Shown here piece after piece: positions 1-64,000 of a stretch of 64,000 bases of DNA. The notes below the pieces were generated by a model. That model was not told the DNA's origin. It worked only from the letters and a program-made list of their open reading frames with translations, and made no database searches. The DNA comes from an uncultured Verrucomicrobiota bacterium (GTDB lineage: Bacteria; Verrucomicrobiota; Verrucomicrobiia; Limisphaerales; UBA9464), in contig CAIVQB010000020.1 of assembly GCA_903907925.1 (NCBI GenBank), positions 1 through 64,000 on the forward strand, read 5' to 3'. The position numbers were made by a program, and so were the translations under genes. Every line of letters begins with the position of its first letter. Positions within the stretch are counted from its first letter, which is position 1.

Positions 1-139
1 GATGGGGGAAGCGGCTCCCCGGAGGGAAATCCAAGTCAATGTTGAGGCGCTTGAGGTCCTTGTCGAAGCGCACTTCGACAACTTTCCAAGGGGTGCCGGT
101 GAGGCCCAAGGCGATGGCAAAAACGTCTTTCTGATCCAC
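1..139 (-). pseudogene. N-terminal fragment of ISL3-type transposase, cut by window edge
   Basis: Reading leftwards from a GTG at 139, the minus strand encodes about 46 residues beginning VDQKDVFAIALGLTGTPW, then KVVEVRFDKDLKRLNIDLDF and PPGSRFPH. This is the start pattern of ISL3-family (DDE) transposases, whose N-terminus precedes a zinc-finger CPxC region that would lie beyond the window edge. The frame is open to base 1. There is no room for an insertion-sequence terminal repeat between this start and the beta-propeller reading frame that begins by about 138, so the element's end has been lost or the junction is artificial. Family assignment is from recalled sequence pattern, not from a search. 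Confidence 0.65.
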
Positions 140-1751
140 GCTGGTCGTCAGCAACGCCTACGGTGTCGTGACCAGCGCGCCGGTGGACGTGACGCCTCAA
201 CTCCGCCCAACCATGACCGGTTGGACGCTCGTCACCGCCACCACGAACTACCTTGGCGTGCCTGTAAACGTCGGAGCCGATGACGCTGGCAATGCGTATG
301 TCATGCTCGTCGGTTACGCCAATGGCGGCGTGCTGGATCTGCGCCGCTTCGGTCCGGACGGCTACTTTGTCTGGCGTTTCAACACCGACCCGACACCGAC
401 CACCGGGTATCTCCTGTCCTCCACTGCCCCGGTCGTTTCGCCCAGTGGCGAGGTGTTCATCGCGGGACGCGTCCTCGTTCATCCGAGCCCTTCTGAACGC
501 AGCGAGGGCAACTTCATCGCGCGGCTCAACCCGACCGACGGCACGTTCCTGTGGGTGAAGAACCTCAGCAACGTCAGCACCGGGCAGTCGGATCTGGCGG
601 GCATCCGGCTGCTGAACCTCGACGGCTCAGGCCATGTTCGCGTCCTGGCGGTGGATAATCTTGGCGGGAACCGGTCGGTGCGGACCTTTGCGTTCGACGG
701 CACCGAAGCCCCCACGGTAAATCTGTCGTTCCTGCCCGCAGTTCAAGATGGGGGCAATGCCCGCTACGCACTCGACCGCAGCGGCGGGATCTATTTCTAC
801 GCGAACCGCATCGAGGCACTGAAACTCGGTCCGACCAATTTCCCCGCGCTGGGCGGTACCGGCGCGCAGTCCTACATTCTCGCCCGCTACGACGCGACCG
901 GCGCGTTCCAGTGGTTGCGCGCCTTCACCGGACCAGGTGCTGTGGTGAACACCCCCGCGCTCAACGTGGATGCCTCCGGAAACCTCATCATCGCTGGCGC
1001 GCTTTCACTCAACAACGCCCAGACTTTCCAGATCGGCACCAATATCCTGACCGGCTCCGGCTACGCCGCGAAGGTCACGCCCGCCGGTGAGATCGCCTGG
1101 GCCAAAGCGTGGTCGCTCAACATCCGCGACGCTGCGCTGGGCACGGACGGTTCGGTGTATCTCGCCGGATGGTTCCGCTTCGCGCCGACGACAAGTGGAG
1201 GAGTCACCCGTCAGATTCCATTCGGAACGACCCACGTGGCTGGCTCTTCGGTCACTGGTCACGATTTGTTTGTCGCCAAGCTCAGCCCGGAGGGCGAGGA
1301 ACAGTTCATCCGCCAGAGCGGTGGGCCGGAATTCGCGACCGAGGACAACGCCGTCTCCTATTCCATCGCAGTGGATTCGCGCGGCGTCGTGACCACTGCG
1401 GGCTATACCCGAGTGCCACATCCTGGCGGCGGGCTGGACTTCGGCGATCTGCGCTACCTGTGGCCCAACCTGGTGCCATTCGACATTGCGAACTCCGGTG
1501 GCGATCTTCCCTGCTACTACGTTGCGCGGCTCGAGGTCGACACCGTGGCGGCCGCTCCGCCGGTGATCACCTTCACGCCGCCAGCACCGGGAGCTTCGAC
1601 GCTTCGGTTGAACTGGCCAGCCGGCTATCAGTTGCAACGGCAGACGGCGATCCTCGGTGGTGTTTGGGAAACGCTCCACGTCGCGGCACCTTACGACGCC
1701 AATCTCGCGGAGTTTGCCCAGGGCTTTTTCCGAGTCGTACCAGGGCCGTAA
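135..1751 (+). CDS. 5'-truncated SBBP/beta-propeller secreted protein
   Basis: The frame is open from 135 and begins STLVVSNAYGVVTSAPVDV, which resembles the last strand of an Ig-like domain, so the original gene probably started further left. A GTG at 168 is the first possible start within the remnant. The body shows repeated propeller blades of the kind LARYDATGAFQWLRAF, AKVTPAGEIAWAKAW and VAKLSPEGEEQF, each paired with a phrase such as DASGNLIIAGAL. The last 60 residues (LNWPAGYQLQRQT ... QGFFRVVPGP) match the C-terminal beta domain common after such propellers in Verrucomicrobiota. No signal peptide survives. It is either a gene broken by the adjacent transposase fragment or the 3' part of a gene joined to it by rearrangement. 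Confidence 0.65.
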   Translation, partial: STLVVSNAYGVVTSAPVDVTPQLRPTMTGWTLVTATTNYLGVPVNVGADDAGNAYVMLVGYANGGVLDLRRFGPDGYFVWRFNTDPTPTTGYLLSSTAPVVSPSGEVFIAGRVLVHPSPSERSEGNFIARLNPTDGTFLWVKNLSNVSTGQSDLAGIRLLNLDGSGHVRVLAVDNLGGNRSVRTFAFDGTEAPTVNLSFLPAVQDGGNARYALDRSGGIYFYANRIEALKLGPTNFPALGGTGAQSYILARYDATGAFQWLRAFTGPGAVVNTPALNVDASGNLIIAGALSLNNAQTFQIGTNILTGSGYAAKVTPAGEIAWAKAWSLNIRDAALGTDGSVYLAGWFRFAPTTSGGVTRQIPFGTTHVAGSSVTGHDLFVAKLSPEGEEQFIRQSGGPEFATEDNAVSYSIAVDSRGVVTTAGYTRVPHPGGGLDFGDLRYLWPNLVPFDIANSGGDLPCYYVARLEVDTVAAAPPVITFTPPAPGASTLRLNWPAGYQLQRQTAILGGVWETLHVAAPYDANLAEFAQGFFRVVPGP

Positions 1752-1754
1752 CGA

Positions 1755-1869
1755 CCGCCTGCCCTCGCAAGAGCAGGTAATAGCGAGTGCCGGCCTTGGT
1801 AACCGTATTGATCGTGAACGGCACACCGCCGGAATCGTAGACGATGCGGCTGGAGGAGGATTTCGACAT
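1755..1869 (-). pseudogene. Small orphan ORF fragment
   Basis: From ATG at 1869 the minus strand reads MSKSSSSRIVYDSGGVPF then TINTVTKAGTRYYLLLRGQ, which looks like genuine protein rather than an antisense shadow. The frame stays open to 1573 but beyond about 1755 it runs antisense to the propeller gene's 3' end and loses that character. The likely reading is the N-terminal stub of a gene whose remainder was replaced when the propeller sequence arrived. Function is not recognised. Confidence 0.25.
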
Positions 1870-1974
1870 ACGCAGGCAAGGACGGAATTTCTTGGCCTGC
1901 GCAGGTGCTGAACTGTTTCAAAGTGTTTCAAACGGCCCTTTCGGGCGAGAAACCTTCAAAACGTGCGAGAAAGA

Positions 1975-2051
1975 TGGCGGGAGTGGCGGGACTCGAACCC
2001 GTAACCTCTGCCGTGACAGGGCAGCGCTCTAACCAATTGAGCTACACCCCC
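1975..2051 (-). tRNA. tRNA-Asp (GTC)
   Basis: The minus strand folds as a full cloverleaf: acceptor GGGGGTG pairs with CACTCCC (one G-U), D arm GCTCAATTGGTTAGAGC, anticodon loop CTGTCAC giving anticodon GTC, and T arm GGTTCGAGTCC. Discriminator G and a genomically encoded CCA (1975-1977) complete a 77-nt gene. Its cognate synthetase gene aspS lies in the same window at 46196. Its 3' end faces the disrupted propeller/transposase segment. Confidence 0.95.
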
Positions 2052-2067
2052 CGCGGGGTGGGGGGTT

Positions 2068-2095
2068 GTTTTAGAGGCCTGCGGCGTTGAGTCAA
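2068..2095 (-). promoter_or_regulatory. Candidate sigma-70-like promoter of tRNA-Asp
   Basis: On the minus strand TTGACT (2095-2090) and TAAAAC (2073-2068) are separated by 16 bases. The -10 box ends 16 bases before the mature tRNA 5' end. The -35 box matches consensus at 5 of 6 and the -10 at 4 of 6. Confidence 0.45.
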
Positions 2096-2617
2096 TGCTT
2101 TTGTCCCGGATTTCACCCGTCCATTCGGGATCGCAAATCGGACCACTTCACTCGTCTGCCACGTTCGTACCTGGTTGGAGCGTCGATCGTTGTAAGGTGC
2201 CGCGGGTGGAAGCGACTGATTCGCAACATTTCACGATTCACCTGCCTGTATGGCCGTTGATTGGGCCGTCGGACGTCGAGCAGGTCACGTCGAGGACCCA
2301 AGAGAAACGGGTCGATAGGAAGGGGGAAAGATGGGAGGCGAACTTGAAACAGAGTGATCCGGGCCGCAGACGCCAAGGAGGTGGGGGTGGGGAACCCCGC
2401 TGAAGAAACGTGCTACAGCCCGAATCGGTTTCGAACCTAGGAATCTCGCCGCCGATTGTCAATTGTGACGGTGGTCAGTTTCGTCATCGTGGATTTTGCG
2501 TGCGGGTTTTTGGTGGGTTTCACGTCAATTTCCCTGCCGGGACGTTTGTTGGCGGGCACCGGATTGGTGCGAACCGGGGCTTGACCGGTTCGCCGGCTGT
2601 GTTTGCATCGAAGCACA
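2096..2617. other. Intergenic stretch without recognised feature
   Basis: About 520 bases between the tRNA promoter and the lipoprotein gene. Open frames here are short and show no family likeness. I checked for SRP RNA, RNase P and tmRNA signature sequences by eye and saw none. It must contain the lipoprotein gene's promoter, but no clear -35/-10 pair stood out. Confidence 0.4.
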
Positions 2618-2995
2618 ATGACGAAGTTTTTGATCGGACTGGTTGCCCTCGCCGGAGTTCTAACGACGACCGGCTGCTACAGCACTCAGGAGGGACATCA
2701 CAAATTTGGAACTCCCTGGGGTCGCGACACGATCGAAGGTCGCTACGAACGGCCCGTGGATCAGGTGTTTGCAGCGGCCAAGGAAACGCTGGCGTTCAAC
2801 GGCACCCTGACCGGTGAGAACACCATTTCCAAAATCGTCACCGCCAGCATCGATGGCCGGACGGTTTGGGTGAGGGTTGACGAAGTGGAACCCCGCGTGA
2901 GCCGCGTGAGTGTCCAGGCGCGGAAGCGCGGCGGCCTTCCGGACATCTATCTGGCCAGCGAAGTCGACAAACAGATTGCCATCCGGTTGAAGTAA
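2618..2995 (+). CDS. Small DUF3568-like lipoprotein
   Basis: The 125-residue product starts MTKFLIGLVALAGVLTTTGC, a lipoprotein signal peptide ending in the lipobox TTGC, so it should be acylated at Cys20 and held in a membrane facing the periplasm. The mature part has the alternating pattern seen in DUF3568-type proteins: a segment driving oligomer-like helix (VDQVFAAAKETLAFNG), then a beta-rich end with DGRTVWVRVDEV and VSRVSVQARKRGGLPD. Its biochemical role is unknown. I preferred ATG 2618 over an in-frame upstream start at 2603 because the signal peptide begins there. It is transcribed alone and is followed by a terminator. Confidence 0.7.
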   Translation: MTKFLIGLVALAGVLTTTGCYSTQEGHHKFGTPWGRDTIEGRYERPVDQVFAAAKETLAFNGTLTGENTISKIVTASIDGRTVWVRVDEVEPRVSRVSVQARKRGGLPDIYLASEVDKQIAIRLK

Positions 2996-3095
2996 CGGTT
3001 CAAAGCCGCCTTCAGAACGGCGGGATTGGCGACTGGTGGTTGGCGCTTGGAGCCCTCGCTCCGCTCGTCCAATCGTTCGCAACGGCTTCAAAAAC

Positions 3096-3130
3096 GGTCC
3101 GCAACCCACCGGGTGCGGGCCTTTTTTATT
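3096..3130 (+). terminator. Rho-independent terminator after lipoprotein gene
   Basis: GGTCCGCAACCC and GGGTGCGGGCC form a GC-rich hairpin with one bulge, followed directly by CTTTTTTATT. It lies between convergent genes, and the T tract is on the plus strand, so it ends forward transcription. Confidence 0.75.
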
Positions 3131-3157
3131 CCCGGGCGGGGCGCGTGAACTCGCCTG

Positions 3158-4543
3158 TCACGGATCGAACATCTTCCCGGGATTCAGAATGCCGTGCGGA
3201 TCGAGCGCTTTCCGAAGCTCACGCATCACCCGCATCTGGGCGTCGCCCATGAATTTTGGCAGGAAGCTTTTCTTGGCGACACCGACTCCGTGTTCGCCGG
3301 TGATCGTTCCGCCGAGCCGGATGGCTTCGTCGAAGATCTCGTGGAAGGCCAGTTCCACGCGGTGCATTTCCTCGGTGTTGCGCTCGTCGGTCAGGAAGGT
3401 CGGATGCAGATTTCCGTCGCCCATATGACCGAAGGTGCCGATGCGCAGCTTATACTTCAGCGCGATCGCCTCGACGAACCGCACCATCCGCGCGAGTTCG
3501 CTGCGCGGTACGGTGGCGTCTTCGAGAATGGTCGTCGGTGCCACCCGGGCCAGGGCGCTGAAGGCGGCTCGCCGCGCGCCGGCCAGCCGGTTGCCCTCGG
3601 CCTCGTCGCGCGCAACGCGGACTTCCATGGATCCATTGGCGCGCGCGATCTCTTCCATCCGGGCGGCTTCCTCGTTCACCTGGGCCGGATGCCCGTCTGT
3701 CTCCATGAGCAGCAGGGCTTCGCAATCAAGGGGAAGACCAATCCGCGCATAGTCCTCGACGCAATGGATCGTGGTCCGGTCGAGAAACTCCAGGGTGCAG
3801 GGGATGATCTGCGCTCCGATGATGTCGGTCACCGTCTGTGCCGCGGCGTCCATCCGGGCGAAGGTCGCCACCATCGTTTTTTTGGCGGCAGGTTTCGGAA
3901 TCAGTTTGAGCAGCACCTGGGTGATGACTCCCAGGGTGCCTTCGCTGCCGATGAACAGGTCCTTCAGCGAATAGCCGGCGACGTCCTTCACGCATTTGTT
4001 GCCGCTGAACATGATTTCACCGCTGGGCAGGACGATCTGCAGGCCCATCACGTAGTTGCGGGTAATTCCGTATTTCAAACCACGGAGGCCGCCGGAGTTT
4101 TCCGCGACGTTGCCGCCGATGGTCGAGATTTTCATCGAGCCCGGATCGGGCGGATAAAAAAGGCCGACGGCGGACGCGGCTTCGGCGATCTGCAGGGTGG
4201 TGACGCCGGGTTCGGTCAGGAGAGTGAGGTTGGCCTTGTCCACCTCCAGAATGCGGTTCATCCGAACCGTGCAGAGAACGATACATCCGGGACTCGGCAG
4301 GCTTCCGCCGGACAACCCGGTTCCCGATCCGCGGGTGACCACTGGAGTCCGGGTGCGGGTGGCGATTTCGAGCACGGCCGCGACCTCCGCGGCCGACTGG
4401 ACGAAAACCACGCAGCCGGGGAGCTGGTTCAGCGCGGCCGTTCCGTCGAACGCATAGGTGATGAGATCCTCGGGTTCGGTCAGAACCTGCGGAGCACCCA
4501 GGCGGGAACGCAAATCAGCAAGCGTGGCGTCATTCAACGGCAT
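3158..4543 (-). CDS. glcD: Glycolate oxidase FAD-linked subunit GlcD
   Basis: The 461-residue product is a PCMH-type flavoprotein that oxidises glycolate or another 2-hydroxy acid, normally with an iron-sulfur partner (GlcF). The FAD-binding domain carries VTRGSGTGLSGG near residues 68-79 and GGNVAENSGGLRGLKYG near 142-158. The C-terminal substrate/cap domain has GTFGHMGDGNLHP and GEHGVGVAKKSF, and the protein ends NPGKMFDP, all normal for GlcD. The length matches the family. The frame extends upstream to 4807, but that part is low-complexity Arg/Pro-rich, so ATG 4543 was chosen. No glcE or glcF lies beside it; a D-lactate dehydrogenase role is possible. Confidence 0.9.
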   Translation of the reverse strand: MPLNDATLADLRSRLGAPQVLTEPEDLITYAFDGTAALNQLPGCVVFVQSAAEVAAVLEIATRTRTPVVTRGSGTGLSGGSLPSPGCIVLCTVRMNRILEVDKANLTLLTEPGVTTLQIAEAASAVGLFYPPDPGSMKISTIGGNVAENSGGLRGLKYGITRNYVMGLQIVLPSGEIMFSGNKCVKDVAGYSLKDLFIGSEGTLGVITQVLLKLIPKPAAKKTMVATFARMDAAAQTVTDIIGAQIIPCTLEFLDRTTIHCVEDYARIGLPLDCEALLLMETDGHPAQVNEEAARMEEIARANGSMEVRVARDEAEGNRLAGARRAAFSALARVAPTTILEDATVPRSELARMVRFVEAIALKYKLRIGTFGHMGDGNLHPTFLTDERNTEEMHRVELAFHEIFDEAIRLGGTITGEHGVGVAKKSFLPKFMGDAQMRVMRELRKALDPHGILNPGKMFDP

Positions 4544-4664
4544 GATCCGGGGAAGGTGGCGGACGCCCGGCATCCCGGTCAAGGCACCCGGGTCCTGTTC
4601 GGCTCCATTCCGTTCCCGACGCCCTCTAAATCGGAACATTTCAGTGGAAAACATGCACGGTTTA

Positions 4665-4776
4665 CCGGTAGGGCGAGGCTCCCGCCGAGCCGGGTGCGTG
4701 GTAGAACGAGGGACGCCACGCTGCGAGGTGGAATCCGTCCGTCCACTGCAGCTCACCGGGAGGTTTGCCCTACCGG
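4665..4776. repeat. 112-bp inverted-repeat element
   Basis: CCGGTAGGGC at 4665-4674 and its exact complement GCCCTACCGG at 4767-4776 bound a GC-rich segment containing GCGAGGCTCCCGCCGAGCC, itself nearly palindromic. It fills most of the 324-base gap upstream of glcD. The form is that of a REP or MITE-like element; no target duplication was visible. Confidence 0.6.
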
Positions 4777-4867
4777 GGGAAGGGAAACTCTGGCACCGAA
4801 TCCGCAAGGACCTGCCTCCATCAGCGTGAATCTGTGGTGAATGCCCAGTTCTACTGCATCGATCCGA

Positions 4868-5755
4868 CTAAAAGCGCCGCAGCGTTTCGAGGACGGCGCG
4901 GACGCGCGGGACTTCATGGGTCCGGAACAGGCTGGTCTTGCCCAGGGCGGCCAGGACGGCGAAGAACGGTTCGGCGGAACGCACTTCGTCCTCGAAACAT
5001 TCGAAGGCGTGGGGCAGGGCGTGGCAAATTGGCCAACCCAGTTGGCGCAGCCGGAATGAATTGAGAAAGACGTTCATCTGATGCCGGATGCGGACGGCCG
5101 AATCCTGGAGATTGCGGTAGTAGAACCCCAGACCGGGATCGATCCAGATCCGCCGGACCCTGTGCGCCAGCGCGAGATCGATTTGACGCGAAAAGGAATC
5201 GATCAGGGCCGCCGTGGGATCGGCTCCGAGGTCCAGATCGCCAACGTCACGCACGGTCGCACCCTGAACGTGGCAGATGATGACCGCGGCGTCGTGGTCG
5301 GCGACCTGGCGGAACATCTCCGGGCTGCGATCCGTCCCGGTCAGGTTCAGTACCCGGGCTCCCGCCTCCAGACACGCGCGGGTCACGGTCGGATGATAAG
5401 TCTCCACCGAAACGATCAAACCGGCGCGCGCCAGTTCGGTGACGACCGGAAGCAGGCGCGAGGTCTGGGCCGTTTCATCGACCCGCGCCGCGTGGGCCAG
5501 TGAGGATTCAGCACCCACATCGATGATCGCCGCGCCTTGGGCCGCGAGAACGTGACCACGCCGCACGGCGGCCTCGGCACTCAGGCAAACCGATTCGCGG
5601 TACCAGGAATCCGACGAAAGATTGACCACCCCCATCAACTGCGGGCCGACCGCGTCGCTGAACCTGCGACCGGCCAGGTCAAAGGCAGCGACGGACGCCG
5701 TCAGGTCGGAGGCGTGGCGGGCGGCCAGTTCGGCGAGATCTTCGAGGCGAAGCAT
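4868..5755 (-). CDS. Divergent dihydropteroate-synthase-like protein
   Basis: The 295-residue product has the pterin-binding TIM-barrel pattern of dihydropteroate synthase (FolP), which joins p-aminobenzoate to hydroxymethyl-dihydropterin in folate synthesis. Recognisable pieces are MGVVNLSSDSWYR (usual MGILNVTPDSF), IIDVGAESS, VSVETYHPTV, ICHVQG (usual MHMQG) and IDPGLGFYY. The strand that carries the conserved SRKS motif instead reads WPICHALPHAF, and the last motif is RTHEV rather than RVHDV. The p-aminobenzoate site therefore looks altered and the reaction is uncertain. About 65 extra residues precede the barrel. It starts 31 bases after the cobA-hemD stop, suggesting co-transcription. 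Confidence 0.7.
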   Translation of the reverse strand: MLRLEDLAELAARHASDLTASVAAFDLAGRRFSDAVGPQLMGVVNLSSDSWYRESVCLSAEAAVRRGHVLAAQGAAIIDVGAESSLAHAARVDETAQTSRLLPVVTELARAGLIVSVETYHPTVTRACLEAGARVLNLTGTDRSPEMFRQVADHDAAVIICHVQGATVRDVGDLDLGADPTAALIDSFSRQIDLALAHRVRRIWIDPGLGFYYRNLQDSAVRIRHQMNVFLNSFRLRQLGWPICHALPHAFECFEDEVRSAEPFFAVLAALGKTSLFRTHEVPRVRAVLETLRRF

Positions 5756-5786
5756 GGAGAGAAAACGGGCGTGGAACGGAGTTTCG

Positions 5787-7334
5787 TCACGCAGCCCGCT
5801 TGGATCGTGGCGACGACACCTTGCGTTCCAAACTGGCGACCATGCCATCGATGGTGTGGGGCTTGGCTTCGTGGTCTGGCGTGACGCCCAGCGCGGTCAG
5901 TGCCTTGCTGGTTTCAGGCCCGATCGAGAGGGTTTTCAATCCAGGAAACGCCGCGCGGAGTTTGGGCAGATCAAAGCGGGCGTGGAAATGTTCGACCGTG
6001 GAAGCACTGGTGAAGGTGACCCAATCGGCCCCTTCCTCCAGAAGCCGTGCCGCCGCTCCGTTGCGATCCTCGGTTTCCGGGACGGTTTGATAGCAGGCGA
6101 CGTCGTCGACGATGGCACCCTTGGATTCGAGCTGGATCACCAGATCGGGTTGGGCGACTTGCGCTCGCATGCAAAGGATCCGGAGGTTTTCCAACTCATC
6201 GACCTTGGCGATCGCACCGGCGACCTTGGATGCGACATATTCCTCCGGCATCGCGTCGACGCGCAGGTGTAGTTCTTTGAGGCGCGCGGCGGTGGCGGGC
6301 CCGACGGCGGCGATCCGGACCATGCCGAGGCAGCGAAGATCATCGTAGGCCTTGAAGAAATAATCGAAGAACGCAGTGACGCCGTTGGGGCTGGTGAAGA
6401 CGATCCAGTTGTATTCCCCGATGCTGGTGATGGACTCGATCAACGGGTTGAAGTCCGCCGGGGGCACGATCTTGATGGTGGGAATCTCGAGCACTTCGGC
6501 GCCGCGCTCGCTGAGTTCGCGGGCCAGTTGGCTGGCCTGTTCACGCGTCCGGGTGACGACGACCCGGTGGCCGAAGAGGGGACGGTTTTCGAACCAATTG
6601 AGCCGGTTGCGGAGCGAAACGACCCCGCCGACAATGGTGACAGCCGGGGCCGAGAATTTTCGTTCGGCGACGATGCCAGCGATGGTGGCCAGCGTGCCGT
6701 CGATGGATTGTTGTCGCCCGGTGGTGCCCCAGCGAATCATCGCCACCGGCGTAGAGTCTGGCATGCCGTTTCGGACCAGTTCTACGGCGATCTCACGGAT
6801 TCGCTCGACTCCCATCAGGATGACCTTGGTCCCTGGAGTACGGGCGATCTGAGCCCAATCGAGGCTGGATTCGGCCTTGGTCGGATCTTCGTGGCCGGTA
6901 ATGACCTGATAGCTGGAGCAGAAGTCGCGATGCGTCACCGGAATGCCGGCGTAGTTCGGGGCAGCGACGGTGGAAGAAATCCCGGGCACCACTTCGAACG
7001 GAACGCCAGCCGCCGCCAGCTCCTCGGCTTCCTCACCTCCGCGGCCAAAAACGTACGGATCACCGCCCTTCAATCGGACGACCACTTTTCCCTCGCGGGC
7101 TTTGGCCACCAGCAACTGGTTGAGGTCCTCCTGCGGGATGGCGTGTTCGCGCGACCGCTTGCCGCCGTAGATGATCTCGGCGGTCCGGGGTGCCAGGCGG
7201 AGGAGGTCCGGATTGACCAGGGCGTCGTAGACCACGACCTCCGCGCGGCCGAGCACCTCGGCACCGCGGAGGGTGAGCAGCCCCGGATCACCGGGACCGG
7301 CGCCGACGAGATGGACGATTCCCTTGTGCTTCAT
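5787..7334 (-). CDS. cobA-hemD: Uroporphyrinogen-III C-methyltransferase / uroporphyrinogen-III synthase fusion
   Basis: One 515-residue chain carries two successive tetrapyrrole enzymes. Residues about 5-245 are the SAM-dependent methyltransferase CobA/SumT, with VGAGPGDPGLLTLRG, VVRLKGGDPYVFGRGGEE and VVPGISS, which makes precorrin-2 for siroheme or cobalamin. Residues about 255-500 are HemD (RVVVTRTREQASQLA, ELLEIPTIKI-like strand, and WVTFTSASTVEHF), which closes and inverts the ring to uroporphyrinogen III. This CobA-HemD fusion is known from other bacteria. The start at ATG 7334 places the SAM domain at the N-terminus; an in-frame extension to 7454 has no domain. Confidence 0.92.
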   Translation of the reverse strand: MKHKGIVHLVGAGPGDPGLLTLRGAEVLGRAEVVVYDALVNPDLLRLAPRTAEIIYGGKRSREHAIPQEDLNQLLVAKAREGKVVVRLKGGDPYVFGRGGEEAEELAAAGVPFEVVPGISSTVAAPNYAGIPVTHRDFCSSYQVITGHEDPTKAESSLDWAQIARTPGTKVILMGVERIREIAVELVRNGMPDSTPVAMIRWGTTGRQQSIDGTLATIAGIVAERKFSAPAVTIVGGVVSLRNRLNWFENRPLFGHRVVVTRTREQASQLARELSERGAEVLEIPTIKIVPPADFNPLIESITSIGEYNWIVFTSPNGVTAFFDYFFKAYDDLRCLGMVRIAAVGPATAARLKELHLRVDAMPEEYVASKVAGAIAKVDELENLRILCMRAQVAQPDLVIQLESKGAIVDDVACYQTVPETEDRNGAAARLLEEGADWVTFTSASTVEHFHARFDLPKLRAAFPGLKTLSIGPETSKALTALGVTPDHEAKPHTIDGMVASLERKVSSPRSKRAA

Positions 7335-7450
7335 CCGGCTGACCGTAGGAGGCCGGCGTCCCCGGCTCAAACCTTCTTGTGCCGCGCGTTTGGTCGTCTG
7401 AACGGGAACCGGGCTTTGACCGGGAACGATTCCGAAGAGGCCACAGAGGG

Positions 7451-7530
7451 ACACGGATTCATTATGGAGACAGAATGGACAGAATGAACCGAATGGGCCG
7501 GATTGGATCGGCGCTCCGGGAATCGGCGAC
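7451..7530 (+). repeat. Dispersed intergenic repeat, family A copy 1
   Basis: The sequence ACACGGATTCATTATGGAGA followed by CAGAATGGACAGAATGAACC, then GATTGGATCGGCGCTCCGGG and AATCGGCGAC recurs in four other gaps of this window (14719, 30912, 31079, 51310). It lies within the 377-base divergent gap between cobA-hemD and the kinase gene. The remainder of the gap shows no other clear feature. Confidence 0.7.
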
Positions 7531-7711
7531 GATAGGTGCCGTTGGTGTCGTTTTTTGGTTCTGGACCAGATATGGGCGGAGATGCAGTGGCGGGACTCGC
7601 GCGGGGTCCCGTCTGAGGTCGTGCGATCGGGTTTTGCACAAATCGTATCGTGATTCTCACACGGCGCTTGTCCCGTGGCGCGTTGGGATTACATTCCCGC
7701 GCCACGTCAAA

Positions 7712-8725
7712 ATGCAGCCCGCCCGCAACTCTCTAAAGCTCGTTGCCTGCCCGCATTGCACCGCCAAGGTGTTCATTTCGGGTTCGCTCAACCCGCTGGA
7801 GAAGACGCCCTGCTCGAAATGCGGGGTGTCGATCATGATGCCCATGCAGCTCCGCCAGTTCGAGCTGCAGTCGGAAATCGCCTCGGGCGGGATGGGTACG
7901 GTCTACCGGTCGTTCGACACGACGCTGGGCCGGGTGGTGGCGGTGAAGTTGATGAAGGATGAGCTCGCGGCGGACGAGGACGCGGTGAACGCGTTTGCCG
8001 CCGAGGCCCGGGCCTGCGCGGCCCTCAATCACACCAACATCATCCACATCTACACCTTCGACCAGGAGGGATCGCACAAGTACCTGGTCATGGAACTGGC
8101 GGATGCCGGGAGTCTCGATGAACGGATCGAACTGCTGAAACGGCTGCCGGAACTCGACGTGCTCGACATCGGCATCAAGGTGGCCAGCGCGTTGGCGATC
8201 GCTCTCAAGCACGGCCTCCTTCATCTCGACATCAAGCCGGCCAACATCCTGTTCAATGCCGACGGCGAACCCAAGCTGGTGGATTTCGGGCTGGCGCGGA
8301 AGACCGACGCCGAAAAGGACGATTACGCACCGGTATACGGAACGCCCTACTACATCGCCCCCGAACGGGTTCAGCAGACGGGCGAAAGCTTCCTCAGCGA
8401 CCAGTATTCTCTGGCCGGCACGCTGTACCACTCCCTGGTCGGCCACGTGCCGTTCGAGGCACCCTCGGTGGATGAGGTCGTCGCGGCCCAGGTCCACACC
8501 CCGTTGGTGCCCGCCCATACGGTCGTGCCGGAAATCTCGCAGGCGACCGGTGACGCGCTCAGCCGGGCCATGGCCAAGAAGCCCGAGGAACGGTTCCAGA
8601 GCTACGAAGAATTCCGCATGGCCTTGGAGGCGGCCCGCAGCCAGTTGTTGATCCGTCAGTTCACCGGGCAGAATCCCGCCGGCGCCGCGGCACCGAGGGA
8701 AGGCCGCAGTTGGTGGAGGCGCTGA
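7712..8725 (+). CDS. Serine/threonine protein kinase with N-terminal zinc ribbon
   Basis: The 337-residue product opens with a zinc ribbon (C13-P-H-C16 and C34-S-K-C37) and continues as a Hanks-type kinase. It has the glycine loop SGGMGTVY (58-65), Lys79 of AVK, helix-C Glu98, the catalytic loop HLDIKPAN (171-178, Asp173), DFG (191-193) and APER. All catalytic residues are present, so it should be active. There is no transmembrane segment or sensor domain after the kinase; it ends in a short tail, so it is cytoplasmic. Its TGA overlaps the ATG of the next gene (TGATG), implying translational coupling to the CbiX-like protein. Substrate unknown. Confidence 0.9.
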   Translation: MQPARNSLKLVACPHCTAKVFISGSLNPLEKTPCSKCGVSIMMPMQLRQFELQSEIASGGMGTVYRSFDTTLGRVVAVKLMKDELAADEDAVNAFAAEARACAALNHTNIIHIYTFDQEGSHKYLVMELADAGSLDERIELLKRLPELDVLDIGIKVASALAIALKHGLLHLDIKPANILFNADGEPKLVDFGLARKTDAEKDDYAPVYGTPYYIAPERVQQTGESFLSDQYSLAGTLYHSLVGHVPFEAPSVDEVVAAQVHTPLVPAHTVVPEISQATGDALSRAMAKKPEERFQSYEEFRMALEAARSQLLIRQFTGQNPAGAAAPREGRSWWRR

Positions 8726-9600
8726 TGAGCGCCGATGCTGCCGAGTTTTCCGACGCGACACTGGTGCTGGTCGGTCACGGATCCACCCTGAACGCCGAGT
8801 CGGCGGATCCGACCCATCAGCACGCCGACGAACTGAGGCGACGGGGTCTTTTCGCCGAAGTACTGGAATGTTTCTGGAAGGAACACCCGATGATTTCCGG
8901 GGTTCTCCGGGGCGCGTTCACGCCGAGGGTGTTCATCGTTCCGCTCTTCATCAGTGACGGTTACTTCACCGAACAGGTGATTCCGCGGGAATTGGGTTTC
9001 TGTCGGAATGGCGAATCCGACTTTCCCCGCATTCAGGAACGGGTCGGTCAGAGGCTCCACTATTGCGGCCCGGTGGGAACTCATTCGAGCATGACCGGGG
9101 TGATCCTCGCGCGGGCTCGCGAGGTGATGGAACGAACCCCCGCCGGTGCGTCCGTGTGCCCGCCCGCCCCCGCGGAAACCGCGTTGTTCATCGCCGGCCA
9201 CGGCACCGGCAACAACGAGAATTCGCGCAAGGCGATTGAGCAGCAGGCCGAACGGATCGCCGCGATGGGATTGTACGCGGAGACTCATGCCGTGTTCATG
9301 GAGGAATCGCCGCGCATCGGTGATTGCTACGCCCTGGCCCGGGTTCCGAACCTGGTGATGGTCCCGTTCTTCATCAGCGACGGCTTGCACAGTTTCGAGG
9401 ACATCCCGGTGATGCTGGGCGAGCCGGAGTCCGAAGTGCAGGCCCGGTTGCGAGCCGGCCGGCCCACCTTTCCGAGTCCGGTCGAGCGGAATGGCAAGCG
9501 AGTGTGGTATTCGCAGGGAATCGGGACCGAGCCACTTTTGGCCGACGTGATCGTGGAGCGGGTTCGCGAACTGGCGGAGTTGCCGCCGCCGGTTCGATGA
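8725..9600 (+). CDS. Two-domain CbiX-type chelatase-like protein
   Basis: The 291-residue product holds two repeats of the CbiX (sirohydrochlorin chelatase) fold, each beginning with a metal-site histidine motif: LVLVGHGST (His18) and LFIAGHGTG near residue 150. Both halves also share the PLFISDGYF/PFFISDGLH phrase. CbiX enzymes insert cobalt or iron into sirohydrochlorin for cobalamin or siroheme. The adjacent divergent CobA-HemD fusion makes precursors for that step, which supports the assignment. Length is consistent with the long, duplicated form. The start ATG overlaps the kinase stop. The exact metal cannot be told from sequence. Confidence 0.8.
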   Translation: MSADAAEFSDATLVLVGHGSTLNAESADPTHQHADELRRRGLFAEVLECFWKEHPMISGVLRGAFTPRVFIVPLFISDGYFTEQVIPRELGFCRNGESDFPRIQERVGQRLHYCGPVGTHSSMTGVILARAREVMERTPAGASVCPPAPAETALFIAGHGTGNNENSRKAIEQQAERIAAMGLYAETHAVFMEESPRIGDCYALARVPNLVMVPFFISDGLHSFEDIPVMLGEPESEVQARLRAGRPTFPSPVERNGKRVWYSQGIGTEPLLADVIVERVRELAELPPPVR

Positions 9601-9644
9601 CATCCTGCTTTCCCTGCGCAGAGGCGCTCCCGTAGGTTCTCCCG

Positions 9645-10553
9645 GTGCACCTTGGAAAAATCACCCTCGTGGGTGTCGGTCTCTTGGGCGGTTCGCTGGG
9701 GCTCGCTGTTCAACGGCGGGGCCTGACCGGCGAGGTATTTGGATGGGTCCGGCGGGCGGCCTCGGTCGACGAATGCCTCAAGCTGGGGGTCGCTGGAACC
9801 GTGACCCGAAACGTCGCGACCGCCGTCGAAGGCGCCGATTGGATCATTCTTTGCAGCCCGATTGGCCGGATGCGGTCTCTGATGACCGACCTGCTTCCGT
9901 TCGTCAAACCCGACGCCATCATCACCGATGTTGGCAGCGTCAAGGCGTCGGTGGTGGACGAATTGGAACCGCTGGCGACCTCGGTGGGCGCCCATTTTAT
10001 CGGCAGCCATCCGATGACCGGATCGGAAAAATCCGGCGTGGCGGCAGCCCGGGCCGATCTGTTCGAGGGTGCCGTTTGCGTGATCACGCCGACCGCCCGG
10101 ACACCGCGGCTGGTGGTCGAACGGGTGACACAGCTTTGGACCGCGGTCGGCAGCCAGGTGGTGAGCCTGAGCCCCGATCGGCATGATGATCTGGTTGGCC
10201 GGTCGAGTCATCTGCCCCACGTGGCGGCAGCCGGTCTGGCCAACTACATCCTCAGTCCGGTGCATCCCGCCGAACAGGCGCGGCTGTGTGCCGGTGGATT
10301 CCGTGATACCACCCGGATTGCCGCCGGTTCGCCCGAGATGTGGCGCGACATCGCCCTGGCCAACCGGCGACATCTGTCGCGGGTGCTTGGGGTGTATCTC
10401 GAAGACCTGGCTGAATTCCGGCGAGCCCTGGATGAAGGCGACGCGGCGTGGGTGGAGGAATTTTTCGCCAATGCGAAAACCCGACGGGACGCCTGGGCGC
10501 AGAACCAGGAATCCCGGGAAGGGCCGTCCGAACACCGGCGCGATGCAGTTTGA
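9645..10553 (+). CDS. tyrA: Prephenate (or arogenate) dehydrogenase TyrA
   Basis: The 302-residue product has a nucleotide-binding start ITLVGVGLLGGSLGLAV, a core IITDVGSVKASV, the signature HFIGSHPMTGSEKSG with the catalytic-region His, and a helical C-terminal domain containing SSHLPHVAAAGLANY. It oxidatively decarboxylates prephenate or arogenate in tyrosine synthesis. The start is GTG 9645, 44 bases after the CbiX-like gene. aroA follows at once, so aromatic amino-acid genes are grouped. No ACT regulatory domain is present. Confidence 0.92.
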   Translation: MHLGKITLVGVGLLGGSLGLAVQRRGLTGEVFGWVRRAASVDECLKLGVAGTVTRNVATAVEGADWIILCSPIGRMRSLMTDLLPFVKPDAIITDVGSVKASVVDELEPLATSVGAHFIGSHPMTGSEKSGVAAARADLFEGAVCVITPTARTPRLVVERVTQLWTAVGSQVVSLSPDRHDDLVGRSSHLPHVAAAGLANYILSPVHPAEQARLCAGGFRDTTRIAAGSPEMWRDIALANRRHLSRVLGVYLEDLAEFRRALDEGDAAWVEEFFANAKTRRDAWAQNQESREGPSEHRRDAV

Positions 10554-10597
10554 TTCCGTCGGTTGGGCGTTCTCCACCCGATCCCATTTTATCTCCA

Positions 10598-11935
10598 GTG
10601 CCCCTCCCTGAACTGATCGAAGTGATTCCGCTACCCGGCCCGGTACAGGCCCGGGTGACCGTGCCCGGATCCAAAAGCATCACCAATCGTGCATTGGTTC
10701 TCGCGGCGCTGGCACGGGGGACGACGACCCTCCGCGGTGCCCTGTGGAGCGAGGATACCGAGGCCATGGTGGACGCATTGCGCCGGCTGGGATTCGGGGT
10801 CGAGGTGGAGTTCGACCCGCACGAAACGGCGAACCGAACGCTGTGGGTAGATGGGCAGGGGGGACGCATCCCGCCCGGCGGCACGGCGGAGCAACCGCTG
10901 GAACTGTTCGTCGGCAACGCCGGAACGGCAGCCCGTTTCCTGTCGGCATTGGTCTGCCTGGGTTCCGGAGCGTATCGGTTGAGTGGTGTCCCGCGGATGC
11001 ACGAGCGTCCGCAGGCCGCGTTGATGGACGCTCTGCGACGATTGGGTTACCGGGTCGATTCGTCCAACAACCGGCTTCCCGCCGTCATTTTCGGTGACGG
11101 ATCGCGGCCGGGCCGGGTGGAGGTGGCGGTCGGGGAAAGTTCGCAGTTCGCCAGCGCCCTGTTGTTGTCGGCGGCGGTGGGTGGCTGGGAGGTGGTGGTG
11201 GACGGCGGGGATGAGGAAGAATTGCCCTACGTGGAGATGACCCGCCAATTGGTCGCCACCTTTCCGCGGGAGGGGGGCGAATTTCAAATTGAACCGGACG
11301 CCTCCAGCGGCAGTTATTTTTGGGCGGCGGATGGATTGAATCCCGACCCGCGCGGAATCTCGACCGTCACTGTCGCGAACTGGCCGACGTCGGGATGGCA
11401 GATTGACCAGCAATCACCGCTGGTTTGTTCCACTTTGAGGGATTTGCCGTCCTCTGCCGGCGTCCTACCGCGGCAGATTTCACGTCAGCGGGATCTGGGT
11501 GACGGCATCATGACGGCGATTGTCGCCGCGGCTGCGATTGCTCCCGAGCCCATCCATTTCGCTGACCTCGGTCGGTTGCGGTTGCAGGAATGCGAACGGG
11601 TAGTGGCGCTGCGGACGGAATTGACGAAGTGCGGCGCGCGGGTCGCGGAGCAGGGAGATACGCTGATTGTCACGCCCGGAGAACCGTTGCACGGTGCGCG
11701 GATCGAAACCTACAACGATCATCGGATGGCGATGTGTTTTGCGACCCTTGGCTTGAAAGTGCCCGGTCTGAAAATCCACAATCCGGCGTGCGTCAAAAAG
11801 ACCTTCCCCAATTTCTTCCAAAAGTTGCACGCCCCCGCCCCCGATGGATTAGGAGCGGAGATCTGGGAATGCGATCAGATCTCCGGTCGTCGGGTCCGGC
11901 CGTTGGTCAACGCTGACGATTTATTTGCCGCGTGA
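10598..11935 (+). CDS. aroA: 3-phosphoshikimate 1-carboxyvinyltransferase (EPSP synthase)
   Basis: The 445-residue enzyme transfers enolpyruvyl from PEP to shikimate-3-phosphate. Motifs visible are VPGSKSITNRAL near residues 22-33, LFVGNAGTAARF, the centre DGGDEEELPYVEMT, YNDHRMAMCFA, and CVKKTFPNFF near the end, all usual for AroA. Start GTG 10598 fits the family N-terminus; an in-frame upstream extension to 10448 overlaps tyrA and has no AroA likeness. Its TGA overlaps the GTG of cmk (GTGA), a frequent neighbour that signals translational coupling. Confidence 0.95.
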   Translation: MPLPELIEVIPLPGPVQARVTVPGSKSITNRALVLAALARGTTTLRGALWSEDTEAMVDALRRLGFGVEVEFDPHETANRTLWVDGQGGRIPPGGTAEQPLELFVGNAGTAARFLSALVCLGSGAYRLSGVPRMHERPQAALMDALRRLGYRVDSSNNRLPAVIFGDGSRPGRVEVAVGESSQFASALLLSAAVGGWEVVVDGGDEEELPYVEMTRQLVATFPREGGEFQIEPDASSGSYFWAADGLNPDPRGISTVTVANWPTSGWQIDQQSPLVCSTLRDLPSSAGVLPRQISRQRDLGDGIMTAIVAAAAIAPEPIHFADLGRLRLQECERVVALRTELTKCGARVAEQGDTLIVTPGEPLHGARIETYNDHRMAMCFATLGLKVPGLKIHNPACVKKTFPNFFQKLHAPAPDGLGAEIWECDQISGRRVRPLVNADDLFAA

Positions 11936-12687
11936 GCGCCTCTCCCCTCATCAGTGGATCTTCCACCCGCACCGTCAACGGACTCTCCCTGCCGCAGGTG
12001 GTGGCAGTGGATGGACCGAGCGCTTCGGGCAAAGGAACCCTGTCCCGCAAACTCGCCCAGGCCCTCGGCTACACTTACGTCGATTCCGGCGCGATGTACC
12101 GGACGCTGGCGTGGTATTGCCTGAAGCAGGAGGTGCCATTGCCGGCTGCCGCGGGATTGAACGCCACCACCGAGCGGCCGGTGGTGAACGCACTGCGGCG
12201 TTGGAAGGCTGAGTTGCGAAAGGTCAACGGCGCGGTGTGGCTCCATGTCGACGGATATTTTCCGGAAAAAGAGATTCGTACCGACGCGGTCGAGCGGGCG
12301 GTTCCGGTCATCGCCCAGATCGGCAAGGTCCGTGACTGGATGGTGGCCCGGCAGCGCGACTGCATGCAGTTCGGTCCGCTGGTGATGGAAGGCCGTGATA
12401 TAGGGACGGAGGTTTTCCCACTGGCCCCGGTGAAGTTTTTTCTCGACGCCAATCCGGAGGCCCGCGCCGAGCGGATGCAGGGACGTGGAAATCAGGCGGG
12501 AACGGAACGCGACAAACTGGACATGACGCGGAAGAAGGGCACCTTGATTCCGGCTCTGGACGCGCTGCGGGTCGACAACACGGGACAGACGGTCGAGGAA
12601 ACTTTCGCCGTATTGATGAAGCACGTCCGGTCGCGGCTGAATATGGGCCAGCCCGGAGCTCCCGGCAGTTCACCGACTCCTTCCTGA
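11932..12687 (+). CDS. cmk: Cytidylate kinase
   Basis: The 251-residue product phosphorylates CMP/dCMP. It has the P-loop DGPSASGKGTLSRK, then YVDSGAMYRTLAWY and the later signature VMEGRDIGTEVFP, followed by FFLDANPEARAERM. These are the standard Cmk signatures. Start GTG 11932 overlaps the aroA stop. About 15 residues precede the P-loop strand, slightly longer than usual. Confidence 0.93.
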   Translation: MSASPLISGSSTRTVNGLSLPQVVAVDGPSASGKGTLSRKLAQALGYTYVDSGAMYRTLAWYCLKQEVPLPAAAGLNATTERPVVNALRRWKAELRKVNGAVWLHVDGYFPEKEIRTDAVERAVPVIAQIGKVRDWMVARQRDCMQFGPLVMEGRDIGTEVFPLAPVKFFLDANPEARAERMQGRGNQAGTERDKLDMTRKKGTLIPALDALRVDNTGQTVEETFAVLMKHVRSRLNMGQPGAPGSSPTPS

Positions 12688-12692
12688 ACCTC

Positions 12693-14420
12693 GTGACACA
12701 CCCCTTTCGACGGCTGGCGGCTTTCGTTTTCCTGTGGATCGGTTGCTCCACCGTCGTCCGCGCCGCTTCGGTCCCGATTGCCGAGACACCCAATTCCGAG
12801 GCGGCCGAGGTCGTGGTGGTCTACTCCCGGCAGTCGGCCGAATCGAAATCGGTCGCCGACTACTACGCGGCGAAACGTGGCGTGCCCCTGGATCAGGTCA
12901 TCGGCCTCAATGTGCCGCCGAGTGAAAACATCACCCGCCCGGACTATGAGCGGTTGATTCAGGATGAGCTGATTCACCAACTGCGGGAACGCAGGTTGAC
13001 CGAGTTCAACACGGATATTTCGCCATCCCGTCCGGGCCATCCCGGCAGGGTTCTTTACCGGGCCACATCCTCGCGGGTTCGATATATCGCCCTGTGCTGG
13101 GGCATGCCGTACCGGATTCAGCACGATGCGGGCTACGATCCGTTGCATCAGGAGGAGGCCTTCAAGTTGATCCCCGCCCATCTGCAGCGGGACGAGGGAT
13201 CGGTCGACGGCGAGCTCTCCATTTTGCCCGTCGCCGGGCGCACGACGGCCTGGGGTCCTATTCGAAACCCCACCTATACCACCACCAACCTGTCGGTGAT
13301 CCATCCCACCAACGGGATCTTCATGGTGACCCGCCTGGACGGCCCATCACCGGCCATTGCGAAGGGCCTGGTCGACAAGGCGCTGATCGCCGAACGCGAC
13401 GGTCTCAACGGTCGCGCCTATTTCGATCTTCGAGGTCTGACCGGCGGTGCATACGCGGTCGGTGACCAATGGATCACCAACGCGGCGACGGTGGCCAAGC
13501 GGTTTGGCTACGAGACCACGGTGGATTCCAAACCGGAGACGTTCAACACGGCCCAGCCCTTTGCCCAAGTGGCTCTGTACGCCGGATGGTACATGGATCA
13601 CGTCGACGGCCCCTTCGCCCTGCCGGTGGTGGAATTCATGCCGGGCGCCATCGCGTATCATCTGCATTCGTACAGCGCCTATTGGATCCGCTCTGCCGAG
13701 AACAACTGGGTGGGACCGCTTCTGGCCAAGGGCGTCACCGTCACCCTGGGCTGCATCGAGGAGCCCTACCTCGAACTCACGCCCAACATCGGTGTCTTCT
13801 TCGAACGCCTGGCCTATCAGCAGGGGACGGTGGGTGAGGCCGCTGTGGCGTGTCAGCCGGTGTTTTCCTGGCAGACGGTGGTGATCGGGGACCCGTTGTA
13901 CCGGCCGTTTCTTCACAACCCCATCGAATGGGAGAAGATTCATGCCGCCGAGGGCAATCCCGCCGTGGAATGGGACGTGATTCGCAAGGTGAACGTTCAC
14001 CTCCTCAACCAACGTGACCCCGTGGTGCTCCGGAACTATCTCATCGAGCAGCCGTTTTCCACCAACAGCGCCGTGGTCGCCGAGAAGATCGCCCACATGT
14101 TTTCCGACGCCGGCCAGGTCCGGCCGGCCGTCGAATGGGGACAACGTTCGATCAAGGCGGGCGGAACCCCGCAGCAACGCAGCCACCTGCTGCGGCAGAT
14201 CGCGGAGTGGCAATTGGGCGTCGACGCAAAGGGAGCCATGGCCACCTTTGAGGCCTTCCATCGCGAGTTTCCCGGGCACCCCGAAATCCTCCGGGTCCTG
14301 GGTCAGCAACTGGAGCTGGCCCAAACGTTGAAGCGGTCCTCGGATGTACAACGGCTCAAGTCCGCCATTGCCCGCATCCAGGCGGCCGCGACCAATCACG
14401 TCGAAGCGAAACCGCAGTAG
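12693..14420 (+). CDS. Secreted TIGR03790-family protein with TPR-like tail
   Basis: The 575-residue product has a signal peptide (RRLAAFVFLWIGCSTVVRAA). The core matches the TIGR03790 pattern: VVVVYSRQSAESKSVADYY and AAKRGVPLDQVIGLNVP, then YIALCWGMPYRI, a segment YFDLRGLTGGAYAVGD, and GAIAYHLHSYSA near residue 320. The last 150 residues are helical and resemble TPR repeats (WGQRSIKAGGTP, LRQIAEWQLGVDAKGAMATF). Members of this family are found in planctomycetes and Verrucomicrobiota and have no assigned activity. Start GTG 12693 lies 5 bases after cmk. It is the last gene of the forward run. Confidence 0.75.
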   Translation: MTHPFRRLAAFVFLWIGCSTVVRAASVPIAETPNSEAAEVVVVYSRQSAESKSVADYYAAKRGVPLDQVIGLNVPPSENITRPDYERLIQDELIHQLRERRLTEFNTDISPSRPGHPGRVLYRATSSRVRYIALCWGMPYRIQHDAGYDPLHQEEAFKLIPAHLQRDEGSVDGELSILPVAGRTTAWGPIRNPTYTTTNLSVIHPTNGIFMVTRLDGPSPAIAKGLVDKALIAERDGLNGRAYFDLRGLTGGAYAVGDQWITNAATVAKRFGYETTVDSKPETFNTAQPFAQVALYAGWYMDHVDGPFALPVVEFMPGAIAYHLHSYSAYWIRSAENNWVGPLLAKGVTVTLGCIEEPYLELTPNIGVFFERLAYQQGTVGEAAVACQPVFSWQTVVIGDPLYRPFLHNPIEWEKIHAAEGNPAVEWDVIRKVNVHLLNQRDPVVLRNYLIEQPFSTNSAVVAEKIAHMFSDAGQVRPAVEWGQRSIKAGGTPQQRSHLLRQIAEWQLGVDAKGAMATFEAFHREFPGHPEILRVLGQQLELAQTLKRSSDVQRLKSAIARIQAAATNHVEAKPQ

Positions 14421-14438
14421 TGTTCGACGGGTTGCCAG

Positions 14439-14680
14439 GGGCACATCTTGACACTGCCCCCCGGACGCCGCGCTCCAGGGCGGGGAAGGCAAGCCTTCCG
14501 CTGTTCTCAGGGCCAACGGCCCGGCCCCATACCAGCCTTGGGCACCGCCCAAGGTGGAGGGCCCGGTTCCACCCGAGCCCCATATTCGTTTTGGTACGCG
14601 GTGGATCGGCCGTCGTGAGTCGGATGCATGCCCAACGTTGTTCCAACGGGCTTCCATAGGGGCAGTGTCAAGATGTGCCC
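14439..14680. mobile_element. 242-bp MITE with perfect 22-bp inverted ends and 9-bp target duplication
   Basis: Left end 14439-14460 (GGGCACATCTTGACACTGCC plus CC) is the exact reverse complement of the right end 14659-14680. GGTTGCCAG occurs directly outside each end (14430-14438 and 14681-14689), the expected target-site duplication. The interior has further palindromes (GGAAGGCAAGCCTTCC; CCTTGGGCACCGCCCAAGG) and a 28-bp repeat (14555-14582) also found at 20752, 20862 and 48035. It encodes no convincing protein, so it would have to be moved by a transposase elsewhere. Confidence 0.9.
14555..14582 (+). repeat. 28-bp palindromic repeat, family B copy 1
   Basis: TGGAGGGCCCGGTTCCACCC followed by GAGCCCCA, inside the MITE. 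It differs by 2 bases from the identical copies at 20862-20889 (reverse) and 48035-48062. Confidence 0.7.
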
Positions 14681-14718
14681 GGTTGCCAGCCGGAACGATT
14701 CGGAGGGAGCCGCCAAGG

Positions 14719-14788
14719 GACGCAAATTCACAGATTTGGACGGAATCAACAGAACGAACCGGATCGGATCAGCACTTTGGGAATCCGT
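14719..14788 (+). repeat. Dispersed intergenic repeat, family A copy 2
   Basis: Contains GGACGGAATCAACAGAACGA then ACCGGATCGGATCAGCACTT and TGGGAATCC, the same order of blocks as the copies at 7451 and 31079. It lies beside the MITE and upstream of the prmA stop. The bases from 14789 to 14828 show nothing else. Confidence 0.6.
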
Positions 14789-14828
14789 TCTAATCTTTCC
14801 CAATCGGTGTCCATTCTCCGGTCCCAGT

Positions 14829-15749
14829 TCAGCGTTCGCGGAACAGTCCCGAACGCCATTCTCGATCCGTTTTGGCGCGAACCATCCGCCATCCTTCGGT
14901 GGCATAGGCCGCGGCGACTTCGTTGAATTGAGTGGCCAGGATTCCGGCCAGAACAAGAGAGCCACCCGGCTTCACACGGGCCAGGATCCGATGACGGTGG
15001 GCGATCAAGAGGTCGGAGATCAGGTTGGCACAGACCACGTCAAACCGGTCTCTGGTTCGCGCTGGAAGCCGGGTCACGTCCGCCAGCTTGGGACGGACCG
15101 TTTCCGCGACGTCATTGAGGCGGGCGTTTTCCGCGGTGATACGGACGCAATCCGGATCGAAATCGAAGGCTTCGACCGGTCCATATCCCAGCTTCGCCGC
15201 GGCAATCGCCAGAATCCCGGTGCCAGTTCCCATGTCCATCAGGGAGGGCCGGTCTGCCGTGCGGCGTAAGGCGGCGACCTGCGACAGGCAAAAATTTGTC
15301 GTCGCATGCTGCCCGGTTCCGAAACTGAGTCCCGGGTCCAGCAGCACGACCTGCTGGCCTTTCTTTGGGACCCGACGGCTCCACGTGGGTTTCACCAGCA
15401 GGGTGGGACCGATCTCGATCGGCTTGAAATGCCGCTTCCACGATTCGCTCCAATCCTGCGGCGGAACCGTGCGAATCGAAATCCGCCCGGGATCAATCTC
15501 GTGGCCCTCCTCGCGGGCTTCGATCAAGGCCTCCCGCAGCAATGCGCGGGTCTCGACGGTTTCCGCGACCGGCAGGGACCAGTAAACGCTTACCGTTGAG
15601 AGGCCGGTGGCCGCCTCGGTGTAGATGCCGGGCTGTTGACCGAATTCCCGTTTCAACACCGCCACCGCGGCGTCCTCGCCCTCCGGTCGGGTGACGATGG
15701 CGATCTGGCGGAGCGGGGCGGACTTTGATTTTACGGAAGATCGCGCCAT
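14829..15749 (-). CDS. prmA: Ribosomal protein L11 methyltransferase PrmA
   Basis: The 306-residue product trimethylates ribosomal protein L11 using SAM. Motifs are FGTGQHATTNFC, the SAM loop MDMGTGTGILAIAAAKLG, FDFDPDCVRITAENA and CANLISDLL (usual position of the catalytic N[IL]L region). The N-terminal substrate-recognition domain of about 110 residues is present (TVPPQDWSESWKRHFKPIEI). ATG 15749 overlaps the end of the phosphatase gene by 19 bases. Confidence 0.92.
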   Translation of the reverse strand: MARSSVKSKSAPLRQIAIVTRPEGEDAAVAVLKREFGQQPGIYTEAATGLSTVSVYWSLPVAETVETRALLREALIEAREEGHEIDPGRISIRTVPPQDWSESWKRHFKPIEIGPTLLVKPTWSRRVPKKGQQVVLLDPGLSFGTGQHATTNFCLSQVAALRRTADRPSLMDMGTGTGILAIAAAKLGYGPVEAFDFDPDCVRITAENARLNDVAETVRPKLADVTRLPARTRDRFDVVCANLISDLLIAHRHRILARVKPGGSLVLAGILATQFNEVAAAYATEGWRMVRAKTDREWRSGLFRER

Positions 15750-16372
15750 GGGGTGAAATTCAACAATTGGAGTTCGTTCCTGAGTTTTCCGCCCTTGGTG
15801 ACGCCGACATCCACCCGGGTCACGCCGGCATAATCGATTTCGATGCATTCAAACCAGCGCAGCGGTTGGTTCAACAACACCGACAACAGGCCTCGAATCA
15901 CTCCGCCATGGCAGAAGACCGCGACGGTGCGGCCCGCCGGTCCGGTCACGATCTGCTGAAGCGCGAGGTTGAGCCGGCCCAGGAAGTGTTCGATGGATTC
16001 CGCGCCGGCGACGTGGTTCTGCTCGAGATGATGCAACCAGTCATACGCCGACATGCCAAACCGTTGTTCGACCTCATTCCAGCCGAAGCCGGTCCAGTCA
16101 CCGAAATCGATTTCGCGCAGCCCGGGGATCACCACTGGATTACCGGAAAAATGGCGGCGGAACGGTTCGTAGGTCAGTTCGACCCGGCGCATCGGGCTGA
16201 GATAAACGGCGTCGAATGCGGTCCGGGCCAGCCAGCCGGCGAGGCGTTCGGACTGTTGATGGCCGGCCGGCGACAGTTCCATGTCGATCCGGCTGCCGCC
16301 GAAGATACGGTGATAGCGGGATTCCACCTCGCCATGCCGGATGAAATAGACCCGGGTCGGATCGGGGTTCAT
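15731..16372 (-). CDS. Histidine phosphatase superfamily protein
   Basis: The 213-residue product has the branch-1 histidine phosphatase signature YFIRHGEVE near residues 8-16 with catalytic His, a second arginine in SPMRRVELTY, the acid residue in REIDFGDWTG, and the second catalytic His in VAVFCHGGVIRG. The DFGDWTG phrase is typical of alpha-ribazole phosphatase (CobC) and of phosphoglycerate-mutase-like enzymes, so the substrate is undecided. It overlaps RNase PH by 4 bases and PrmA by 19. Confidence 0.85.
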   Translation of the reverse strand: MNPDPTRVYFIRHGEVESRYHRIFGGSRIDMELSPAGHQQSERLAGWLARTAFDAVYLSPMRRVELTYEPFRRHFSGNPVVIPGLREIDFGDWTGFGWNEVEQRFGMSAYDWLHHLEQNHVAGAESIEHFLGRLNLALQQIVTGPAGRTVAVFCHGGVIRGLLSVLLNQPLRWFECIEIDYAGVTRVDVGVTKGGKLRNELQLLNFTPWRDLP

Positions 16373-17124
16373 GTTGCGAGGGCCGCCGCCTGGAGTTTCA
16401 GAAGTTCACCGACGCCGGACCGTGCCAACCGGAGCAGTTCGGCCAGTTCACCGTCGCTAAAGGTGGTTTCCTCGCCCGCGGCCTGGATTTCGATGAACTG
16501 ACCGGCACCGTTCATCACGACGTTCATGTCCACCGCTGCATCGCGATCTTCGGGATAGTTCAGGTCGAGCACCGGGAGTCCAGCCACCACGCCGCAACTC
16601 ACCGCCGCCACCGGGGTCAGCGGGTTCTCCTTGATTTTGCCCTCCTCCATCAGCTTCCGGATCGCCAAGCCCAGGGCCACGCACGCGCCGGTGATGCTGG
16701 CCGTCCGGGTCCCGCCGTCGGCCTGAAGAACGTCGCAATCGATCCAGGCCGTTCGCGCTCCGAATTTTTCGAGATCTAGCACGGCGCGCAGGGAGCGGCC
16801 AATGAGTCGCTGGATTTCCTGGGACCGGCCGTCGAGTTTGAGTTTGGAAATGTCGCGGGCCTTCCGGTCCAGGGTGGAGTAGGGAAGCATCGAATACTCC
16901 GCCGTGATCCAGCCTCCAGTGACCTTTTGATCCTTCATCCAGCGCGGCACCGATTCCTCGATGGTCACTCCGCAGATGACCCGGGTATTGCCCCATTCGA
17001 TCAGGGTCGAACCGGCCGCGTGGGGCGCGATGTGATTTTGGAAGCGGATCGGGCGCAACTGGCCCGGGAGGCGTCCGTCCGCTCTCGGTGCGGCGATGAC
17101 TGAACTGGAAAGGTCTGAACTCAT
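16369..17124 (-). CDS. rph: Ribonuclease PH
   Basis: The 251-residue product is a phosphate-dependent 3'-5' exoribonuclease that trims tRNA 3' ends. Motifs include LRPIRFQNH, GNTRVICGVTIEE, TAEYSMLPYST, and the C-terminal LDLNYPEDRDAAVDMNVVM and FIEIQAAGEE. Length matches the family. The stop overlaps the phosphatase start (ATGA). Confidence 0.95.
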   Translation of the reverse strand: MSSDLSSSVIAAPRADGRLPGQLRPIRFQNHIAPHAAGSTLIEWGNTRVICGVTIEESVPRWMKDQKVTGGWITAEYSMLPYSTLDRKARDISKLKLDGRSQEIQRLIGRSLRAVLDLEKFGARTAWIDCDVLQADGGTRTASITGACVALGLAIRKLMEEGKIKENPLTPVAAVSCGVVAGLPVLDLNYPEDRDAAVDMNVVMNGAGQFIEIQAAGEETTFSDGELAELLRLARSGVGELLKLQAAALAT

Positions 17125-17242
17125 GAAGCGCGAAGCCTAGGAGGCCGTCCGGAAAATCGGAAGGATCCTGTTTTCGAAGGGACGGCGGGCGGATAAAGCG
17201 CGATGTTTTTTTTGTCCCGTTGACCCGCACCGTCGCGCTCAA

Positions 17243-17695
17243 TTACCGCGAGGGCAGTGCGGGTTGCGGCGTGAAACTGACCGCGCCTTTGGCTTTGCCC
17301 GCCTCGAGTTCGAGCCGGTATCCGATGCCGGGAATCAGTTTCTCCGGGGGGCCGCCAACGGTTTCCATTCCGCCGATGGCGTCGCCGAAGTGAAACCCCC
17401 GGACCGGCTCGGAAACGGTTTTGGCCTTGAGCTGCCAGACGGGTTTGGCGTCGGCAGCCGTCGCGCTGTTGGTCAGGAGCGAGAGGGGCGTGACCTTCAA
17501 CGCGGTGAGTTGCAGGTCCTGATCGAAGCCGAAAAGGATGGGCAGGACATCGTCCGGACCCGCGTTGGGCATGAACGGCCGCGACGACACATTGATTTGA
17601 ATGCGCGGACGGGAGCCCAAGTCAGTGAACCGGAAGACGTAGAGCACCGCCAGCGCCACGGCGAGGGTGATCAGGGTCCAGGAATTCTTGGTCAT
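17243..17695 (-). CDS. Hypothetical membrane-anchored protein
   Basis: The 150-residue product has one N-terminal membrane segment (WTLITLAVALAVLYVF) and then a soluble domain outside the membrane, with FMPNAGPDDVLPILFGFDQD and IPGIGYRLELEAGKAKGAVSF. No family is recognised. ATG 17695 is preferred to the upstream in-frame start at 17728 because the membrane segment begins there. It is 118 bases downstream of the rph start on the same strand; it may have its own promoter. Confidence 0.55.
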   Translation of the reverse strand: MTKNSWTLITLAVALAVLYVFRFTDLGSRPRIQINVSSRPFMPNAGPDDVLPILFGFDQDLQLTALKVTPLSLLTNSATAADAKPVWQLKAKTVSEPVRGFHFGDAIGGMETVGGPPEKLIPGIGYRLELEAGKAKGAVSFTPQPALPSR

Positions 17696-17823
17696 CACGT
17701 GATGCAGGCAGACTGGATCGTGACGCAAGTCATTCGACGGACGTGGAATGGTTCATGAAACGACGGGGTGGTTCATGAAGGCTGGCGTCGTTCAACAGCA
17801 ACCGTAACCGAGCCAAATTCGAC

Positions 17824-18582
17824 ATGCACAACCAGCCCAATTCCGAAAGATCCCGCGAGGCGTTCACCCTGATCGAACTCCTGGTGGTGATCGCCATCAT
17901 CGCCATCCTGGCCGGAATGCTGTTGCCCTCGCTGGGCCGCGCCAAGGATGCCGCCAAGCGCATCAGTTGCGTGAACCAGCTCCACCAGATCGGTCTGGCA
18001 AGCACCATGTACGCCAGTGACAACAAGGGCGATTTCCCGGAGCGCAACACCGGGCCTCGCTGGCCCGATCGCTGGTATCCGTACTTCAAGAGCTTGAAAA
18101 CCCTTGTCTGTCCGGGAGATATCGCCGCCGGTGGCAAGAACACCCCGGCCACGACCGAGACCCGGACCAATCTCGTCGCTGATTCGGCGCCCCGGACCTA
18201 CATCATGAACGGCTGGAACGATGTTTTCAGCGAGCAGATGGGGGCCGACTTCAACATGAACAGCATCATCAACAAGACCATCAATGAGTCGGTCTTCAAG
18301 GAACCCGCGGACACCGTGATTCTGGGTGAAAAACTGTATTCGAGCGGGCATTACTACATGGATTTTCTGGAAGGAAAACTCGGCAACGACATCGAGGTCC
18401 TGAACCAGGGCGTTCACAGCACCACGGTTAGGACCGACACCGGAGGCAAGGGCGGTGGATCGAACTACGCCTTCGCCGACGGCAGCACCCGGTTTCTCAA
18501 GAACGGCCGGTCGTTCAACCCGGTCAATCTTTGGGCCATCGTGGATCACTGGCGCACCAACGCCATTGGCTCCTTGAATTGA
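17824..18582 (+). CDS. Prepilin-type protein with H-X9-DG domain
   Basis: The 252-residue product has the type IV/II prepilin cleavage site before [20 protein letters not shown], so it would be processed by a prepilin peptidase and inserted in the inner membrane. The remainder is globular, with [21 protein letters not shown] and the C-terminal [13 protein letters not shown]. This last phrase is the end of the DUF1559/H-X9-DG-type domain, which occurs in large paralogous families in Verrucomicrobiota and Planctomycetes. Role uncertain; it may be a pseudopilin rather than a pilus subunit. It stands alone and ends before a strong terminator. Confidence 0.85.
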
Positions 18583-18705
18583 TCGCCGGTTCCCGCGGGT
18601 CGGGTCCATCTCACGGCTGAGAAACGCCGGTTTGGCACATCGCCTGCATCTCTCAAACCTGTCGACGCGCTGTTCGCGTGGATTCGGTTGGCAGGTTCTG
18701 GGTTG

Positions 18706-18749
18706 GATCGCCCACTTCGGCACGTGCCGGAGTGGGCGATCTTGTTTTT
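18706..18749 (+). terminator. Strong rho-independent terminator after prepilin gene
   Basis: GATCGCCCACTTCGGCAC (18706-18723) pairs base for base with GTGCCGGAGTGGGCGATC (18724-18741), with a single G-U. TTGTTTTT follows. The palindrome is 36 bases with the loop formed by the central pairs. It separates convergent genes. Confidence 0.9.
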
Positions 18750-18759
18750 CGACCGCCCG

Positions 18760-20175
18760 TCAACCGGCCGATCCAGCCCCAATGGCCTCCGCGAGTTCCT
18801 CGGCAGGATAGGTCCAAATCTCGGCCAGGGTTGGATGATAGTGCGGCACCGCGGCAAATTGGGCGGCAGTCATTCGTCCGGCCATCGCCACAATGACTTC
18901 GTGGATCAGTTCGCCGCCCTCCGGCCCGACACAGGCCCCGCCCAGCAGCTCACCCGTCCGGGCGTCCGCGATCAGTTTCACGAATCCGTCCTTTGTCCCC
19001 CGGATCATCGACTTCCCGTGATCATTGAACGGATGGGTGGCTGATTTGATCTCGCGCCCGTTCGCGCGGGCTTCGACCTCGGTCATCCCGACCTGCGCCA
19101 CCGCCGGATCGGTGAAGACCACCGTCGTCACCAACCGATAATCCATCTCGCGCGGACTGCCGGCCTGGAGAATGTTGCGGGCGGCGATCTCTCCCTGCTG
19201 GATGGCGATGTGAACCACTTCATGCGGCCCGCAGCAATCACCGGCGGCAAAGATGTGGGGAACCGTGGTGGCCTGATGCCGGTTGGTCACGATGCGATTG
19301 CCGTCGAGGGCGATGCCCGCCGCGGCGAGGTTGAGGGACTCGACGTTGGGTTGGCGACCGAGACCGTTGAAGACAGCGGCCACCTCGACCGTTCGGCTGC
19401 CGGAACCTTCCTCAAAGTGAATCCGGTGACATCGCGATTCTCCCGGGCCGGCCGAGGATTCGATTCCGATGATCCGGGTGCCGGTGTAAACGGTGATGCC
19501 TTCCCGCCGTAGTGCCTTCTCCAGTTCATGGGCCACATCCGGATCCCCGTCCCGGAGCACGTGGGGGCCACGCTGGATGAGGGTGACCCGGCTGCCGAAG
19601 CGTGCGAAAAACTGGGCGAATTCCAGCGCCACCGCGCCTCCGCCCAACACAGCGACCGAGTCGGGAATTCCGGGTCCGCGAAGGGCGTCATCGCTGGTCA
19701 GGGGCTCCGCCTCCAACAGGCCGGGAATGGGGGGCACGCTGATGCGTGATCCGGTGGCGATGATGGTGTGGGCGGTGGTGACGGTGAGCCCGCCGTCGAG
19801 TTCGAGTTCGTGGGGGGTTCGAAACCGCGCCGAGGAGCGGACCAACTCGAAACGGCCGCCCTCCAATTGTTCACGGCGGTACTTGGCGAATTCGGCGATC
19901 AATTCGTCCTTCCGCGCGAACAACCGGTTTCGATCCAGCGTCACCGGACCGGCGTGAATACCCCAAACGCGGGCCTGATCGATGTTGTGACGGAGTTCCG
20001 CCGCCTGCAGCAGTGCCTTGGTTGGCATGCACCCCCGGAGAATGCAAAGGCCGCCCAGTTCGGCGGCCCCGTCGATCACGGCCGCCCGGACTCCGCCGGC
20101 CGCCAGGGTGCGCGCAGCGGCGTAGCCCGCGCTCCCGCCGCCGACCACCACCGCATCAAAATCGAAGGAGGACAT
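18760..20175 (-). CDS. FAD-dependent pyridine nucleotide-disulfide oxidoreductase (Lpd/MerA-like)
   Basis: The 471-residue product starts with FAD-binding VVVGGGSAGYAAARTLA and has the redox-active disulfide in GGLCILRGCMPTK (about residues 41-53), the shape of dihydrolipoamide dehydrogenase and mercuric reductase. The NADP-binding half shows VAVLGGGAVALEFAQFFARFG, the FAD segment PHIFAAGDCCG, and the C-terminal interface HYHPTLAEI with the His-Glu pair. No pyruvate dehydrogenase genes or merR are nearby, so the electron partner is unknown. Start is ATG 20175. Confidence 0.88.
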   Translation of the reverse strand: MSSFDFDAVVVGGGSAGYAAARTLAAGGVRAAVIDGAAELGGLCILRGCMPTKALLQAAELRHNIDQARVWGIHAGPVTLDRNRLFARKDELIAEFAKYRREQLEGGRFELVRSSARFRTPHELELDGGLTVTTAHTIIATGSRISVPPIPGLLEAEPLTSDDALRGPGIPDSVAVLGGGAVALEFAQFFARFGSRVTLIQRGPHVLRDGDPDVAHELEKALRREGITVYTGTRIIGIESSAGPGESRCHRIHFEEGSGSRTVEVAAVFNGLGRQPNVESLNLAAAGIALDGNRIVTNRHQATTVPHIFAAGDCCGPHEVVHIAIQQGEIAARNILQAGSPREMDYRLVTTVVFTDPAVAQVGMTEVEARANGREIKSATHPFNDHGKSMIRGTKDGFVKLIADARTGELLGGACVGPEGGELIHEVIVAMAGRMTAAQFAAVPHYHPTLAEIWTYPAEELAEAIGAGSAG

Positions 20176-20286
20176 GCCGAATACTCGGCCTGCGGAACCC
20201 GAAACGCAAACGCGTCATCCCCGGCGGGAGCGCAGTCCGTGGACCGGCACTTGGCAGACAGGATTCCATGCGCCATGTTGTCGGCC

Positions 20287-20715
20287 ATGGCTGATCTCAT
20301 TTATCCCCGTTCGCCGAAAGAAATCATGGACGGGTGGGCCTATCTGCCCCGGTTCATCGACAAGATTCGAATGCACCTGGCCGGACGTCTTCACTCTGAT
20401 TATCAACCGAATTTCGCCCACAAGGGTTTTGACGCCGAATGGCTCAAGGCGGCGGGATTGAAGGCGGAGGATTTCATCGCCGTAGTGCAGGGCACGATCA
20501 CCGACGGCGAGGTCTTTGATTGGGTCCGCACCCACGTGAAGGCTTCCGCCGCGGACAAGGCCAGGTTCAATCAATGGCTGTTGAACCGCGGCAACGAAGC
20601 CGATCCGGCCATCCGCCAACGCCTGCAACAGCGCAAGGTCGAGGCCGGCCTGGGGCATCGCGACGACCTTCAGACCTTTGTCGACTTCATCGACGCCGAC
20701 GAGAAGCGGTCGTAG
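20287..20715 (+). CDS. DUF5069 family protein
   Basis: The 142-residue product begins RSPKEIMDGWAYLPRFIDKI, then LAGRLHSDYQPNF, followed by the C-terminal VFDWVRTHVK. These match the DUF5069 pattern, of which a second copy lies at 34710. No activity is known. It is cytoplasmic (no signal or membrane segment). The ORF extends upstream to 19768, but that part runs antisense to the oxidoreductase; ATG 20287 is the family start. It is divergent to that gene. Confidence 0.75.
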   Translation: MADLIYPRSPKEIMDGWAYLPRFIDKIRMHLAGRLHSDYQPNFAHKGFDAEWLKAAGLKAEDFIAVVQGTITDGEVFDWVRTHVKASAADKARFNQWLLNRGNEADPAIRQRLQQRKVEAGLGHRDDLQTFVDFIDADEKRS

Positions 20716-20748
20716 GGAGCGGTTGTCGAATTGATGGGGCGGTGCCGA

Positions 20749-20890
20749 TCGTGGAGGGCTCGCTTCCACGCGAGCCCCATCTACGTCTTTGTCGTGCGCG
20801 AAACGGCCGCCGTTCGCGAATCGCAACCCGACGAAAGACTCCCGACCGGTTCGCGATCAATTGGGGCGCGGGTGGAACCGCGCCCTCCAG
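20749..20890. repeat. Inverted pair of family B palindromic repeats
   Basis: A 28-bp repeat copy (20752-20779, TGGAGGGCTCGCTTCCACGC...) and a second (20862-20889) lie in opposite orientation at the ends of a 142-base segment, giving imperfect terminal inverted repeats. The right copy is the exact complement of 48035-48062. No coding sequence is inside. Confidence 0.65.
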
Positions 20891-20901
20891 GGTTCGATTC
20901 C

Positions 20902-21045
20902 CGAGAATAGCCCTGATCTTCAGACCGGGGTAAATCTGCATCAACCCGACCAGCCCCGGCAGGGGCGAAAGAATCTGTCGTCCCTGTCGGGACTTGGGTG
21001 ACGAGTGCGTTCAAAACCCAGGCCTGAAGGCCAGGGCTATTCTCG
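20902..21045. repeat. 144-bp inverted-repeat element
   Basis: CGAGAATAGCCCTG (20902-20915) and CAGGGCTATTCTCG (21032-21045) are exact inverted ends; the similarity continues to about 30 bases with 5 mismatches (…TCTTCAGACCGGGGT against …CTTCAGGCCTGGGT). The segment contains no ORF. It is a MITE-like or REP-like element. Confidence 0.65.
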
Positions 21046-21103
21046 TCGAACGAGCTGCGTTCGAAGGCAGCGGTTGAGTGTCTCAATAGTTGGAGCGGAT
21101 GTC

Positions 21104-21236
21104 TCCTTCTCCTCGGAGGGAGAAGGCCGAGATGAGGGCGGGCGTTGCGCGGAGTTCGGGTCTCCGATTCCGCCCTCTTCAACTCTTCAACCCTTCACAC
21201 TTCAACTCCTTGTCTTTTCAACATTTCAACCGCCCA
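21104..21236. repeat. Hairpin and TTCAAC-rich repeat tract
   Basis: CTCCTTCTCCTCGGAGGGAG plus AAGGCCGAGATGAGGGCG forms a hairpin, followed by CTCTTCAACTCTTCAACCC, ACTTCAACTCCTTG and TTTTCAACATTTCAAC, a degenerate TTCAAC tract. Related phrases occur at 39030-39100. It completes a 529-base repeat-filled gap upstream of galE's stop. Confidence 0.45.
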
Positions 21237-21244
21237 TCCCAGTC

Positions 21245-22216
21245 CTAATCCGCGTACCCCGTCGGATGCTTTTGATGCCAGGCCCACGCCGTGGCGACAA
21301 TCTGTTCCAGTTGGGGAAAATTCGGCTTCCAGCCCAGTTCGTGGATCGCCTTGTCGGCGGCGGCGACCAGGCGGGCGGGGTCGCCGGGGCGTCGTGCTTT
21401 TTCCACGACAGGGATCTTTGTTCCGGTGACTTTTTCGCAGGTGGCGATCACGTCGCGCACGGAAAACCCGGAGCCGTTTCCCAGGTTGAAGAACCCGCTC
21501 TTGCCCGGTTGCAACGCCAGGATGTGGGCCTGGGCCAGATCGGCGATATGGATGTAGTCGCGGATGCAGGTGCCGTCGGGAGTCGGGTAATCGGTCTCGT
21601 ACAATTCCACGTGCGTCTTCCGGCCCTGGGCGACGAACAGAACGTTGGGAATGATGTGGGATTCGATGCGGTGATGTTCCCCGAACTGCGCACTCGCACC
21701 GGCGGCGTTGAAATAGCGGAAGGCCACGAAATCCAGGGCGTGAATCTGCCGGTACCACAGCAGCACTTTTTCAAACATCAGCTTCGATTCGCCGTAGGGA
21801 TTGATCGGACGCTGGGGAAGGGTTTCGTCCATCGGCACGCGGTCCGGCGGGCCATAGGTGGCGCAGGTGGAGCTGAAGACGAACTTCTTCACCCCGGCAG
21901 CCACGGCGGCGTCGGCGAGGTTGATCGCATTGCTGACGTTGTTGCGGAAATACTTGGACGGGTCGGTCATCGATTCGCCCACCAGCGCGTGGGCGGCGAA
22001 GTGGATGACCGCCTCGGCACCGGCGTTTCGAACGGCGGAAAAGACCGTGTCGCGATCCGCCAGGTCGGCCTGCACGAAGGTTGCCCGCGAATCCACGGCG
22101 GAACGGTGGCCTTCGCTGAGGTTGTCGAGAACGGTGACCGAATGGCCCGCGTTGCAGAGCTCCTCGACACAGACCGACCCGATGTAGCCGGCGCCTCCAG
22201 TGACAAACACGTTCAT
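21245..22216 (-). CDS. galE: UDP-glucose 4-epimerase
   Basis: The 323-residue extended SDR interconverts UDP-glucose and UDP-galactose for surface polysaccharide or the Leloir pathway. It starts MNVFVTGGAGYIGSV with the NAD-binding glycine motif, has FSSTCATYG, the catalytic YGESK, and IRDYIHIADLA plus NLGNGSGFSV at the positions usual for GalE. Start ATG 22216 gives the family N-terminus. No other galactose genes are adjacent. Confidence 0.92.
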   Translation of the reverse strand: MNVFVTGGAGYIGSVCVEELCNAGHSVTVLDNLSEGHRSAVDSRATFVQADLADRDTVFSAVRNAGAEAVIHFAAHALVGESMTDPSKYFRNNVSNAINLADAAVAAGVKKFVFSSTCATYGPPDRVPMDETLPQRPINPYGESKLMFEKVLLWYRQIHALDFVAFRYFNAAGASAQFGEHHRIESHIIPNVLFVAQGRKTHVELYETDYPTPDGTCIRDYIHIADLAQAHILALQPGKSGFFNLGNGSGFSVRDVIATCEKVTGTKIPVVEKARRPGDPARLVAAADKAIHELGWKPNFPQLEQIVATAWAWHQKHPTGYAD

Positions 22217-22304
22217 GAGTGCGGGAACGTAGGGAGACTGCGACCCCGAGGGCAACGACAAGTTGGTGACGACGGGCTCGGTGCCCGCCCCAATCGACGC
22301 GCTC

Positions 22305-22985
22305 TCAATGGCAGTTCACGCATCCTCCCGCAGCCAGGGTGGGACTGAGGTAGGGAATCCCCAGTGACATCCCGCGGAGGATGAGCAGAAGCCCCACCGC
22401 CGCCGCGGAGAAGGGGACCAGTTGCTGAAGGCGGATCCGGAACGTCGCCGGAATGGCCCTGCCTGAAAGAGAAATGCCCAGCATGACTGGAAAGGTTCCA
22501 GCCCCGAACAGGACCATGTAGGCGATGCTGGAACCCCAGCTGCCGGCGGCCAGAGCACCGGCGGCCGCGGCGTAGACCATTCCGCAGGGCAGCAGGCCGT
22601 TGAGGAGGCCGAGTGTCCAGAGCGATGACAGCGACCGCCGCCGCAACACGACTGCGAGGGCGTTCTTCAGTTGACGCACCCCGGCACCGGCCAAGCCGCC
22701 GCCGATCGCACGTTGACCGAAAAACACGCCGGCGAGGATGGCCGAGCCAGCAGCCATTGACACCCAACGTTGTATTCCGGCCAGTGCCAGGGAATGGCCG
22801 ACCAGTCCCACCACACTTCCCAGCGCGGTGTAGGTGGTTACCCGGCCGAGATTGTAGGCGAGCCGGCCGGCGAAGAATCCCACCGGGCCGGATCCGGTCG
22901 CCGGCAGCGCCAGGGTCAACGGGCCGCACATTCCTGCGCAGTGCAAACTGCCTGCCAACCCCAGCAAGAACGCGGTCCAAAGCAT
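22305..22985 (-). CDS. SafE/TauE-like membrane protein of cbb3 oxidase cluster
   Basis: The 226-residue product has about six hydrophobic segments and starts FLLGLAGSLHCAGMCGPLTL with the HCxGMCG motif common to SafE-like proteins in cco operons, thought to aid copper delivery or oxidase maturation. It continues with GLLNGLLPCGMVYAA and FPVMLGISL. Unusually, the protein ends GGCVNCH, a CxxCH heme-c-like motif at the last five positions. It is the last gene of the operon, 10 bases after ccoH. Confidence 0.8.
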   Translation of the reverse strand: MLWTAFLLGLAGSLHCAGMCGPLTLALPATGSGPVGFFAGRLAYNLGRVTTYTALGSVVGLVGHSLALAGIQRWVSMAAGSAILAGVFFGQRAIGGGLAGAGVRQLKNALAVVLRRRSLSSLWTLGLLNGLLPCGMVYAAAAGALAAGSWGSSIAYMVLFGAGTFPVMLGISLSGRAIPATFRIRLQQLVPFSAAAVGLLLILRGMSLGIPYLSPTLAAGGCVNCH

Positions 22986-22994
22986 CGCAGGAAA

Positions 22995-23510
22995 TCAGGG
23001 TGTTGCGTGGGGAACCACGATCGTTTCGTCCCGGAAGAATTCCTCGCCACCGGCCTTCCAACCGACCCGCACCCGCCACAGTCCTGGAATCAGTCCGGCA
23101 GCGCCGATGGTTTGATGTCCAAAGGTGTCCACGGCCAAGGGAACTTCATGATCCAAGGCAGCGTTGGAAGGGCGATAGAAGTGGACGACGCCCGACACGC
23201 CCTTCGACAGGTGTTCGGTCGGAAGGTTGATTTTGATCCGTCCCGACCCGTATCCGATTTGGACGGCGGGCCCGACCGCCGCGGTTCGGCGGAGGCGATC
23301 GATCTGATCCTGATAGCGGATCTCCTGATCGTAGTAGTCCGTTCCCACCAGGTCGGTTTTCTGATGCAGCGACCAGGCGGTAAACAGGACAACGGCGGTG
23401 ATGAAGACGGCGAAATAGCCGATCAGGGCGTATGGCCAGGGATTCCAGGCCGCGCCCGCCCGGGGGTGCGAGGGAGTGAGTTCGGGTGACGTGGAAAGAA
23501 TCGGATTCAT
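22995..23510 (-). CDS. ccoH: Cytochrome oxidase accessory protein FixH/CcoH
   Basis: The 171-residue product has one N-terminal membrane segment (YALIGYFAVFITAVVLFTAW) then periplasmic VGTDYYDQEIRYQDQIDRL, the conserved FixH phrase. CcoH is needed for stable assembly of cbb3 oxidase. It sits in the usual order after ccoG with a short gap. ATG 23510 was chosen as the start because upstream residues to 23597 overlap the ccoG end. Confidence 0.88.
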   Translation of the reverse strand: MNPILSTSPELTPSHPRAGAAWNPWPYALIGYFAVFITAVVLFTAWSLHQKTDLVGTDYYDQEIRYQDQIDRLRRTAAVGPAVQIGYGSGRIKINLPTEHLSKGVSGVVHFYRPSNAALDHEVPLAVDTFGHQTIGAAGLIPGLWRVRVGWKAGGEEFFRDETIVVPHATP

Positions 23511-23517
23511 GGGGAAT

Positions 23518-25068
23518 TTAGTGGGTGTCGGAATCATCACGGGGACCGACAAAAACCGTTTTGACTGTTTCGAGGTGGTTGGTCCCGGAATAGACACCGA
23601 TGCGAACGGGTGTGGTGGAGCCCTTCAACAGGGCACGAGGCAGGGAGATCAGAACCGAACTTTGTCCCAGTTGATTCCGGGGGACCGTCAATCCGCCGCC
23701 CATGATGTCGATTTGCCCCTCGACGTTCTGCAATTGCAGCCGGATGGGCAGGTCGCGGTTGCTCTTGTTGATCACCTTCAGGGTGTAAAGATTGCTGATG
23801 CGGCCCTCGCCGGCGGATTGGAACAATGCACCGGGCGCGCGAAGAAGCAGGGTTTCCACCGCATGCCGGGTGAGGACCAATCCGAGGAAAAGAAGGATGA
23901 GGCCGGTCAACACCACCGAATACAGCTTCATGCGGGCGGTGAACCGCAGGGGTTGGCCGTGTTGAATCCCGTTGAGCGAAGCGTAGCGAACGAGACCGCG
24001 TGGCCGGCCGATCTTGTCCATCACCGTGTCGCAGGCGTCGATGCAGGCGGTGCAGTTGACGCATTCCATCTGGACGCCGTTGCGGATGTCGATGCCCGTT
24101 GGACAGACGGCCACGCATTGATGGCAGTTGACGCAATCGCCGTGGCCCTCGGCCTGGCGCAACGCGATCGATTGATTCCGCTTCCAGGGTGCGCGCGATT
24201 CGCCCCGCTTGGAATCGTAGGCGACAACCATCGTGTTCTCGTCCAATAGCGCCGACTGGAACCGGCCATACGGACAGATGAACGTGCAGGCTTGTTCACG
24301 GAACCGGGCGAAGATGGCGTAGAACACCAGGGTGAAGAGCAGCATGAATCCGAGTCCGGCGAGGTGCTCGTGCGGGTCGTCGGTGATGATGCGGATCAGG
24401 GCATCGCTACCGATGATGTAGCTGAGGAGGGTGTTTCCGATCAGGAACGACAGGGCGAAGAAGATCCCGTGCTTGAGTGCCTTGATGCGGACTTTGCGCG
24501 GGCTCCAGGGCGCGGCGGCGAGGGCCTTCTGCTCCTGGGCGTCGCCTTCGATGAGGTATTCCAGTTTGCGGAAAACCATCTCCATGAGGACGGTCTGGGG
24601 ACAGGTCCAACCGCACCACAACCGTCCGAAGGCGGTGGTGAAAATCATGATGCCCCCGAGGAAGGTAAGCATCGCGACCGCGAAGATGATGGCGTCCTCC
24701 GGCCAAAAGATCTGGCCCAGGATCGAGAACCGCCGGTCGACGATGTTGATCATCAACAGGGGATTGCCCTGGATGCGGACGACCGGCCCGATGAACATCA
24801 CTGCCAGCATCGCCCAGCTCAGGATCGTTCGACGCTGGTACCAACGGCCCGTTGGTTTCTTCGGAAAGATCCACCGGCGATTCCCGTCCTTGTCCGCCGT
24901 CGCCAGGTGTTCCCGGAAGTCCTGCCAGTCGACCTCGCGCGTCGACGTCCGTTCGGTGGCGGGACCTGCGTCAACACCGGTGGAATCGGGGCCTGGAAGA
25001 GAATCCGCAGACTCGTGGGACGGGGCCGGGGTCGAAGGAATCGATTCGCTGGGAGTGAGGTCGATCAC
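23518..25068 (-). CDS. ccoG: Cytochrome c oxidase accessory protein CcoG (FixG)
   Basis: The 516-residue product is a polyferredoxin-type membrane protein that supports copper reduction for cbb3 assembly. It has five or so membrane spans, GRLWCGWTCPQTVL, ACTFICPYGRFQ, and paired 4Fe-4S clusters in CVNCHQCVAVCP and CVNCTACIDACD. The C-terminal Ig-like domain includes NLYTLKVINKSNRD. The first 60 residues are Pro/Ser-rich and variable. It overlaps ccoP by 4 bases (ATGA). Confidence 0.92.
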   Translation of the reverse strand: MIDLTPSESIPSTPAPSHESADSLPGPDSTGVDAGPATERTSTREVDWQDFREHLATADKDGNRRWIFPKKPTGRWYQRRTILSWAMLAVMFIGPVVRIQGNPLLMINIVDRRFSILGQIFWPEDAIIFAVAMLTFLGGIMIFTTAFGRLWCGWTCPQTVLMEMVFRKLEYLIEGDAQEQKALAAAPWSPRKVRIKALKHGIFFALSFLIGNTLLSYIIGSDALIRIITDDPHEHLAGLGFMLLFTLVFYAIFARFREQACTFICPYGRFQSALLDENTMVVAYDSKRGESRAPWKRNQSIALRQAEGHGDCVNCHQCVAVCPTGIDIRNGVQMECVNCTACIDACDTVMDKIGRPRGLVRYASLNGIQHGQPLRFTARMKLYSVVLTGLILLFLGLVLTRHAVETLLLRAPGALFQSAGEGRISNLYTLKVINKSNRDLPIRLQLQNVEGQIDIMGGGLTVPRNQLGQSSVLISLPRALLKGSTTPVRIGVYSGTNHLETVKTVFVGPRDDSDTH

Positions 25069-25652
25069 TCAAACGTCTCCGTCGATGCCGGGACCTGGTC
25101 TTCCCGCGGCTTCGGATTGGGCGGCTTGGTTCCGCGCAGGGTGTAGATGTAGCTGGCCACGGAATAGATCTCCTTGGGCTGCAGAACACCCTTCCAGGTC
25201 AGCATGCCCTTTTCCGGCACGCCGTTGATCACCACCTTGAGGTTGTCGGAGAAGTTGGTTCCGTGGATCCAGTAATCGTCACACAGATTGGGGCCGACCA
25301 AGCCGCCACCGTCGGCGCGATGGCACGGGGCGCAATAGGTGCCGAAGGTTTTTCCACCTTGGGCGACGACAATCGGGTCTTTGGAGGGTTCGAGCCCCGA
25401 AAGAGTCGCCTCGAACTTGGACTGGGCCGCGTTCTTCAACGCCTCGCCCTCGCGGGATTCCTTGGCGTATTCCGCCGCGGACAAAGGCCCCATGTTCAGC
25501 ACGTGATAATACACCAGGTAGCCGGCGGCGTAGATCACGCAGAGCACGAAAAGCCACACCCACCACCGGGGCAGATTGTTGTCGAGTTCCTGAATGCCGT
25601 CGGCTTCGTGGTCCAGCAACAGGGGATCTTTCGGTCGGATCGGATCATTCAT
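25065..25652 (-). CDS. ccoP: cbb3-type cytochrome oxidase subunit III (CcoP), mono-heme
   Basis: The 195-residue product has an N-terminal FixP-type helix (LPRWWVWLFVLCVIYAAGYL) and a periplasmic cytochrome c domain. Only one heme site, CAPCHRADGGG, is present, with the axial Met probably in GVPEKGMLTWKG. Canonical CcoP is di-heme and longer (about 300 residues); short mono-heme forms are known in other phyla. It feeds electrons to the catalytic subunit. It overlaps ccoQ by 8 bases and ccoG by 4. Confidence 0.9.
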   Translation of the reverse strand: MNDPIRPKDPLLLDHEADGIQELDNNLPRWWVWLFVLCVIYAAGYLVYYHVLNMGPLSAAEYAKESREGEALKNAAQSKFEATLSGLEPSKDPIVVAQGGKTFGTYCAPCHRADGGGLVGPNLCDDYWIHGTNFSDNLKVVINGVPEKGMLTWKGVLQPKEIYSVASYIYTLRGTKPPNPKPREDQVPASTETFE

Positions 25653-25845
25653 GGTGGGCTTCTCCTTTTAACTCGGACGTGATTTCACCGTCGGACAGGG
25701 GCAGGGATTCCATGGTGGTCAGAAATGATTTCTTTTGCAGGAAGGTCCAGATCAGCGCTCCGGTGAACACGGTGAAAAACAGGCAGATGGAAATGATGCC
25801 GAAGAGGCCGATGCCTCCCGTTTCCTTGAGAACGTTTTGAATCAT
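25645..25845 (-). CDS. ccoQ: cbb3 oxidase subunit CcoQ-like
   Basis: The 66-residue product is one membrane segment (IGLFGIISICLFFTVFTGAL) with a short charged C-terminal tail. Position between ccoNO and ccoP, size and topology match CcoQ, a small stabilising subunit. It overlaps ccoP by 8 bases. Confidence 0.75.
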   Translation of the reverse strand: MIQNVLKETGGIGLFGIISICLFFTVFTGALIWTFLQKKSFLTTMESLPLSDGEITSELKGEAHHE

Positions 25846-25850
25846 GGAGT

Positions 25851-28016
25851 TCAGGGGTTGAGCGAAACCGTGGTCTGGGGAAGTGGCGCCAGGTCCGCAG
25901 TCTTCGGTGCCTGGCCGGCCTTGATGTCGGTGCCCAGCCGTTGGAGATAGGCAATCAACGCGATGATTTCCCGGTTGGACTCGGCCTTGACCATCCCAGC
26001 CTTAAGATTCTGGACGATGGTGGCCGCCTGCTTCTCCAGATCCTTCTGAGCTCTGGCTTCATAGCCGGCGGGGTAGGGCACCCCGACCTTGCGCAGGGCG
26101 GCAATGCGTGCCGGAAGGGAGTTCGTTTCCAACTTCTGGGTCAGCAACCACGGATAGCGCGGCATGATGGATCCCGGCGAGGTCAGCCGTGGATCATCCA
26201 TGTGATTGTAGTGCCAGGCGTCGGGGTACTTTCCACCGATCCGGTGCAGGTCGGGACCGGTGCGCTTGGAACCCCAGAGGAACGGGTGATCGTAGACGAA
26301 TTCGCCCGCCTTGGAGTATTCGCCGTAACGCTCGGTTTCCGAACGGAATGGACGGATCATCTGTGAATGGCACCCGACGCAACCCTCGCGGATGTAGAGA
26401 TCGCGCCCGAGCACCTCCAACGGAGAGTAGGGTTTGACGCTCGAGATCGTGGGGACGTTGCCCTGGATGACGAACATCGGAATGATCTCGACCGCGCCGC
26501 CGATTAACACTGCGACGGTGGCCAGCACTGAAAGCAGACCGGCCTTGCTCTCCAGCCAGCGATGACCGGATTCAGCACCATGACCGCTGCGTTCCAGTGC
26601 CGGGGCCTGGGCTTCGGTGTCGGGTTCGAATCGGCCCTGCCGGGCGGTCTTGTAGAGGTTGTAGCAGCCGATCAACACGCCGAGGATGTAGAGGCTGCCG
26701 CCGACGGCGCGCAGTCGGTACATCGGGATCAATTGGAGGACGGTTTCCAGGAAGTTCGGATACTGTAAAAAGCCGTCGGGGGTGAATTGCTTCCACATCA
26801 GCCCCTGGGTGATGCCGCTCCAATACATCGGCACCACGTAGAACATCATGCCCAACAGCCCTAGCCAGAAGTGCCAGTTGGCCAGCTTCACCGAATAGAG
26901 ATCGGTCCGGTAAAGCCGTGGAAAGAGCCAGTAGAGCATGGAAAAGGTGAGGAATCCGTTCCAACCCAGCGCGCCGGTGTGGACGTGGGCGATGGTCCAG
27001 TCGGTGTAGTGGGACAGCGAATTGACCGATTTGATCGAGAGCATGGGACCCTCGAGCGTGGCCATGCCGTAGGCGGTCACCGCCACCACCATGAACTTGA
27101 GCATGGGCTCCTGACGGACCTTGTCCCAGGCCCCGCGGAGGGTGAGCAGGCCGTTCAACATTCCGCCCCAGGACGGTGCGACCAGCATGATCGAAAACGC
27201 CATTCCCAGCGATTGAGCCCAGTCGGGCAGCGCGGTGTAGAGGAGATGATGGGGTCCGGCCCAGATGTAGATGAAGATCAATGCCCAGAAATGGATGATC
27301 GAAAGGCGGTAGCTGAAGACCGGCCGGCCGGAAGCCTTGGGCAGGAAATAGTACATCAGCCCGAGGTAGGGCGTGGTGAGGAAGAAGGCCACGGCGTTGT
27401 GGCCGTACCACCATTGCACCAGTGCATCCTGGACGCCGGCGTAGATCGAGTAGCTCTTGAACGCTCCGGCCGGAACCTCGAGCGAGTTGACGATATGCAG
27501 GATCGCCACCGTGATGGCCGTGGCGATGTAGAACCAGATCGCGACGTAGAGATGCTTTTCGCGCCGTTTCCAAATCGTCCCGAACAGGTTGATGCAAAAC
27601 ACCACCCAGACGAGGGCGATGGCGATGTCGATCGGCCATTCCAGTTCCGCGTATTCCTTGCTGGTGGTCAGTCCGAGCGGCAGGGAGATGGCCGCCGCCA
27701 CGATGATGGCGTTCCAGCCCCAGAAATTGATCCAACTCAGTGTGTCATTGAACATCCGCGCCTTGCACAACCGCTGGAGCGAATAGTAGATGCCCATGAA
27801 CATGCCGTTGCCGACGAAGGCGAAGATCACGGCGTTGGTGTGCAGCGGACGGAGCCGCCCGAAGGTGATGTATTGGAGGTTCAGGTTCGCGCCCGGCAGG
27901 AAGAGTTCCACCGCCGCCAGAAGCCCTGCCAGCATCCCCACCACCGCCCAGATCGAGGTGGCGATGGCGAAGGCTCGTACGACCCGGTTGTCGTACTTGA
28001 ATGTTTCAATGTTCAT
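25851..28016 (-). CDS. ccoNO: Fused cbb3-type cytochrome oxidase subunits I and II (CcoN-CcoO)
   Basis: The 721-residue protein joins the catalytic heme-copper subunit CcoN (about residues 1-500) and the mono-heme cytochrome c subunit CcoO (about 520-721). The CcoN part has 12 or so membrane spans with histidines in TNAVIFAFVGNGMFMG, WWYGHNAVAFFL and YIWAGPHHLLYTALPDW, and TIAHVHTGALGWNG. The CcoO part has a membrane segment, REGCVGCHSQMIRPF with the heme site, and FLWGSKRTGPDLHRIGGKY. It reduces oxygen to water at the inner membrane with proton pumping. Start ATG 28016 removes an Arg-rich N-terminal extension; it overlaps ccoS by 11 bases. Confidence 0.95.
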   Translation of the reverse strand: MNIETFKYDNRVVRAFAIATSIWAVVGMLAGLLAAVELFLPGANLNLQYITFGRLRPLHTNAVIFAFVGNGMFMGIYYSLQRLCKARMFNDTLSWINFWGWNAIIVAAAISLPLGLTTSKEYAELEWPIDIAIALVWVVFCINLFGTIWKRREKHLYVAIWFYIATAITVAILHIVNSLEVPAGAFKSYSIYAGVQDALVQWWYGHNAVAFFLTTPYLGLMYYFLPKASGRPVFSYRLSIIHFWALIFIYIWAGPHHLLYTALPDWAQSLGMAFSIMLVAPSWGGMLNGLLTLRGAWDKVRQEPMLKFMVVAVTAYGMATLEGPMLSIKSVNSLSHYTDWTIAHVHTGALGWNGFLTFSMLYWLFPRLYRTDLYSVKLANWHFWLGLLGMMFYVVPMYWSGITQGLMWKQFTPDGFLQYPNFLETVLQLIPMYRLRAVGGSLYILGVLIGCYNLYKTARQGRFEPDTEAQAPALERSGHGAESGHRWLESKAGLLSVLATVAVLIGGAVEIIPMFVIQGNVPTISSVKPYSPLEVLGRDLYIREGCVGCHSQMIRPFRSETERYGEYSKAGEFVYDHPFLWGSKRTGPDLHRIGGKYPDAWHYNHMDDPRLTSPGSIMPRYPWLLTQKLETNSLPARIAALRKVGVPYPAGYEARAQKDLEKQAATIVQNLKAGMVKAESNREIIALIAYLQRLGTDIKAGQAPKTADLAPLPQTTVSLNP

Positions 28017-28203
28017 GGTCGATTCCAGTTTCGTTGTCGCAAAGGGGTGCCGCCGTCGTCGGTCGGTCTTCTTCCGCCAGGATCCGCATCGCCGGCGTGT
28101 CGGTGTCCTCGAACTGACCCGTGCGGACGGACCAGATGAACGCGGCGAGAAACGACCCGGCAAACACCAGACTCACGGGGATGAGTATGAGGATGACGTT
28201 CAT
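28006..28203 (-). CDS. ccoS: Cytochrome oxidase maturation protein CcoS
   Basis: The 65-residue product is a single N-terminal membrane segment (VILILIPVSLVFAGSFLAAF) with IWSVRTGQFEDTDTPAMRIL, the conserved tail of CcoS, required for heme insertion into cbb3 oxidase. ATG 28203 overlaps the ccoI stop by 4 bases, and the gene overlaps ccoNO by 11. Confidence 0.9.
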   Translation of the reverse strand: MNVILILIPVSLVFAGSFLAAFIWSVRTGQFEDTDTPAMRILAEEDRPTTAAPLCDNETGIDHEH

Positions 28204-30776
28204 GTCGGCTTTCCCTCCCTTGGCGTGGTCTTCGCAGGGATTGGGTTGTCCGATGTCGCGAAAATACGACCCGAACCCGCCCTGAAGCTGCGGCGTCCGC
28301 ACCAATGGGTGGCACCGCAGGCCACCGCCACCACCGAGGCCGAACTTAGCGGCATCAGGATCGCGCAGACGACCGGCGCCAGGTTTCCACTCGCTGCAAT
28401 GGCGAGTCCGGCGACGTTGTAGAGCGTCGACACGACAAAACTCAGGCGCACAACCCGCACTGCGGAGATGGAAAACGACAGCAGCGCGGCGAGTTGCGGA
28501 AGTCGCGACGCCTCGATGATGACGTCGCTGGCCGGCGAGAAAGCACCCGCCTCCTCGATCACCGCGACGCCCACGTCGCCCTGTTGCAGGGCTCCAGCGT
28601 CGTTCAATCCGTCGCCCACCATCATCACCCGGTGTCCCTCCGCCTGCAGCCGGCGGATGTGATTGAGCTTGTCCGCCGGACTCTGGTGGAACTGGAGATG
28701 CCCGGTCCCACCAAACACCGCCGCGAAACGTTCGCGTTCGCGTTCGTTGTCACCGCTCAACAATTCCACCCTTCGACTCCGGCCGAGATTCCGCACCAAG
28801 TCTTCGACTTCCGGACGCAACGGGCTCGTGAGGACGAACCCACCGCGAAACCGGCCGTCCAGCGCGATCCACAGCGAACCGGTCCCGTCGCCTCCCGGGG
28901 TCAGTTCAATGCCCGACGCCGCCAGCCAGGCGCGCGATCCAATCCGCACGGCGACGCCGTCGGACGTTCCTTCGATTCCACATCCCGGATGTTCCCGGAA
29001 CCCGGCGACGAAACCGCCGGCGAAACGGGTGTCGGTGTCGCCCTGAAGTAGGGCAGCGAGGCGGCGGGAAAGGGGATGGGTCGATTGACGGGCGATTTCG
29101 TGAATCGCGCGGCGCTCCCTGGAATCGAGTGGTTCTCCCTGGAACACCATCTCGCCCGCCTTCGGGAGTGTCAGCGTTCCGGTCTTGTCGAAGACCACCG
29201 TGTTGATCCGGGCCAGCGTCTCGATCACGCCGGAATTGCGCAAAAAAATGCCCTGCCGACCCAGCACCCGTTGACCCGTCCCCAGAGTGAATGGTGCCGC
29301 CAGGGCTAGGGCGCAGGGGCAGGCCACGATCAGAACCGAGGTGAAGGATTTCACCGCCTTTTCCGGGGCACGAACCGCCCAGAAGGCCGCCGCCGCCAGC
29401 GCAATCCCCAGAATGATCCAGGTGAACCGCCGGCTGTAGCGATGGGTCAATGTATCGAACGCATCGCCCTTCGGTTTCCGAAACGCATCCCGATCCCACA
29501 GTGAAATCAGATGGCTTTGCGAAACCGGCTTGGTGATCGCCAGTTCGATCGTTCCGCCCACCTGACGGCCACCCGCGTACAATCGGTCGCCGGCAGCCCG
29601 CGGAACAGGTTCAGATTCGCCGGTGACGAAACTGTAGTCGATCATCGCTGCGTCGGTGATCAACGTGGCATCGGCGGGGATCAGTTCCCCATTTCGGATC
29701 CGAATCCGTTCACCGATGCCGAGACGGTCGATCGCCACCCGTTCCTCGCCGTACGCAGTCATCCGGAGAACCGACAGCGGAAAGAAGGACCGGTAGTCGC
29801 GGTCGAATGAAATCCGGTCGAAGGTCTTCTGCTGGAAGATCCGTCCGCAGAGCAGGAAGAAAAGGAGTCCGGCGAGGGAATCGAAATAGCCCGCGCCCCG
29901 CCCGAAGCCGACCTCCCACGCGCTTTGCAACCACAACGCCGCGATCCCCGCCGCGATCGGAACCTCGATGCTCATGCGTCGCTGGCGGAGGCTGAAGAGG
30001 CACGAGCGCCAGTAGTCGGCCGCGCTGAAAACGACGACCGGGATCGACAGCGCGAGGCTCAACCATCCGAACATCGCCTTGAACTCCGGTCCGCTGAAAG
30101 TGTCCAACCGGCTGCCCAATCCGAAATACGCCGGGAGGCTGAACAACATCGTGTTGCCGAACGCGAATCCCGCCACGGCCACCTGCAGCCACAGGCGTCG
30201 GGAGATCGGATTCGACGGCCGTTCGAGGTCGGCCAGGTTGAGGTCGGGCGGATATCCGAGTGATTCCAGCAGCGTCGCCACTTCGGCCAGCCGGATGACC
30301 CGCGGATCGAAGCCAACGGTGACTTCCTTCCGGACGAACGCGACCGTCGACGGGCCGATGCCGGGTTTCAGTCGGAACAGGTTTTCCAGCAGCCAGACGC
30401 AGGCCACACAATGGAGGGCCGGCACGCGGAAGGTGACCCGGGTTGACGTGTCGTCGCTGTAATGAACGAAACGTGCCCGGACTTCGGGGCTGTCGAGGAA
30501 GGTGTAGCGATCCGCGCCCGCTGCAACGCCGACCGGTTGACCATTCCGTTCGGTCAGGGCGTAGAACCGATTCAGACCGTGTTCCGACAGAAGCTCAAAG
30601 ACGGTCCGGCATCCCGCGCAGCAGAACCATTTTTCATCCAGCGTGTTGGCCGTGTCGTGTCCCGTTGAACGGGTGCCACCGGGGGTGCCGCAATGGAAAC
30701 AGACGACCGCCAGGTCCCCGAACCGGGCGGTCTGTCCTGCGTTGATGATGGAGTGGATTCCAGCGGTGGCCTGCAT
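28200..30776 (-). CDS. ccoI: Copper-exporting P-type ATPase CcoI (FixI)
   Basis: The 858-residue product delivers copper to the cbb3 oxidase. It opens with a cysteine-rich metal domain (CFHCG; WFCCAGCRTVFELL), a heavy-metal-associated segment with HCVACVWLLEN, eight membrane helices with the CPC motif in VACPCALALA, the phosphorylation site VFDKTGTLT, and VMMVGDGLNDAGAL. The A-domain loop is FVTGESEPVPRAAG. First gene of the operon transcribed rightmost to left. Start ATG 30776. I saw no obvious FNR box in the 220 bases upstream. Confidence 0.93.
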   Translation of the reverse strand: MQATAGIHSIINAGQTARFGDLAVVCFHCGTPGGTRSTGHDTANTLDEKWFCCAGCRTVFELLSEHGLNRFYALTERNGQPVGVAAGADRYTFLDSPEVRARFVHYSDDTSTRVTFRVPALHCVACVWLLENLFRLKPGIGPSTVAFVRKEVTVGFDPRVIRLAEVATLLESLGYPPDLNLADLERPSNPISRRLWLQVAVAGFAFGNTMLFSLPAYFGLGSRLDTFSGPEFKAMFGWLSLALSIPVVVFSAADYWRSCLFSLRQRRMSIEVPIAAGIAALWLQSAWEVGFGRGAGYFDSLAGLLFFLLCGRIFQQKTFDRISFDRDYRSFFPLSVLRMTAYGEERVAIDRLGIGERIRIRNGELIPADATLITDAAMIDYSFVTGESEPVPRAAGDRLYAGGRQVGGTIELAITKPVSQSHLISLWDRDAFRKPKGDAFDTLTHRYSRRFTWIILGIALAAAAFWAVRAPEKAVKSFTSVLIVACPCALALAAPFTLGTGQRVLGRQGIFLRNSGVIETLARINTVVFDKTGTLTLPKAGEMVFQGEPLDSRERRAIHEIARQSTHPLSRRLAALLQGDTDTRFAGGFVAGFREHPGCGIEGTSDGVAVRIGSRAWLAASGIELTPGGDGTGSLWIALDGRFRGGFVLTSPLRPEVEDLVRNLGRSRRVELLSGDNERERERFAAVFGGTGHLQFHQSPADKLNHIRRLQAEGHRVMMVGDGLNDAGALQQGDVGVAVIEEAGAFSPASDVIIEASRLPQLAALLSFSISAVRVVRLSFVVSTLYNVAGLAIAASGNLAPVVCAILMPLSSASVVAVACGATHWCGRRSFRAGSGRIFATSDNPIPAKTTPREGKPT

Positions 30777-30911
30777 CTGCGGCTTCCCAGAGCCGCGGTC
30801 ATCGTCGCTGGAAGATTCGGCGCGGGCTGTCCCTCCCTTGGTCTTTGTCGGCCGCCTTTTGCGCCGACACCTGCCTCCGGTTGAGCGGGATCCACGCCGC
30901 GAAATGGCGGG

Positions 30912-30990
30912 ACACTGATTGCACGAATGGACACGGATTGAGGCAGCTCGGAACAGAATGGACCGAATTCGATCCGCCCTTCAGGATTCC
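30912..30990 (+). repeat. Dispersed intergenic repeat, family A copy 3 (diverged)
   Basis: ACACTGATTGCACGAATGGA then ACAGAATGGACCGAATTCGA and CCCTTCAGGATTCC, sharing block order with the other family A copies but with many changes. Lies upstream of the cco operon. Confidence 0.4.
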
Positions 30991-31078
30991 ATGTGAATTC
31001 GTGAAATCAGTGTCTGTTACGCTTTTTCTGAAGCCTTCCAGGTCTTAGCTGGAATGATTCAGACGAAGCCGCAATAGG

Positions 31079-31181
31079 ACGTGGATTCACTGATGGAGAC
31101 GGAATGAACTGAATGAGACTGATTGGATCGGGTCTTCGGGAATCGGTGACATCGGATTCCGTCCATTCCGTTCATTCCGTC
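31079..31181 (+). repeat. Dispersed intergenic repeat, family A copy 4 with hairpin
   Basis: ACGTGGATTCACTGATGGAG then ACGGAATGAACTGAATG, GATTGGATCGGGTCTTCGGG and AATCGGTGAC. The internal GACGGAATGAACTGAATG (31098-31115) pairs with CATTCCGTTCATTCCGTC (31164-31181) with one mismatch, so this copy is also a long hairpin. It occupies the gap between the cco operon and the aldo/keto reductase. Confidence 0.65.
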
Positions 31182-31242
31182 TGAATCTCTTCTTCCGGAT
31201 TCGACCCCTGTCCCGGCTCCGAGATCGCAACCCGACAGGCTC

Positions 31243-32175
31243 CTAGTTGTTCTTCGCCAGCCCCTCGGTGTGGCCGAGGTTTTTCACGGGGGCGAAGATC
31301 GCCTGCACGTCCGCCAGCAATTCGAGGTCCATGGGTTCCGCCGCCCATTTCGCCCAGGTCCGGATGTTGTCGGGATTGGCGCTGCCGGCGATCGTCGTGG
31401 CGATGTCGGGATTCGCGATGCTGAACTGCAGCGCGAGTTGCGCGATGTCGACTCCCCGGCTGGTGCACAACGCCGCTGCGGCCCGGGCTGCGGCCTTCAC
31501 CGACTCGGGTTCCTTGAGCCAGGCGGGCAGGGGTGCCCGGGTCAGGAGCCGTGCGCTGAACGGACCGGCGTTCATGGCCCCGATGCCCTTCGCCTTGAGA
31601 TAGGGCACGGTTTCATCCGCAAATCGCGTGTTCTGCAGGGTGTATTGATTGTAGCTCAACACACAATCCACCGGGGTCTGGTCGGCAATAAACTTGAAGA
31701 TCTTCTGCGGATAGCCGCTGAACCCGATGAATCGAACCTTGCCCGCCGCCTGCGCCCGCCGAAGGGCCGGCAGCGTTTCGTCCACGATCTGCTGCATCTC
31801 CACGAACTCGATGTCGTGGCAGAGCACGATGTCGAGATGTCCGGTTCCGAGTCGGTGCAGCGACACATCGATCGATTCCGCCACCCGTTTGGCTGAGAAA
31901 TCGAAGTGTTGCAGATCGTAACGCCCGAGCTTGGTGGAGATCGTGTAGCTGTCGCGCGGAACACCCTTCAATGCAACGCCGAGGAGCACCTCACTCATCC
32001 CCCGGCCGTAGAAGGGCGAGGTGTCGATAAAGTTGAGGCCGCTCTCCAGAGCCACCCGGACGCTCTTGATGGCCTCATCCAGGGTGACGGATCGGAATTC
32101 CTGCCCCAACGAGCTGGCACCGAATCCCAAAACCGGCAGTTGAAGTCCCGTCTGACCCAAAGTGCGCGTTTGCAT
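31243..32175 (-). CDS. Aldo/keto reductase
   Basis: The 310-residue product is a TIM-barrel NADPH-dependent reductase. Catalytic residues are visible: Asp and Tyr in FIDTSPFYGRG, Lys in ISTKLGRYD, and His in IVLCHDIE. The start LGQTGLQLPVLGFGASSLG and the phrase VRFIGFSGYPQ recall L-fucose/L-galactose dehydrogenases of this superfamily, so a sugar-oxidising role is possible. Start ATG 32175 is chosen over extended starts to 32391. It is divergent to the amidase gene. Confidence 0.85.
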   Translation of the reverse strand: MQTRTLGQTGLQLPVLGFGASSLGQEFRSVTLDEAIKSVRVALESGLNFIDTSPFYGRGMSEVLLGVALKGVPRDSYTISTKLGRYDLQHFDFSAKRVAESIDVSLHRLGTGHLDIVLCHDIEFVEMQQIVDETLPALRRAQAAGKVRFIGFSGYPQKIFKFIADQTPVDCVLSYNQYTLQNTRFADETVPYLKAKGIGAMNAGPFSARLLTRAPLPAWLKEPESVKAAARAAAALCTSRGVDIAQLALQFSIANPDIATTIAGSANPDNIRTWAKWAAEPMDLELLADVQAIFAPVKNLGHTEGLAKNN

Positions 32176-32327
32176 GCGGTAACCAAACCGATCAGGACCG
32201 CGGCTGGGGAGAGAAAAATTTCCGGAACAAAGACCAAATGGTTCGGTGTACATCCACGGCGGTGGTAAGACCGCCAGGATTCCGTGTCCTTTGACAGAAA
32301 TTGAAACCAGTCTCAAAGCTTCCTGGC

Positions 32328-34004
32328 GTGAACTCTTCAACGTGCCGGGTGATACGACTGGTGTTCGCCCTCCTTCTGTTTTCAGGGTCATTGTCGCCGC
32401 GGTGTCGCGCGCAGATCACCGAGGTGGACGTCACCAGTGCCGCCCGGATCCAGGGTCTCGAATTCACCGAGCCCGAACGCCGGCAGATGCTGGAAGCGCT
32501 GCAGGAACGCCTCGGCGCGTTGGAATTGCTTCGAAAGCATTCGTTCCCGAACGCGCTGGAGTCGTCGTTGGTCTTCGATCCGCGACCGACCGGATTCCAG
32601 GTGCCACCGACGAGCGAACGGTTTCGATGGCATCCGCCACGTGCCGTCCGGCGACCTGCGGATTCCGAAGAATTGGCCTGGCTGCCGGTGGCTCAATTGG
32701 CCGGTTTGATCCGTTCCCAGCAGGTGACGTCAGAGGAATTGACCCGACTTTCCCTCGACCGTCTCAAACGGTTCGGTCCCGCCCTGCACTGTGTGGTGAC
32801 GCTCACGGAAGAGCGCGCGCTGGCATCCGCCCGTCGCGCCGATGCAGAGATGCGACAGGGCCACTGGCGTGGACCGCTTCACGGCATTCCCTACGGCGCC
32901 AAGGATCTCCTGGCGACCCGCGGCATCCGCACCACATGGGGTGTATCCGTGTTCACCAACCAAATCCCCGAAGCGGACGCCACGGTGATTCGCAAGCTCG
33001 ATGAAGCCGGAGCCGTTCTGGTCGCCAAGTTGAGCCTGGGTGAACTCGCCATGGGCGATGTGTGGTTCGGCGGACTCACCCGAAATCCATGGCAACCCGA
33101 ACAGGGATCGAGCGGTTCGTCGGCGGGATCCGCGGCGTCGGTGGCGGCCGGTCTGGTGCCCTTTGCCATTGGTTCGGAGACGCTGGGTTCCATCATTTCC
33201 CCCTCGACCCGCTGTGGAGTCACGGGATTGCGGCCCACCTTCGGCCGGGTGAGCCGGGTGGGGGCGATGACGTTGTGCGCGTCGATGGACAAGATTGGAC
33301 CCCTCGCGCGCACTGCCGAGGATTGTGCCCTGGTGCTGGAGGTTTTGCGGGGCCCGGATGGTATCGACCGGACGGTGATCGACGCCGGATTTGGCTATCC
33401 GTTGAAACGCCCGATCCGATCACTGCGGATCGGCTACTTGAAGGAGTCCTTCGATCGTGAGGAACCCAATCGCACGAACCATCAGGCCTCGTTGGAGACG
33501 CTGCGTTCCCTGGGATTGGCGTTGAAACCGGTCACGTTGCCCGACTACCGGCCGGATTTTCTCTACCTCATTCTTTCAGCGGAATCGGCGGCGGAATTTG
33601 ATGAATTCACCCGGCACCATCAGGAACGAACGCTCGTGCAGCAGGGTTCCGGGGACTGGGCGAATTCATTCCGCAACGGACGTTTCATCAGCGCGGTCGA
33701 CTACATTCAGGCCAACCGAATTCGGACTCAACTGATCGCCGACATGGATCGATTGTTCCGCGACATCGACGTCCTGATTGCGCCGCCCTTCGGAGGTTCG
33801 CTGCTCGCGTTGAGCAATTTCTCCGGGCACCCGATGGTGGTGGTGCCGAATGTAGATCGGCGCACCGGGGCTGAATCGAGCCTGACCTTCACTGGACGCT
33901 TGTTTGGCGAGGCGGAGATCCTGGCGGTGGCGGAGGCGTTTCAGGCGTCCACCGGCTGGCATCGGCTGCGTCCCAATCTTTCCAGCCTCGCTTTGCCGCA
34001 GTAG
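32328..34004 (+). CDS. Secreted amidase-signature family protein
   Basis: The 558-residue product has a signal peptide (VIRLVFALLLFSGSLSPRCRA) and then an amidase-signature domain: catalytic Lys in PYGAKDLLATRG, GSSGSSAGSAASVAAG with the cis-Ser/Ser pair, and the downstream TLGSIISPSTRCGVTG. It hydrolyses an amide bond, substrate unknown. About 100 residues precede the catalytic Lys region, longer than in GatA, and its export rules out a GatCAB role. The start is uncertain; GTG 32328 was chosen (a TTG at 32301 is the alternative). Confidence 0.85.
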   Translation: MNSSTCRVIRLVFALLLFSGSLSPRCRAQITEVDVTSAARIQGLEFTEPERRQMLEALQERLGALELLRKHSFPNALESSLVFDPRPTGFQVPPTSERFRWHPPRAVRRPADSEELAWLPVAQLAGLIRSQQVTSEELTRLSLDRLKRFGPALHCVVTLTEERALASARRADAEMRQGHWRGPLHGIPYGAKDLLATRGIRTTWGVSVFTNQIPEADATVIRKLDEAGAVLVAKLSLGELAMGDVWFGGLTRNPWQPEQGSSGSSAGSAASVAAGLVPFAIGSETLGSIISPSTRCGVTGLRPTFGRVSRVGAMTLCASMDKIGPLARTAEDCALVLEVLRGPDGIDRTVIDAGFGYPLKRPIRSLRIGYLKESFDREEPNRTNHQASLETLRSLGLALKPVTLPDYRPDFLYLILSAESAAEFDEFTRHHQERTLVQQGSGDWANSFRNGRFISAVDYIQANRIRTQLIADMDRLFRDIDVLIAPPFGGSLLALSNFSGHPMVVVPNVDRRTGAESSLTFTGRLFGEAEILAVAEAFQASTGWHRLRPNLSSLALPQ

Positions 34005-34052
34005 CCGGACCCTGTCGGCTCCGCCGTGGGTCTCCAACTCCAACGGTGGTGA

Positions 34053-34379
34053 TCAACCCTTCTTGACGAAGCAGGCTTTCAGACCGATCGACATCCCCTC
34101 CATTTTGCAGGAAATCTCGTGGTCCCCTTCGACCAACTTGATGGCCTTCGATTTGGTTCCGCCTTTGAGAACCTGGGAGGAGCCCTTCAGTTTCAAATCC
34201 TTGATCAGAATCACCACGTCGCCGTCGGCGAGAACCGTACCGTGGGCGTCCTTGATCTCCCGTGCAGCAGCGGGCTGAGGTTCGCGCTCCCACTCGTGAC
34301 CGCAGGTGACGCATTCCCAGCGATCGGGGTGATCGAGGACTTCGGTCATCGTGCACATCGGGCAGGCAGGCTTGCTCAT
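34053..34379 (-). CDS. yjdM: PhnA/YjdM-family zinc-ribbon protein
   Basis: The 108-residue product has an N-terminal zinc ribbon (CPMC ... CVTCGHEW) and a C-terminal PhnA-type SH3-like barrel (GTVLADGDVVILIKDLKLKG; VEGDHEISCKMEGMSIGLKA). Despite the PhnA name the family's activity is not phosphonate cleavage and remains unclear. Length and motifs match well. It stands alone, 48 bases after the convergent amidase stop. Confidence 0.9.
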   Translation of the reverse strand: MSKPACPMCTMTEVLDHPDRWECVTCGHEWEREPQPAAAREIKDAHGTVLADGDVVILIKDLKLKGSSQVLKGGTKSKAIKLVEGDHEISCKMEGMSIGLKACFVKKG

Positions 34380-34448
34380 AAAGGAGCGGAGGATCAAAAA
34401 CTGTCTCTCCGGCGTAAATGGCCGGGAGAGACAGCCATCACCGTCCGG

Positions 34449-34577
34449 TTACTTCTTCTTGCCGCCGGGTGCCGACTTGGCGGCAGCGGCCTGCTTCTTC
34501 TTCAGGTCGGCGCTGCTGGCCGCGGTTACTTTCTGTGAGGATTTCTTCTGATTCGCCTTCGGGGAACGATCGCCCAT
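34449..34577 (-). CDS. Small basic alanine/lysine-rich protein
   Basis: The 42-residue product reads MGDRSPKANQKKSSQKV then TAASSADLKKKQAAAAKS and ends PGGKKK. It is very basic and probably unfolded in isolation. Short proteins starting MGDKSPK/MGNRSPK with a lysine-rich tail recur in several phyla, from recall, but have no known function. ATG 34577 is preferred to the in-frame start at 34640. It lies between yjdM and DUF5069 on the same strand. Confidence 0.6.
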   Translation of the reverse strand: MGDRSPKANQKKSSQKVTAASSADLKKKQAAAAKSAPGGKKK

Positions 34578-34709
34578 ATTATTAGTGATTTCCGCAGTTT
34601 GCTTCACCCGCGGAATGTCTGTTTCTCCGAAGGCTTCCACACCCTGCCTGCGGGGCGCATGAATGTAAATGAAGGACGGACGAGGCTCCGGTGAAACACG
34701 GCGGCGCGG

Positions 34710-35165
34710 TCATGTCTTTCCACCGAAGCTCACGTGGTCATCCGCGTCGAGATAATCCATCACCGACTGGAGATCGTTCCGCACCGGATTGATTCGGCGG
34801 ATCTGGGCGGCAAACCATTCGTGATCCTCGGCATCACCGACCGGCATTCTTTCCAGGTCGGCGGACCAGGCGCGAACCTCAAAGGGCAACCGTTTCGGAG
34901 AGGCATGGTCCAGCACCCAGACGAGGACTTCCCAGTCGCCGGAACCCGTTTTCACCCGGTCCAGAAGGGCCTCCTGGCTTATCCCGGTGAACCCGAAGAA
35001 GAACTGGTCCATAGGGTTTCCGTAGATGTAGTCGCCCGCGGTGCCGGCGACCGTGGCGCGGGCCTTGTCGAGCATGCGGGGCAGCATGGCGAAGCCGCCA
35101 AGACGGACCCGGGGGCTGCGGGGCGGGCGTTGGGTGAGGTCAGGGGCGGTGGGGATGGAATTCAT
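34710..35165 (-). CDS. DUF5069 family protein (second paralog)
   Basis: The 151-residue product has the family start PPRSPRVRLGGFAMLPRMLD and KARATVAGTAGDYIYGNPMD, then DWEVLVWVLDHASPKRL and LQSVMDYLDADDH. It is about 10 residues longer than the paralog at 20287 and shares the R-SP-R and DxxR patterns. Function unknown. ATG 35165 was chosen as start; an upstream in-frame extension to 35342 is Pro/Arg-rich. Confidence 0.75.
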   Translation of the reverse strand: MNSIPTAPDLTQRPPRSPRVRLGGFAMLPRMLDKARATVAGTAGDYIYGNPMDQFFFGFTGISQEALLDRVKTGSGDWEVLVWVLDHASPKRLPFEVRAWSADLERMPVGDAEDHEWFAAQIRRINPVRNDLQSVMDYLDADDHVSFGGKT

Positions 35166-35221
35166 TGGAAAGGAACGGGGGAATGAGGGGGTTTTTGAAT
35201 CCGTGACGAACGTCGTGAAGT

Positions 35222-35806
35222 TCAGGGTTGGGTCGGGGAACGGGTCGCGGCGGTGCCGGGCGATGTCCGGTTCCAGGGCATTTTGGTCAGCAGAAGGGCG
35301 AGCCCGCAGATTCCCGTGAGTCCGGCAAACAGAAGGCCGCAACCCATGACCAGCGGGATCAGGGCAAAGCCCGGGTGGACCGCCAGTGCCAGCGCGGCAC
35401 CCGCTGCGGAGAGGAATCCCACCACCACCTGAACCTGGCGCATCAGTGGCAGTCCTCGACTTTTTCCGCGGTTAACCGGGAGCCCGGCATCGATCCAGGC
35501 CTGCGTTCCGCCCTCCACGAGGACGCAACCGCGGACACCGGCACGCTCGAGCCTCTCGATGGCACGACTGGCCCGCCCACCAAACTGGCACAGGACATAG
35601 AGCGGCGTCCCGCCGCCCGCCCGCTCCTGGCGAACGGCGGCCGGGTCCAAGTCATCCAACGGCAAGAGCTTAGCGCCCGGAACATGGCCGGCGGCGTATT
35701 CCCCCGGGGTCCGGACGTCCAGGAGGAGCAACGGTCCGCCCTCGGCCATGCGCCGCTTCAGCTCGTGCGGATCCACGCTGGATTCAGTTTGCATCGGTGT
35801 TTTCAT
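35222..35806 (-). CDS. Rhodanese domain plus C-terminal DUF2892 membrane segment
   Basis: The 194-residue product begins with a rhodanese domain: LLLLDVRTPGEYAAGHVPGA, active-site Cys in LYVLCQFGGRAS, and EGGTQAWIDAGLP. The end is a two-helix hydrophobic region (GFLSAAGAALALAVHPGFALI and GCGLLFAGLTGICGLALLL), the arrangement of YgaP-type membrane sulfurtransferases. It transfers sulfane sulfur, probably at the inner membrane. It is divergent to the ArsR-type regulator with only 30 bases between, sharing an operator. Confidence 0.88.
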   Translation of the reverse strand: MKTPMQTESSVDPHELKRRMAEGGPLLLLDVRTPGEYAAGHVPGAKLLPLDDLDPAAVRQERAGGGTPLYVLCQFGGRASRAIERLERAGVRGCVLVEGGTQAWIDAGLPVNRGKSRGLPLMRQVQVVVGFLSAAGAALALAVHPGFALIPLVMGCGLLFAGLTGICGLALLLTKMPWNRTSPGTAATRSPTQP

Positions 35807-35818
35807 CGTGATATGAAT

Positions 35819-35838
35819 ATATAACCAATTGATTATAT
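35819..35838. promoter_or_regulatory. Candidate ArsR-family operator
   Basis: ATATAACCAATTGATTATAT is a 20-base palindrome with one mismatched pair, between the divergent rhodanese and ArsR genes. It overlaps the ArsR start codon (ATG 35837). AT-rich imperfect palindromes of this kind are usual binding sites for ArsR/SmtB-type repressors; autoregulation and control of the rhodanese gene is inferred. Confidence 0.6.
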
Positions 35839-36193
35839 GTCAAAAGAAAAACAACCGGTTTCCTTGTCCGAGGCCGAGCTGGACCATCTCGCCGGGCGCT
35901 TCAAGCTGCTGGGCGAGCCCATGCGCCTGAGGATTCTGCAGGCGGTCTGCCATGAACCCCGGACGGTCACGGCGATCGTGGAGGCGACCGGGTCGACGCA
36001 GGCCAATGTCTCCAAGCATCTCGCCCTCCTGGCGTCCGCCGGCATCCTGGAACGCCGTAGGGAGGGACAAAGCGTCTACTACGGTACGAAGGACCGCCTG
36101 GTTTTCGAGCTCTGTGAACGGGTCCGGACGCAGATGGCCGAGGATCGAAATCGACACCCACCGGCGGCTCGCAGGAGTTTGCGGACCACCTGA
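35837..36193 (+). CDS. ArsR-family transcriptional repressor
   Basis: The 118-residue product is a winged helix regulator: FKLLGEPMRLRILQAVCHEP, recognition helix ATGSTQANVSKHLALLASAG, and wing LERRREGQSVYYGT. It has only one Cys in the N-terminal part (AVCHEP) and another in FELCERV, the pair BigR/SqrR-type persulfide sensors use, so it may sense sulfane sulfur to regulate the divergent rhodanese. That is inference. Start ATG 35837 overlaps the operator. Confidence 0.85.
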   Translation: MSKEKQPVSLSEAELDHLAGRFKLLGEPMRLRILQAVCHEPRTVTAIVEATGSTQANVSKHLALLASAGILERRREGQSVYYGTKDRLVFELCERVRTQMAEDRNRHPPAARRSLRTT

Positions 36194-36254
36194 ATGTTCC
36201 CGGCCGGCGTTTTTTGTGCTCCCCAGACTGCCGTTCCAGGCGTCTGCTAGGCGG

Positions 36255-37655
36255 ATGATCACCCGGCCTCTTCATCACCTGGATCGCCGGCAGTTTTTGG
36301 GGCTGACCGGTGGTGCGGCCGTCGCCGCCCGGCTCGCTTCGACGACGGCGCTGGCGCAGGTCGCCGGGGAACGCCCAAATCGTGACGCGGCGGTCACCGT
36401 CCTCAATCCCCGAACCCGAGTTCCGGTTGGCATCATCATCGATGACTCCACCTGCCTGGTGAACCTCAACCGGTTTGCCATGCCCCAATTCGATGACGCC
36501 TTTGGTGGTGCGAATCCGTCCTACAAAAAGCCCTGGCGCGAATGGCAGTCGGAAATCCCGGACGCCTTCATCCGGCGTTTCGGCACCTGGGCCGCCGAGA
36601 AGGGGGTGAAGGGCAAGTTCAGCATCGTGCCGCAACCCGCCTGCGTCGGACGCATTGATCGGCTGCTGCCCGGTTGGACCGGTGCGGAGCTGGCCGCATC
36701 CATCCGCTGTGTCCAGGAGGTGATGACTCCGAACTGGGACATCCATCCGGAAATGGCGTCCCACACTCGAGTCATTGATCCGAAGACCGGTCATCCGTAT
36801 CCAGAAGTGTCGACCCGGTTCATGGAGAACTGGGAGTGGACCACCGGCCGCAGCGCGGACGAGATCGCCGATTACATGCGGTACGCGTTGGGCATCCTCA
36901 AGAATGTCGGATTCCATTGCGACGGCATTACCACGCCGGGTGGTTTTGGAAACAAGGCGTTGCCCCAGCTCGCCCGGGCCACGCTGCAGTCGGTACGCGA
37001 CGTTTTTGGTACCGAGACGCCACACTATTTCCGGCATCTGTTTGATTCCGGAACTGAGAGTGTCGCGCCGCGGGTGGAGTACGCCGCCGGGCTCGACGGA
37101 TCGGATCCGCGCTGCGTGGTGAGTATCATTGGCTGCACCGGGGATTGGACGGGAGGCTGGGATTGTACGACACCGGCCGGATCGGACCGGTTCATCACCG
37201 CGGATCTGCAACACGGCCGGATGGTCGAAGTGATCGAGCGCGGTGAACCCGCCCTGATGCTGGCGCATTGGACCGGGGTCTATTGGAACGGCCGGGAACT
37301 GGGGTTCAATATCCTTCGCGAAGTGGTGGATCGGTTGCACCAGCGCTACGAGCATTTGCTCTGGATGAAGCAGGGTGAACTGGCCCGCTATTGGGCTGCC
37401 CGCGAACTGACGTCAATTCAGCGAAGCGGCGATCGAATCTCCTTCCGCGCACCGTTTGCCTGTCCGGATTTCACGCTGTCGTTCCCGGCCAGCGGTGCTG
37501 GAAAGCCGCGATGGATTGTCGACGGCAGGACGATTGAATTGCGCGAGGTCAAAGGCCCGCTGGCGTTGATGTCGTCCACCTGGTGTTCCTCGGGCGGGAC
37601 CCTCACCGTTTGTGGACCGCTGCCGAAGGGCAAATCGGAACTCGTCTGGTCGTGA
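36255..37655 (+). CDS. Tat-exported protein of unknown function
   Basis: The 466-residue product has a twin-arginine leader, LDRRQFLGLTGGAAVAARLA, so it is folded before export. The mature part has VPVGIIIDDSTCLVNLNRFA, IRRFGTWAAEKGVKGKFSIV, WDIHPEMASHTRV and GFHCDGITTPGGFGNKALPQ. The last phrases, with His and Asp, suggest a polysaccharide-deacetylase-like barrel, but the family is not recognised with confidence. Its TGA overlaps the GTG of the membrane acyltransferase gene, so the two are coupled. Start ATG 36255. Confidence 0.6.
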   Translation: MITRPLHHLDRRQFLGLTGGAAVAARLASTTALAQVAGERPNRDAAVTVLNPRTRVPVGIIIDDSTCLVNLNRFAMPQFDDAFGGANPSYKKPWREWQSEIPDAFIRRFGTWAAEKGVKGKFSIVPQPACVGRIDRLLPGWTGAELAASIRCVQEVMTPNWDIHPEMASHTRVIDPKTGHPYPEVSTRFMENWEWTTGRSADEIADYMRYALGILKNVGFHCDGITTPGGFGNKALPQLARATLQSVRDVFGTETPHYFRHLFDSGTESVAPRVEYAAGLDGSDPRCVVSIIGCTGDWTGGWDCTTPAGSDRFITADLQHGRMVEVIERGEPALMLAHWTGVYWNGRELGFNILREVVDRLHQRYEHLLWMKQGELARYWAARELTSIQRSGDRISFRAPFACPDFTLSFPASGAGKPRWIVDGRTIELREVKGPLALMSSTWCSSGGTLTVCGPLPKGKSELVWS

Positions 37656-38779
37656 ACACTTCCTCCCCCACTTCCGCGCCGACTCCGAACCCACAGCTGG
37701 TGACCGGAGGCGGTCGCCTTCAATCGTTGGATGCCTATCGCGGGCTGATCATGTTCACGCTGTTGTGTGGAGGGATTTTTCAGTCGCTCAAGGACGTGCC
37801 CGGATGGCGCTGGCTCGCCGATCAAAACGAACACGTGGAGTGGCGGGGTTGTGTGTACTGGGATCTCATCCAGCCGTCGTTCATGTACATGGTCGGTGTG
37901 TCGATGCCGTTCGCCCTGGGTCGCCGCGCGGCGTTGGGCGAATCCTGGGGCCGGCGATTCCGTCACGTTCTGGTTCGGGCCTTGGGCCTGACCGTGCTGG
38001 GCATCGTGCTGGATCACTTCGGTGCCGATCACATTCAGATCGGTTTTATCCGGGTGCTGCAGCAGATCGCCATCGCCTATGTCATAACGTTTTTCGTGGC
38101 CGAACGTTGCTGGCGCGTCCAGGCCGCGGCGGCGGGATTGATCCTGGTCGGCTATCAATTGCTGTGGATGTTCAATCCGTGGAATGGCACCGGCGGTCCG
38201 TGGGCGATGGGGCACGAGAATCTCGGGAGTGCCTTCGACCAACGGATGCTCGGCCGAAACTATTCGGGCTACTACGTCGGATTGAACGCGATCCCGTCCG
38301 CCGCGACGCTGATCTTCGGTGCCATCGCTGGAAACGTCATCCGTGCTGCAACCGATGAATCAGCCCGGCGACGAACGCTGCGCCTCCTGTTGGGTGCCGG
38401 CATCGGTGGAGTGATTCTGGGTTTGCTGCTGAGTCCCGTGTTTCCCCTCATCAAACGGATCTGGACACCCAGCTTTGCGATCTATGCCGGCGGATGGACC
38501 ACTCTAATGCTGGCCGCATTTTATTGGATCATTGAGGTGAAGGGTTGGAAACGCTGGTGTGTTCCCCTGCAGGTGGTGGGGATGAATTCCACCGCGGCCT
38601 ACGTTCTTGGCAATGCATTCGGCGGCTGGTTTCGCAGCCTGACAACCGCCTGGTTTGCCGGGCTGAAACCCATGCTCGGCGACGCCTGGTTTCCGGTGTT
38701 CCAACACCTTGCGTTTGCCATCGCCGCATGGTGCGTCCTCCTGTCGCTCTATCGGCGACGCATCTTCTTCAAGCTGTAA
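37652..38779 (+). CDS. HGSNAT/NagX-like membrane acyltransferase
   Basis: The 375-residue product has about ten membrane spans. It contains SLDAYRGLIMFTLLCGG, WDLIQPSFMYMVGVSMPFAL, ALGLTVLGIVLDHF, GFIRVLQQIAIAYV and VVGMNSTAAYVLG, the pattern of DUF5009/heparan-alpha-glucosaminide N-acetyltransferase-like proteins that acetylate sugars across membranes. The acyl donor and sugar are unknown. Start GTG 37652 overlaps the previous stop, pointing to a joint role with the Tat-exported protein. Confidence 0.8.
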   Translation: MNTSSPTSAPTPNPQLVTGGGRLQSLDAYRGLIMFTLLCGGIFQSLKDVPGWRWLADQNEHVEWRGCVYWDLIQPSFMYMVGVSMPFALGRRAALGESWGRRFRHVLVRALGLTVLGIVLDHFGADHIQIGFIRVLQQIAIAYVITFFVAERCWRVQAAAAGLILVGYQLLWMFNPWNGTGGPWAMGHENLGSAFDQRMLGRNYSGYYVGLNAIPSAATLIFGAIAGNVIRAATDESARRRTLRLLLGAGIGGVILGLLLSPVFPLIKRIWTPSFAIYAGGWTTLMLAAFYWIIEVKGWKRWCVPLQVVGMNSTAAYVLGNAFGGWFRSLTTAWFAGLKPMLGDAWFPVFQHLAFAIAAWCVLLSLYRRRIFFKL

Positions 38780-38836
38780 GAGGGCGTCTCAAAATTCCCG
38801 GCAAGGATAGTCAGAGTGATCGTGATTAGCAGATCG

Positions 38837-39003
38837 CCATGGACTGCGGCGGGAAGCGAAGCGCCACGCCGCTATGAAACGCGTCACCGTGTTCCCGGGC
38901 TTGTGGGTGCGGCGGTACTCGGGACATCCCACGATGGAGATTTGATTCCTGTACCCGGTTCCATAGCGCCGTCGTCGCTGCGCTTTGCCGGCGCACTCCA
39001 TGG
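38837..39003 (+). repeat. Dispersed intergenic repeat, family C copy 1
   Basis: CCATGGACTGCGGCGGGAAG, then CGAAGCGCCACGCCGCTATG, and at the right ACCCGGTTCCATAGCGCCGT and TTGCCGGCGCACTCCATGG. The two ends CCATGGA/TCCATGG are short inverted repeats. A second copy lies at 45958 and the halves recur at 61649. It occupies most of the 320-base gap between convergent genes; TTGAAAAGTTG- and TTCAAC-type sequence follows. Confidence 0.75.
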
Positions 39004-39099
39004 GAAGGGCGGGTGCTTTTGTGCGGGTGAAATGTTGAAAAGTTGATCCGTTGAGGTGGAGAGAATTGCCGCCCTCTTCAACTCTTTCCACCGATCCCT

Positions 39100-40614
39100 T
39101 CACCCACGCCCGCGCTCCAGCAGGTTCCGTGTGATCTGTTGCACCCGGGGGGCGGGGCCATGCGGAGTGGTATAGACACTGGGGCGCAGGTAGCCGGGTG
39201 GTTCGCTCAAGCCATCGCCCCACCAGATGGTGCCGGCGTTGAAGACGAAGTTCTTCTTTGGTCCGGGATAAACCGTCGCGGTGAAGATGCCCCCATTCGG
39301 CTTACCTGGAGCGTCGAAGGTGGGGCCGGTGGCCACGATTTCCAGGCCGGGAATCGGTGCCGGATCGCCGTGCCATTCCCATCCGACCAATCCCGGAATG
39401 GCATCGCCCTGTTTCATTTCGGTGCCCGCAAAAATCCAGTGGTCGGGCGTGGCGCAGGCCCAGTCGGCTCCACCGGTGACCACGCCGGTGCTGTGGGCGC
39501 CGATCAATTCGTTGGCATATGGGCGCTCATGGGGAAGGGTGTTGATGGCCACGAAATCGCGGGTTCCGTGGGGCGGACCGAACACGCCCGTCCGTTCGAA
39601 AACCCGATCCGGTTTTCCCTGGCCATCGGGATGGAGTCCGATTTTTCCGTAACAGGTGTCGCCGGATAGAAACGCGACATTCACGCCTGCAGCGACTGCC
39701 GCCTGGACGTGGCGGAACATTTCGATCGACCAGTATTCGTCATGGCCGACCGACAACATCGTCCGGGCGCGGAGAAGTCCGGCAGGATCCTGATGAGTGT
39801 CGCGGTTCGAAATGTAGGTGACGTCATAGCCCTGCTGTTCGAGCCAGAACGCCGTCGGGAATTCCCACAAAAGGAATTCACCAGAACCTTGCGAGAGCGG
39901 CGCATCGAAGATCTGACAATAGCGTCCGTACGGCCGGTTGAAGCTCACTTCGACATGGCCGCCCCAATACCAAGAGCTCTCACCGTCGTCATACAGGGCG
40001 AACTGGGTGGGCCAGCGGTTGTAAGCCTGCCAGGTGTGATCGCTGCACTGGAACAGGACATCGGCGCGGCGATCATCCCTCACGATGAAGACCACGTAAC
40101 TTTGCCAGCCGTCGCGGTCGGCAGTCAGTTTCCCAAGATAAACGCCGCTCAACCACTCCTTGGGAATCCGGAGCGACAGGGACGGTTCCCAATCGCAGTC
40201 GCGTCGGCGTTTGGGTCCGACCGGAGGATCCTTCTGGGTGATGCCTTTCAGTGGCCCGGTTTCATGAACCTGCCGGGCCCCCGCGCCGCCGTACCAGCCG
40301 AGTCGAAAGAATTCGACGCGGAACGGCGAGGGCGGATTGGTGCTGACGAACAGGGTTAATTCCTCGCCCGCGCGAATGGACGTGTGGGAGCAGTACCCTT
40401 CGATCCAAGGGCAGCGCCATTTCGTGGCGGGATCGACACCGGTCTTGGTGAGGCGCCAGTGGGGCGAACCGGGCCGGGCATTCTCCAGAACGATCGGGTT
40501 GGGACGTGGTGTGTGTGGCGTTTCGGAAGCGCAGCCGCCGACGGCGCCAATCGCCCCGGTGACGGCGAGTTGCTTCAGGAATTCGCGACGGCTGGGGGAC
40601 GGCTCGGCGGACAT
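39100..40614 (-). CDS. Tat-exported N,N-dimethylformamidase-like protein
   Basis: The 504-residue product has a Tat leader, SRREFLKQLAVTGAIGAVGG, with a lipoprotein-like Cys after it (GGCAS). The mature part begins with an Ig-like region (GEELTLFVSTNPPSPFRVEF; RLGWYGGAGAR), then FQCSDHTWQAYNRWPTQFAL, YDVTYISNRDTHQDPAGLL and MLSVGHDEYWSIEMFRHVQ, the signature of the N,N-dimethylformamidase beta-subunit-like C-terminal domain. Substrate unknown; most relatives are not known to act on dimethylformamide. ATG 40614 was chosen over GTG 40632. Confidence 0.8.
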   Translation of the reverse strand: MSAEPSPSRREFLKQLAVTGAIGAVGGCASETPHTPRPNPIVLENARPGSPHWRLTKTGVDPATKWRCPWIEGYCSHTSIRAGEELTLFVSTNPPSPFRVEFFRLGWYGGAGARQVHETGPLKGITQKDPPVGPKRRRDCDWEPSLSLRIPKEWLSGVYLGKLTADRDGWQSYVVFIVRDDRRADVLFQCSDHTWQAYNRWPTQFALYDDGESSWYWGGHVEVSFNRPYGRYCQIFDAPLSQGSGEFLLWEFPTAFWLEQQGYDVTYISNRDTHQDPAGLLRARTMLSVGHDEYWSIEMFRHVQAAVAAGVNVAFLSGDTCYGKIGLHPDGQGKPDRVFERTGVFGPPHGTRDFVAINTLPHERPYANELIGAHSTGVVTGGADWACATPDHWIFAGTEMKQGDAIPGLVGWEWHGDPAPIPGLEIVATGPTFDAPGKPNGGIFTATVYPGPKKNFVFNAGTIWWGDGLSEPPGYLRPSVYTTPHGPAPRVQQITRNLLERGRG

Positions 40615-40683
40615 CGGGGTGGATCCTGACACAGCAAGACAGAGATCGTCACCATTCGGTAGCCGGTAGGTGTCCGGCGAGTC

Positions 40684-42942
40684 TCATCCCCAACCCAGCA
40701 GGCGTCCGCCCTGGTAGGTGATGAAGGCGAGCACCCAGGCGAGGGCGGTCATGTAAACCAATTGGAATAGCGGCCATTTCCAGGAATTGGTTTCGCGCCG
40801 GACGATGGCCACCGTGCTGACGCATTGGAGCGCGAACACGTAGAAGACCATCAGGGTGACTCCCTTCAACGGCGTGAACACCGTCTGGTTCTGTTCATCG
40901 CGTTCGCCCTTCAAGGTTTCGGCCAGGCTGCTTTGCGCCGCGGCGTCGTGGGTGTCGAGTTCGCCGAGATTGTAGACCAGCGACATGGTGCTGACGAACA
41001 CCTCGCGCGCGGCAAACGAAGCGACAATGCCGATGCCGATTTTCCAGTCGAAACCAAGCGGTCGGAGGACCGGCTCGACGAACCGGCCGACGCGCCCCGC
41101 AAAACTGTCACGAAGCAGAGCCCCAGCCATCTCCCGCTGAACCGCCGCCTGACGAATGCCCATGATCGATTCCGGGATGTTACCCTCGGGTCCGGGCGGG
41201 ATCGGCGAGTTGGAAAGCGCCAGCAGTTGACGGTCATACTTCGCCTGGAGTTCTTCGTTGCGCGGATAAGTGACGAGAAACCATAGAAGGATGTTGATGC
41301 CGAGAATCACCGTCCCGGCGCGGTGTAGGAACAGTTTGGATCGGTCCCACATGTGCCGAAGGACCACTGTCACGACAGGCCGTTTGTATGGCGGCAATTC
41401 CAGGATCAGCGGCGGCGGTTCGCCCTTGAGCAGGGTTTTCTTGAACAACCAGGCCATGCCCAGCGCGCCAACGATTCCGAGCAGGTACATCGCGAGCAAA
41501 GTAAGACCGGGCAGGCCCAGGAAGCCCCAGATGCGGCGCTGCGGAATGCAGGCGGCGATCAGCACCGTGTAGACGGGCAACCGGGCCGAGCAGCTCATCA
41601 ACGGCGCGACCAGGATCGTCACGAGGCGGTCCTTGGACGACTCGATCGTCCGGGTGGCCATGATGCCCGGGATGGCGCAGGCAAACGACGACAGCATCGG
41701 GATGAAGCTCTTGCCGTGAAGCCCGACCCGCGACATCAGGCGGTCCATCAGGAATGCCGCCCGGGCCATGTAGCCGGTATCCTCAAGCAGGGCGATGAAC
41801 AGGAAGAGCAGGCAGATTTGCGGGAGAAACACCACCACCGCGCCGACGCCCTTGATGACGCCACCGGTGAGCAGGCTTTGCAGGTCACCGGGTCCCATGA
41901 GTTCGGCGACCAATGCGGCGGTGTGATCGACCACCGCCTGCAGCGCGTCCATGGGGATGCGGGCAAAACTGAACAGCGTCTGGAACATCAACGCCATGAT
42001 TCCGACGAAGATCAACAATCCCCAGACCCGGTGGGTAAGGATTCGATCCATCCGGTCCGAGAACGTCTCGCCGAACTGGGCGGTCTCGACGGTGACGTGC
42101 TGCGCGATGGCGAACACCCGCGCGTAACGGGCCTCGATCGCCGCGCTCCGCCAGTCGACGCCGGCGGATTCGAGACGTTTTCGCGCTGCTTGAACCGCCT
42201 CCAACAGGTCGGCGGGATAAAGATCGCGATGGGAATTGAAGACCCTGTCGTCACTCAGCAGCAGCAGGGCTTCGGCGTCGGCGAGCCGCTGGCGGTGCGG
42301 GTAGAGACTCTGCAACCGGGCGGAGATTCCCTGCGCTTCACGTCCGAACACCTCGGGCAATTCGGCAAAGGAACGAGCCTGGTAGGCAGAGCCCGACGGA
42401 TCGGTGCTTCCGGCGGCCGCCTCACGGGCGCGTTGTTGGAGAATCTGCTTCAGCGCGGCGACGCCGGTCCCCTCGCTCGCCACCAGGGGCAGCACTGGCA
42501 CGCCGAGCGCCTTGGACAGGCCGTCGATGTCGAGCTGATGTCCATTCGCCTCCGCGACATCGACCATGTTCAACGCGATCAACGTCGGATGGCCGAGTTC
42601 AATCACCTGCGTCGCGTAATAGAGATTGCGCTGCAGATTGGACGCATCGAGAACGACGATCACCAAGGCCGGCTCCGGAACATCGGCGAGCCTGCGGAAC
42701 AAGACGTCACGGGCGATCTGTTCGTCGAGCGATTGAGGGCTGAGACTGTAGGTGCCGGGAAGATCCAGCAGCGTGACTGGATATTGGGGATCGGCTCCCC
42801 GCAGGGCTCCTTCCTTGCGTTCCACGGTCACCCCGGCGTAGTTGCCCACCCGGGCGCGCAGGCCGGTGAGGGCGTTGAACAGTGTGGTCTTTCCGCAATT
42901 GGGATTGCCGGTCAGGACGACGGTGAAGGGGGAGGCGGACAT
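40684..42942 (-). CDS. feoB: Ferrous iron transporter FeoB
   Basis: The 752-residue product imports Fe(II). The N-terminal G domain has LTGNPNCGKTTLFNALTG, DLPGTYSLS, NMVD and VASEGTGV; the permease part carries GYMARAAFLMDRLMSRVGLH with GKSFIPMLSSFACAIPGI and the final FAAREVFVSTMSLVY. All expected motifs are present. Start ATG 42942 gives the standard N-terminus. It lies 28 bases after feoA, in the common feoA-feoB order with an extra feoA upstream. Confidence 0.95.
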   Translation of the reverse strand: MSASPFTVVLTGNPNCGKTTLFNALTGLRARVGNYAGVTVERKEGALRGADPQYPVTLLDLPGTYSLSPQSLDEQIARDVLFRRLADVPEPALVIVVLDASNLQRNLYYATQVIELGHPTLIALNMVDVAEANGHQLDIDGLSKALGVPVLPLVASEGTGVAALKQILQQRAREAAAGSTDPSGSAYQARSFAELPEVFGREAQGISARLQSLYPHRQRLADAEALLLLSDDRVFNSHRDLYPADLLEAVQAARKRLESAGVDWRSAAIEARYARVFAIAQHVTVETAQFGETFSDRMDRILTHRVWGLLIFVGIMALMFQTLFSFARIPMDALQAVVDHTAALVAELMGPGDLQSLLTGGVIKGVGAVVVFLPQICLLFLFIALLEDTGYMARAAFLMDRLMSRVGLHGKSFIPMLSSFACAIPGIMATRTIESSKDRLVTILVAPLMSCSARLPVYTVLIAACIPQRRIWGFLGLPGLTLLAMYLLGIVGALGMAWLFKKTLLKGEPPPLILELPPYKRPVVTVVLRHMWDRSKLFLHRAGTVILGINILLWFLVTYPRNEELQAKYDRQLLALSNSPIPPGPEGNIPESIMGIRQAAVQREMAGALLRDSFAGRVGRFVEPVLRPLGFDWKIGIGIVASFAAREVFVSTMSLVYNLGELDTHDAAAQSSLAETLKGERDEQNQTVFTPLKGVTLMVFYVFALQCVSTVAIVRRETNSWKWPLFQLVYMTALAWVLAFITYQGGRLLGWG

Positions 42943-42970
42943 GGACCGTGGGATCAGGACGCGGACGGGT

Positions 42971-43207
42971 TCATGCCGGGCGCACCTGGATCTGATCCGC
43001 CTCGTGTTTGCGGAGCGAGAGGTTGTATCCCCGGACCCGAATTTCGATCGGATCACCGAGCGGCGCGAAGCGAATCAATTCCACAGGAGTTCCGACCAGA
43101 AGACCCATTTCGAGAAAACGGGCGCGGTGCTCCACCGGCACCTGGATTCCCGTGACGACCGCCTTGGCACCGGGGGCCAGCGAAGAGAGCGGAACGGGTG
43201 GGTTCAT
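42971..43207 (-). CDS. feoA: Ferrous iron transport protein FeoA
   Basis: The 78-residue SH3-like protein begins with PLSSLAPGAKAVVTGIQVP, followed by ARFLEMGLLVGTPVELIRFA and IEIRVRGYNLSLRKHEADQI. This is the standard FeoA fold and it probably regulates the G domain of FeoB. It precedes feoB on the same strand. Confidence 0.93.
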   Translation of the reverse strand: MNPPVPLSSLAPGAKAVVTGIQVPVEHRARFLEMGLLVGTPVELIRFAPLGDPIEIRVRGYNLSLRKHEADQIQVRPA

Positions 43208-43279
43208 TTTCGGAAGGGTTTCACCGCCGGCGTGTGAAGAAAAAGGGGCCTGTGAATGGGTCGACGAAGGACGGTGAAC

Positions 43280-43582
43280 TCAAGCGGCCAGCCGTCGCAA
43301 CTCGGTTTGCTGGACGAGGATGCTTTCGGCCAGCTTGGCGCTGAGGCCGAGCCGGGCGTTGCAGACCTGGCAGAGCACGTTGTTTTGCAGGGTTACCACC
43401 TTGACCCGTTGCTCCTCGCCGAATCCCATTTCGCGGAGCCGCTGGTTGGTTTCCGGTGAGGCGGTCAGCCGCTTGATGACCACCACGCATCCCGCCCGGA
43501 CCTTGTTCAAAGGTGACAACTCCAGCGCGGGTGACGCCGGAGGAGGGATCGGTCTTGGAACGGGCTCGCTCAAGTGATTCAA
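43280..43582 (-). CDS. Second FeoA-domain protein
   Basis: The 100-residue product carries a FeoA domain: LNKVRAGCVVVIKRLTASPE then LREMGFGEEQRVKVVT and NARLGLSAKLAESILVQ. CQVCNARL in the domain is a CxxC variation not seen in the neighbouring FeoA. The frame is open to 43678; TTG 43582 was chosen because a Pro-rich region starts there, but the true start is uncertain. Tandem FeoA proteins before FeoB suggest a heteromeric complex. Confidence 0.8.
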   Translation of the reverse strand: MNHLSEPVPRPIPPPASPALELSPLNKVRAGCVVVIKRLTASPETNQRLREMGFGEEQRVKVVTLQNNVLCQVCNARLGLSAKLAESILVQQTELRRLAA

Positions 43583-43772
43583 ACCTAGGGGACACGCCCC
43601 ACTCTTCGCAAGGGGTGGGGTTGTCGCCCGATTGCGGTCGATTGTCGGGCCGTTGCACCATGGGTTGTTAGATGACACCCCGTCGAAGGGTCACCGGTTG
43701 CATTGAATGGGATCCCGGCGGATGGTCGCTTCCGTTCCCGGCGCGGGTTTCCGGGCCGATGAACGGAACCGA

Positions 43773-44684
43773 ATGCGCGTCCTGATTTTGGGCTGTGGAT
43801 ATGTTGGAATGGCTGCCGGCCGGCAGTTGTTGGGCGCTGGCCATTCGGTGGTCGGGGTTCGACGGACCGCGGAAGCAGTCGGGGAATTGCGGGCGGCAGA
43901 GATTGAAGGTGCGATCGGCGACCTCACCCGGCGCGCCGATCTGGACCGACTTGATGGGCCGTTCGACGCCGTGATCAACACGGTCTCTTCGTCGCGCGGT
44001 GGGGCAGCAGAATACCGCGAAGTGTATCTGGAGGGCACGCGAACGGTGCTCGACTGGCTTCGGGATCATCCGGTCCAGCGGTATGTCTACACCAGCAGCA
44101 CCAGTGTTTATGCGCAGGTGGACGGAAGCTGGGTGGATGAATCGTCGCCGGCACTGGCGTCCGGGGAAACGGGCCGGTTGCTGCGCGACACCGAGGATCT
44201 GTTGCTCGCCGCGGCACGTGAACGAGCCTTTCCCGCGGTGATCCTGCGGGTGGCCGGAATCTATGGTCCGGGCCGGGGTTTCCTGTTCCAACAATTTCTC
44301 AAGGGCGAGGCGCGGATCAGCGGAGAGGGTCGTCGTTTCATCAACATGGTTCATCGCGACGATGTGGCGACGGCGTTGGTGACGGTCCTGGAACGGGGCG
44401 AATCGGGCGGGATTTTCAATTGTGTCGATGACGCGCCGGTCACGCAGGCCGAGTTTCTCGGTTGGGTGACGGATCACCTCGGTCGACCGATGCCGCCGTC
44501 GGTTCCCGAACCCGATCCGGGCACCCGGAAACGTGGACTGAGCCACAAGCGGGTCAGCAACGAGCGGCTTCGTGGGTTGGGCTGGATCCCTCGTTTTCCA
44601 AGCTGGCGGGAGGGATATGCGCCGTGGGTGGCGGAGGTTTTGGCCGCCGAACAAAATCGGCAAGCCGGTGCAACCGAAGCTTGA
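43773..44684 (+). CDS. NAD-dependent epimerase/dehydratase-like SDR
   Basis: The 303-residue product has the NAD-binding start MRVLILGCGYVGMAAGRQLL, a serine-rich VYTSSTSVYAQVDGSWVDES with the catalytic Tyr candidate, and GIYGPGRGFLFQQFLKG plus RFINMVHRDDVATAL. It resembles the YeeZ-type subset of atypical short-chain dehydrogenases. No YxxxK is evident after the SST motif, so catalysis may be altered. It precedes the alcohol dehydrogenase by 36 bases. Confidence 0.82.
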   Translation: MRVLILGCGYVGMAAGRQLLGAGHSVVGVRRTAEAVGELRAAEIEGAIGDLTRRADLDRLDGPFDAVINTVSSSRGGAAEYREVYLEGTRTVLDWLRDHPVQRYVYTSSTSVYAQVDGSWVDESSPALASGETGRLLRDTEDLLLAAARERAFPAVILRVAGIYGPGRGFLFQQFLKGEARISGEGRRFINMVHRDDVATALVTVLERGESGGIFNCVDDAPVTQAEFLGWVTDHLGRPMPPSVPEPDPGTRKRGLSHKRVSNERLRGLGWIPRFPSWREGYAPWVAEVLAAEQNRQAGATEA

Positions 44685-44720
44685 ACAACAGCGCCGGGTT
44701 GTGAGTCTCATCGTCCGCGC

Positions 44721-45908
44721 ATGATTTCCGGATCCCTGCCCCTGGCGGCCTTCGACCAGACGCCTCGGACTCGACTGGTCTTTGGACGTGGCTCGGTGGC
44801 GCGTCTCGGAGAGCTCGCCCGGGAGATTGGCGGCACCCGGGTTCTGCTGGTCACCGACCGCGGCATTGTAACGGCAGGCCATGCGGGTCGGGCGTTGGAC
44901 GCGCTCCGGCAAAATGGGCTGGAAGTGGTGGTCTTCGACGCCGTTTGTGAAAATCCCACCACGGCCGATGTGGCCGCCTGCCTCCAGGTGGCCCGCAGCG
45001 CAGCGGTCGATTTGATCGTCGGCATCGGTGGCGGTAGTTCCATGGATACCGCCAAGGGAACCAATTTCCTGCTTACCAACGGCGGGGAGATGAAGGATTT
45101 TTGGGGTGTGGGACGGGCGAAGCTCCCCATGCTGCCGCTGATCGCCATCCCCACCACCGCCGGCACCGGGAGTGAATGCCAGTCGGCTGCGCTCATCGCC
45201 GACGAAATCACCCACCAAAAAATGGCCTGCCTCGATCCCAAGGCCGCAGCCCGGGTGGCGATTCTGGATCCCGAACTGACGATCTCGATGCCCGCCGGCG
45301 TGACCGCGATGACCGGTATGGACGCGATCGCGCACGCGGTCGAGACGGCGGTGACCACCCGGTGCAATGCGGTGTCGATCATGCATTCGGTTGCCGCCTT
45401 CCAGTTGTTGATTCCCGCGCTTCCACGGGTGCTGGCCAATCCGACGGATGTGGATGCCCGCGGCCGGATGTTGCTGGGAGCGGCCTTTTCCGGCACCGCC
45501 ATCGAACTGTCCATGCTCGGTGCGGCGCATTCCGCCGCGAACCCGCTGACCGCTCATTTCAATCTCGTTCACGGCGCGGCTGTGGGACTGATGTTGCCCC
45601 ACGTGATCCGACATAATGCGGCGGGTTCCGAGATCGCGCGGGACGCCTACGTCGAATTGGCCCGGGTCGCGGGTCTGGTGTCGGGTGAGGATCCGAACGC
45701 GGCGGTGGATGCTCTTGTCGCCTGCATCGAAAAGTTGCTGAACCTCGCTGGAATTCCACGATCCCTCGCGGCCATCGGAGTGACGGCGGAGCGGATTCCC
45801 GCGCTTGCCGGGGAAGCCGCACGCCAATGGACCGCCGGATTCAATCCAGTGGCGATGGATGCGGCCGCTTTCGAGGAGTTGTACCGGGCGGCCGTCGGGG
45901 AACGGTAG
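44721..45908 (+). CDS. Iron-containing alcohol dehydrogenase
   Basis: The 395-residue protein belongs to the group III Fe-ADH family. It has VGIGGGSSMDTAKG, IAIPTTAGTGSECQ, metal-site GMDAIAHAVET and MLGAAHSAANPL, and FNLVHGAAVGLMLPHV. All four metal ligands (Asp, His, His, His) can be placed. Substrate cannot be told from sequence; 1,3-propanediol dehydrogenase and maleylacetate reductase relatives are possibilities. Confidence 0.9.
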   Translation: MISGSLPLAAFDQTPRTRLVFGRGSVARLGELAREIGGTRVLLVTDRGIVTAGHAGRALDALRQNGLEVVVFDAVCENPTTADVAACLQVARSAAVDLIVGIGGGSSMDTAKGTNFLLTNGGEMKDFWGVGRAKLPMLPLIAIPTTAGTGSECQSAALIADEITHQKMACLDPKAAARVAILDPELTISMPAGVTAMTGMDAIAHAVETAVTTRCNAVSIMHSVAAFQLLIPALPRVLANPTDVDARGRMLLGAAFSGTAIELSMLGAAHSAANPLTAHFNLVHGAAVGLMLPHVIRHNAAGSEIARDAYVELARVAGLVSGEDPNAAVDALVACIEKLLNLAGIPRSLAAIGVTAERIPALAGEAARQWTAGFNPVAMDAAAFEELYRAAVGER

Positions 45909-45957
45909 CGGTAGAAAAACGAGGGGAATTCGCATCAACCGTCGAGCGACCTGCCGC

Positions 45958-46127
45958 CCATGGACTGCGGCGGGAAGCGGAGCGCCACGCCGCTTTGAAA
46001 CACGCCACCTTGTTCCCAGGCGCGTGAGAGTCGCGATTTCCCGGAATCCCAAGGTTATCGTGCGGTTCGATTCGGAGCCCGGTTCCGTAGCGCCGTCGCC
46101 GCCGACTCTGCCGGCGCACTCCATAGG
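45958..46127 (+). repeat. Dispersed intergenic repeat, family C copy 2
   Basis: CCATGGACTGCGGCGGGAAG, CGGAGCGCCACGCCGCTTTG, GAGCCCGGTTCCGTAGCGCC and TGCCGGCGCACTCCATAGG, aligned with the copy at 38837 over the full length. It lies just upstream of aspS. Confidence 0.75.
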
Positions 46128-46195
46128 ATCGGCCAAAACTTCCGTTTTGCCAAAGGCCCTCCCGATCCGCACTCTGCCCGCTCGTTTCTTTCGAC

Positions 46196-47998
46196 ATGAA
46201 TCGCACGCAGCATTGCAATGAACTCCGGCCGGAACACGCCGGCCAAACTGTCACCCTCGTCGGTTGGGTTCACTCCCGCCGCGACCTGGGTGGTGTCCTC
46301 TTCATCGATCTTCGCGATCGCGAAGGCCGCACCCAGACGGTGTTTGATCCCGCCGATCTGTCCAAGGAGGTCTTCGACACGGCGACCCATCTTCACAGCG
46401 AATCCGTGATCCAGTTGAGCGGTCTGGTGCGGGTTCGCCCGGCTGGCACCGACAATTCCCGCATTCCCACCGGCCAGATTGAAGTGTTGGTCAAGGAACT
46501 GGTGGTGCTGAACAACGCCGAGATCCTGCCGTTCCCGGTCGATGACCCGGAGATCGCCAGCAAGGTGAACGAGGAATTGCGGTTGAAGTACCGCTACCTC
46601 GATCTCCGCCGTCCGGAGATGATCCGCAATCTTCGCCTGCGCTCCAAGGTGGCCATCGCCACCCGCAGCTACATGGACGATCAGGGTTTTCTGGAGGTTG
46701 AAACGCCGACGCTGTTCAAATCGACACCCGAGGGTGCCCGCGAATTCCTGGTGCCGAACCGTCGCGAGGCCGGAACGTTCTACGCGCTGCCCCAGAGTCC
46801 GCAGCAGTTCAAACAGATCCTCATGGTCGGCGGCATCGAGCGCTATTTCCAGCTCGCCCGCTGCTATCGCGACGAGGATCTCCGCGCCGACCGCCAGCCG
46901 GAGTTCACCCAGGTCGACATCGAAATGTCCTTCATCGATCGCGAGGATATTTACGCCCTGATCGAAGGTCTGTTGAAGCGGATCTGGAAGACCGCCCTGA
47001 ACATCGACATCCCGACGCCCTTCAAGCGCATCTCTTTCGAGGAGGCCTTGAACCGCTGGGGCATCGACAAGCCCGACACCCGGTTTGGAATGGAACTCGT
47101 CGATTTCACCGAGGAATTCCGCGCCAGCACGTTCAAAGTGTTCAGCGGCGCCATCGCCAACGGCGGCGTGGTGAAGGCGCTCAATGCCAAGGGAATGGCG
47201 GGTGCCACCCAGGGGCAGATCGAGACCATGACCGAATACGCCAAGAGTTTTGGCGCCAAGGGGCTCGCGTTCATCAAGGTGGAGAACGGCGAATGGAAAT
47301 CACCCATCGTCAAATTCTTCAGCGAAGCCGAGAAGGCTGCGCTGACCTCGAAGCTGAACATCGAGCAGGGCGACCTGATCCTGTTCGCCGCCGATCAATG
47401 GCTCAATGCCTGCGAGATTCTCGGAAAGATCCGTCTCTATTGCGCCGACGTGCTCAAGACGCAGGGCCGGCTGACGCTGGATCCACAGCAATTCAATTTC
47501 CTGTGGGTGATCGAATTCCCGTTGCTCGGATTCGATCGCGAATTGAACCGCTGGTACTCCAGTCATCACCCGTTCACCGCACCGGTGGCCGACGACATCC
47601 CGTTGCTGAAGACCGATCCCAAGAAGGTTCGCGGACAGCACTACGACATCGTGGTCAACGGCGTGGAGTTGGGCGGCGGATCGATCCGTATCCATCAACC
47701 GGCCGTTCAGAAAACCATCTTCGAAGAGCTGCTGCAGATTCCGCCCGACGAAACCCAGAGCCGTTTCGGCTACATGCTGGAAGCGTTCAAGTACGGCGCA
47801 CCGCCGCACGGTGGCATCGCCCTTGGATTCGACCGTTTGTGCGCGATCCTCTGTGGCACGACGAGCATCCGCGACGTCATCGCCTTCCCGAAGACGGCCA
47901 AGGGCGTCTGCTTGATGACCGACAGCCCGAGCCCGGTCACCGCGCGCCAATTGCGCGACCTGCACATCGAGGTCAAAGCCGCGCCGAAGAAGGAATGA
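46196..47998 (+). CDS. aspS: Aspartyl-tRNA synthetase
   Basis: The 600-residue class II synthetase charges tRNA-Asp, whose gene lies at 1975. The N-terminal OB-fold anticodon-binding domain has LVGWVHSRRDLGGVLFIDLR; motif 2 is YRDEDLRADRQPEFTQVDIE; motif 3 is GGIALGFDRLCAIL; a bacterial GAD insertion lies near residues 290-420. Length matches the bacterial type. Start ATG 46196. Confidence 0.97.
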   Translation: MNRTQHCNELRPEHAGQTVTLVGWVHSRRDLGGVLFIDLRDREGRTQTVFDPADLSKEVFDTATHLHSESVIQLSGLVRVRPAGTDNSRIPTGQIEVLVKELVVLNNAEILPFPVDDPEIASKVNEELRLKYRYLDLRRPEMIRNLRLRSKVAIATRSYMDDQGFLEVETPTLFKSTPEGAREFLVPNRREAGTFYALPQSPQQFKQILMVGGIERYFQLARCYRDEDLRADRQPEFTQVDIEMSFIDREDIYALIEGLLKRIWKTALNIDIPTPFKRISFEEALNRWGIDKPDTRFGMELVDFTEEFRASTFKVFSGAIANGGVVKALNAKGMAGATQGQIETMTEYAKSFGAKGLAFIKVENGEWKSPIVKFFSEAEKAALTSKLNIEQGDLILFAADQWLNACEILGKIRLYCADVLKTQGRLTLDPQQFNFLWVIEFPLLGFDRELNRWYSSHHPFTAPVADDIPLLKTDPKKVRGQHYDIVVNGVELGGGSIRIHQPAVQKTIFEELLQIPPDETQSRFGYMLEAFKYGAPPHGGIALGFDRLCAILCGTTSIRDVIAFPKTAKGVCLMTDSPSPVTARQLRDLHIEVKAAPKKE

Positions 47999-48034
47999 TG
48001 CGGTAAAGATGGGCCGAAGAGGCCGCCGGCACGA

Positions 48035-48062
48035 TGGAGGGCGCGGTTCCACCCGCGCCCCA
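48035..48062 (+). repeat. 28-bp palindromic repeat, family B copy 4
   Basis: TGGAGGGCGCGGTTCCACCC then GCGCCCCA, identical to the reverse complement of 20862-20889. It sits between the aspS stop and the methyltransferase start (48086), possibly acting as a hairpin. Confidence 0.7.
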
Positions 48063-48085
48063 TTTAATCGCGAACCGGGTGTGGT

Positions 48086-48925
48086 ATGACTGAAACGCAT
48101 TTCAAAGGATGGGCGAAGCCGGGGCCGTTGCCGCCGGGGGTCGCGGAAGGGATGGCTCCCGATGCCGATGAAACCCTCGATGCCATCAGCGGGCATTTCC
48201 GGCTGTTTCAACTGCGCGAGGGACACCGGTTTTCGACCGATGACATCCTGACGGCTTGGTACGGAACCTCGTGGTGTCCGACGGCGGCAACCGCGTTGGA
48301 TCTCGGCAGTGGGATCGGAACTGTGTCGAGCATCGTGGCGTGGCGGCTTACCGGGGCGAAACTGGTCACGGTGGAGGCTCAGGAACGCAGTCTGGCGTTG
48401 GCGCGGAAATCAGCGCGTTACAATGGCCTGGAAGCGCGGGTGGACATCCGTGCCGGAGATTTTCGTGAACCTGGAATCCTTGCCGACAACGAACGTTTCG
48501 ACCTGATCACCGGCAGTCCGCCGTATTTTCCAGCGGGCAGCGGCGTGGAGAGTGAACATCCGCAGAAACTGGCGTGCCGCTTTGAACTTCGCGGTACTAT
48601 CGCCGACTATTGCTCAACGGCGGCCCGACATCTCGCGCGCGGCGGCTTTTTCGCCTGCGTGTTTCCGGCCGAACCCGCGCAACGGGCGCGGGTGGATGCG
48701 GGCGCTCGCGCGGCGGGGTTGGTCATCGTCCGGGTTCGACCGGTGGTGTTCCGCGAGGGCGATCCACCGATGATCGCCTTGTTCGGGATGATGCGCGCAA
48801 CGGATCTGCCGGAGGGATTCCGCGGACGAACGTGGACCGAGCCGGACCTGATCATTCGGGCCCGGGATGGTTCCATTCATCCCGAGTATTCGGCGGTGAA
48901 ACTGGCGATTGGGTTTCCGCCGTGA
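48086..48925 (+). CDS. tRNA1(Val) methyltransferase TrmN6-like
   Basis: The 279-residue SAM-dependent methyltransferase has the start region GHFRLFQLREGHRFSTDDIL (usual F/Y-Q-x-x-GYR-x-xxD pattern), the SAM loop ALDLGSGIGTVS, VTVEAQERSLALARKSARYN, and the catalytic ITGSPPYFPAG in place of the usual NPPY. It should methylate N6 of an adenine in tRNA. The SPPY variant is allowed in relatives. ATG 48086 is chosen. Confidence 0.8.
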   Translation: MTETHFKGWAKPGPLPPGVAEGMAPDADETLDAISGHFRLFQLREGHRFSTDDILTAWYGTSWCPTAATALDLGSGIGTVSSIVAWRLTGAKLVTVEAQERSLALARKSARYNGLEARVDIRAGDFREPGILADNERFDLITGSPPYFPAGSGVESEHPQKLACRFELRGTIADYCSTAARHLARGGFFACVFPAEPAQRARVDAGARAAGLVIVRVRPVVFREGDPPMIALFGMMRATDLPEGFRGRTWTEPDLIIRARDGSIHPEYSAVKLAIGFPP

Positions 48926-48928
48926 AAA

Positions 48929-49075
48929 CTAAGTTCCAAGTTCCAAGTTCCGAGTTCCAAGTCTGAAGTCTTGGGATGCGGTGGTCTTCGGTTCGGCGTG
49001 GTGAACGCCCCCTGCGGAAGATCGCACCGATTTGGGACTTTGGACTTCGAACTCGGAACTTTCCCGACTTACTTC
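48929..49075. repeat. Inverted repeat with AAGTTCC tract between convergent genes
   Basis: AAGTTCCGAGTTCCAAGTCTG plus AAGTC at the left and its near-complement near 49042-49070 (GACTTTGGACTTCGAACTCG plus GAACTT) match at about 23 of 26 bases. The left arm extends a tandem tract of AAGTTCCA. The segment spans the convergent ends of the methyltransferase and SMP-30 genes and could act as a two-way terminator or be another dispersed repeat. Confidence 0.6.
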
Positions 49076-49980
49076 GCCCCTTTGACCGTCGTCTTTGCGC
49101 CGTAGACGGACTTGCTGGCGGTGACGAAGAGGTAATCGTGATTCGTTCCGCCGAAGGTGATGTTGGCGGTCCAAGGTTCGGCGATGTCGAAGTGTTCGAT
49201 CTGTTTGCCGGTGCGATCAAACACTGTCACGCCTCGGCCGGTGAGATAGACGTTGCCCTCGGTGTCCAGGGCCATGCCGTCGGAACCCAGGTTGCAAAAC
49301 AGCTTTTTCCCAGCCAGAGAGCCGTCTTTTTGGATCTCGTACGAATAGGTCTTCCCGGCACCGATGTCGGCGACGTAGAGGATCTTGCCGTCCGGCGTGC
49401 CGACAATGCCGTTGGGCTGCTTCAGATCGGTGGCGACCGGAGTGAGCGTCTTGTGATCGGCGGCGAGGAAGTACACGTGCTGACCTTCGGGCTGCATCTT
49501 CGGATCGCGCTTCCAGTAGGGACGGGGATAGAGCGGATCGGTGAAGTAAAGACCGCCGGCGGGCCGGGGCCAGACGTCGTTGGGGCCGTTGAGAAGCTTG
49601 CCGCCGAAGTCGCGGACGAGGACGGTGACCTTGTGATCCGGGGCGATGGACCAGAGTTCGTTTTTATCGTCGGCGCAGGCGATCAGGTTGCCCTTGCGAT
49701 CGAAGTGGGTGCCGTTCGAGCGGCCGGCCGGCTTCATCCAATCGGTGAAGGCACCGGTCTTGGCGTCCCAACGGACGATGCGATCATTGGGTTGATCGGT
49801 GAAATACACGTTGCCGGCGCGATCAGCGGCGGGCCCTTCGGTGAACTCGAAATCCCCGCTCAGTTTCTTTAACGATTCACCGGGCGCGAGAATGCCGGCA
49901 TACGCGGCTGACGCCGACAACGCGGCGGCGGCGAGGGAAAGTGCGAGGGGTAGGGCGGAGAACGACGGAATACGGTTCAT
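49069..49980 (-). CDS. Secreted SMP-30/gluconolactonase-like protein
   Basis: The 303-residue product has a signal peptide (ALPLALSLAAAALSASAAYA) and a six-bladed propeller with EFTEGPAADRAGNVYFTD, NGPNDVWPRPAGGLYFTD, QPNGIVGTPDGKILYVAD and SDGMALDTEGNVYLTG. These are the metal-site motifs (Glu, Asn, Asp) of the SMP-30 family, which hydrolyses sugar lactones. It acts in the periplasm. Substrate unknown. Confidence 0.88.
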   Translation of the reverse strand: MNRIPSFSALPLALSLAAAALSASAAYAGILAPGESLKKLSGDFEFTEGPAADRAGNVYFTDQPNDRIVRWDAKTGAFTDWMKPAGRSNGTHFDRKGNLIACADDKNELWSIAPDHKVTVLVRDFGGKLLNGPNDVWPRPAGGLYFTDPLYPRPYWKRDPKMQPEGQHVYFLAADHKTLTPVATDLKQPNGIVGTPDGKILYVADIGAGKTYSYEIQKDGSLAGKKLFCNLGSDGMALDTEGNVYLTGRGVTVFDRTGKQIEHFDIAEPWTANITFGGTNHDYLFVTASKSVYGAKTTVKGAK

Positions 49981-50073
49981 GGCAACAAGGTGATGCGCGA
50001 AGCATCGGCCGGCGCGAGAAAGCGTGCAAGCGGTTTGCCGCGGGTGCAGCGGACAGGGCGGCTGGGCGTGGCT

Positions 50074-51261
50074 TCAGGCCTTTACCAAAAGGCCGAGCGA
50101 CGCGGTGTAGCCGTGGAGAAAGGTGCGTCCGCCGACCGGCCCGAGCTCGCCGTTGCAGAACAAGCCGGCGACCGGGATGGGCCCCAGCAACTCCTGGACA
50201 AGCCCGGCGTCGTGATCGGTTTTTCCGAAGAGATGACGTCCGCGGCCGTTGCACACGCACAGAAGCCCCCCATAGATCGTCGATCCGGCGAGGCGGGTAC
50301 GGGCCCGGTCGAGCACGGCGACCAGATCCTCGGTGGCGGTGGCGGCATCGCGACGATGGAACTGGAGGGTTTGTCCGGGCCGGGGCTGGGCGCCGACCGC
50401 GATGATTCCGTTCTGGGGATCCGCTCCGAGAAGGTTGCGCACCAAAAAATCGCCGCGATGGAACTCCTCGCAGTATTCATTTCCTGCGAAGCCCACGAAC
50501 AGATTGCCCTGGGAACGCAGTTGTTCCTCGCGCGGCAGGGATTCGAAGGTTTCCACCAACACGCGATAGGCCGGCCGGTTGGCGATCTGGTGGATCAGGT
50601 TGCGATCGGATTTTGTGATCGTCCATGGAGCCCCGATCGGCGTGCAGCCTTGCGAGGTCACCGTCTCCAGTCGGACCGAACCACTCAATCCCACTGCGAT
50701 CACCCCTTCGCTGTGGACCTCGCCGTCGAGGTACAAATGCGTGTGATTCTCGCTGGCCGGGCCGCCCGCGAGACCGCCCATCGCGGGGATCCCCGGATAG
50801 GCGAGGTTCCAGGTGTCGAGCCAGCGTTCACCATCCAGTTGGAACGGATCGGCAAACACCAGCCACCCACGCACGTTGCTGGGAGTGAGACCGCTGATCC
50901 GGTGCCAGTCCGCGGGTTGACCAGTGAACTCCAATTGCGCCTGGGTGATGTGGATCGCCTTCGCTCGGGCACCCGGGAGGTTGAACAATTGGACAACGAG
51001 TCCCGTATCTTCTTCGAGCTCGGAACCATTCACCACCAGGCCGCGGCTGGAGCATCCGACCAGCAGCGGGATGCGGGCGTGCAATCGCAGCAGTTCGAGA
51101 ACCTCAGCCGCGACCCCGAAGAACGCGGGCGTCATGAAGACCATTCCCAGCGTGACCTCGGGCGCGTCCAGGCGTTGACGCAGTTGGGTGGCCCAGCGTT
51201 GGAGGCGGGCTTCGTCCCATCCGCCGGTGTAATGGGCGGCAACCGCGAACGGTTGTGTCAT
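50074..51261 (-). CDS. FIST-domain signal-sensing protein
   Basis: The 395-residue product has the FIST N domain (GMVFMTPAFFGVAAEVLEL, VGCSSRGLVVNGSELEEDTG, GGLAGGPASENHTHLYLDG) and FIST C (GNEYCEEFHRGDFLVRNLLG, GLFCNGELGPVGGRTFLHGYT). The pair is thought to bind small ligands, perhaps amino acids. There is no output domain, so it probably acts with a partner. ATG 51261 was chosen as start; the ORF extends to 51303. Confidence 0.88.
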   Translation of the reverse strand: MTQPFAVAAHYTGGWDEARLQRWATQLRQRLDAPEVTLGMVFMTPAFFGVAAEVLELLRLHARIPLLVGCSSRGLVVNGSELEEDTGLVVQLFNLPGARAKAIHITQAQLEFTGQPADWHRISGLTPSNVRGWLVFADPFQLDGERWLDTWNLAYPGIPAMGGLAGGPASENHTHLYLDGEVHSEGVIAVGLSGSVRLETVTSQGCTPIGAPWTITKSDRNLIHQIANRPAYRVLVETFESLPREEQLRSQGNLFVGFAGNEYCEEFHRGDFLVRNLLGADPQNGIIAVGAQPRPGQTLQFHRRDAATATEDLVAVLDRARTRLAGSTIYGGLLCVCNGRGRHLFGKTDHDAGLVQELLGPIPVAGLFCNGELGPVGGRTFLHGYTASLGLLVKA

Positions 51262-51309
51262 GGCTGGGACCATACGGACGCCCGCCCCCGCGGCAAGGAA
51301 CACGGAGCC

Positions 51310-51366
51310 CCGGATTCGCGGATTCGGACGGATTGAAGCCGAATGAACCGGAATGGATCAGCTCCG
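51310..51366 (+). repeat. Dispersed intergenic repeat, family A copy 5
   Basis: CCGGATTCGCGGATTCGGAC, then GGATTGAAGCCGAATGAACC and GGAATGGATCAGCTCCGG share the family A block order but the copy is short. It overlaps nothing and lies between the FIST and hydroxylase genes. Confidence 0.45.
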
Positions 51367-51368
51367 GC

Positions 51369-52175
51369 TCAGCGGTTCTTCCAGAGCAGGTCCTGCCACT
51401 TCTTCTGCTTTTCGCCGGCCTCGCGAAGGAACGGCGCGAGGGCACCCCAGCGCATCAGGCGTTCGTTGAACCAGCGCCAGGGCTGGCGCAGCGGCCGGGC
51501 GAAATCGACGAACAACACGACCCGGTAGCCATCGGTGTCGTTCCACACCTCGTGATTGAAGGTGTCGTCGAAGATGAAGGCGCGGCCCTCGGTCCAGGAG
51601 TGGAAGTCGTTCCCGACGCGAATGCGGCAGGATTCACGGGGCTCCGGCACCATCAGGCCGAGGTGAAGCCGCAGAATTCCGTTCCAGGCACCGCGATGAG
51701 CGGGAATGTGTTTGCCCGGCGAAAGGATGCTGAAAAAGGCCGTGCTCATTCCCGGGATCTTCCCGAGCAGGCGCATCGTTTCCGGACAGCGCAGGGCGTT
51801 CTCGGTGCAATCCATTCCAATCCCGGCGAGGAAATAGGTCTTCCACTGGTTGTCTTTCTGGATGGCGCCGACCTCCTTCAGGATGTCCTGAAAGCTCGGC
51901 ATGCGGTCTCGAAAGATCATCACCCGGTCGAGTTCGGCACGGACCAACGGCCATTCCTTTTCGAGTTCCGCCGTCCACGGAAACAGGCCGGTATCGTAAA
52001 TATGGGGATCCCCGTGGACCGATGCCGCGGCAATTCGCGATTCCAGCAGCGCCTGAAGGCCGACGCCCAGCTTCTGAATCCAATTGCGGTCCTTGCGGAG
52101 GGTATGGCGCCGGTGTCGGAGATCTTCTTTGTGCGTCGCGGGGGCGACGGCGTTGTCGGTCAGGATGGATTCCAT
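51369..52175 (-). CDS. Aspartyl/asparaginyl beta-hydroxylase-like dioxygenase
   Basis: The 268-residue product has the double-stranded beta-helix of Asp/Asn beta-hydroxylases: His in PGKHIPAHRGAWNGILRLH, and FIFDDTFNHEVWNDTDGYR followed by VVLFVDFARP, supplying the second His and an Arg for 2-oxoglutarate. It should be an Fe(II)/2-oxoglutarate-dependent oxygenase, substrate unknown; LPS or peptide hydroxylation is known in the family. No membrane segment. Confidence 0.85.
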   Translation of the reverse strand: MESILTDNAVAPATHKEDLRHRRHTLRKDRNWIQKLGVGLQALLESRIAAASVHGDPHIYDTGLFPWTAELEKEWPLVRAELDRVMIFRDRMPSFQDILKEVGAIQKDNQWKTYFLAGIGMDCTENALRCPETMRLLGKIPGMSTAFFSILSPGKHIPAHRGAWNGILRLHLGLMVPEPRESCRIRVGNDFHSWTEGRAFIFDDTFNHEVWNDTDGYRVVLFVDFARPLRQPWRWFNERLMRWGALAPFLREAGEKQKKWQDLLWKNR

Positions 52176-52258
52176 TCAGTCCAGGGGCCGGTCTCGGCTC
52201 AGGTGACGAAACGGTAACGGAAGGGGAGGCCCGGGGACAAGTCGGCTCAAGCACACAC

Positions 52259-54679
52259 CTACAACCGTCCGAGGGTGGCCGTCGGAGGCGGGCGTGAGGC
52301 GAGAATCGATCCCCGGGCGGTCAGATAAAGGACACCGCAGAGGATCACGAACGGGATCAACGACAGGAGATCCGAGTAAGGGCCGGCGAAAAAGGGGTTG
52401 GCCTTTTCCGCCCAGGCGGTGAGGCGTTGATCGAGATCCGTCGCGCCGGCAGCTACGAAGGCGATCACGATGCCGGCGATGGCACCGCCCGCGATGTAGC
52501 CGGAAGCCATCAGGACTCCGGGTGATTTGTCGCCCTCGGCCAGGATTTGTTCCGGTGTCAGGCCGGTGTCTTGAAGCCGGCGCGCATCGTGCCGGTCCAC
52601 GACCCAGCGAATGGCTCCGCCGACAAAAATAGGCAGCGAAGTTGAAATGGGCAGGTAAACGCCAACTGCGAAAGCCAACGAACCTACGCCGCAGAGCTCC
52701 AGGGTGAGCGCGATCATCACGCCAAACAGCACCAGGCTCCACGGCAGCTTTCGGTCCAGGATTCCCTTGATGATGTAGCTCACGAGGACGGCCTTGGGGG
52801 CGTCGTATTTTGTCACCTTGGAGCCGTCCGGGCGTTCCTTGACGGTGCCGTTGATGCCCGGATCCACCAACCACACCGGTTTCCCCGCGGCATCGACCAG
52901 GTATTTGCGGGCGGCCCCGCCGCGGGCATCCGGCTCGTGCCACACGAAGTATTCCTGGCTGTCATGTTGCGCCTGTGGACCGGCGAGATGCTCCCGTTTG
53001 AGGCTCGGCAGATCGGCGGCCTTGATTCGGAGCGACGGCGCGGATTCCGCGGCGTCCACATAGATGGTGCTGTTCTGATTCAGCGCCAGCAGCGTCGGCC
53101 CGAGGATCACCGCGGAGGCGAACGCACCGATGAGAATGGCGATCTGCTGGTAGGCCGGAGTTCCGCCGACGAGATAGCCTGTCTTGAGATCCTGCGACGT
53201 GGTGCCGCCGTTGGAACAGGCGATGCAGACGATGGCACCGACAGACAGTGCGGTGACATAGTATTCCTTGCCGGTCCAACCCACGGCGAGAAAGGCCAGA
53301 CAGGTGATGAGCAGGGTGGCGATGGTCATGCCAGAGACCGGATTGGAGGAGGACCCGATCTCGCCGGTCAGCCGCGAGGAAACGGTGACGAATAGGAATC
53401 CCAGGAGAACGATCAAGCCGGCCCCGAGCAGGTTCATGTGCAACGGCGGAGCCAGCGTGATGACGGCGAGGAGGACGAAGAGTCCGCCCAGAACGAACTT
53501 CATCGGCAGATCCCGCTGCGTTCGATCGGGTGCGGCGGAGGTGAGCTGACCGATGCGCGCGGCGGCACCTTCGGGCGCGGCGGGCCGGTCCTTTCCGACC
53601 CCGGTGAGATCCGACAAACCGGCCTTGAGGCCACGCCAGATTGTGGGCAGGGCGCGTCCCAAGCTGACCAATCCACCCGCTGCAACGGCACCGGCACCGA
53701 TGTAGAGAATGTAGGCCTGCCGAATCTGGTTCGGCTTCATTTCGCTGATCAACTGCAGTCCCGGCGCGAGTGGTTCACTCAGCGAGTCACCGAAGAATTT
53801 GATCAGGGGAATGAGCACCAGATAACTCAACACGCCGCCCGCGGCCATCACGCCGCCGATCCGCGGTCCGATGATGTAGCCCACGCCGAGGAGTTCGGGA
53901 GAGATCTCGCAGGAGACCGATCCGGCCTTGAGCGGAGCGCCGAAGACTTTTTCCGAGACTTCCTTCCACAGCTTCCCGGCAACCTGGATCGATTTGTAGG
54001 CCAGACCGATTCCGAATCCGGCGAAGATGGTTTTCGCGTCGATGCCGGAAACATTCTTTTCGTCGATGTGCGATGGATCAGCGGCCGCGCGTGACTCGGC
54101 ATCGGCACCCGCCTTGAGCACCTCGGCGCAGGCGGTGCCCTCAGGATATTTCAATTCGCCATGTTGGTGAACGATCAACGCCCGGCGCAGCGGGATCATC
54201 ATTAGGATGCCGAGCAATCCACCGAGGCAGGCGACCAGCAGGACCCGCCAGATCTCCAGATCGAAGCCGAGAATGAGAATCGCCGGCATGGTGACGCCGA
54301 CTCCGAAGGCGATGGATTCGCCGGCTGATCCCGCGGTTTGCGCGAGGTTATGTTCCAGAATCGTGGCGTCGCGGGCGCGGCCCGGGCCTCCGAGACCGAG
54401 CCACCGTTGCACGAATGGAAGGGGACGAGTGATCCAGCCGAAGAACCTGGCAACCGGTGTTCCAAATCTTGCCCAAAACCTGAACAGCGTGATCGAGATG
54501 ACCGCCACCGGAATGCTGGCGCTGACGGTCAACCCGACCTTCAACGTCAGATACAGCGACGACATGCCGAACACCATTCCCAGCAACGTTCCGATGGCGA
54601 TCGATCGGACGGTGAATTCCCGAAGGGGAGTGGATGCGGGAATGTAGGGGCGATACGTAGAGTGCGGGGCGGCAGCCAT
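52259..54679 (-). CDS. OPT-family oligopeptide transporter
   Basis: The 806-residue membrane protein has about 15 spans. Characteristic phrases are SLYLTLKVGLTVSASIPVAV, EHNLAQTAGSAGESIAFGVG, KYPEGTACAEVLKAG and ACSNGGTTSQDLKTGYLVGG. This is the bacterial OPT/YSL-type family, which imports peptides or metal chelates by proton symport. A hydrophilic loop of about 80 residues near residue 580 (LPSLKREHLAGPQAQHDSQE) is unusual. Start ATG 54679; the frame extends to 54955 without family likeness. Confidence 0.9.
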   Translation of the reverse strand: MAAAPHSTYRPYIPASTPLREFTVRSIAIGTLLGMVFGMSSLYLTLKVGLTVSASIPVAVISITLFRFWARFGTPVARFFGWITRPLPFVQRWLGLGGPGRARDATILEHNLAQTAGSAGESIAFGVGVTMPAILILGFDLEIWRVLLVACLGGLLGILMMIPLRRALIVHQHGELKYPEGTACAEVLKAGADAESRAAADPSHIDEKNVSGIDAKTIFAGFGIGLAYKSIQVAGKLWKEVSEKVFGAPLKAGSVSCEISPELLGVGYIIGPRIGGVMAAGGVLSYLVLIPLIKFFGDSLSEPLAPGLQLISEMKPNQIRQAYILYIGAGAVAAGGLVSLGRALPTIWRGLKAGLSDLTGVGKDRPAAPEGAAARIGQLTSAAPDRTQRDLPMKFVLGGLFVLLAVITLAPPLHMNLLGAGLIVLLGFLFVTVSSRLTGEIGSSSNPVSGMTIATLLITCLAFLAVGWTGKEYYVTALSVGAIVCIACSNGGTTSQDLKTGYLVGGTPAYQQIAILIGAFASAVILGPTLLALNQNSTIYVDAAESAPSLRIKAADLPSLKREHLAGPQAQHDSQEYFVWHEPDARGGAARKYLVDAAGKPVWLVDPGINGTVKERPDGSKVTKYDAPKAVLVSYIIKGILDRKLPWSLVLFGVMIALTLELCGVGSLAFAVGVYLPISTSLPIFVGGAIRWVVDRHDARRLQDTGLTPEQILAEGDKSPGVLMASGYIAGGAIAGIVIAFVAAGATDLDQRLTAWAEKANPFFAGPYSDLLSLIPFVILCGVLYLTARGSILASRPPPTATLGRL

Positions 54680-55023
54680 GACGGATCGAAAGGCTGGAGC
54701 AAGTCCCCGGGCCGTGCAACGTGCGGGTTTCGAAGAACGACCGGTTTTGCCGACGCCTGAACAATTCGATGGCTCGGGAGGCGCGCCGGAATCTCTCAAC
54801 GAACGAATCGACGAAGTCCGGATCGCGGCATCCCCAGGATGGAGCAGATCCGGTCCAACTCGTTGGACAATTGTGAACTGCCATACCAGGAATCCACCGT
54901 TTTGTGGACAAAACGCCGCAGTCCCCGGCGAATTCACCGGCGGTGTCTTGACCAACGAATGGTGTGAGGTTAGGGAGTTGGGTGAAGGCGTCGGGGAAAA
55001 CCCTCCCGAGGCCGAAACCCTGA
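54680..55023. other. Divergent gap without recognised feature
   Basis: 344 bases between the OPT gene and the small orphan ORF. It should hold both promoters. No clear -35/-10 pair, repeat or RNA fold was visible. Confidence 0.35.
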
Positions 55024-55398
55024 ATGATCACTTTTCGCGACGCCTACTGCCAGCGCACCGGATGCCGGCCGGAGGATTTCGAACGCGACATCCTGCTCGC
55101 CTGCATGGGGCGCCCGTCTGCCTTCTGCGCGAAATGGATCATGCGTTTTCAGCCCGATTTTTTCGGATACGAATATGGGCGGCTCCGTCAGGTCGGCAAT
55201 GTCACGGATCAACGCCATGTTTACGATTTCGCCGCCGAATTCTCGGATCCGCGCCGGGGGAGCGACGCCGTTCGCGATTGGTTGGGAATTCGGCCAAGTG
55301 GGCGGACGCTCATCTCCATTTCTCTGGACGTGATGACGGGTCCGGGCCCGGTGGGAACCGTTCCCGAAGACCCCGTCGAATCCGGTGGACCCGATTGA
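55024..55398 (+). CDS. Small orphan protein
   Basis: The 124-residue product starts MITFRDAYCQRTGCRPEDFE, with ILLACMGRPSAFCAKWIMRF and QPDFFGYEYGRLRQVGNVTD. Cys residues at C9, C14, C27 and C35 and a helical pattern resemble, from memory, an uncharacterised Verrucomicrobiota family that starts TFREAYC. No function can be assigned. ATG 55024 is the first start. Confidence 0.55.
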   Translation: MITFRDAYCQRTGCRPEDFERDILLACMGRPSAFCAKWIMRFQPDFFGYEYGRLRQVGNVTDQRHVYDFAAEFSDPRRGSDAVRDWLGIRPSGRTLISISLDVMTGPGPVGTVPEDPVESGGPD

Positions 55399-55456
55399 GC
55401 TCTCTCAAAATCGGCCTCGCCTCCTGACGTGGGCCGCCTAATTTGAACGGGTGAGA

Positions 55457-57019
55457 ATGGGCCGGCTTTTTGGGGCGCTGGGGTCAGCGCTGTGGCTGGG
55501 CTTCGGCATGACCGGGCTCACGCTGGTTGCTGTACCGCGGTCCGCTTCCGGGCCCGACGCCCTTCGTCAACTGGCGCGATGCCCCCGGGTCGATCTTCAG
55601 GTGACATTCGGATTCAACGCCGCCCGCGGATTCGTGATCAACGATCCGGAACGGCCTGCGGCGGAGGTCACCGCCGCGCGCGGGGCACTTCAGCTCTCCC
55701 CTGAGGACCCGAAGGAATGGTTGCATCTCGGAACCTGGCTGGCGGAAACCGGCGATACCAATGGCGCCACCGCGGCCCTTGACCATGCGGTGGGACTGCT
55801 CCGAACCCGCATCGATCGCAACCCGATGGACGATGACGCCCAGGCCAGTTTGGGAGAGGCCCTGAGCCAATCCGGTCAATCTGCCGAGGCGGAACGGGTC
55901 CTCCGATCCGCCGTCGAAACGAACCCCACGGGGTGGCGGAGCCGGGTGGGATTGGGACAAACTCTGGATACCAAGTGGCTGAATCCCCAACCGGGGGCGA
56001 CGACACCGGCCGGCGTTGCCGAAGGATCCGCAGGTTCCAGCAAGGGGGAATGGCAATCCGAGGCTTCCCGACTCCTCGACCGCGCCGTCGAGCTCGCACC
56101 CCGGGAGCCTCTGGTGTTTCGCGCACGCGGTTTCCATCGGTTTGCCGTGGCCCAGGACACCGCCGGCGATCGTGCGACCGGTGCTGGTCCGGTCAACGGT
56201 TCGGCCGCGGCGCTGGCGGCGTGTGGGGATTACTGGCAGGCGGCGACCCTGGCGCGCACCAATGTCCTGAGCTGGGGCGTCGCGGGCTTCACTGAACTGG
56301 TCGCCCGGGTGGGGACCGCAGCCGGAGAGGGAACGGATTTGGCCGGGCTCCCGGCGGAATCCCAGCAACATCTCGTCGCCGCGTTCCAGGCATTGGAAGG
56401 ACTCGCAGCAACGGAAGACACCCGGAGTGCCGCCGCGGCCTTGGAAGTGCGAGGCATTCTTCAGTTTTTGACCCGCGGCCGCGCTGGAGCTCTCGCGACG
56501 TTGCGTCGTGCGGTGGCCCTCGATCCGGGGCGCTATCAGGCGTGGGAAATCCTGTTGGCGCTGATGGTGACTGGCGAGGACCGGGACGGATTGCGCGAGC
56601 TGTGTCGCGAACGGGTCCGGGTCCGTCCCGCGGCACGAAATCATCTGTTGCTGGCCAAGGCCTGCGAACGGACCGGTCGGCTGACCGAAGCGTTGGAAGA
56701 GGCCCGCGAAGCCGCCCGCCTTTCACCGCAAAACCCGCAGGTGCAGATGACGGTGGTGAGCCTGCGACTCCGGACGTCCACCGATCCCGAATCGATGGAC
56801 GGGATTTCCACGCGCTTGCAGGAGATCGCCACCCACCTTGATCGAATGCCGAAGACCCCGGAGTGGTTCACCCTGGCCCAGCATTTTGTTCCCACTGTCT
56901 GCATTTATCAGGGCCTCATCGGAAACACGGAGGAAGCCCGCCGGATGGTGGGCGAATGGATGAAGACGAATTCCAGTGACACCTGGGCGCGCGAAATTCA
57001 ATCGGCGCTGGGCCAGTGA
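55457..57019 (+). CDS. TPR-repeat protein
   Basis: The 520-residue product has an N-terminal hydrophobic segment (GALGSALWLGFGMTGLTLVA), so it is anchored or exported. The rest is helical with tetratricopeptide repeats such as WLHLGTWLAETGDTNGATAAL, DDAQASLGEALSQSGQSAEA and LLLAKACERTGRLTEALEEA. It is likely a protein-interaction scaffold. ATG 55457 was chosen; GTG 55451 is an alternative. Confidence 0.75.
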   Translation: MGRLFGALGSALWLGFGMTGLTLVAVPRSASGPDALRQLARCPRVDLQVTFGFNAARGFVINDPERPAAEVTAARGALQLSPEDPKEWLHLGTWLAETGDTNGATAALDHAVGLLRTRIDRNPMDDDAQASLGEALSQSGQSAEAERVLRSAVETNPTGWRSRVGLGQTLDTKWLNPQPGATTPAGVAEGSAGSSKGEWQSEASRLLDRAVELAPREPLVFRARGFHRFAVAQDTAGDRATGAGPVNGSAAALAACGDYWQAATLARTNVLSWGVAGFTELVARVGTAAGEGTDLAGLPAESQQHLVAAFQALEGLAATEDTRSAAAALEVRGILQFLTRGRAGALATLRRAVALDPGRYQAWEILLALMVTGEDRDGLRELCRERVRVRPAARNHLLLAKACERTGRLTEALEEAREAARLSPQNPQVQMTVVSLRLRTSTDPESMDGISTRLQEIATHLDRMPKTPEWFTLAQHFVPTVCIYQGLIGNTEEARRMVGEWMKTNSSDTWAREIQSALGQ

Positions 57020-57056
57020 GCCGGGCGGTTTTTCTCACGGCGGTCGTTTCGCGGGT

Positions 57057-57087
57057 TTGACAGCGAGTCGGCTCACGCCGCTATTCT
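57057..57087 (+). promoter_or_regulatory. Candidate promoter of cytochrome-SUMF1 gene
   Basis: TTGACA (57057-57062), a full -35 consensus, followed by TATTCT at 57082-57087 with 19 bases between (or GCTATT at 17). It lies 17 bases before ATG 57104. Confidence 0.35.
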
Positions 57088-57103
57088 CACCGGACACGAA
57101 GCC

Positions 57104-58876
57104 ATGATCCGATCCCGCGTTTTCAAAGCCGCCCTCGCCGCCGTCCTGTTCGGACCTGTTGCCGCGACCGCCGCCGATCCCGTCGATTTCAAAAAGCAGG
57201 TCAAACCGATCCTGGAGGTCAACTGCCTCAAATGCCACGGACCGGAGAAGCCGAAGGGCGGCCTGTCGCTGACCACGCTCGCCGGGGCCGTGAAGGGTGG
57301 AGAAAACGGCACCGCGTTGGTCGCCGGCGATCCCACGAAGTCGCCGTTGTACACCTCGACCACCGTTCCCAAGGACGATGACAAGGCCATGCCTCCCAAG
57401 GGCGACCGGTTGTCGAAGGCTCAACAGGACGTGTTGAAGGCGTGGATCGAACAGGGCGCGAAATGGCCCGATGGCGTCACGCTCGCGCAGGCGGAACGCG
57501 TGGATTTCGTGAAACAGATCCAACCGATCTTCGAGGTCAACTGCGTCGGATGTCACAAGGAAGGCCACGCGAAAGGGGAACTCCGGATGGATGTGAAGTC
57601 GGAGTTCTTCAAATCCAAGGCCATCGTTCCGGGCGATTCAGCGGCGTCCAAGGTCTTCACCTCCACCGTCCTGCCCCAGGATCACGACGACTTGATGCCG
57701 CCCCGCAAGAAGGGCGGACCGATCCAGAAACAGTTGTCCGACCGGATCCGAGATTGGATCGATCAGGGTGCGGAATGGCCGGACGGCGTGACATTGAGCC
57801 AGAAGGAAGCGGCGGCCACCACCACACGCGATACCACGGCGTTGTTCGCGGCGCTGCATGCGCTCCTGGTGAAGAACAGCACGGTCACTGCGCCGGCAGC
57901 CGGCCAAAAACCTGAGGGTTATCGCGAAACCATCACCGGACCGGTTGGATTTGATCTGGTCGGCATTCCCGGTGGTGAGTTCCTCATGGGCAGTCCGGCC
58001 ACCGAAGCCGGTCGCAAGGAAGATGAAGGTCCGCAGCGCAAGGTGAAGATTGATCCGTTCTGGATGGGCAAGACCGAGGTCACCTGGAACGAATACGAAT
58101 TGTTCATGTTCCCCGCCTTCGAGAAGGGCACCAACGTCAGCACCGAACGGGTCGACCGCGAACTGATGTTGATGATAGAATTCCCGACGCCCGCCGACGG
58201 GGGCAATCCCTACACCGGCAAGGAGGCCGATGCCGTCAGCCGCCCCACCACGCCGTACGTCGAGATGAGCTTCGGCATGGGCAAGGACGGGTTCCCGGCG
58301 ATCAGCATGACCCACATGGCGGCGCTGTACTATTGCCGTTGGTTGTCGGCCAAGACCGGCCACTTTTACCGCCTCGCCACCGAGGCCGAGTGGGAGTACG
58401 CGGCGCGCGCCGGCACCACCACCCGCTTCTTCTGGGGCGACGATCCCAAGCAGGCCAAGGATTACGCCTGGTTTTTCGATAATGCCGACAACAAGTACCA
58501 GAAGGTGGGACGCAAGAAGCCCAATCCCTGGGGGCTTTACGACATCATCGGCAACGTCGCTGAATGGACCATGGACGGTTACAAGGCCGACGCCTACACC
58601 ACCCAGCCCGCGGAAAATCCGTGGATTCCGGGATTCGCTGAGTATCCGCATGTCGCCCGCGGCGGATCGTGGGATTCCGACGTCGACGGCTTGCGCATCG
58701 CGGGTCGGACGGCGAGTGACAAGGATTGGAAGATGCGGGACCCGCAATTGCCCAAGTCCAAGTGGTACCTCACCGATGCCCAATTCCTCGGCTGGCGCGT
58801 GGTCCGTCCGCTGAAAATCCCCGCCACCCCGGCGGATCTGGAACGTGTGTGGACCAGTTTCCCGGTGAAGAAGTGA
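57104..58876 (+). CDS. Periplasmic protein with two cytochrome-like domains and SUMF1/FGE domain
   Basis: The 590-residue product has a signal peptide (FKAALAAVLFGPVAATAAD), then two tandem PSCyt1/planctomycete-type cytochrome domains, each with one heme motif: VNCLKCHGPEKPKGG and VNCVGCHKEGHAKGE. Residues about 285-580 are a formylglycine-generating-enzyme/SUMF1 domain: GFDLVGIPGGEFLMGSPA, TEAEWEYAARAGTTTRFFWG, LYDIIGNVAEWTMDG and YPHVARGGSWDS. Such fusions are common in Planctomycetes and Verrucomicrobiota and their reaction is unknown. The SUMF1 active-site Cys of sulfatase-activating enzymes was not evident. Confidence 0.88.
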   Translation: MIRSRVFKAALAAVLFGPVAATAADPVDFKKQVKPILEVNCLKCHGPEKPKGGLSLTTLAGAVKGGENGTALVAGDPTKSPLYTSTTVPKDDDKAMPPKGDRLSKAQQDVLKAWIEQGAKWPDGVTLAQAERVDFVKQIQPIFEVNCVGCHKEGHAKGELRMDVKSEFFKSKAIVPGDSAASKVFTSTVLPQDHDDLMPPRKKGGPIQKQLSDRIRDWIDQGAEWPDGVTLSQKEAAATTTRDTTALFAALHALLVKNSTVTAPAAGQKPEGYRETITGPVGFDLVGIPGGEFLMGSPATEAGRKEDEGPQRKVKIDPFWMGKTEVTWNEYELFMFPAFEKGTNVSTERVDRELMLMIEFPTPADGGNPYTGKEADAVSRPTTPYVEMSFGMGKDGFPAISMTHMAALYYCRWLSAKTGHFYRLATEAEWEYAARAGTTTRFFWGDDPKQAKDYAWFFDNADNKYQKVGRKKPNPWGLYDIIGNVAEWTMDGYKADAYTTQPAENPWIPGFAEYPHVARGGSWDSDVDGLRIAGRTASDKDWKMRDPQLPKSKWYLTDAQFLGWRVVRPLKIPATPADLERVWTSFPVKK

Positions 58877-59013
58877 CGAACGGCGGACGGGATCAAAGTT
58901 TGCGTTGCCCGAACCGTTCGGAGGGGTACGCTTCGAAGGTCCCCTTTGAACTCCATCGGCCTGTTTGAATCGCGCCGCCTTGTCGGGCGTCCGACCGCAG
59001 CCAATCCATTACC

Positions 59014-60312
59014 ATGAACGAGTCCTCCATCATCACGCCGTTCAATCGGCGCAGTTTCATCACCACCGCGGGTGTCGCCACCGTGGGCGCCCTCGCCACC
59101 AGCCGGTTTGCCTTCGGTGCCGGCAGCGACGAACTCAAGATCGCCCTGGTCGGCTGCGGCGGCCGTGGCTCCGGTGCCGCCAACCAGGCCCTGAGCGTCC
59201 CGGGCAACAAGCTGGTGGCCGTCGCCGATGCCTTCAAGGATCGTATGGACAGCTCCCTCCGGAGTCTGCGTGAAGTTCACGGACCCAAGGTGGACGTGCC
59301 CGAGGATCGCCAGTTCGTCGGTCTCGACGCCTACAAGAAAGCCATTGCCCTCGCCGATGTGGTCATTCTCGCCACGCCTCCTGGCTATCGCCCGATCCAT
59401 TTCGAGGAAGCGATCAACCAGAACAAACACGTGTTCGCGGAAAAGCCGGTGGCCACCGACGCTCCGGGCATCCGCCGTTTCCTCGCCGCCGCCGAAGAGG
59501 CCAAGAAGAAGAATCTCAAGGTCGGAATCGGCCTGCAGCGCCATCATCAACTCGGCTATCTCGAGACGGTCAAACGCCTCCACGACGGTGCCATTGGTAA
59601 CATCCACACCATGCGCACCTACTGGAACGACGCCGGTGTGTGGGTCAATCCCCGCAAGGAAGGCCAGACCGAAATGGAGTACCAGATGCGCAACTGGTAT
59701 TACTTCGTCTGGCTGGGCGGCGATCACATCGTTGAGCAGCACATCCACAACCTCGACGTCGCCAACTGGGTGCTCGGTGGGTATCCGGTCAAGGCCCGCG
59801 GCATGGGTGGCCGCCAGGTCCGCACCGGCAAGGAATTCGGCGAAATCTACGACCATCATGCCGTTGAATTCTTCTACGAGAGCGGCGCGGTCAATTTCAG
59901 CCAGTGCCGTCACATCCGCGGTTGCTGGAGCAGCGTCAGCGAGTACGCGGTCGGTACCAAGGGCTCGTGCGACGTCAGCGGCTACAACATCCAGCCGACC
60001 GGCGGCACCAACTGGCGTCACAACGCAAAAGGAAACAAGGATCCGTACCAGGTCGAACACGACGACCTGTTCGCCGCCATCCGCGCCGACAAGCCCTACA
60101 ACGAAGCCTTCAACGGCGCGAAATCCACGATGACCGCCATTCTCGGTCGTTTGGCGACCTACTCGGGCGTCGAAGTCTCCTGGGAGGATGCGTTGAACTC
60201 CAGCGTCGATCTCCATCCCGACAGCTATTCCTGGGACACAATGCCGAAGACCCTTGCCGGTCCGGACGGGTTCTATCCGGTGGCTGTCCCTGGAAAAACG
60301 AAGGTCGTCTGA
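59014..60312 (+). CDS. Tat-exported Gfo/Idh/MocA oxidoreductase
   Basis: The 432-residue product has the Tat leader FNRRSFITTAGVATVGALAT. The mature part begins with a dinucleotide-binding domain (IALVGCGGRGSGAANQAL), EKPVATDAPGIRR, and a C-terminal half with GLQRHHQLGYLETVKRLHDG plus NVHTMRTYWNDAG-type and HNLDVANWVLGGYP. EKP matches the catalytic Lys motif of sugar-dehydrogenase relatives. The NAD(P) must be bound before export, consistent with Tat. Substrate probably a sugar derivative. Confidence 0.88.
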   Translation: MNESSIITPFNRRSFITTAGVATVGALATSRFAFGAGSDELKIALVGCGGRGSGAANQALSVPGNKLVAVADAFKDRMDSSLRSLREVHGPKVDVPEDRQFVGLDAYKKAIALADVVILATPPGYRPIHFEEAINQNKHVFAEKPVATDAPGIRRFLAAAEEAKKKNLKVGIGLQRHHQLGYLETVKRLHDGAIGNIHTMRTYWNDAGVWVNPRKEGQTEMEYQMRNWYYFVWLGGDHIVEQHIHNLDVANWVLGGYPVKARGMGGRQVRTGKEFGEIYDHHAVEFFYESGAVNFSQCRHIRGCWSSVSEYAVGTKGSCDVSGYNIQPTGGTNWRHNAKGNKDPYQVEHDDLFAAIRADKPYNEAFNGAKSTMTAILGRLATYSGVEVSWEDALNSSVDLHPDSYSWDTMPKTLAGPDGFYPVAVPGKTKVV

Positions 60313-60355
60313 TCGACGATCCATCGGCGGCGATTCCATCGCGCCGGTTTGAAAC

Positions 60356-60388
60356 AGGCCTGCACCGTCATGGGTGCGGGCCTTTTTG
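60356..60388 (+). terminator. Rho-independent terminator after oxidoreductase
   Basis: AGGCCTGCACC and GGGTGCGGGCCT form an 11-pair hairpin, followed by TTTTTG. It separates the convergent oxidoreductase and protease genes. Confidence 0.8.
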
Positions 60389-60413
60389 TTGGACTGCTTG
60401 GGGCCTGCGGGAA

Positions 60414-61520
60414 CTACTGATACTCGAATTGCAGCCAGGAATCCGCACGATCAATCACCGGGCCTTTCAGCGTCGTGGCACCGTCGAGCTTATAGAAGCG
60501 CTGCTGTCCATCGTCGACGACGATGATCTTCTGAACATCGGGTTGGACCGCGTAATTGGGGTGTTCGGTGTAGGGACCGTCGACATCGGTGGACGACAGC
60601 AGCACCGGCCATGGCGTGTCAGGTGGACGTTCGAACTGCTGGTGAATCCATGCGGCGTACACCGAGATCCGGGTCAGGTACATGATGGTTCCAGGCTGGG
60701 TGACCTGGGTCGGATCAATCGTCCACGCTTGAACCGAGTCGTCGAATTCGTAAAAGCCGGTCCGGTTGAAAAGCGCCGCGTAAAATCCCGGACCATTCGT
60801 GGTGGTATTGAACTGCGCTTCCACTGCGAAGTTCACTCCCGCCAGTTTCCACAGGCCGTCCTGATCCAGCACGAACGCGCCCCCGCCGGAGTCGCCGACT
60901 GACAGCGTCGCCAGATCATCGCCGCCCTGATCGGAGAAATAGGAAGCCAGGTAGCTGCCCGTAATGTTATCGCCCGGTTTGGCGTCGTAGGTGTCATCCA
61001 CCGAGTTCGTTCCCCAGCGCAGGGTGGAATCGTAGGCACCCCACATCCATCCCTGCAGCCGGGTGTCGTTGGGGGGCGGGCCGAAGACCGGATCTCCCCG
61101 TTGTCCGCCACGCCCCATCAGCACCAGCGGCCGTCCTACCTCGGAAGAGGACTCGAAAAGTGGGGCGGGGTCCGGCAATCGTCCCGCCACTTCCAACAGG
61201 CTGAGATCGCTGGTGTCCGGCGAAACCACCCGGATCGCGCTATAGGTGAGTCCGTGATATTTGAACTGGGCTCCCACCTTGAGTCCCAAGTGTCGCGCGG
61301 TGGCCACGAAATGCGGGCTGATCACCGTTCCGCAAAATCCCCCGCCGATCTGCCACTTCCATCCGCTGTCCTGGAAAACGCCGGTCGGGGCGGTGGTGTT
61401 GTGGGTGGGGTCGGCCGTTCCAAAGAACACGACTGCCTGGAGTGGGTGCGCGCACCACGCGAGCAGCACGGCCAGGAAGAGGCCACGGCAGGGGATTGAT
61501 CGGGAACCGGTGACCGACAT
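60414..61520 (-). CDS. Secreted trypsin-like serine protease
   Basis: The 368-residue product has a signal peptide (CRGLFLAVLLAWCAHPLQA). The catalytic triad can be placed: His in FVATARHLGLKVG, Asp in SPDTSDLSLLEV, and Ser in SVGDSGGGAFVLDQDG. This is a chymotrypsin-fold protease. About 100 residues follow the triad, with QQRFYKLDGATTLKG at the end, the Ig-like C-terminal domain common after secreted Verrucomicrobiota proteins. ATG 61520 gives the signal peptide. Confidence 0.85.
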   Translation of the reverse strand: MSVTGSRSIPCRGLFLAVLLAWCAHPLQAVVFFGTADPTHNTTAPTGVFQDSGWKWQIGGGFCGTVISPHFVATARHLGLKVGAQFKYHGLTYSAIRVVSPDTSDLSLLEVAGRLPDPAPLFESSSEVGRPLVLMGRGGQRGDPVFGPPPNDTRLQGWMWGAYDSTLRWGTNSVDDTYDAKPGDNITGSYLASYFSDQGGDDLATLSVGDSGGGAFVLDQDGLWKLAGVNFAVEAQFNTTTNGPGFYAALFNRTGFYEFDDSVQAWTIDPTQVTQPGTIMYLTRISVYAAWIHQQFERPPDTPWPVLLSSTDVDGPYTEHPNYAVQPDVQKIIVVDDGQQRFYKLDGATTLKGPVIDRADSWLQFEYQ

Positions 61521-62068
61521 TCCGCTACGCTGCCGAAGATTTCGACCGATGCAAGGGCCTCGATGGTATGGATCCGGGCCATGGAATTGAATCCCCCCGA
61601 CGATCGTGGGACTTCGCGAGTACCGCTTTTCCCAACCGACCGAACAGGGTGACACGTTTTATGGCGGCGTGGCGCTAGGCTTCCCGCCGCATCTCGATAC
61701 CGTTGGGTCGCCCCTCCTTATGGAGTGCGCCGGCAGAGCGAAGCGTCGACGGCGCTGTGGAGCGGGACGTCAGTTCGCGAGCTGCGGATCCATTCGCCAC
61801 GCCTGACCGAAGTCTGCGTTCGTCCGGCAAAGCGGCGGTTTCGCTCTGCTCCGCCGCACGCAGTCCACGACGCAATCGCGACTTCCTCGCTTGTTTCGCA
61901 ATCTCGGAAACTGAGTGGTTCCTGTCGGGCTCAGGAAAAGGTTGTTTTCGAACGGCGAGGTATCCGCCGTAGCGGTTCCAAGGCGCGCCAGGGCATGCCG
62001 CGTGCGGGAAGAGGATTGCGCCGGATCGCCGGGCAGCGCGATGCTGACACGACGCATTTGTTACTCCG
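61521..62068. repeat. Repeat-containing gap with family C halves
   Basis: Complement of the left half of family C lies at 61649-61691 (ATGGCGGCGTGGCGCTAGGC) and complement of the right half at 61716-61762 (CTTATGGAGTGCGCCGGCAG). The order is swapped compared with a simple reverse copy, as at the junction of two head-to-tail copies. The bases 61763-62068 show no ORF with family likeness; nothing else is recognised. Confidence 0.55.
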
Positions 62069-62890
62069 ATGTCCTCCTCTTCCACCCCGCTGGGTTTGAT
62101 CGCCGGCTCCAAGGCCTTGCCATTGGTCTTTGCCGACGAAGCCCGTCGTCAGGGTCGGCGGGTGGTCGCGGTGGCCTTCGAAGGTGAGACCGATTCGGGG
62201 CTGGAACAGCGGGTCGATGAAGTGATCTGGCTTCGGGTGGGGCAATTGTCGAAGTTGATCCAGGCGTTCGTGTCCCGCGGCGTCACCGAATGCGTCATGC
62301 TGGGACAGATCGCGCCGAAAAACCTGTTCGATCTTCGGCCGGATTTTCGCGCAATGGCCCTGCTGTTGCGGCTCAAGGAAAAGAACGCCCATTCCATTTT
62401 CGGAGCGATCGCCGATGAATTGGCGAAGGATGGGGTTCGGTTGATCGAGCCGCTGGAATGGTTGGGTCCATGGATTCCAGGATGCGGATATTCGGCCGGA
62501 CCCGCATTAACCGCCGACCAGCAGGAGTCGGTCGCGCATGGCTATCGACTCGCCCGGGAGATTGCCCGGTTGGAGATCGGTCAATGCGTGGTGGTGAAGG
62601 ACGGAACGGTCCTGGCCGTGGAAGGGTTTGAAGGAACCGACGCGTGTTTGGAGCGCGGTGGACGACTGGCCGGAAGCTCGGGCGGCGCTGTGGCGGTCAA
62701 AACGGCAAAATCCGGACACGACATGCGATTCGACATTCCCTGCGTTGGGCCGAGAACCCTCCAAACCTGTGCGGACAATGGCATTACCGTGTTGGCTGTG
62801 GAGGCGGGGAAAACGCTGCTACTCGACCGACCGGATTTGGAGTCGCTCGCCCGGGATCGTCGCGTTTCGGTTGTGACCGTTTCGGGTTGA
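62069..62890 (+). CDS. lpxI: UDP-2,3-diacylglucosamine pyrophosphatase LpxI
   Basis: The 273-residue product cleaves UDP-2,3-diacylglucosamine to lipid X in lipid A synthesis. It has the LpxI start LGLIAGSKALPLVFADEARR, LEQRVDEVIWLRVGQLSKLI, MLGQIAPKNLFDLRPDF and the conserved GQCVVVKDGTVLAVEGFEGT. Asp and Lys residues of the active site are present. LpxI is the calcium-independent alternative to LpxH. Start ATG 62069. Confidence 0.9.
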   Translation: MSSSSTPLGLIAGSKALPLVFADEARRQGRRVVAVAFEGETDSGLEQRVDEVIWLRVGQLSKLIQAFVSRGVTECVMLGQIAPKNLFDLRPDFRAMALLLRLKEKNAHSIFGAIADELAKDGVRLIEPLEWLGPWIPGCGYSAGPALTADQQESVAHGYRLAREIARLEIGQCVVVKDGTVLAVEGFEGTDACLERGGRLAGSSGGAVAVKTAKSGHDMRFDIPCVGPRTLQTCADNGITVLAVEAGKTLLLDRPDLESLARDRRVSVVTVSG

Positions 62891-63049
62891 AACAGTTGTA
62901 TCTTCCCGACGCCCAAGTGCGTCCTAGGGTCTGGGGAACAAAACCGTTGCTTCATTCGGCACGGATATGGCTAAGTCCCCGGCCTGTCGCAGGGCCCGGT
63001 TTCATTCGGAAGCCAGAGCCGTCAGCAAGCCGTCAAATCGTGTGATTAA

Positions 63050-63337
63050 ATGCCGGGAATCAAACGGCGCCGTTTGCAAGTGTTCTACTCCGGCCGGGTG
63101 CAGGGGGTGGGTTTTCGGTATCAAACGAAGCGATTGGCAGATGGCTATGAGTTGACCGGAGTGGTCCGGAACCTGGCCGATGGCCGGGTCGAGTTGGTGG
63201 CCGAAGGCAGGGATGAGGAACTGGCTGAGTTTCGCCAGGCCATCCGGGAGAGCGGGCTCGGCCCGCTGATCCGTGAGGAAACTGAGTTTTGGTCGGAATC
63301 CTTGGGGGAGTTCCGGAGTTTCGAAATCGTGCGGTAA
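63050..63337 (+). CDS. acyP: Acylphosphatase
   Basis: The 95-residue product has the acylphosphatase signature GRVQGVGFRYQTKRLA with catalytic Arg, and GVVRNLADGRVELVAEG with the catalytic Asn. It hydrolyses carboxyl-phosphate bonds. Length fits the family. It ends 4 bases before the metallophosphatase start. Confidence 0.93.
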   Translation: MPGIKRRRLQVFYSGRVQGVGFRYQTKRLADGYELTGVVRNLADGRVELVAEGRDEELAEFRQAIRESGLGPLIREETEFWSESLGEFRSFEIVR

Positions 63338-63341
63338 TTCG

Positions 63342-64000
63342 ATGAAATACGCAGTCATAGCTGATATTCACGCCAATCTGGACGCCTTTCAGGTGGTTCT
63401 GGACGACATCAAGCAGCAGGCCTGCACTCATGTGGCCTGCCTGGGCGACGTGGTCGGGTATGGTGCGGATCCCAAGGCCTGTCTCGACATTGTCCGCGGA
63501 ATGAACGTGCCGACGGTCAAGGGCAATCACGACGAGTACATCGGTGCCGACGAGGATCCGGAAGGCTTCAACGACGCTGCTGCGGAAGCCGTAAGTTGGA
63601 GTCGCAACCAGTTGTCCGCGGACGATCGGAAATGGCTCCGCGATCTCAAATATTTCCGGCTGGTCGGAAACTTTTCGATTGTTCACGCCACTCTCGATGC
63701 GCCGCATCGGTGGGGCTACGTCTTCGAAAAACTCGAGGCCGCCGCCAGCTTCACCTACCAGAATACCCAGGTCTGTTTCTTCGGCCACACCCATGTGCCG
63801 GTGGCCTTCATCCGGGACACCGGAGTGCGCGGTGGCACCTACTCCAAGTTTCGCGTCGAGGCGGGAAAGAAGTACTTCGTCAACGTCGGCAGCGTGGGGC
63901 AGCCGCGGGATGGCAACCCCAAGGCGGCGTACGTGATTTACGATCTGGCCCAGCAGACGATTGAGTTGCGCCGGCTCGACTACGACATTGCCGCGCAGCA
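63342..64000 (+). CDS. Metallophosphoesterase, cut by window end
   Basis: ATG 63342 opens a frame that runs off the end of the window (219 codons). It begins MKYAVIADIHANLDAF with Asp/His metal ligands, then CLGDVVGYGADP, VKGNHDEY, VHATLDAPHRWG and FFGHTHVPVAF. These are all motifs of the calcineurin-like phosphoesterase family of the YfcE/DUF4480-like type. It follows the acylphosphatase closely. Substrate unknown. Confidence 0.85.
   Translation, partial: MKYAVIADIHANLDAFQVVLDDIKQQACTHVACLGDVVGYGADPKACLDIVRGMNVPTVKGNHDEYIGADEDPEGFNDAAAEAVSWSRNQLSADDRKWLRDLKYFRLVGNFSIVHATLDAPHRWGYVFEKLEAAASFTYQNTQVCFFGHTHVPVAFIRDTGVRGGTYSKFRVEAGKKYFVNVGSVGQPRDGNPKAAYVIYDLAQQTIELRRLDYDIAAQ

Follow-up and report, generated by a model that had tools for sequence, protein, structure and literature searches.

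A 242-bp miniature transposon of an uncultured Verrucomicrobiota bacterium, probably mobilized in trans by an ISKra4-family transposase

Non-autonomous miniature transposons (MITEs) of bacteria include Correia, RUP and ERIC, and internal deletion is the most usual origin of MITEs. A review deals with the bacterial MITEs (PMC2229807). The ISKra4 transposase group (p-MULT 4), with its ISMich2, ISKra4 and ISAzba1 groups, has inverted repeats of 18-39 bp and target duplications of 8-9 bp, and the ISMich2 group has two overlapping ORFs with a -1 frameshift (Guerillot et al. 2014, PMC3942029). On ISMich2 the literature search returned only this original paper (PMC3942029). The same kind of search, with candidates judged by title and abstract, found no paper describing ISKra4-mobilized MITEs, and no paper containing the 22-bp end sequence of the element described here was found in the literature either.

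The element lies in the window, the whole 64,000-nucleotide stretch of DNA that was analysed, between two convergent genes. It is 242 bp long, or 260 bp with both 9-bp repeats, and the locus is composed of the following features.

12693..14420, plus strand: TIGR03790 family protein gene, with its stop codon 9 bp before the duplication
14430..14438, no strand: left target-site duplication copy GGTTGCCAG, 9 bp, an exact match to the right copy; the nine-position duplication is confirmed over 131 elements
14439..14460, plus strand: left terminal inverted repeat GGGCACATCTTGACACTGCCCC, 22 bp; in other genomes the same end precedes the ISKra4-family ORFA
14461..14658, no strand: interior without transposase (from the sequence, the ORF list and the repeat search)
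14484-14499: interior hairpin GGAAGGC/GCCTTCC
14498..14647, no strand: host interspersed repeat within the interior, also found elsewhere in the genome without inverted ends and there with a longer 3' extension
14510-14522: interior hairpin GGGCC/GGCCC
14536-14554: interior hairpin CCTTGGGC/GCCCAAGG
14659..14680, minus strand: right terminal inverted repeat, the exact reverse complement of GGGCACATCTTGACACTGCCCC
14681..14689, no strand: right target-site duplication copy GGTTGCCAG (direct reading and repeat search)
14829..15848, minus strand: ribosomal protein L11 methyltransferase-like gene (prmA), convergent with the TIGR03790 gene

Direct reading and a mechanical repeat search agree that perfect inverted ends (22 of 22 bp) bound the element at 14439-14680; the length, ends, 9-bp direct repeat and coordinates given by an earlier, sequence-only reading of this DNA were exact. 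That reading had also reported no internal transposase ORF, which the ORF list bears out: there is none within the 242 bp, and the ORFs overlapping the element are mechanical. No further copy of the 22-bp end was found in the window beyond the element's two (0 expected by chance). The whole element folds strongly as DNA (z = -6.8), mostly due to the paired ends, and the interior alone has a fold z of -2.3 against mononucleotide shuffles. No Rfam family was found in the element's region, and no terminator-like or promoter-like site was found in 14300-14900. Three congeners (G001, G006 and G007) have the TIGR03790 gene next to prmA and no MITE end close by; the outcome that the earlier reading had named as counting against it, the same element at orthologous loci in relatives, thus did not occur. 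The spacer between the two genes is ∼34 bp in two of the three, and is too poorly conserved for a base-by-base empty site.

Our reading, to which we give a probability of roughly 0.88, is that the feature is a MITE moved in trans by an ISKra4-family transposase. A DDE enzyme of this family (prokaryotic Mutator-like, p-MULT 4) would very probably have recognized the 22-bp ends, and a 9-bp staggered cut would have placed the element between the two convergent genes. The transposase would since have been lost from the lineage, or be missing from the assembly, and the interior would have been gained by capture of host hairpin repeats between two ends, not by internal deletion of the parent.

Searching the genome for the 22-bp ends, as the earlier reading had proposed, showed that they are repeated genome-wide, with 40 sites within 3 mismatches vs 0 for the reversed pattern. 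The whole 242 bp used as a query gave 52 matches in the 4.6-Mb genome, and in total ∼20 paired and ∼50 partial copies of the element were counted. The paired copies fall into size classes of 134-135, 208-209, 239-242, 260-270 and 318-329 bp. Nine copies besides that of the window (on C18, C113, C137, C51 twice, C115, C85, C45 and C47) have a duplication of at least 9 bp with no more than one mismatch. The longer copies are ∼88-96% identical to the window copy over shared regions, and the family taken together is therefore not a young one; the best-preserved ends within it are those of the window copy. The earlier claim of recent transposition needs a qualification: 'recent' is relative, given genome copies that are only ∼88-96% alike and an assembly in which no partner transposase was found.

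Across the order, the end was found within 3 mismatches in 21 of 58 relatives, representing 15 of 32 genera, and outside the order it was found in one other genome of a phylum-wide sample. Among the matches listed, named records with the exact end were mostly Verrucomicrobia, Limisphaerales and subdivision 3 MAGs; also among the matches listed, the exact end occurs in Lentisphaerae GWF2_57_35 and in some MAGs labelled otherwise. No exact copy of the end was found in viral contigs. The richest case is G027 (6.2 Mb), with ∼230 elements, or one per ∼27 kb. Several of its contigs (records JAIXZE01) begin or end inside an element, with ends 97-119 bp from the contig edge, and the repeats thus appear to fragment its assembly; in the assemblies examined, family elements are often at contig ends.

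In 131 non-redundant paired elements, with mismatched flanks as the control, the two flanks have an identity of 0.65-0.77 over exactly nine positions and of 0.27-0.46 outside these on both sides. The duplication is exact in 47 of the 131 elements, and in 69 it has at most one mismatch, vs 2 in the mismatched control. Flank agreement over exactly nine positions in so many elements marks the family as mobile, with a target duplication of 9 bp and transposition by a 9-bp stagger. Lengths of 134-138 bp account for nearly half of the elements (64 of 131) and form the length peak. At L091:1388-1665, an element and its 9-bp flank are in tandem in the order ACTCCCGTT-element-ACTCCCGTT-element-ACTCCCATT, which suggests local duplication after insertion, and similarly spaced ends at L062:380-539 and G014:C261:4955-5742 are possibly tandem too. 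At the G055 locus L167:3010-3637, the element measures 628 bp and has a 9-bp duplication with one mismatch and an interior rich in AAGTCCCGCAGGGACGA-type repeats.

A transposase gene with the same end was found in other genomes. When a genome collection was scanned for the end, an unpaired end copy was found, at least among the matches listed, to run after ∼90 bp into an ISKra4-like N-terminus. Of 320 genomes from the order, 37 have this N-terminus. The MITE end (no more than 5 mismatches) stands 81-99 bp before the ORFA start in 17 of 29 readable ISKra4 N-terminal loci, with 0 of 29 in the reversed control. The partner insertion sequences (IS) are ∼1.4 kb long and belong to other families of the order. 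The following copies and one candidate were delimited.

G174:C271: 1377 bp, target duplication TAGGGCGTC (exact, 9 bp), ends with 5 and 0 mismatches
G245:C200: 1387 bp, exact 9-bp target duplication, ends more diverged with 6 and 7 mismatches
G686:C263: 1360 bp, target duplication with 1 mismatch, ends with 3 and 4 mismatches
G083:C18: 1380 bp, no matching target duplication, ends with 1 and 0 mismatches
G217: candidate pair of ends, 1697 bp, exact 9-bp repeat, ends with 5 and 4 mismatches

The 22-bp ends of the partner IS are within the 18-39 bp of the ISKra4 family, and its direct repeats agree with the 8-9 bp of the family, being exact at 9 bp in G174 and G245 and with 1 mismatch in G686. 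The partner transposase matches the ISKra4 model NF033572 at 6.6e-50 with ORFB alone and 1.2e-55 with both ORFs joined; the scores are 187.7-189.3 bits for the joined ORFs and 169.3 bits for a single-ORF copy, all below the curated NCBI cut-off of 205, and the next-best family is far below at ∼56 bits. In G041, the MITE ends GAGCGCATCTTGACACTGCCAC and the IS end GAGCGCATCTTGACACTACCAC resemble each other and have variant letters in common. The likeness to the ISKra4 family is in end length, in the 9-bp duplication and in the NF033572-matching transposase of related genomes, whereas the window element differs in having no transposase and in having only the ends in common.

Many partner elements also resemble ISMich2 in having two overlapping ORFs. 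In G174, G083, G245 and G686, frame arithmetic gives a +1/-2 relation at a 10-nt T/C run, and in the single-ORF copy G116 the run is 9 nt. Joining the ORFs thus needs +1 (or -2) on the T/C run, unlike the reported -1. The T-then-C run at which the partner transposase is split is conserved (L343, L344, L349, L353 and L360), and its length in the two-ORF and single-ORF forms suggests programmed slippage or a +1 shift rather than the -1 of ISMich2. At L265:4220-4525 (minus strand), the end and an ISKra4-like leader run into a short ORF that by eye resembles the start of a tyrosine recombinase, not a transposase.

The window element has the properties of other bacterial MITEs, being short and non-coding (242 bp, under ∼600 bp, with no transposase gene), with terminal inverted repeats that match at 22 of 22 positions, a target duplication of nine positions that recurs at unrelated sites over 131 elements, and multiple genome copies (the 52 matches and 40 ends above), and likewise, very probably, with mobilization in trans. 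An autonomous partner with the same ends was found too, but in other families of the order and not in the element's own genome. The earlier reading had made the element dependent on an outside enzyme with 9-bp staggered cuts and had asked for a transposase between identical ends; the 131-element duplication and the ISKra4-family IS with the same ends and 9-bp duplication support both, though from other genomes of the order.

Neither the genome of the window nor G025 or G027 yielded an ISKra4 gene; the latter two have the most copies, and all are fragmented assemblies. The window element therefore looks stranded. Such assemblies may lack the contigs of a multi-copy IS; either the IS was lost in assembly or binning, or the enzyme acted and was then lost. 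That the most copy-rich genomes yielded no ISKra4 gene is what favors an unlikely alternative, namely that the MITE was moved by another family that duplicates 9 bp (IS256, IS4/IS5, ISLre2 or IS1) and that the ISKra4 end match is convergent. Chance, however, does not account for a 22-bp match in a fixed position upstream of 17 of 29 ISKra4 genes, and in the direct search, which covered IS256 and PF01609, no MITE-like end was found to bound the IS256 element or the PF01609 elements searched.

Several candidates were rejected as the partner. The one full-length IS256 element (PF00872) of the genome has ends unlike those of the MITE, and none of 19 PF01609 (IS4/IS5-type) loci checked was bounded by MITE-like ends. 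One PF01609 locus, G039:C222, has a MITE-like end ∼250 bp upstream of its ORF, but judging by homologues the boundary of the IS falls inside that end. Among ISKra4 loci, the 30 with the highest scores come from other subgroups, with ends that do not match.

What the earlier reading missed is that a host repeat, and not a shrunken transposon, makes up most of the interior. The interior repeat was found without inverted ends elsewhere in the same genome, as at C92:176223-176373 and C8:5943-6102; in the sequences L018, L028 and L030 it has no MITE end and has a common extension that is missing from the MITE. The 208-209-bp class is composed of ∼78 bp of the 135-bp class joined to ∼133 bp of the 242-bp class. 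In other lineages the interiors are unrelated by alignment and are mostly other hairpin repeats. Those of G027 are seen also away from any MITE end, so that interiors of host repeats which also occur without ends are shown in two genomes; in the limited DNA examined, the interior repeats of the 135-bp class of the window's genome and of G041 were not seen away from MITE ends. In G027, some elements (L095, L087 and L270) contain one and the same hairpin unit two or more times, as though the cargo were expanding inside them. The MITE-IS identity is confined to the ∼22-bp ends. Most simply, pairs of ends would have taken up local repeats, with capture as the probable direction.

Since internal deletion is the usual route to a MITE, the element might instead be a classic deletion derivative of an ISKra4 copy with an interior diverged beyond recognition. 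This is improbable: outside the ends nothing resembling the IS was seen, the host repeats that the interior matches have a longer form elsewhere, and from one lineage to another the interiors are unrelated to each other. That the feature is a resident regulatory or structural palindrome (REP- or terminator-like) spread by recombination, as its site between convergent genes, its strong fold and an interior also found alone might imply, is hardly credible, being already contradicted by 9-bp duplications at unrelated sites in 131 elements, as well as by ends common to an insertion sequence and by the lack of a terminator-like or promoter-like site in 14300-14900.

The family resembles REP and other palindromic intergenic repeats in that its cargo is mostly hairpin-rich repeats, and differs in that the cargo lies within transposon ends and a 9-bp duplication. 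It differs from the bacterial MITEs in that unrelated host hairpin repeats replace the interior by lineage and in its dominant 134-138 bp class. We tentatively suggest that the ISKra4-type 22-bp ends may act as a portable 'shell' that has repeatedly captured abundant host hairpin repeats across the order, with a length constraint near 135 bp, an idea that we hold at somewhat less than even odds. If it is true, host REP-like repeats would become able to transpose with no enzyme dedicated to them, and cargo capture would stand beside deletion as a source of MITEs. The work ties a small-repeat family found across the order in uncultured Verrucomicrobia to a family of ISKra4-type enzymes, and the exchangeable, mostly hairpin-rich interiors make it testable how bacterial intergenic hairpin repeats spread and whether transposon ends acquire them as cargo.
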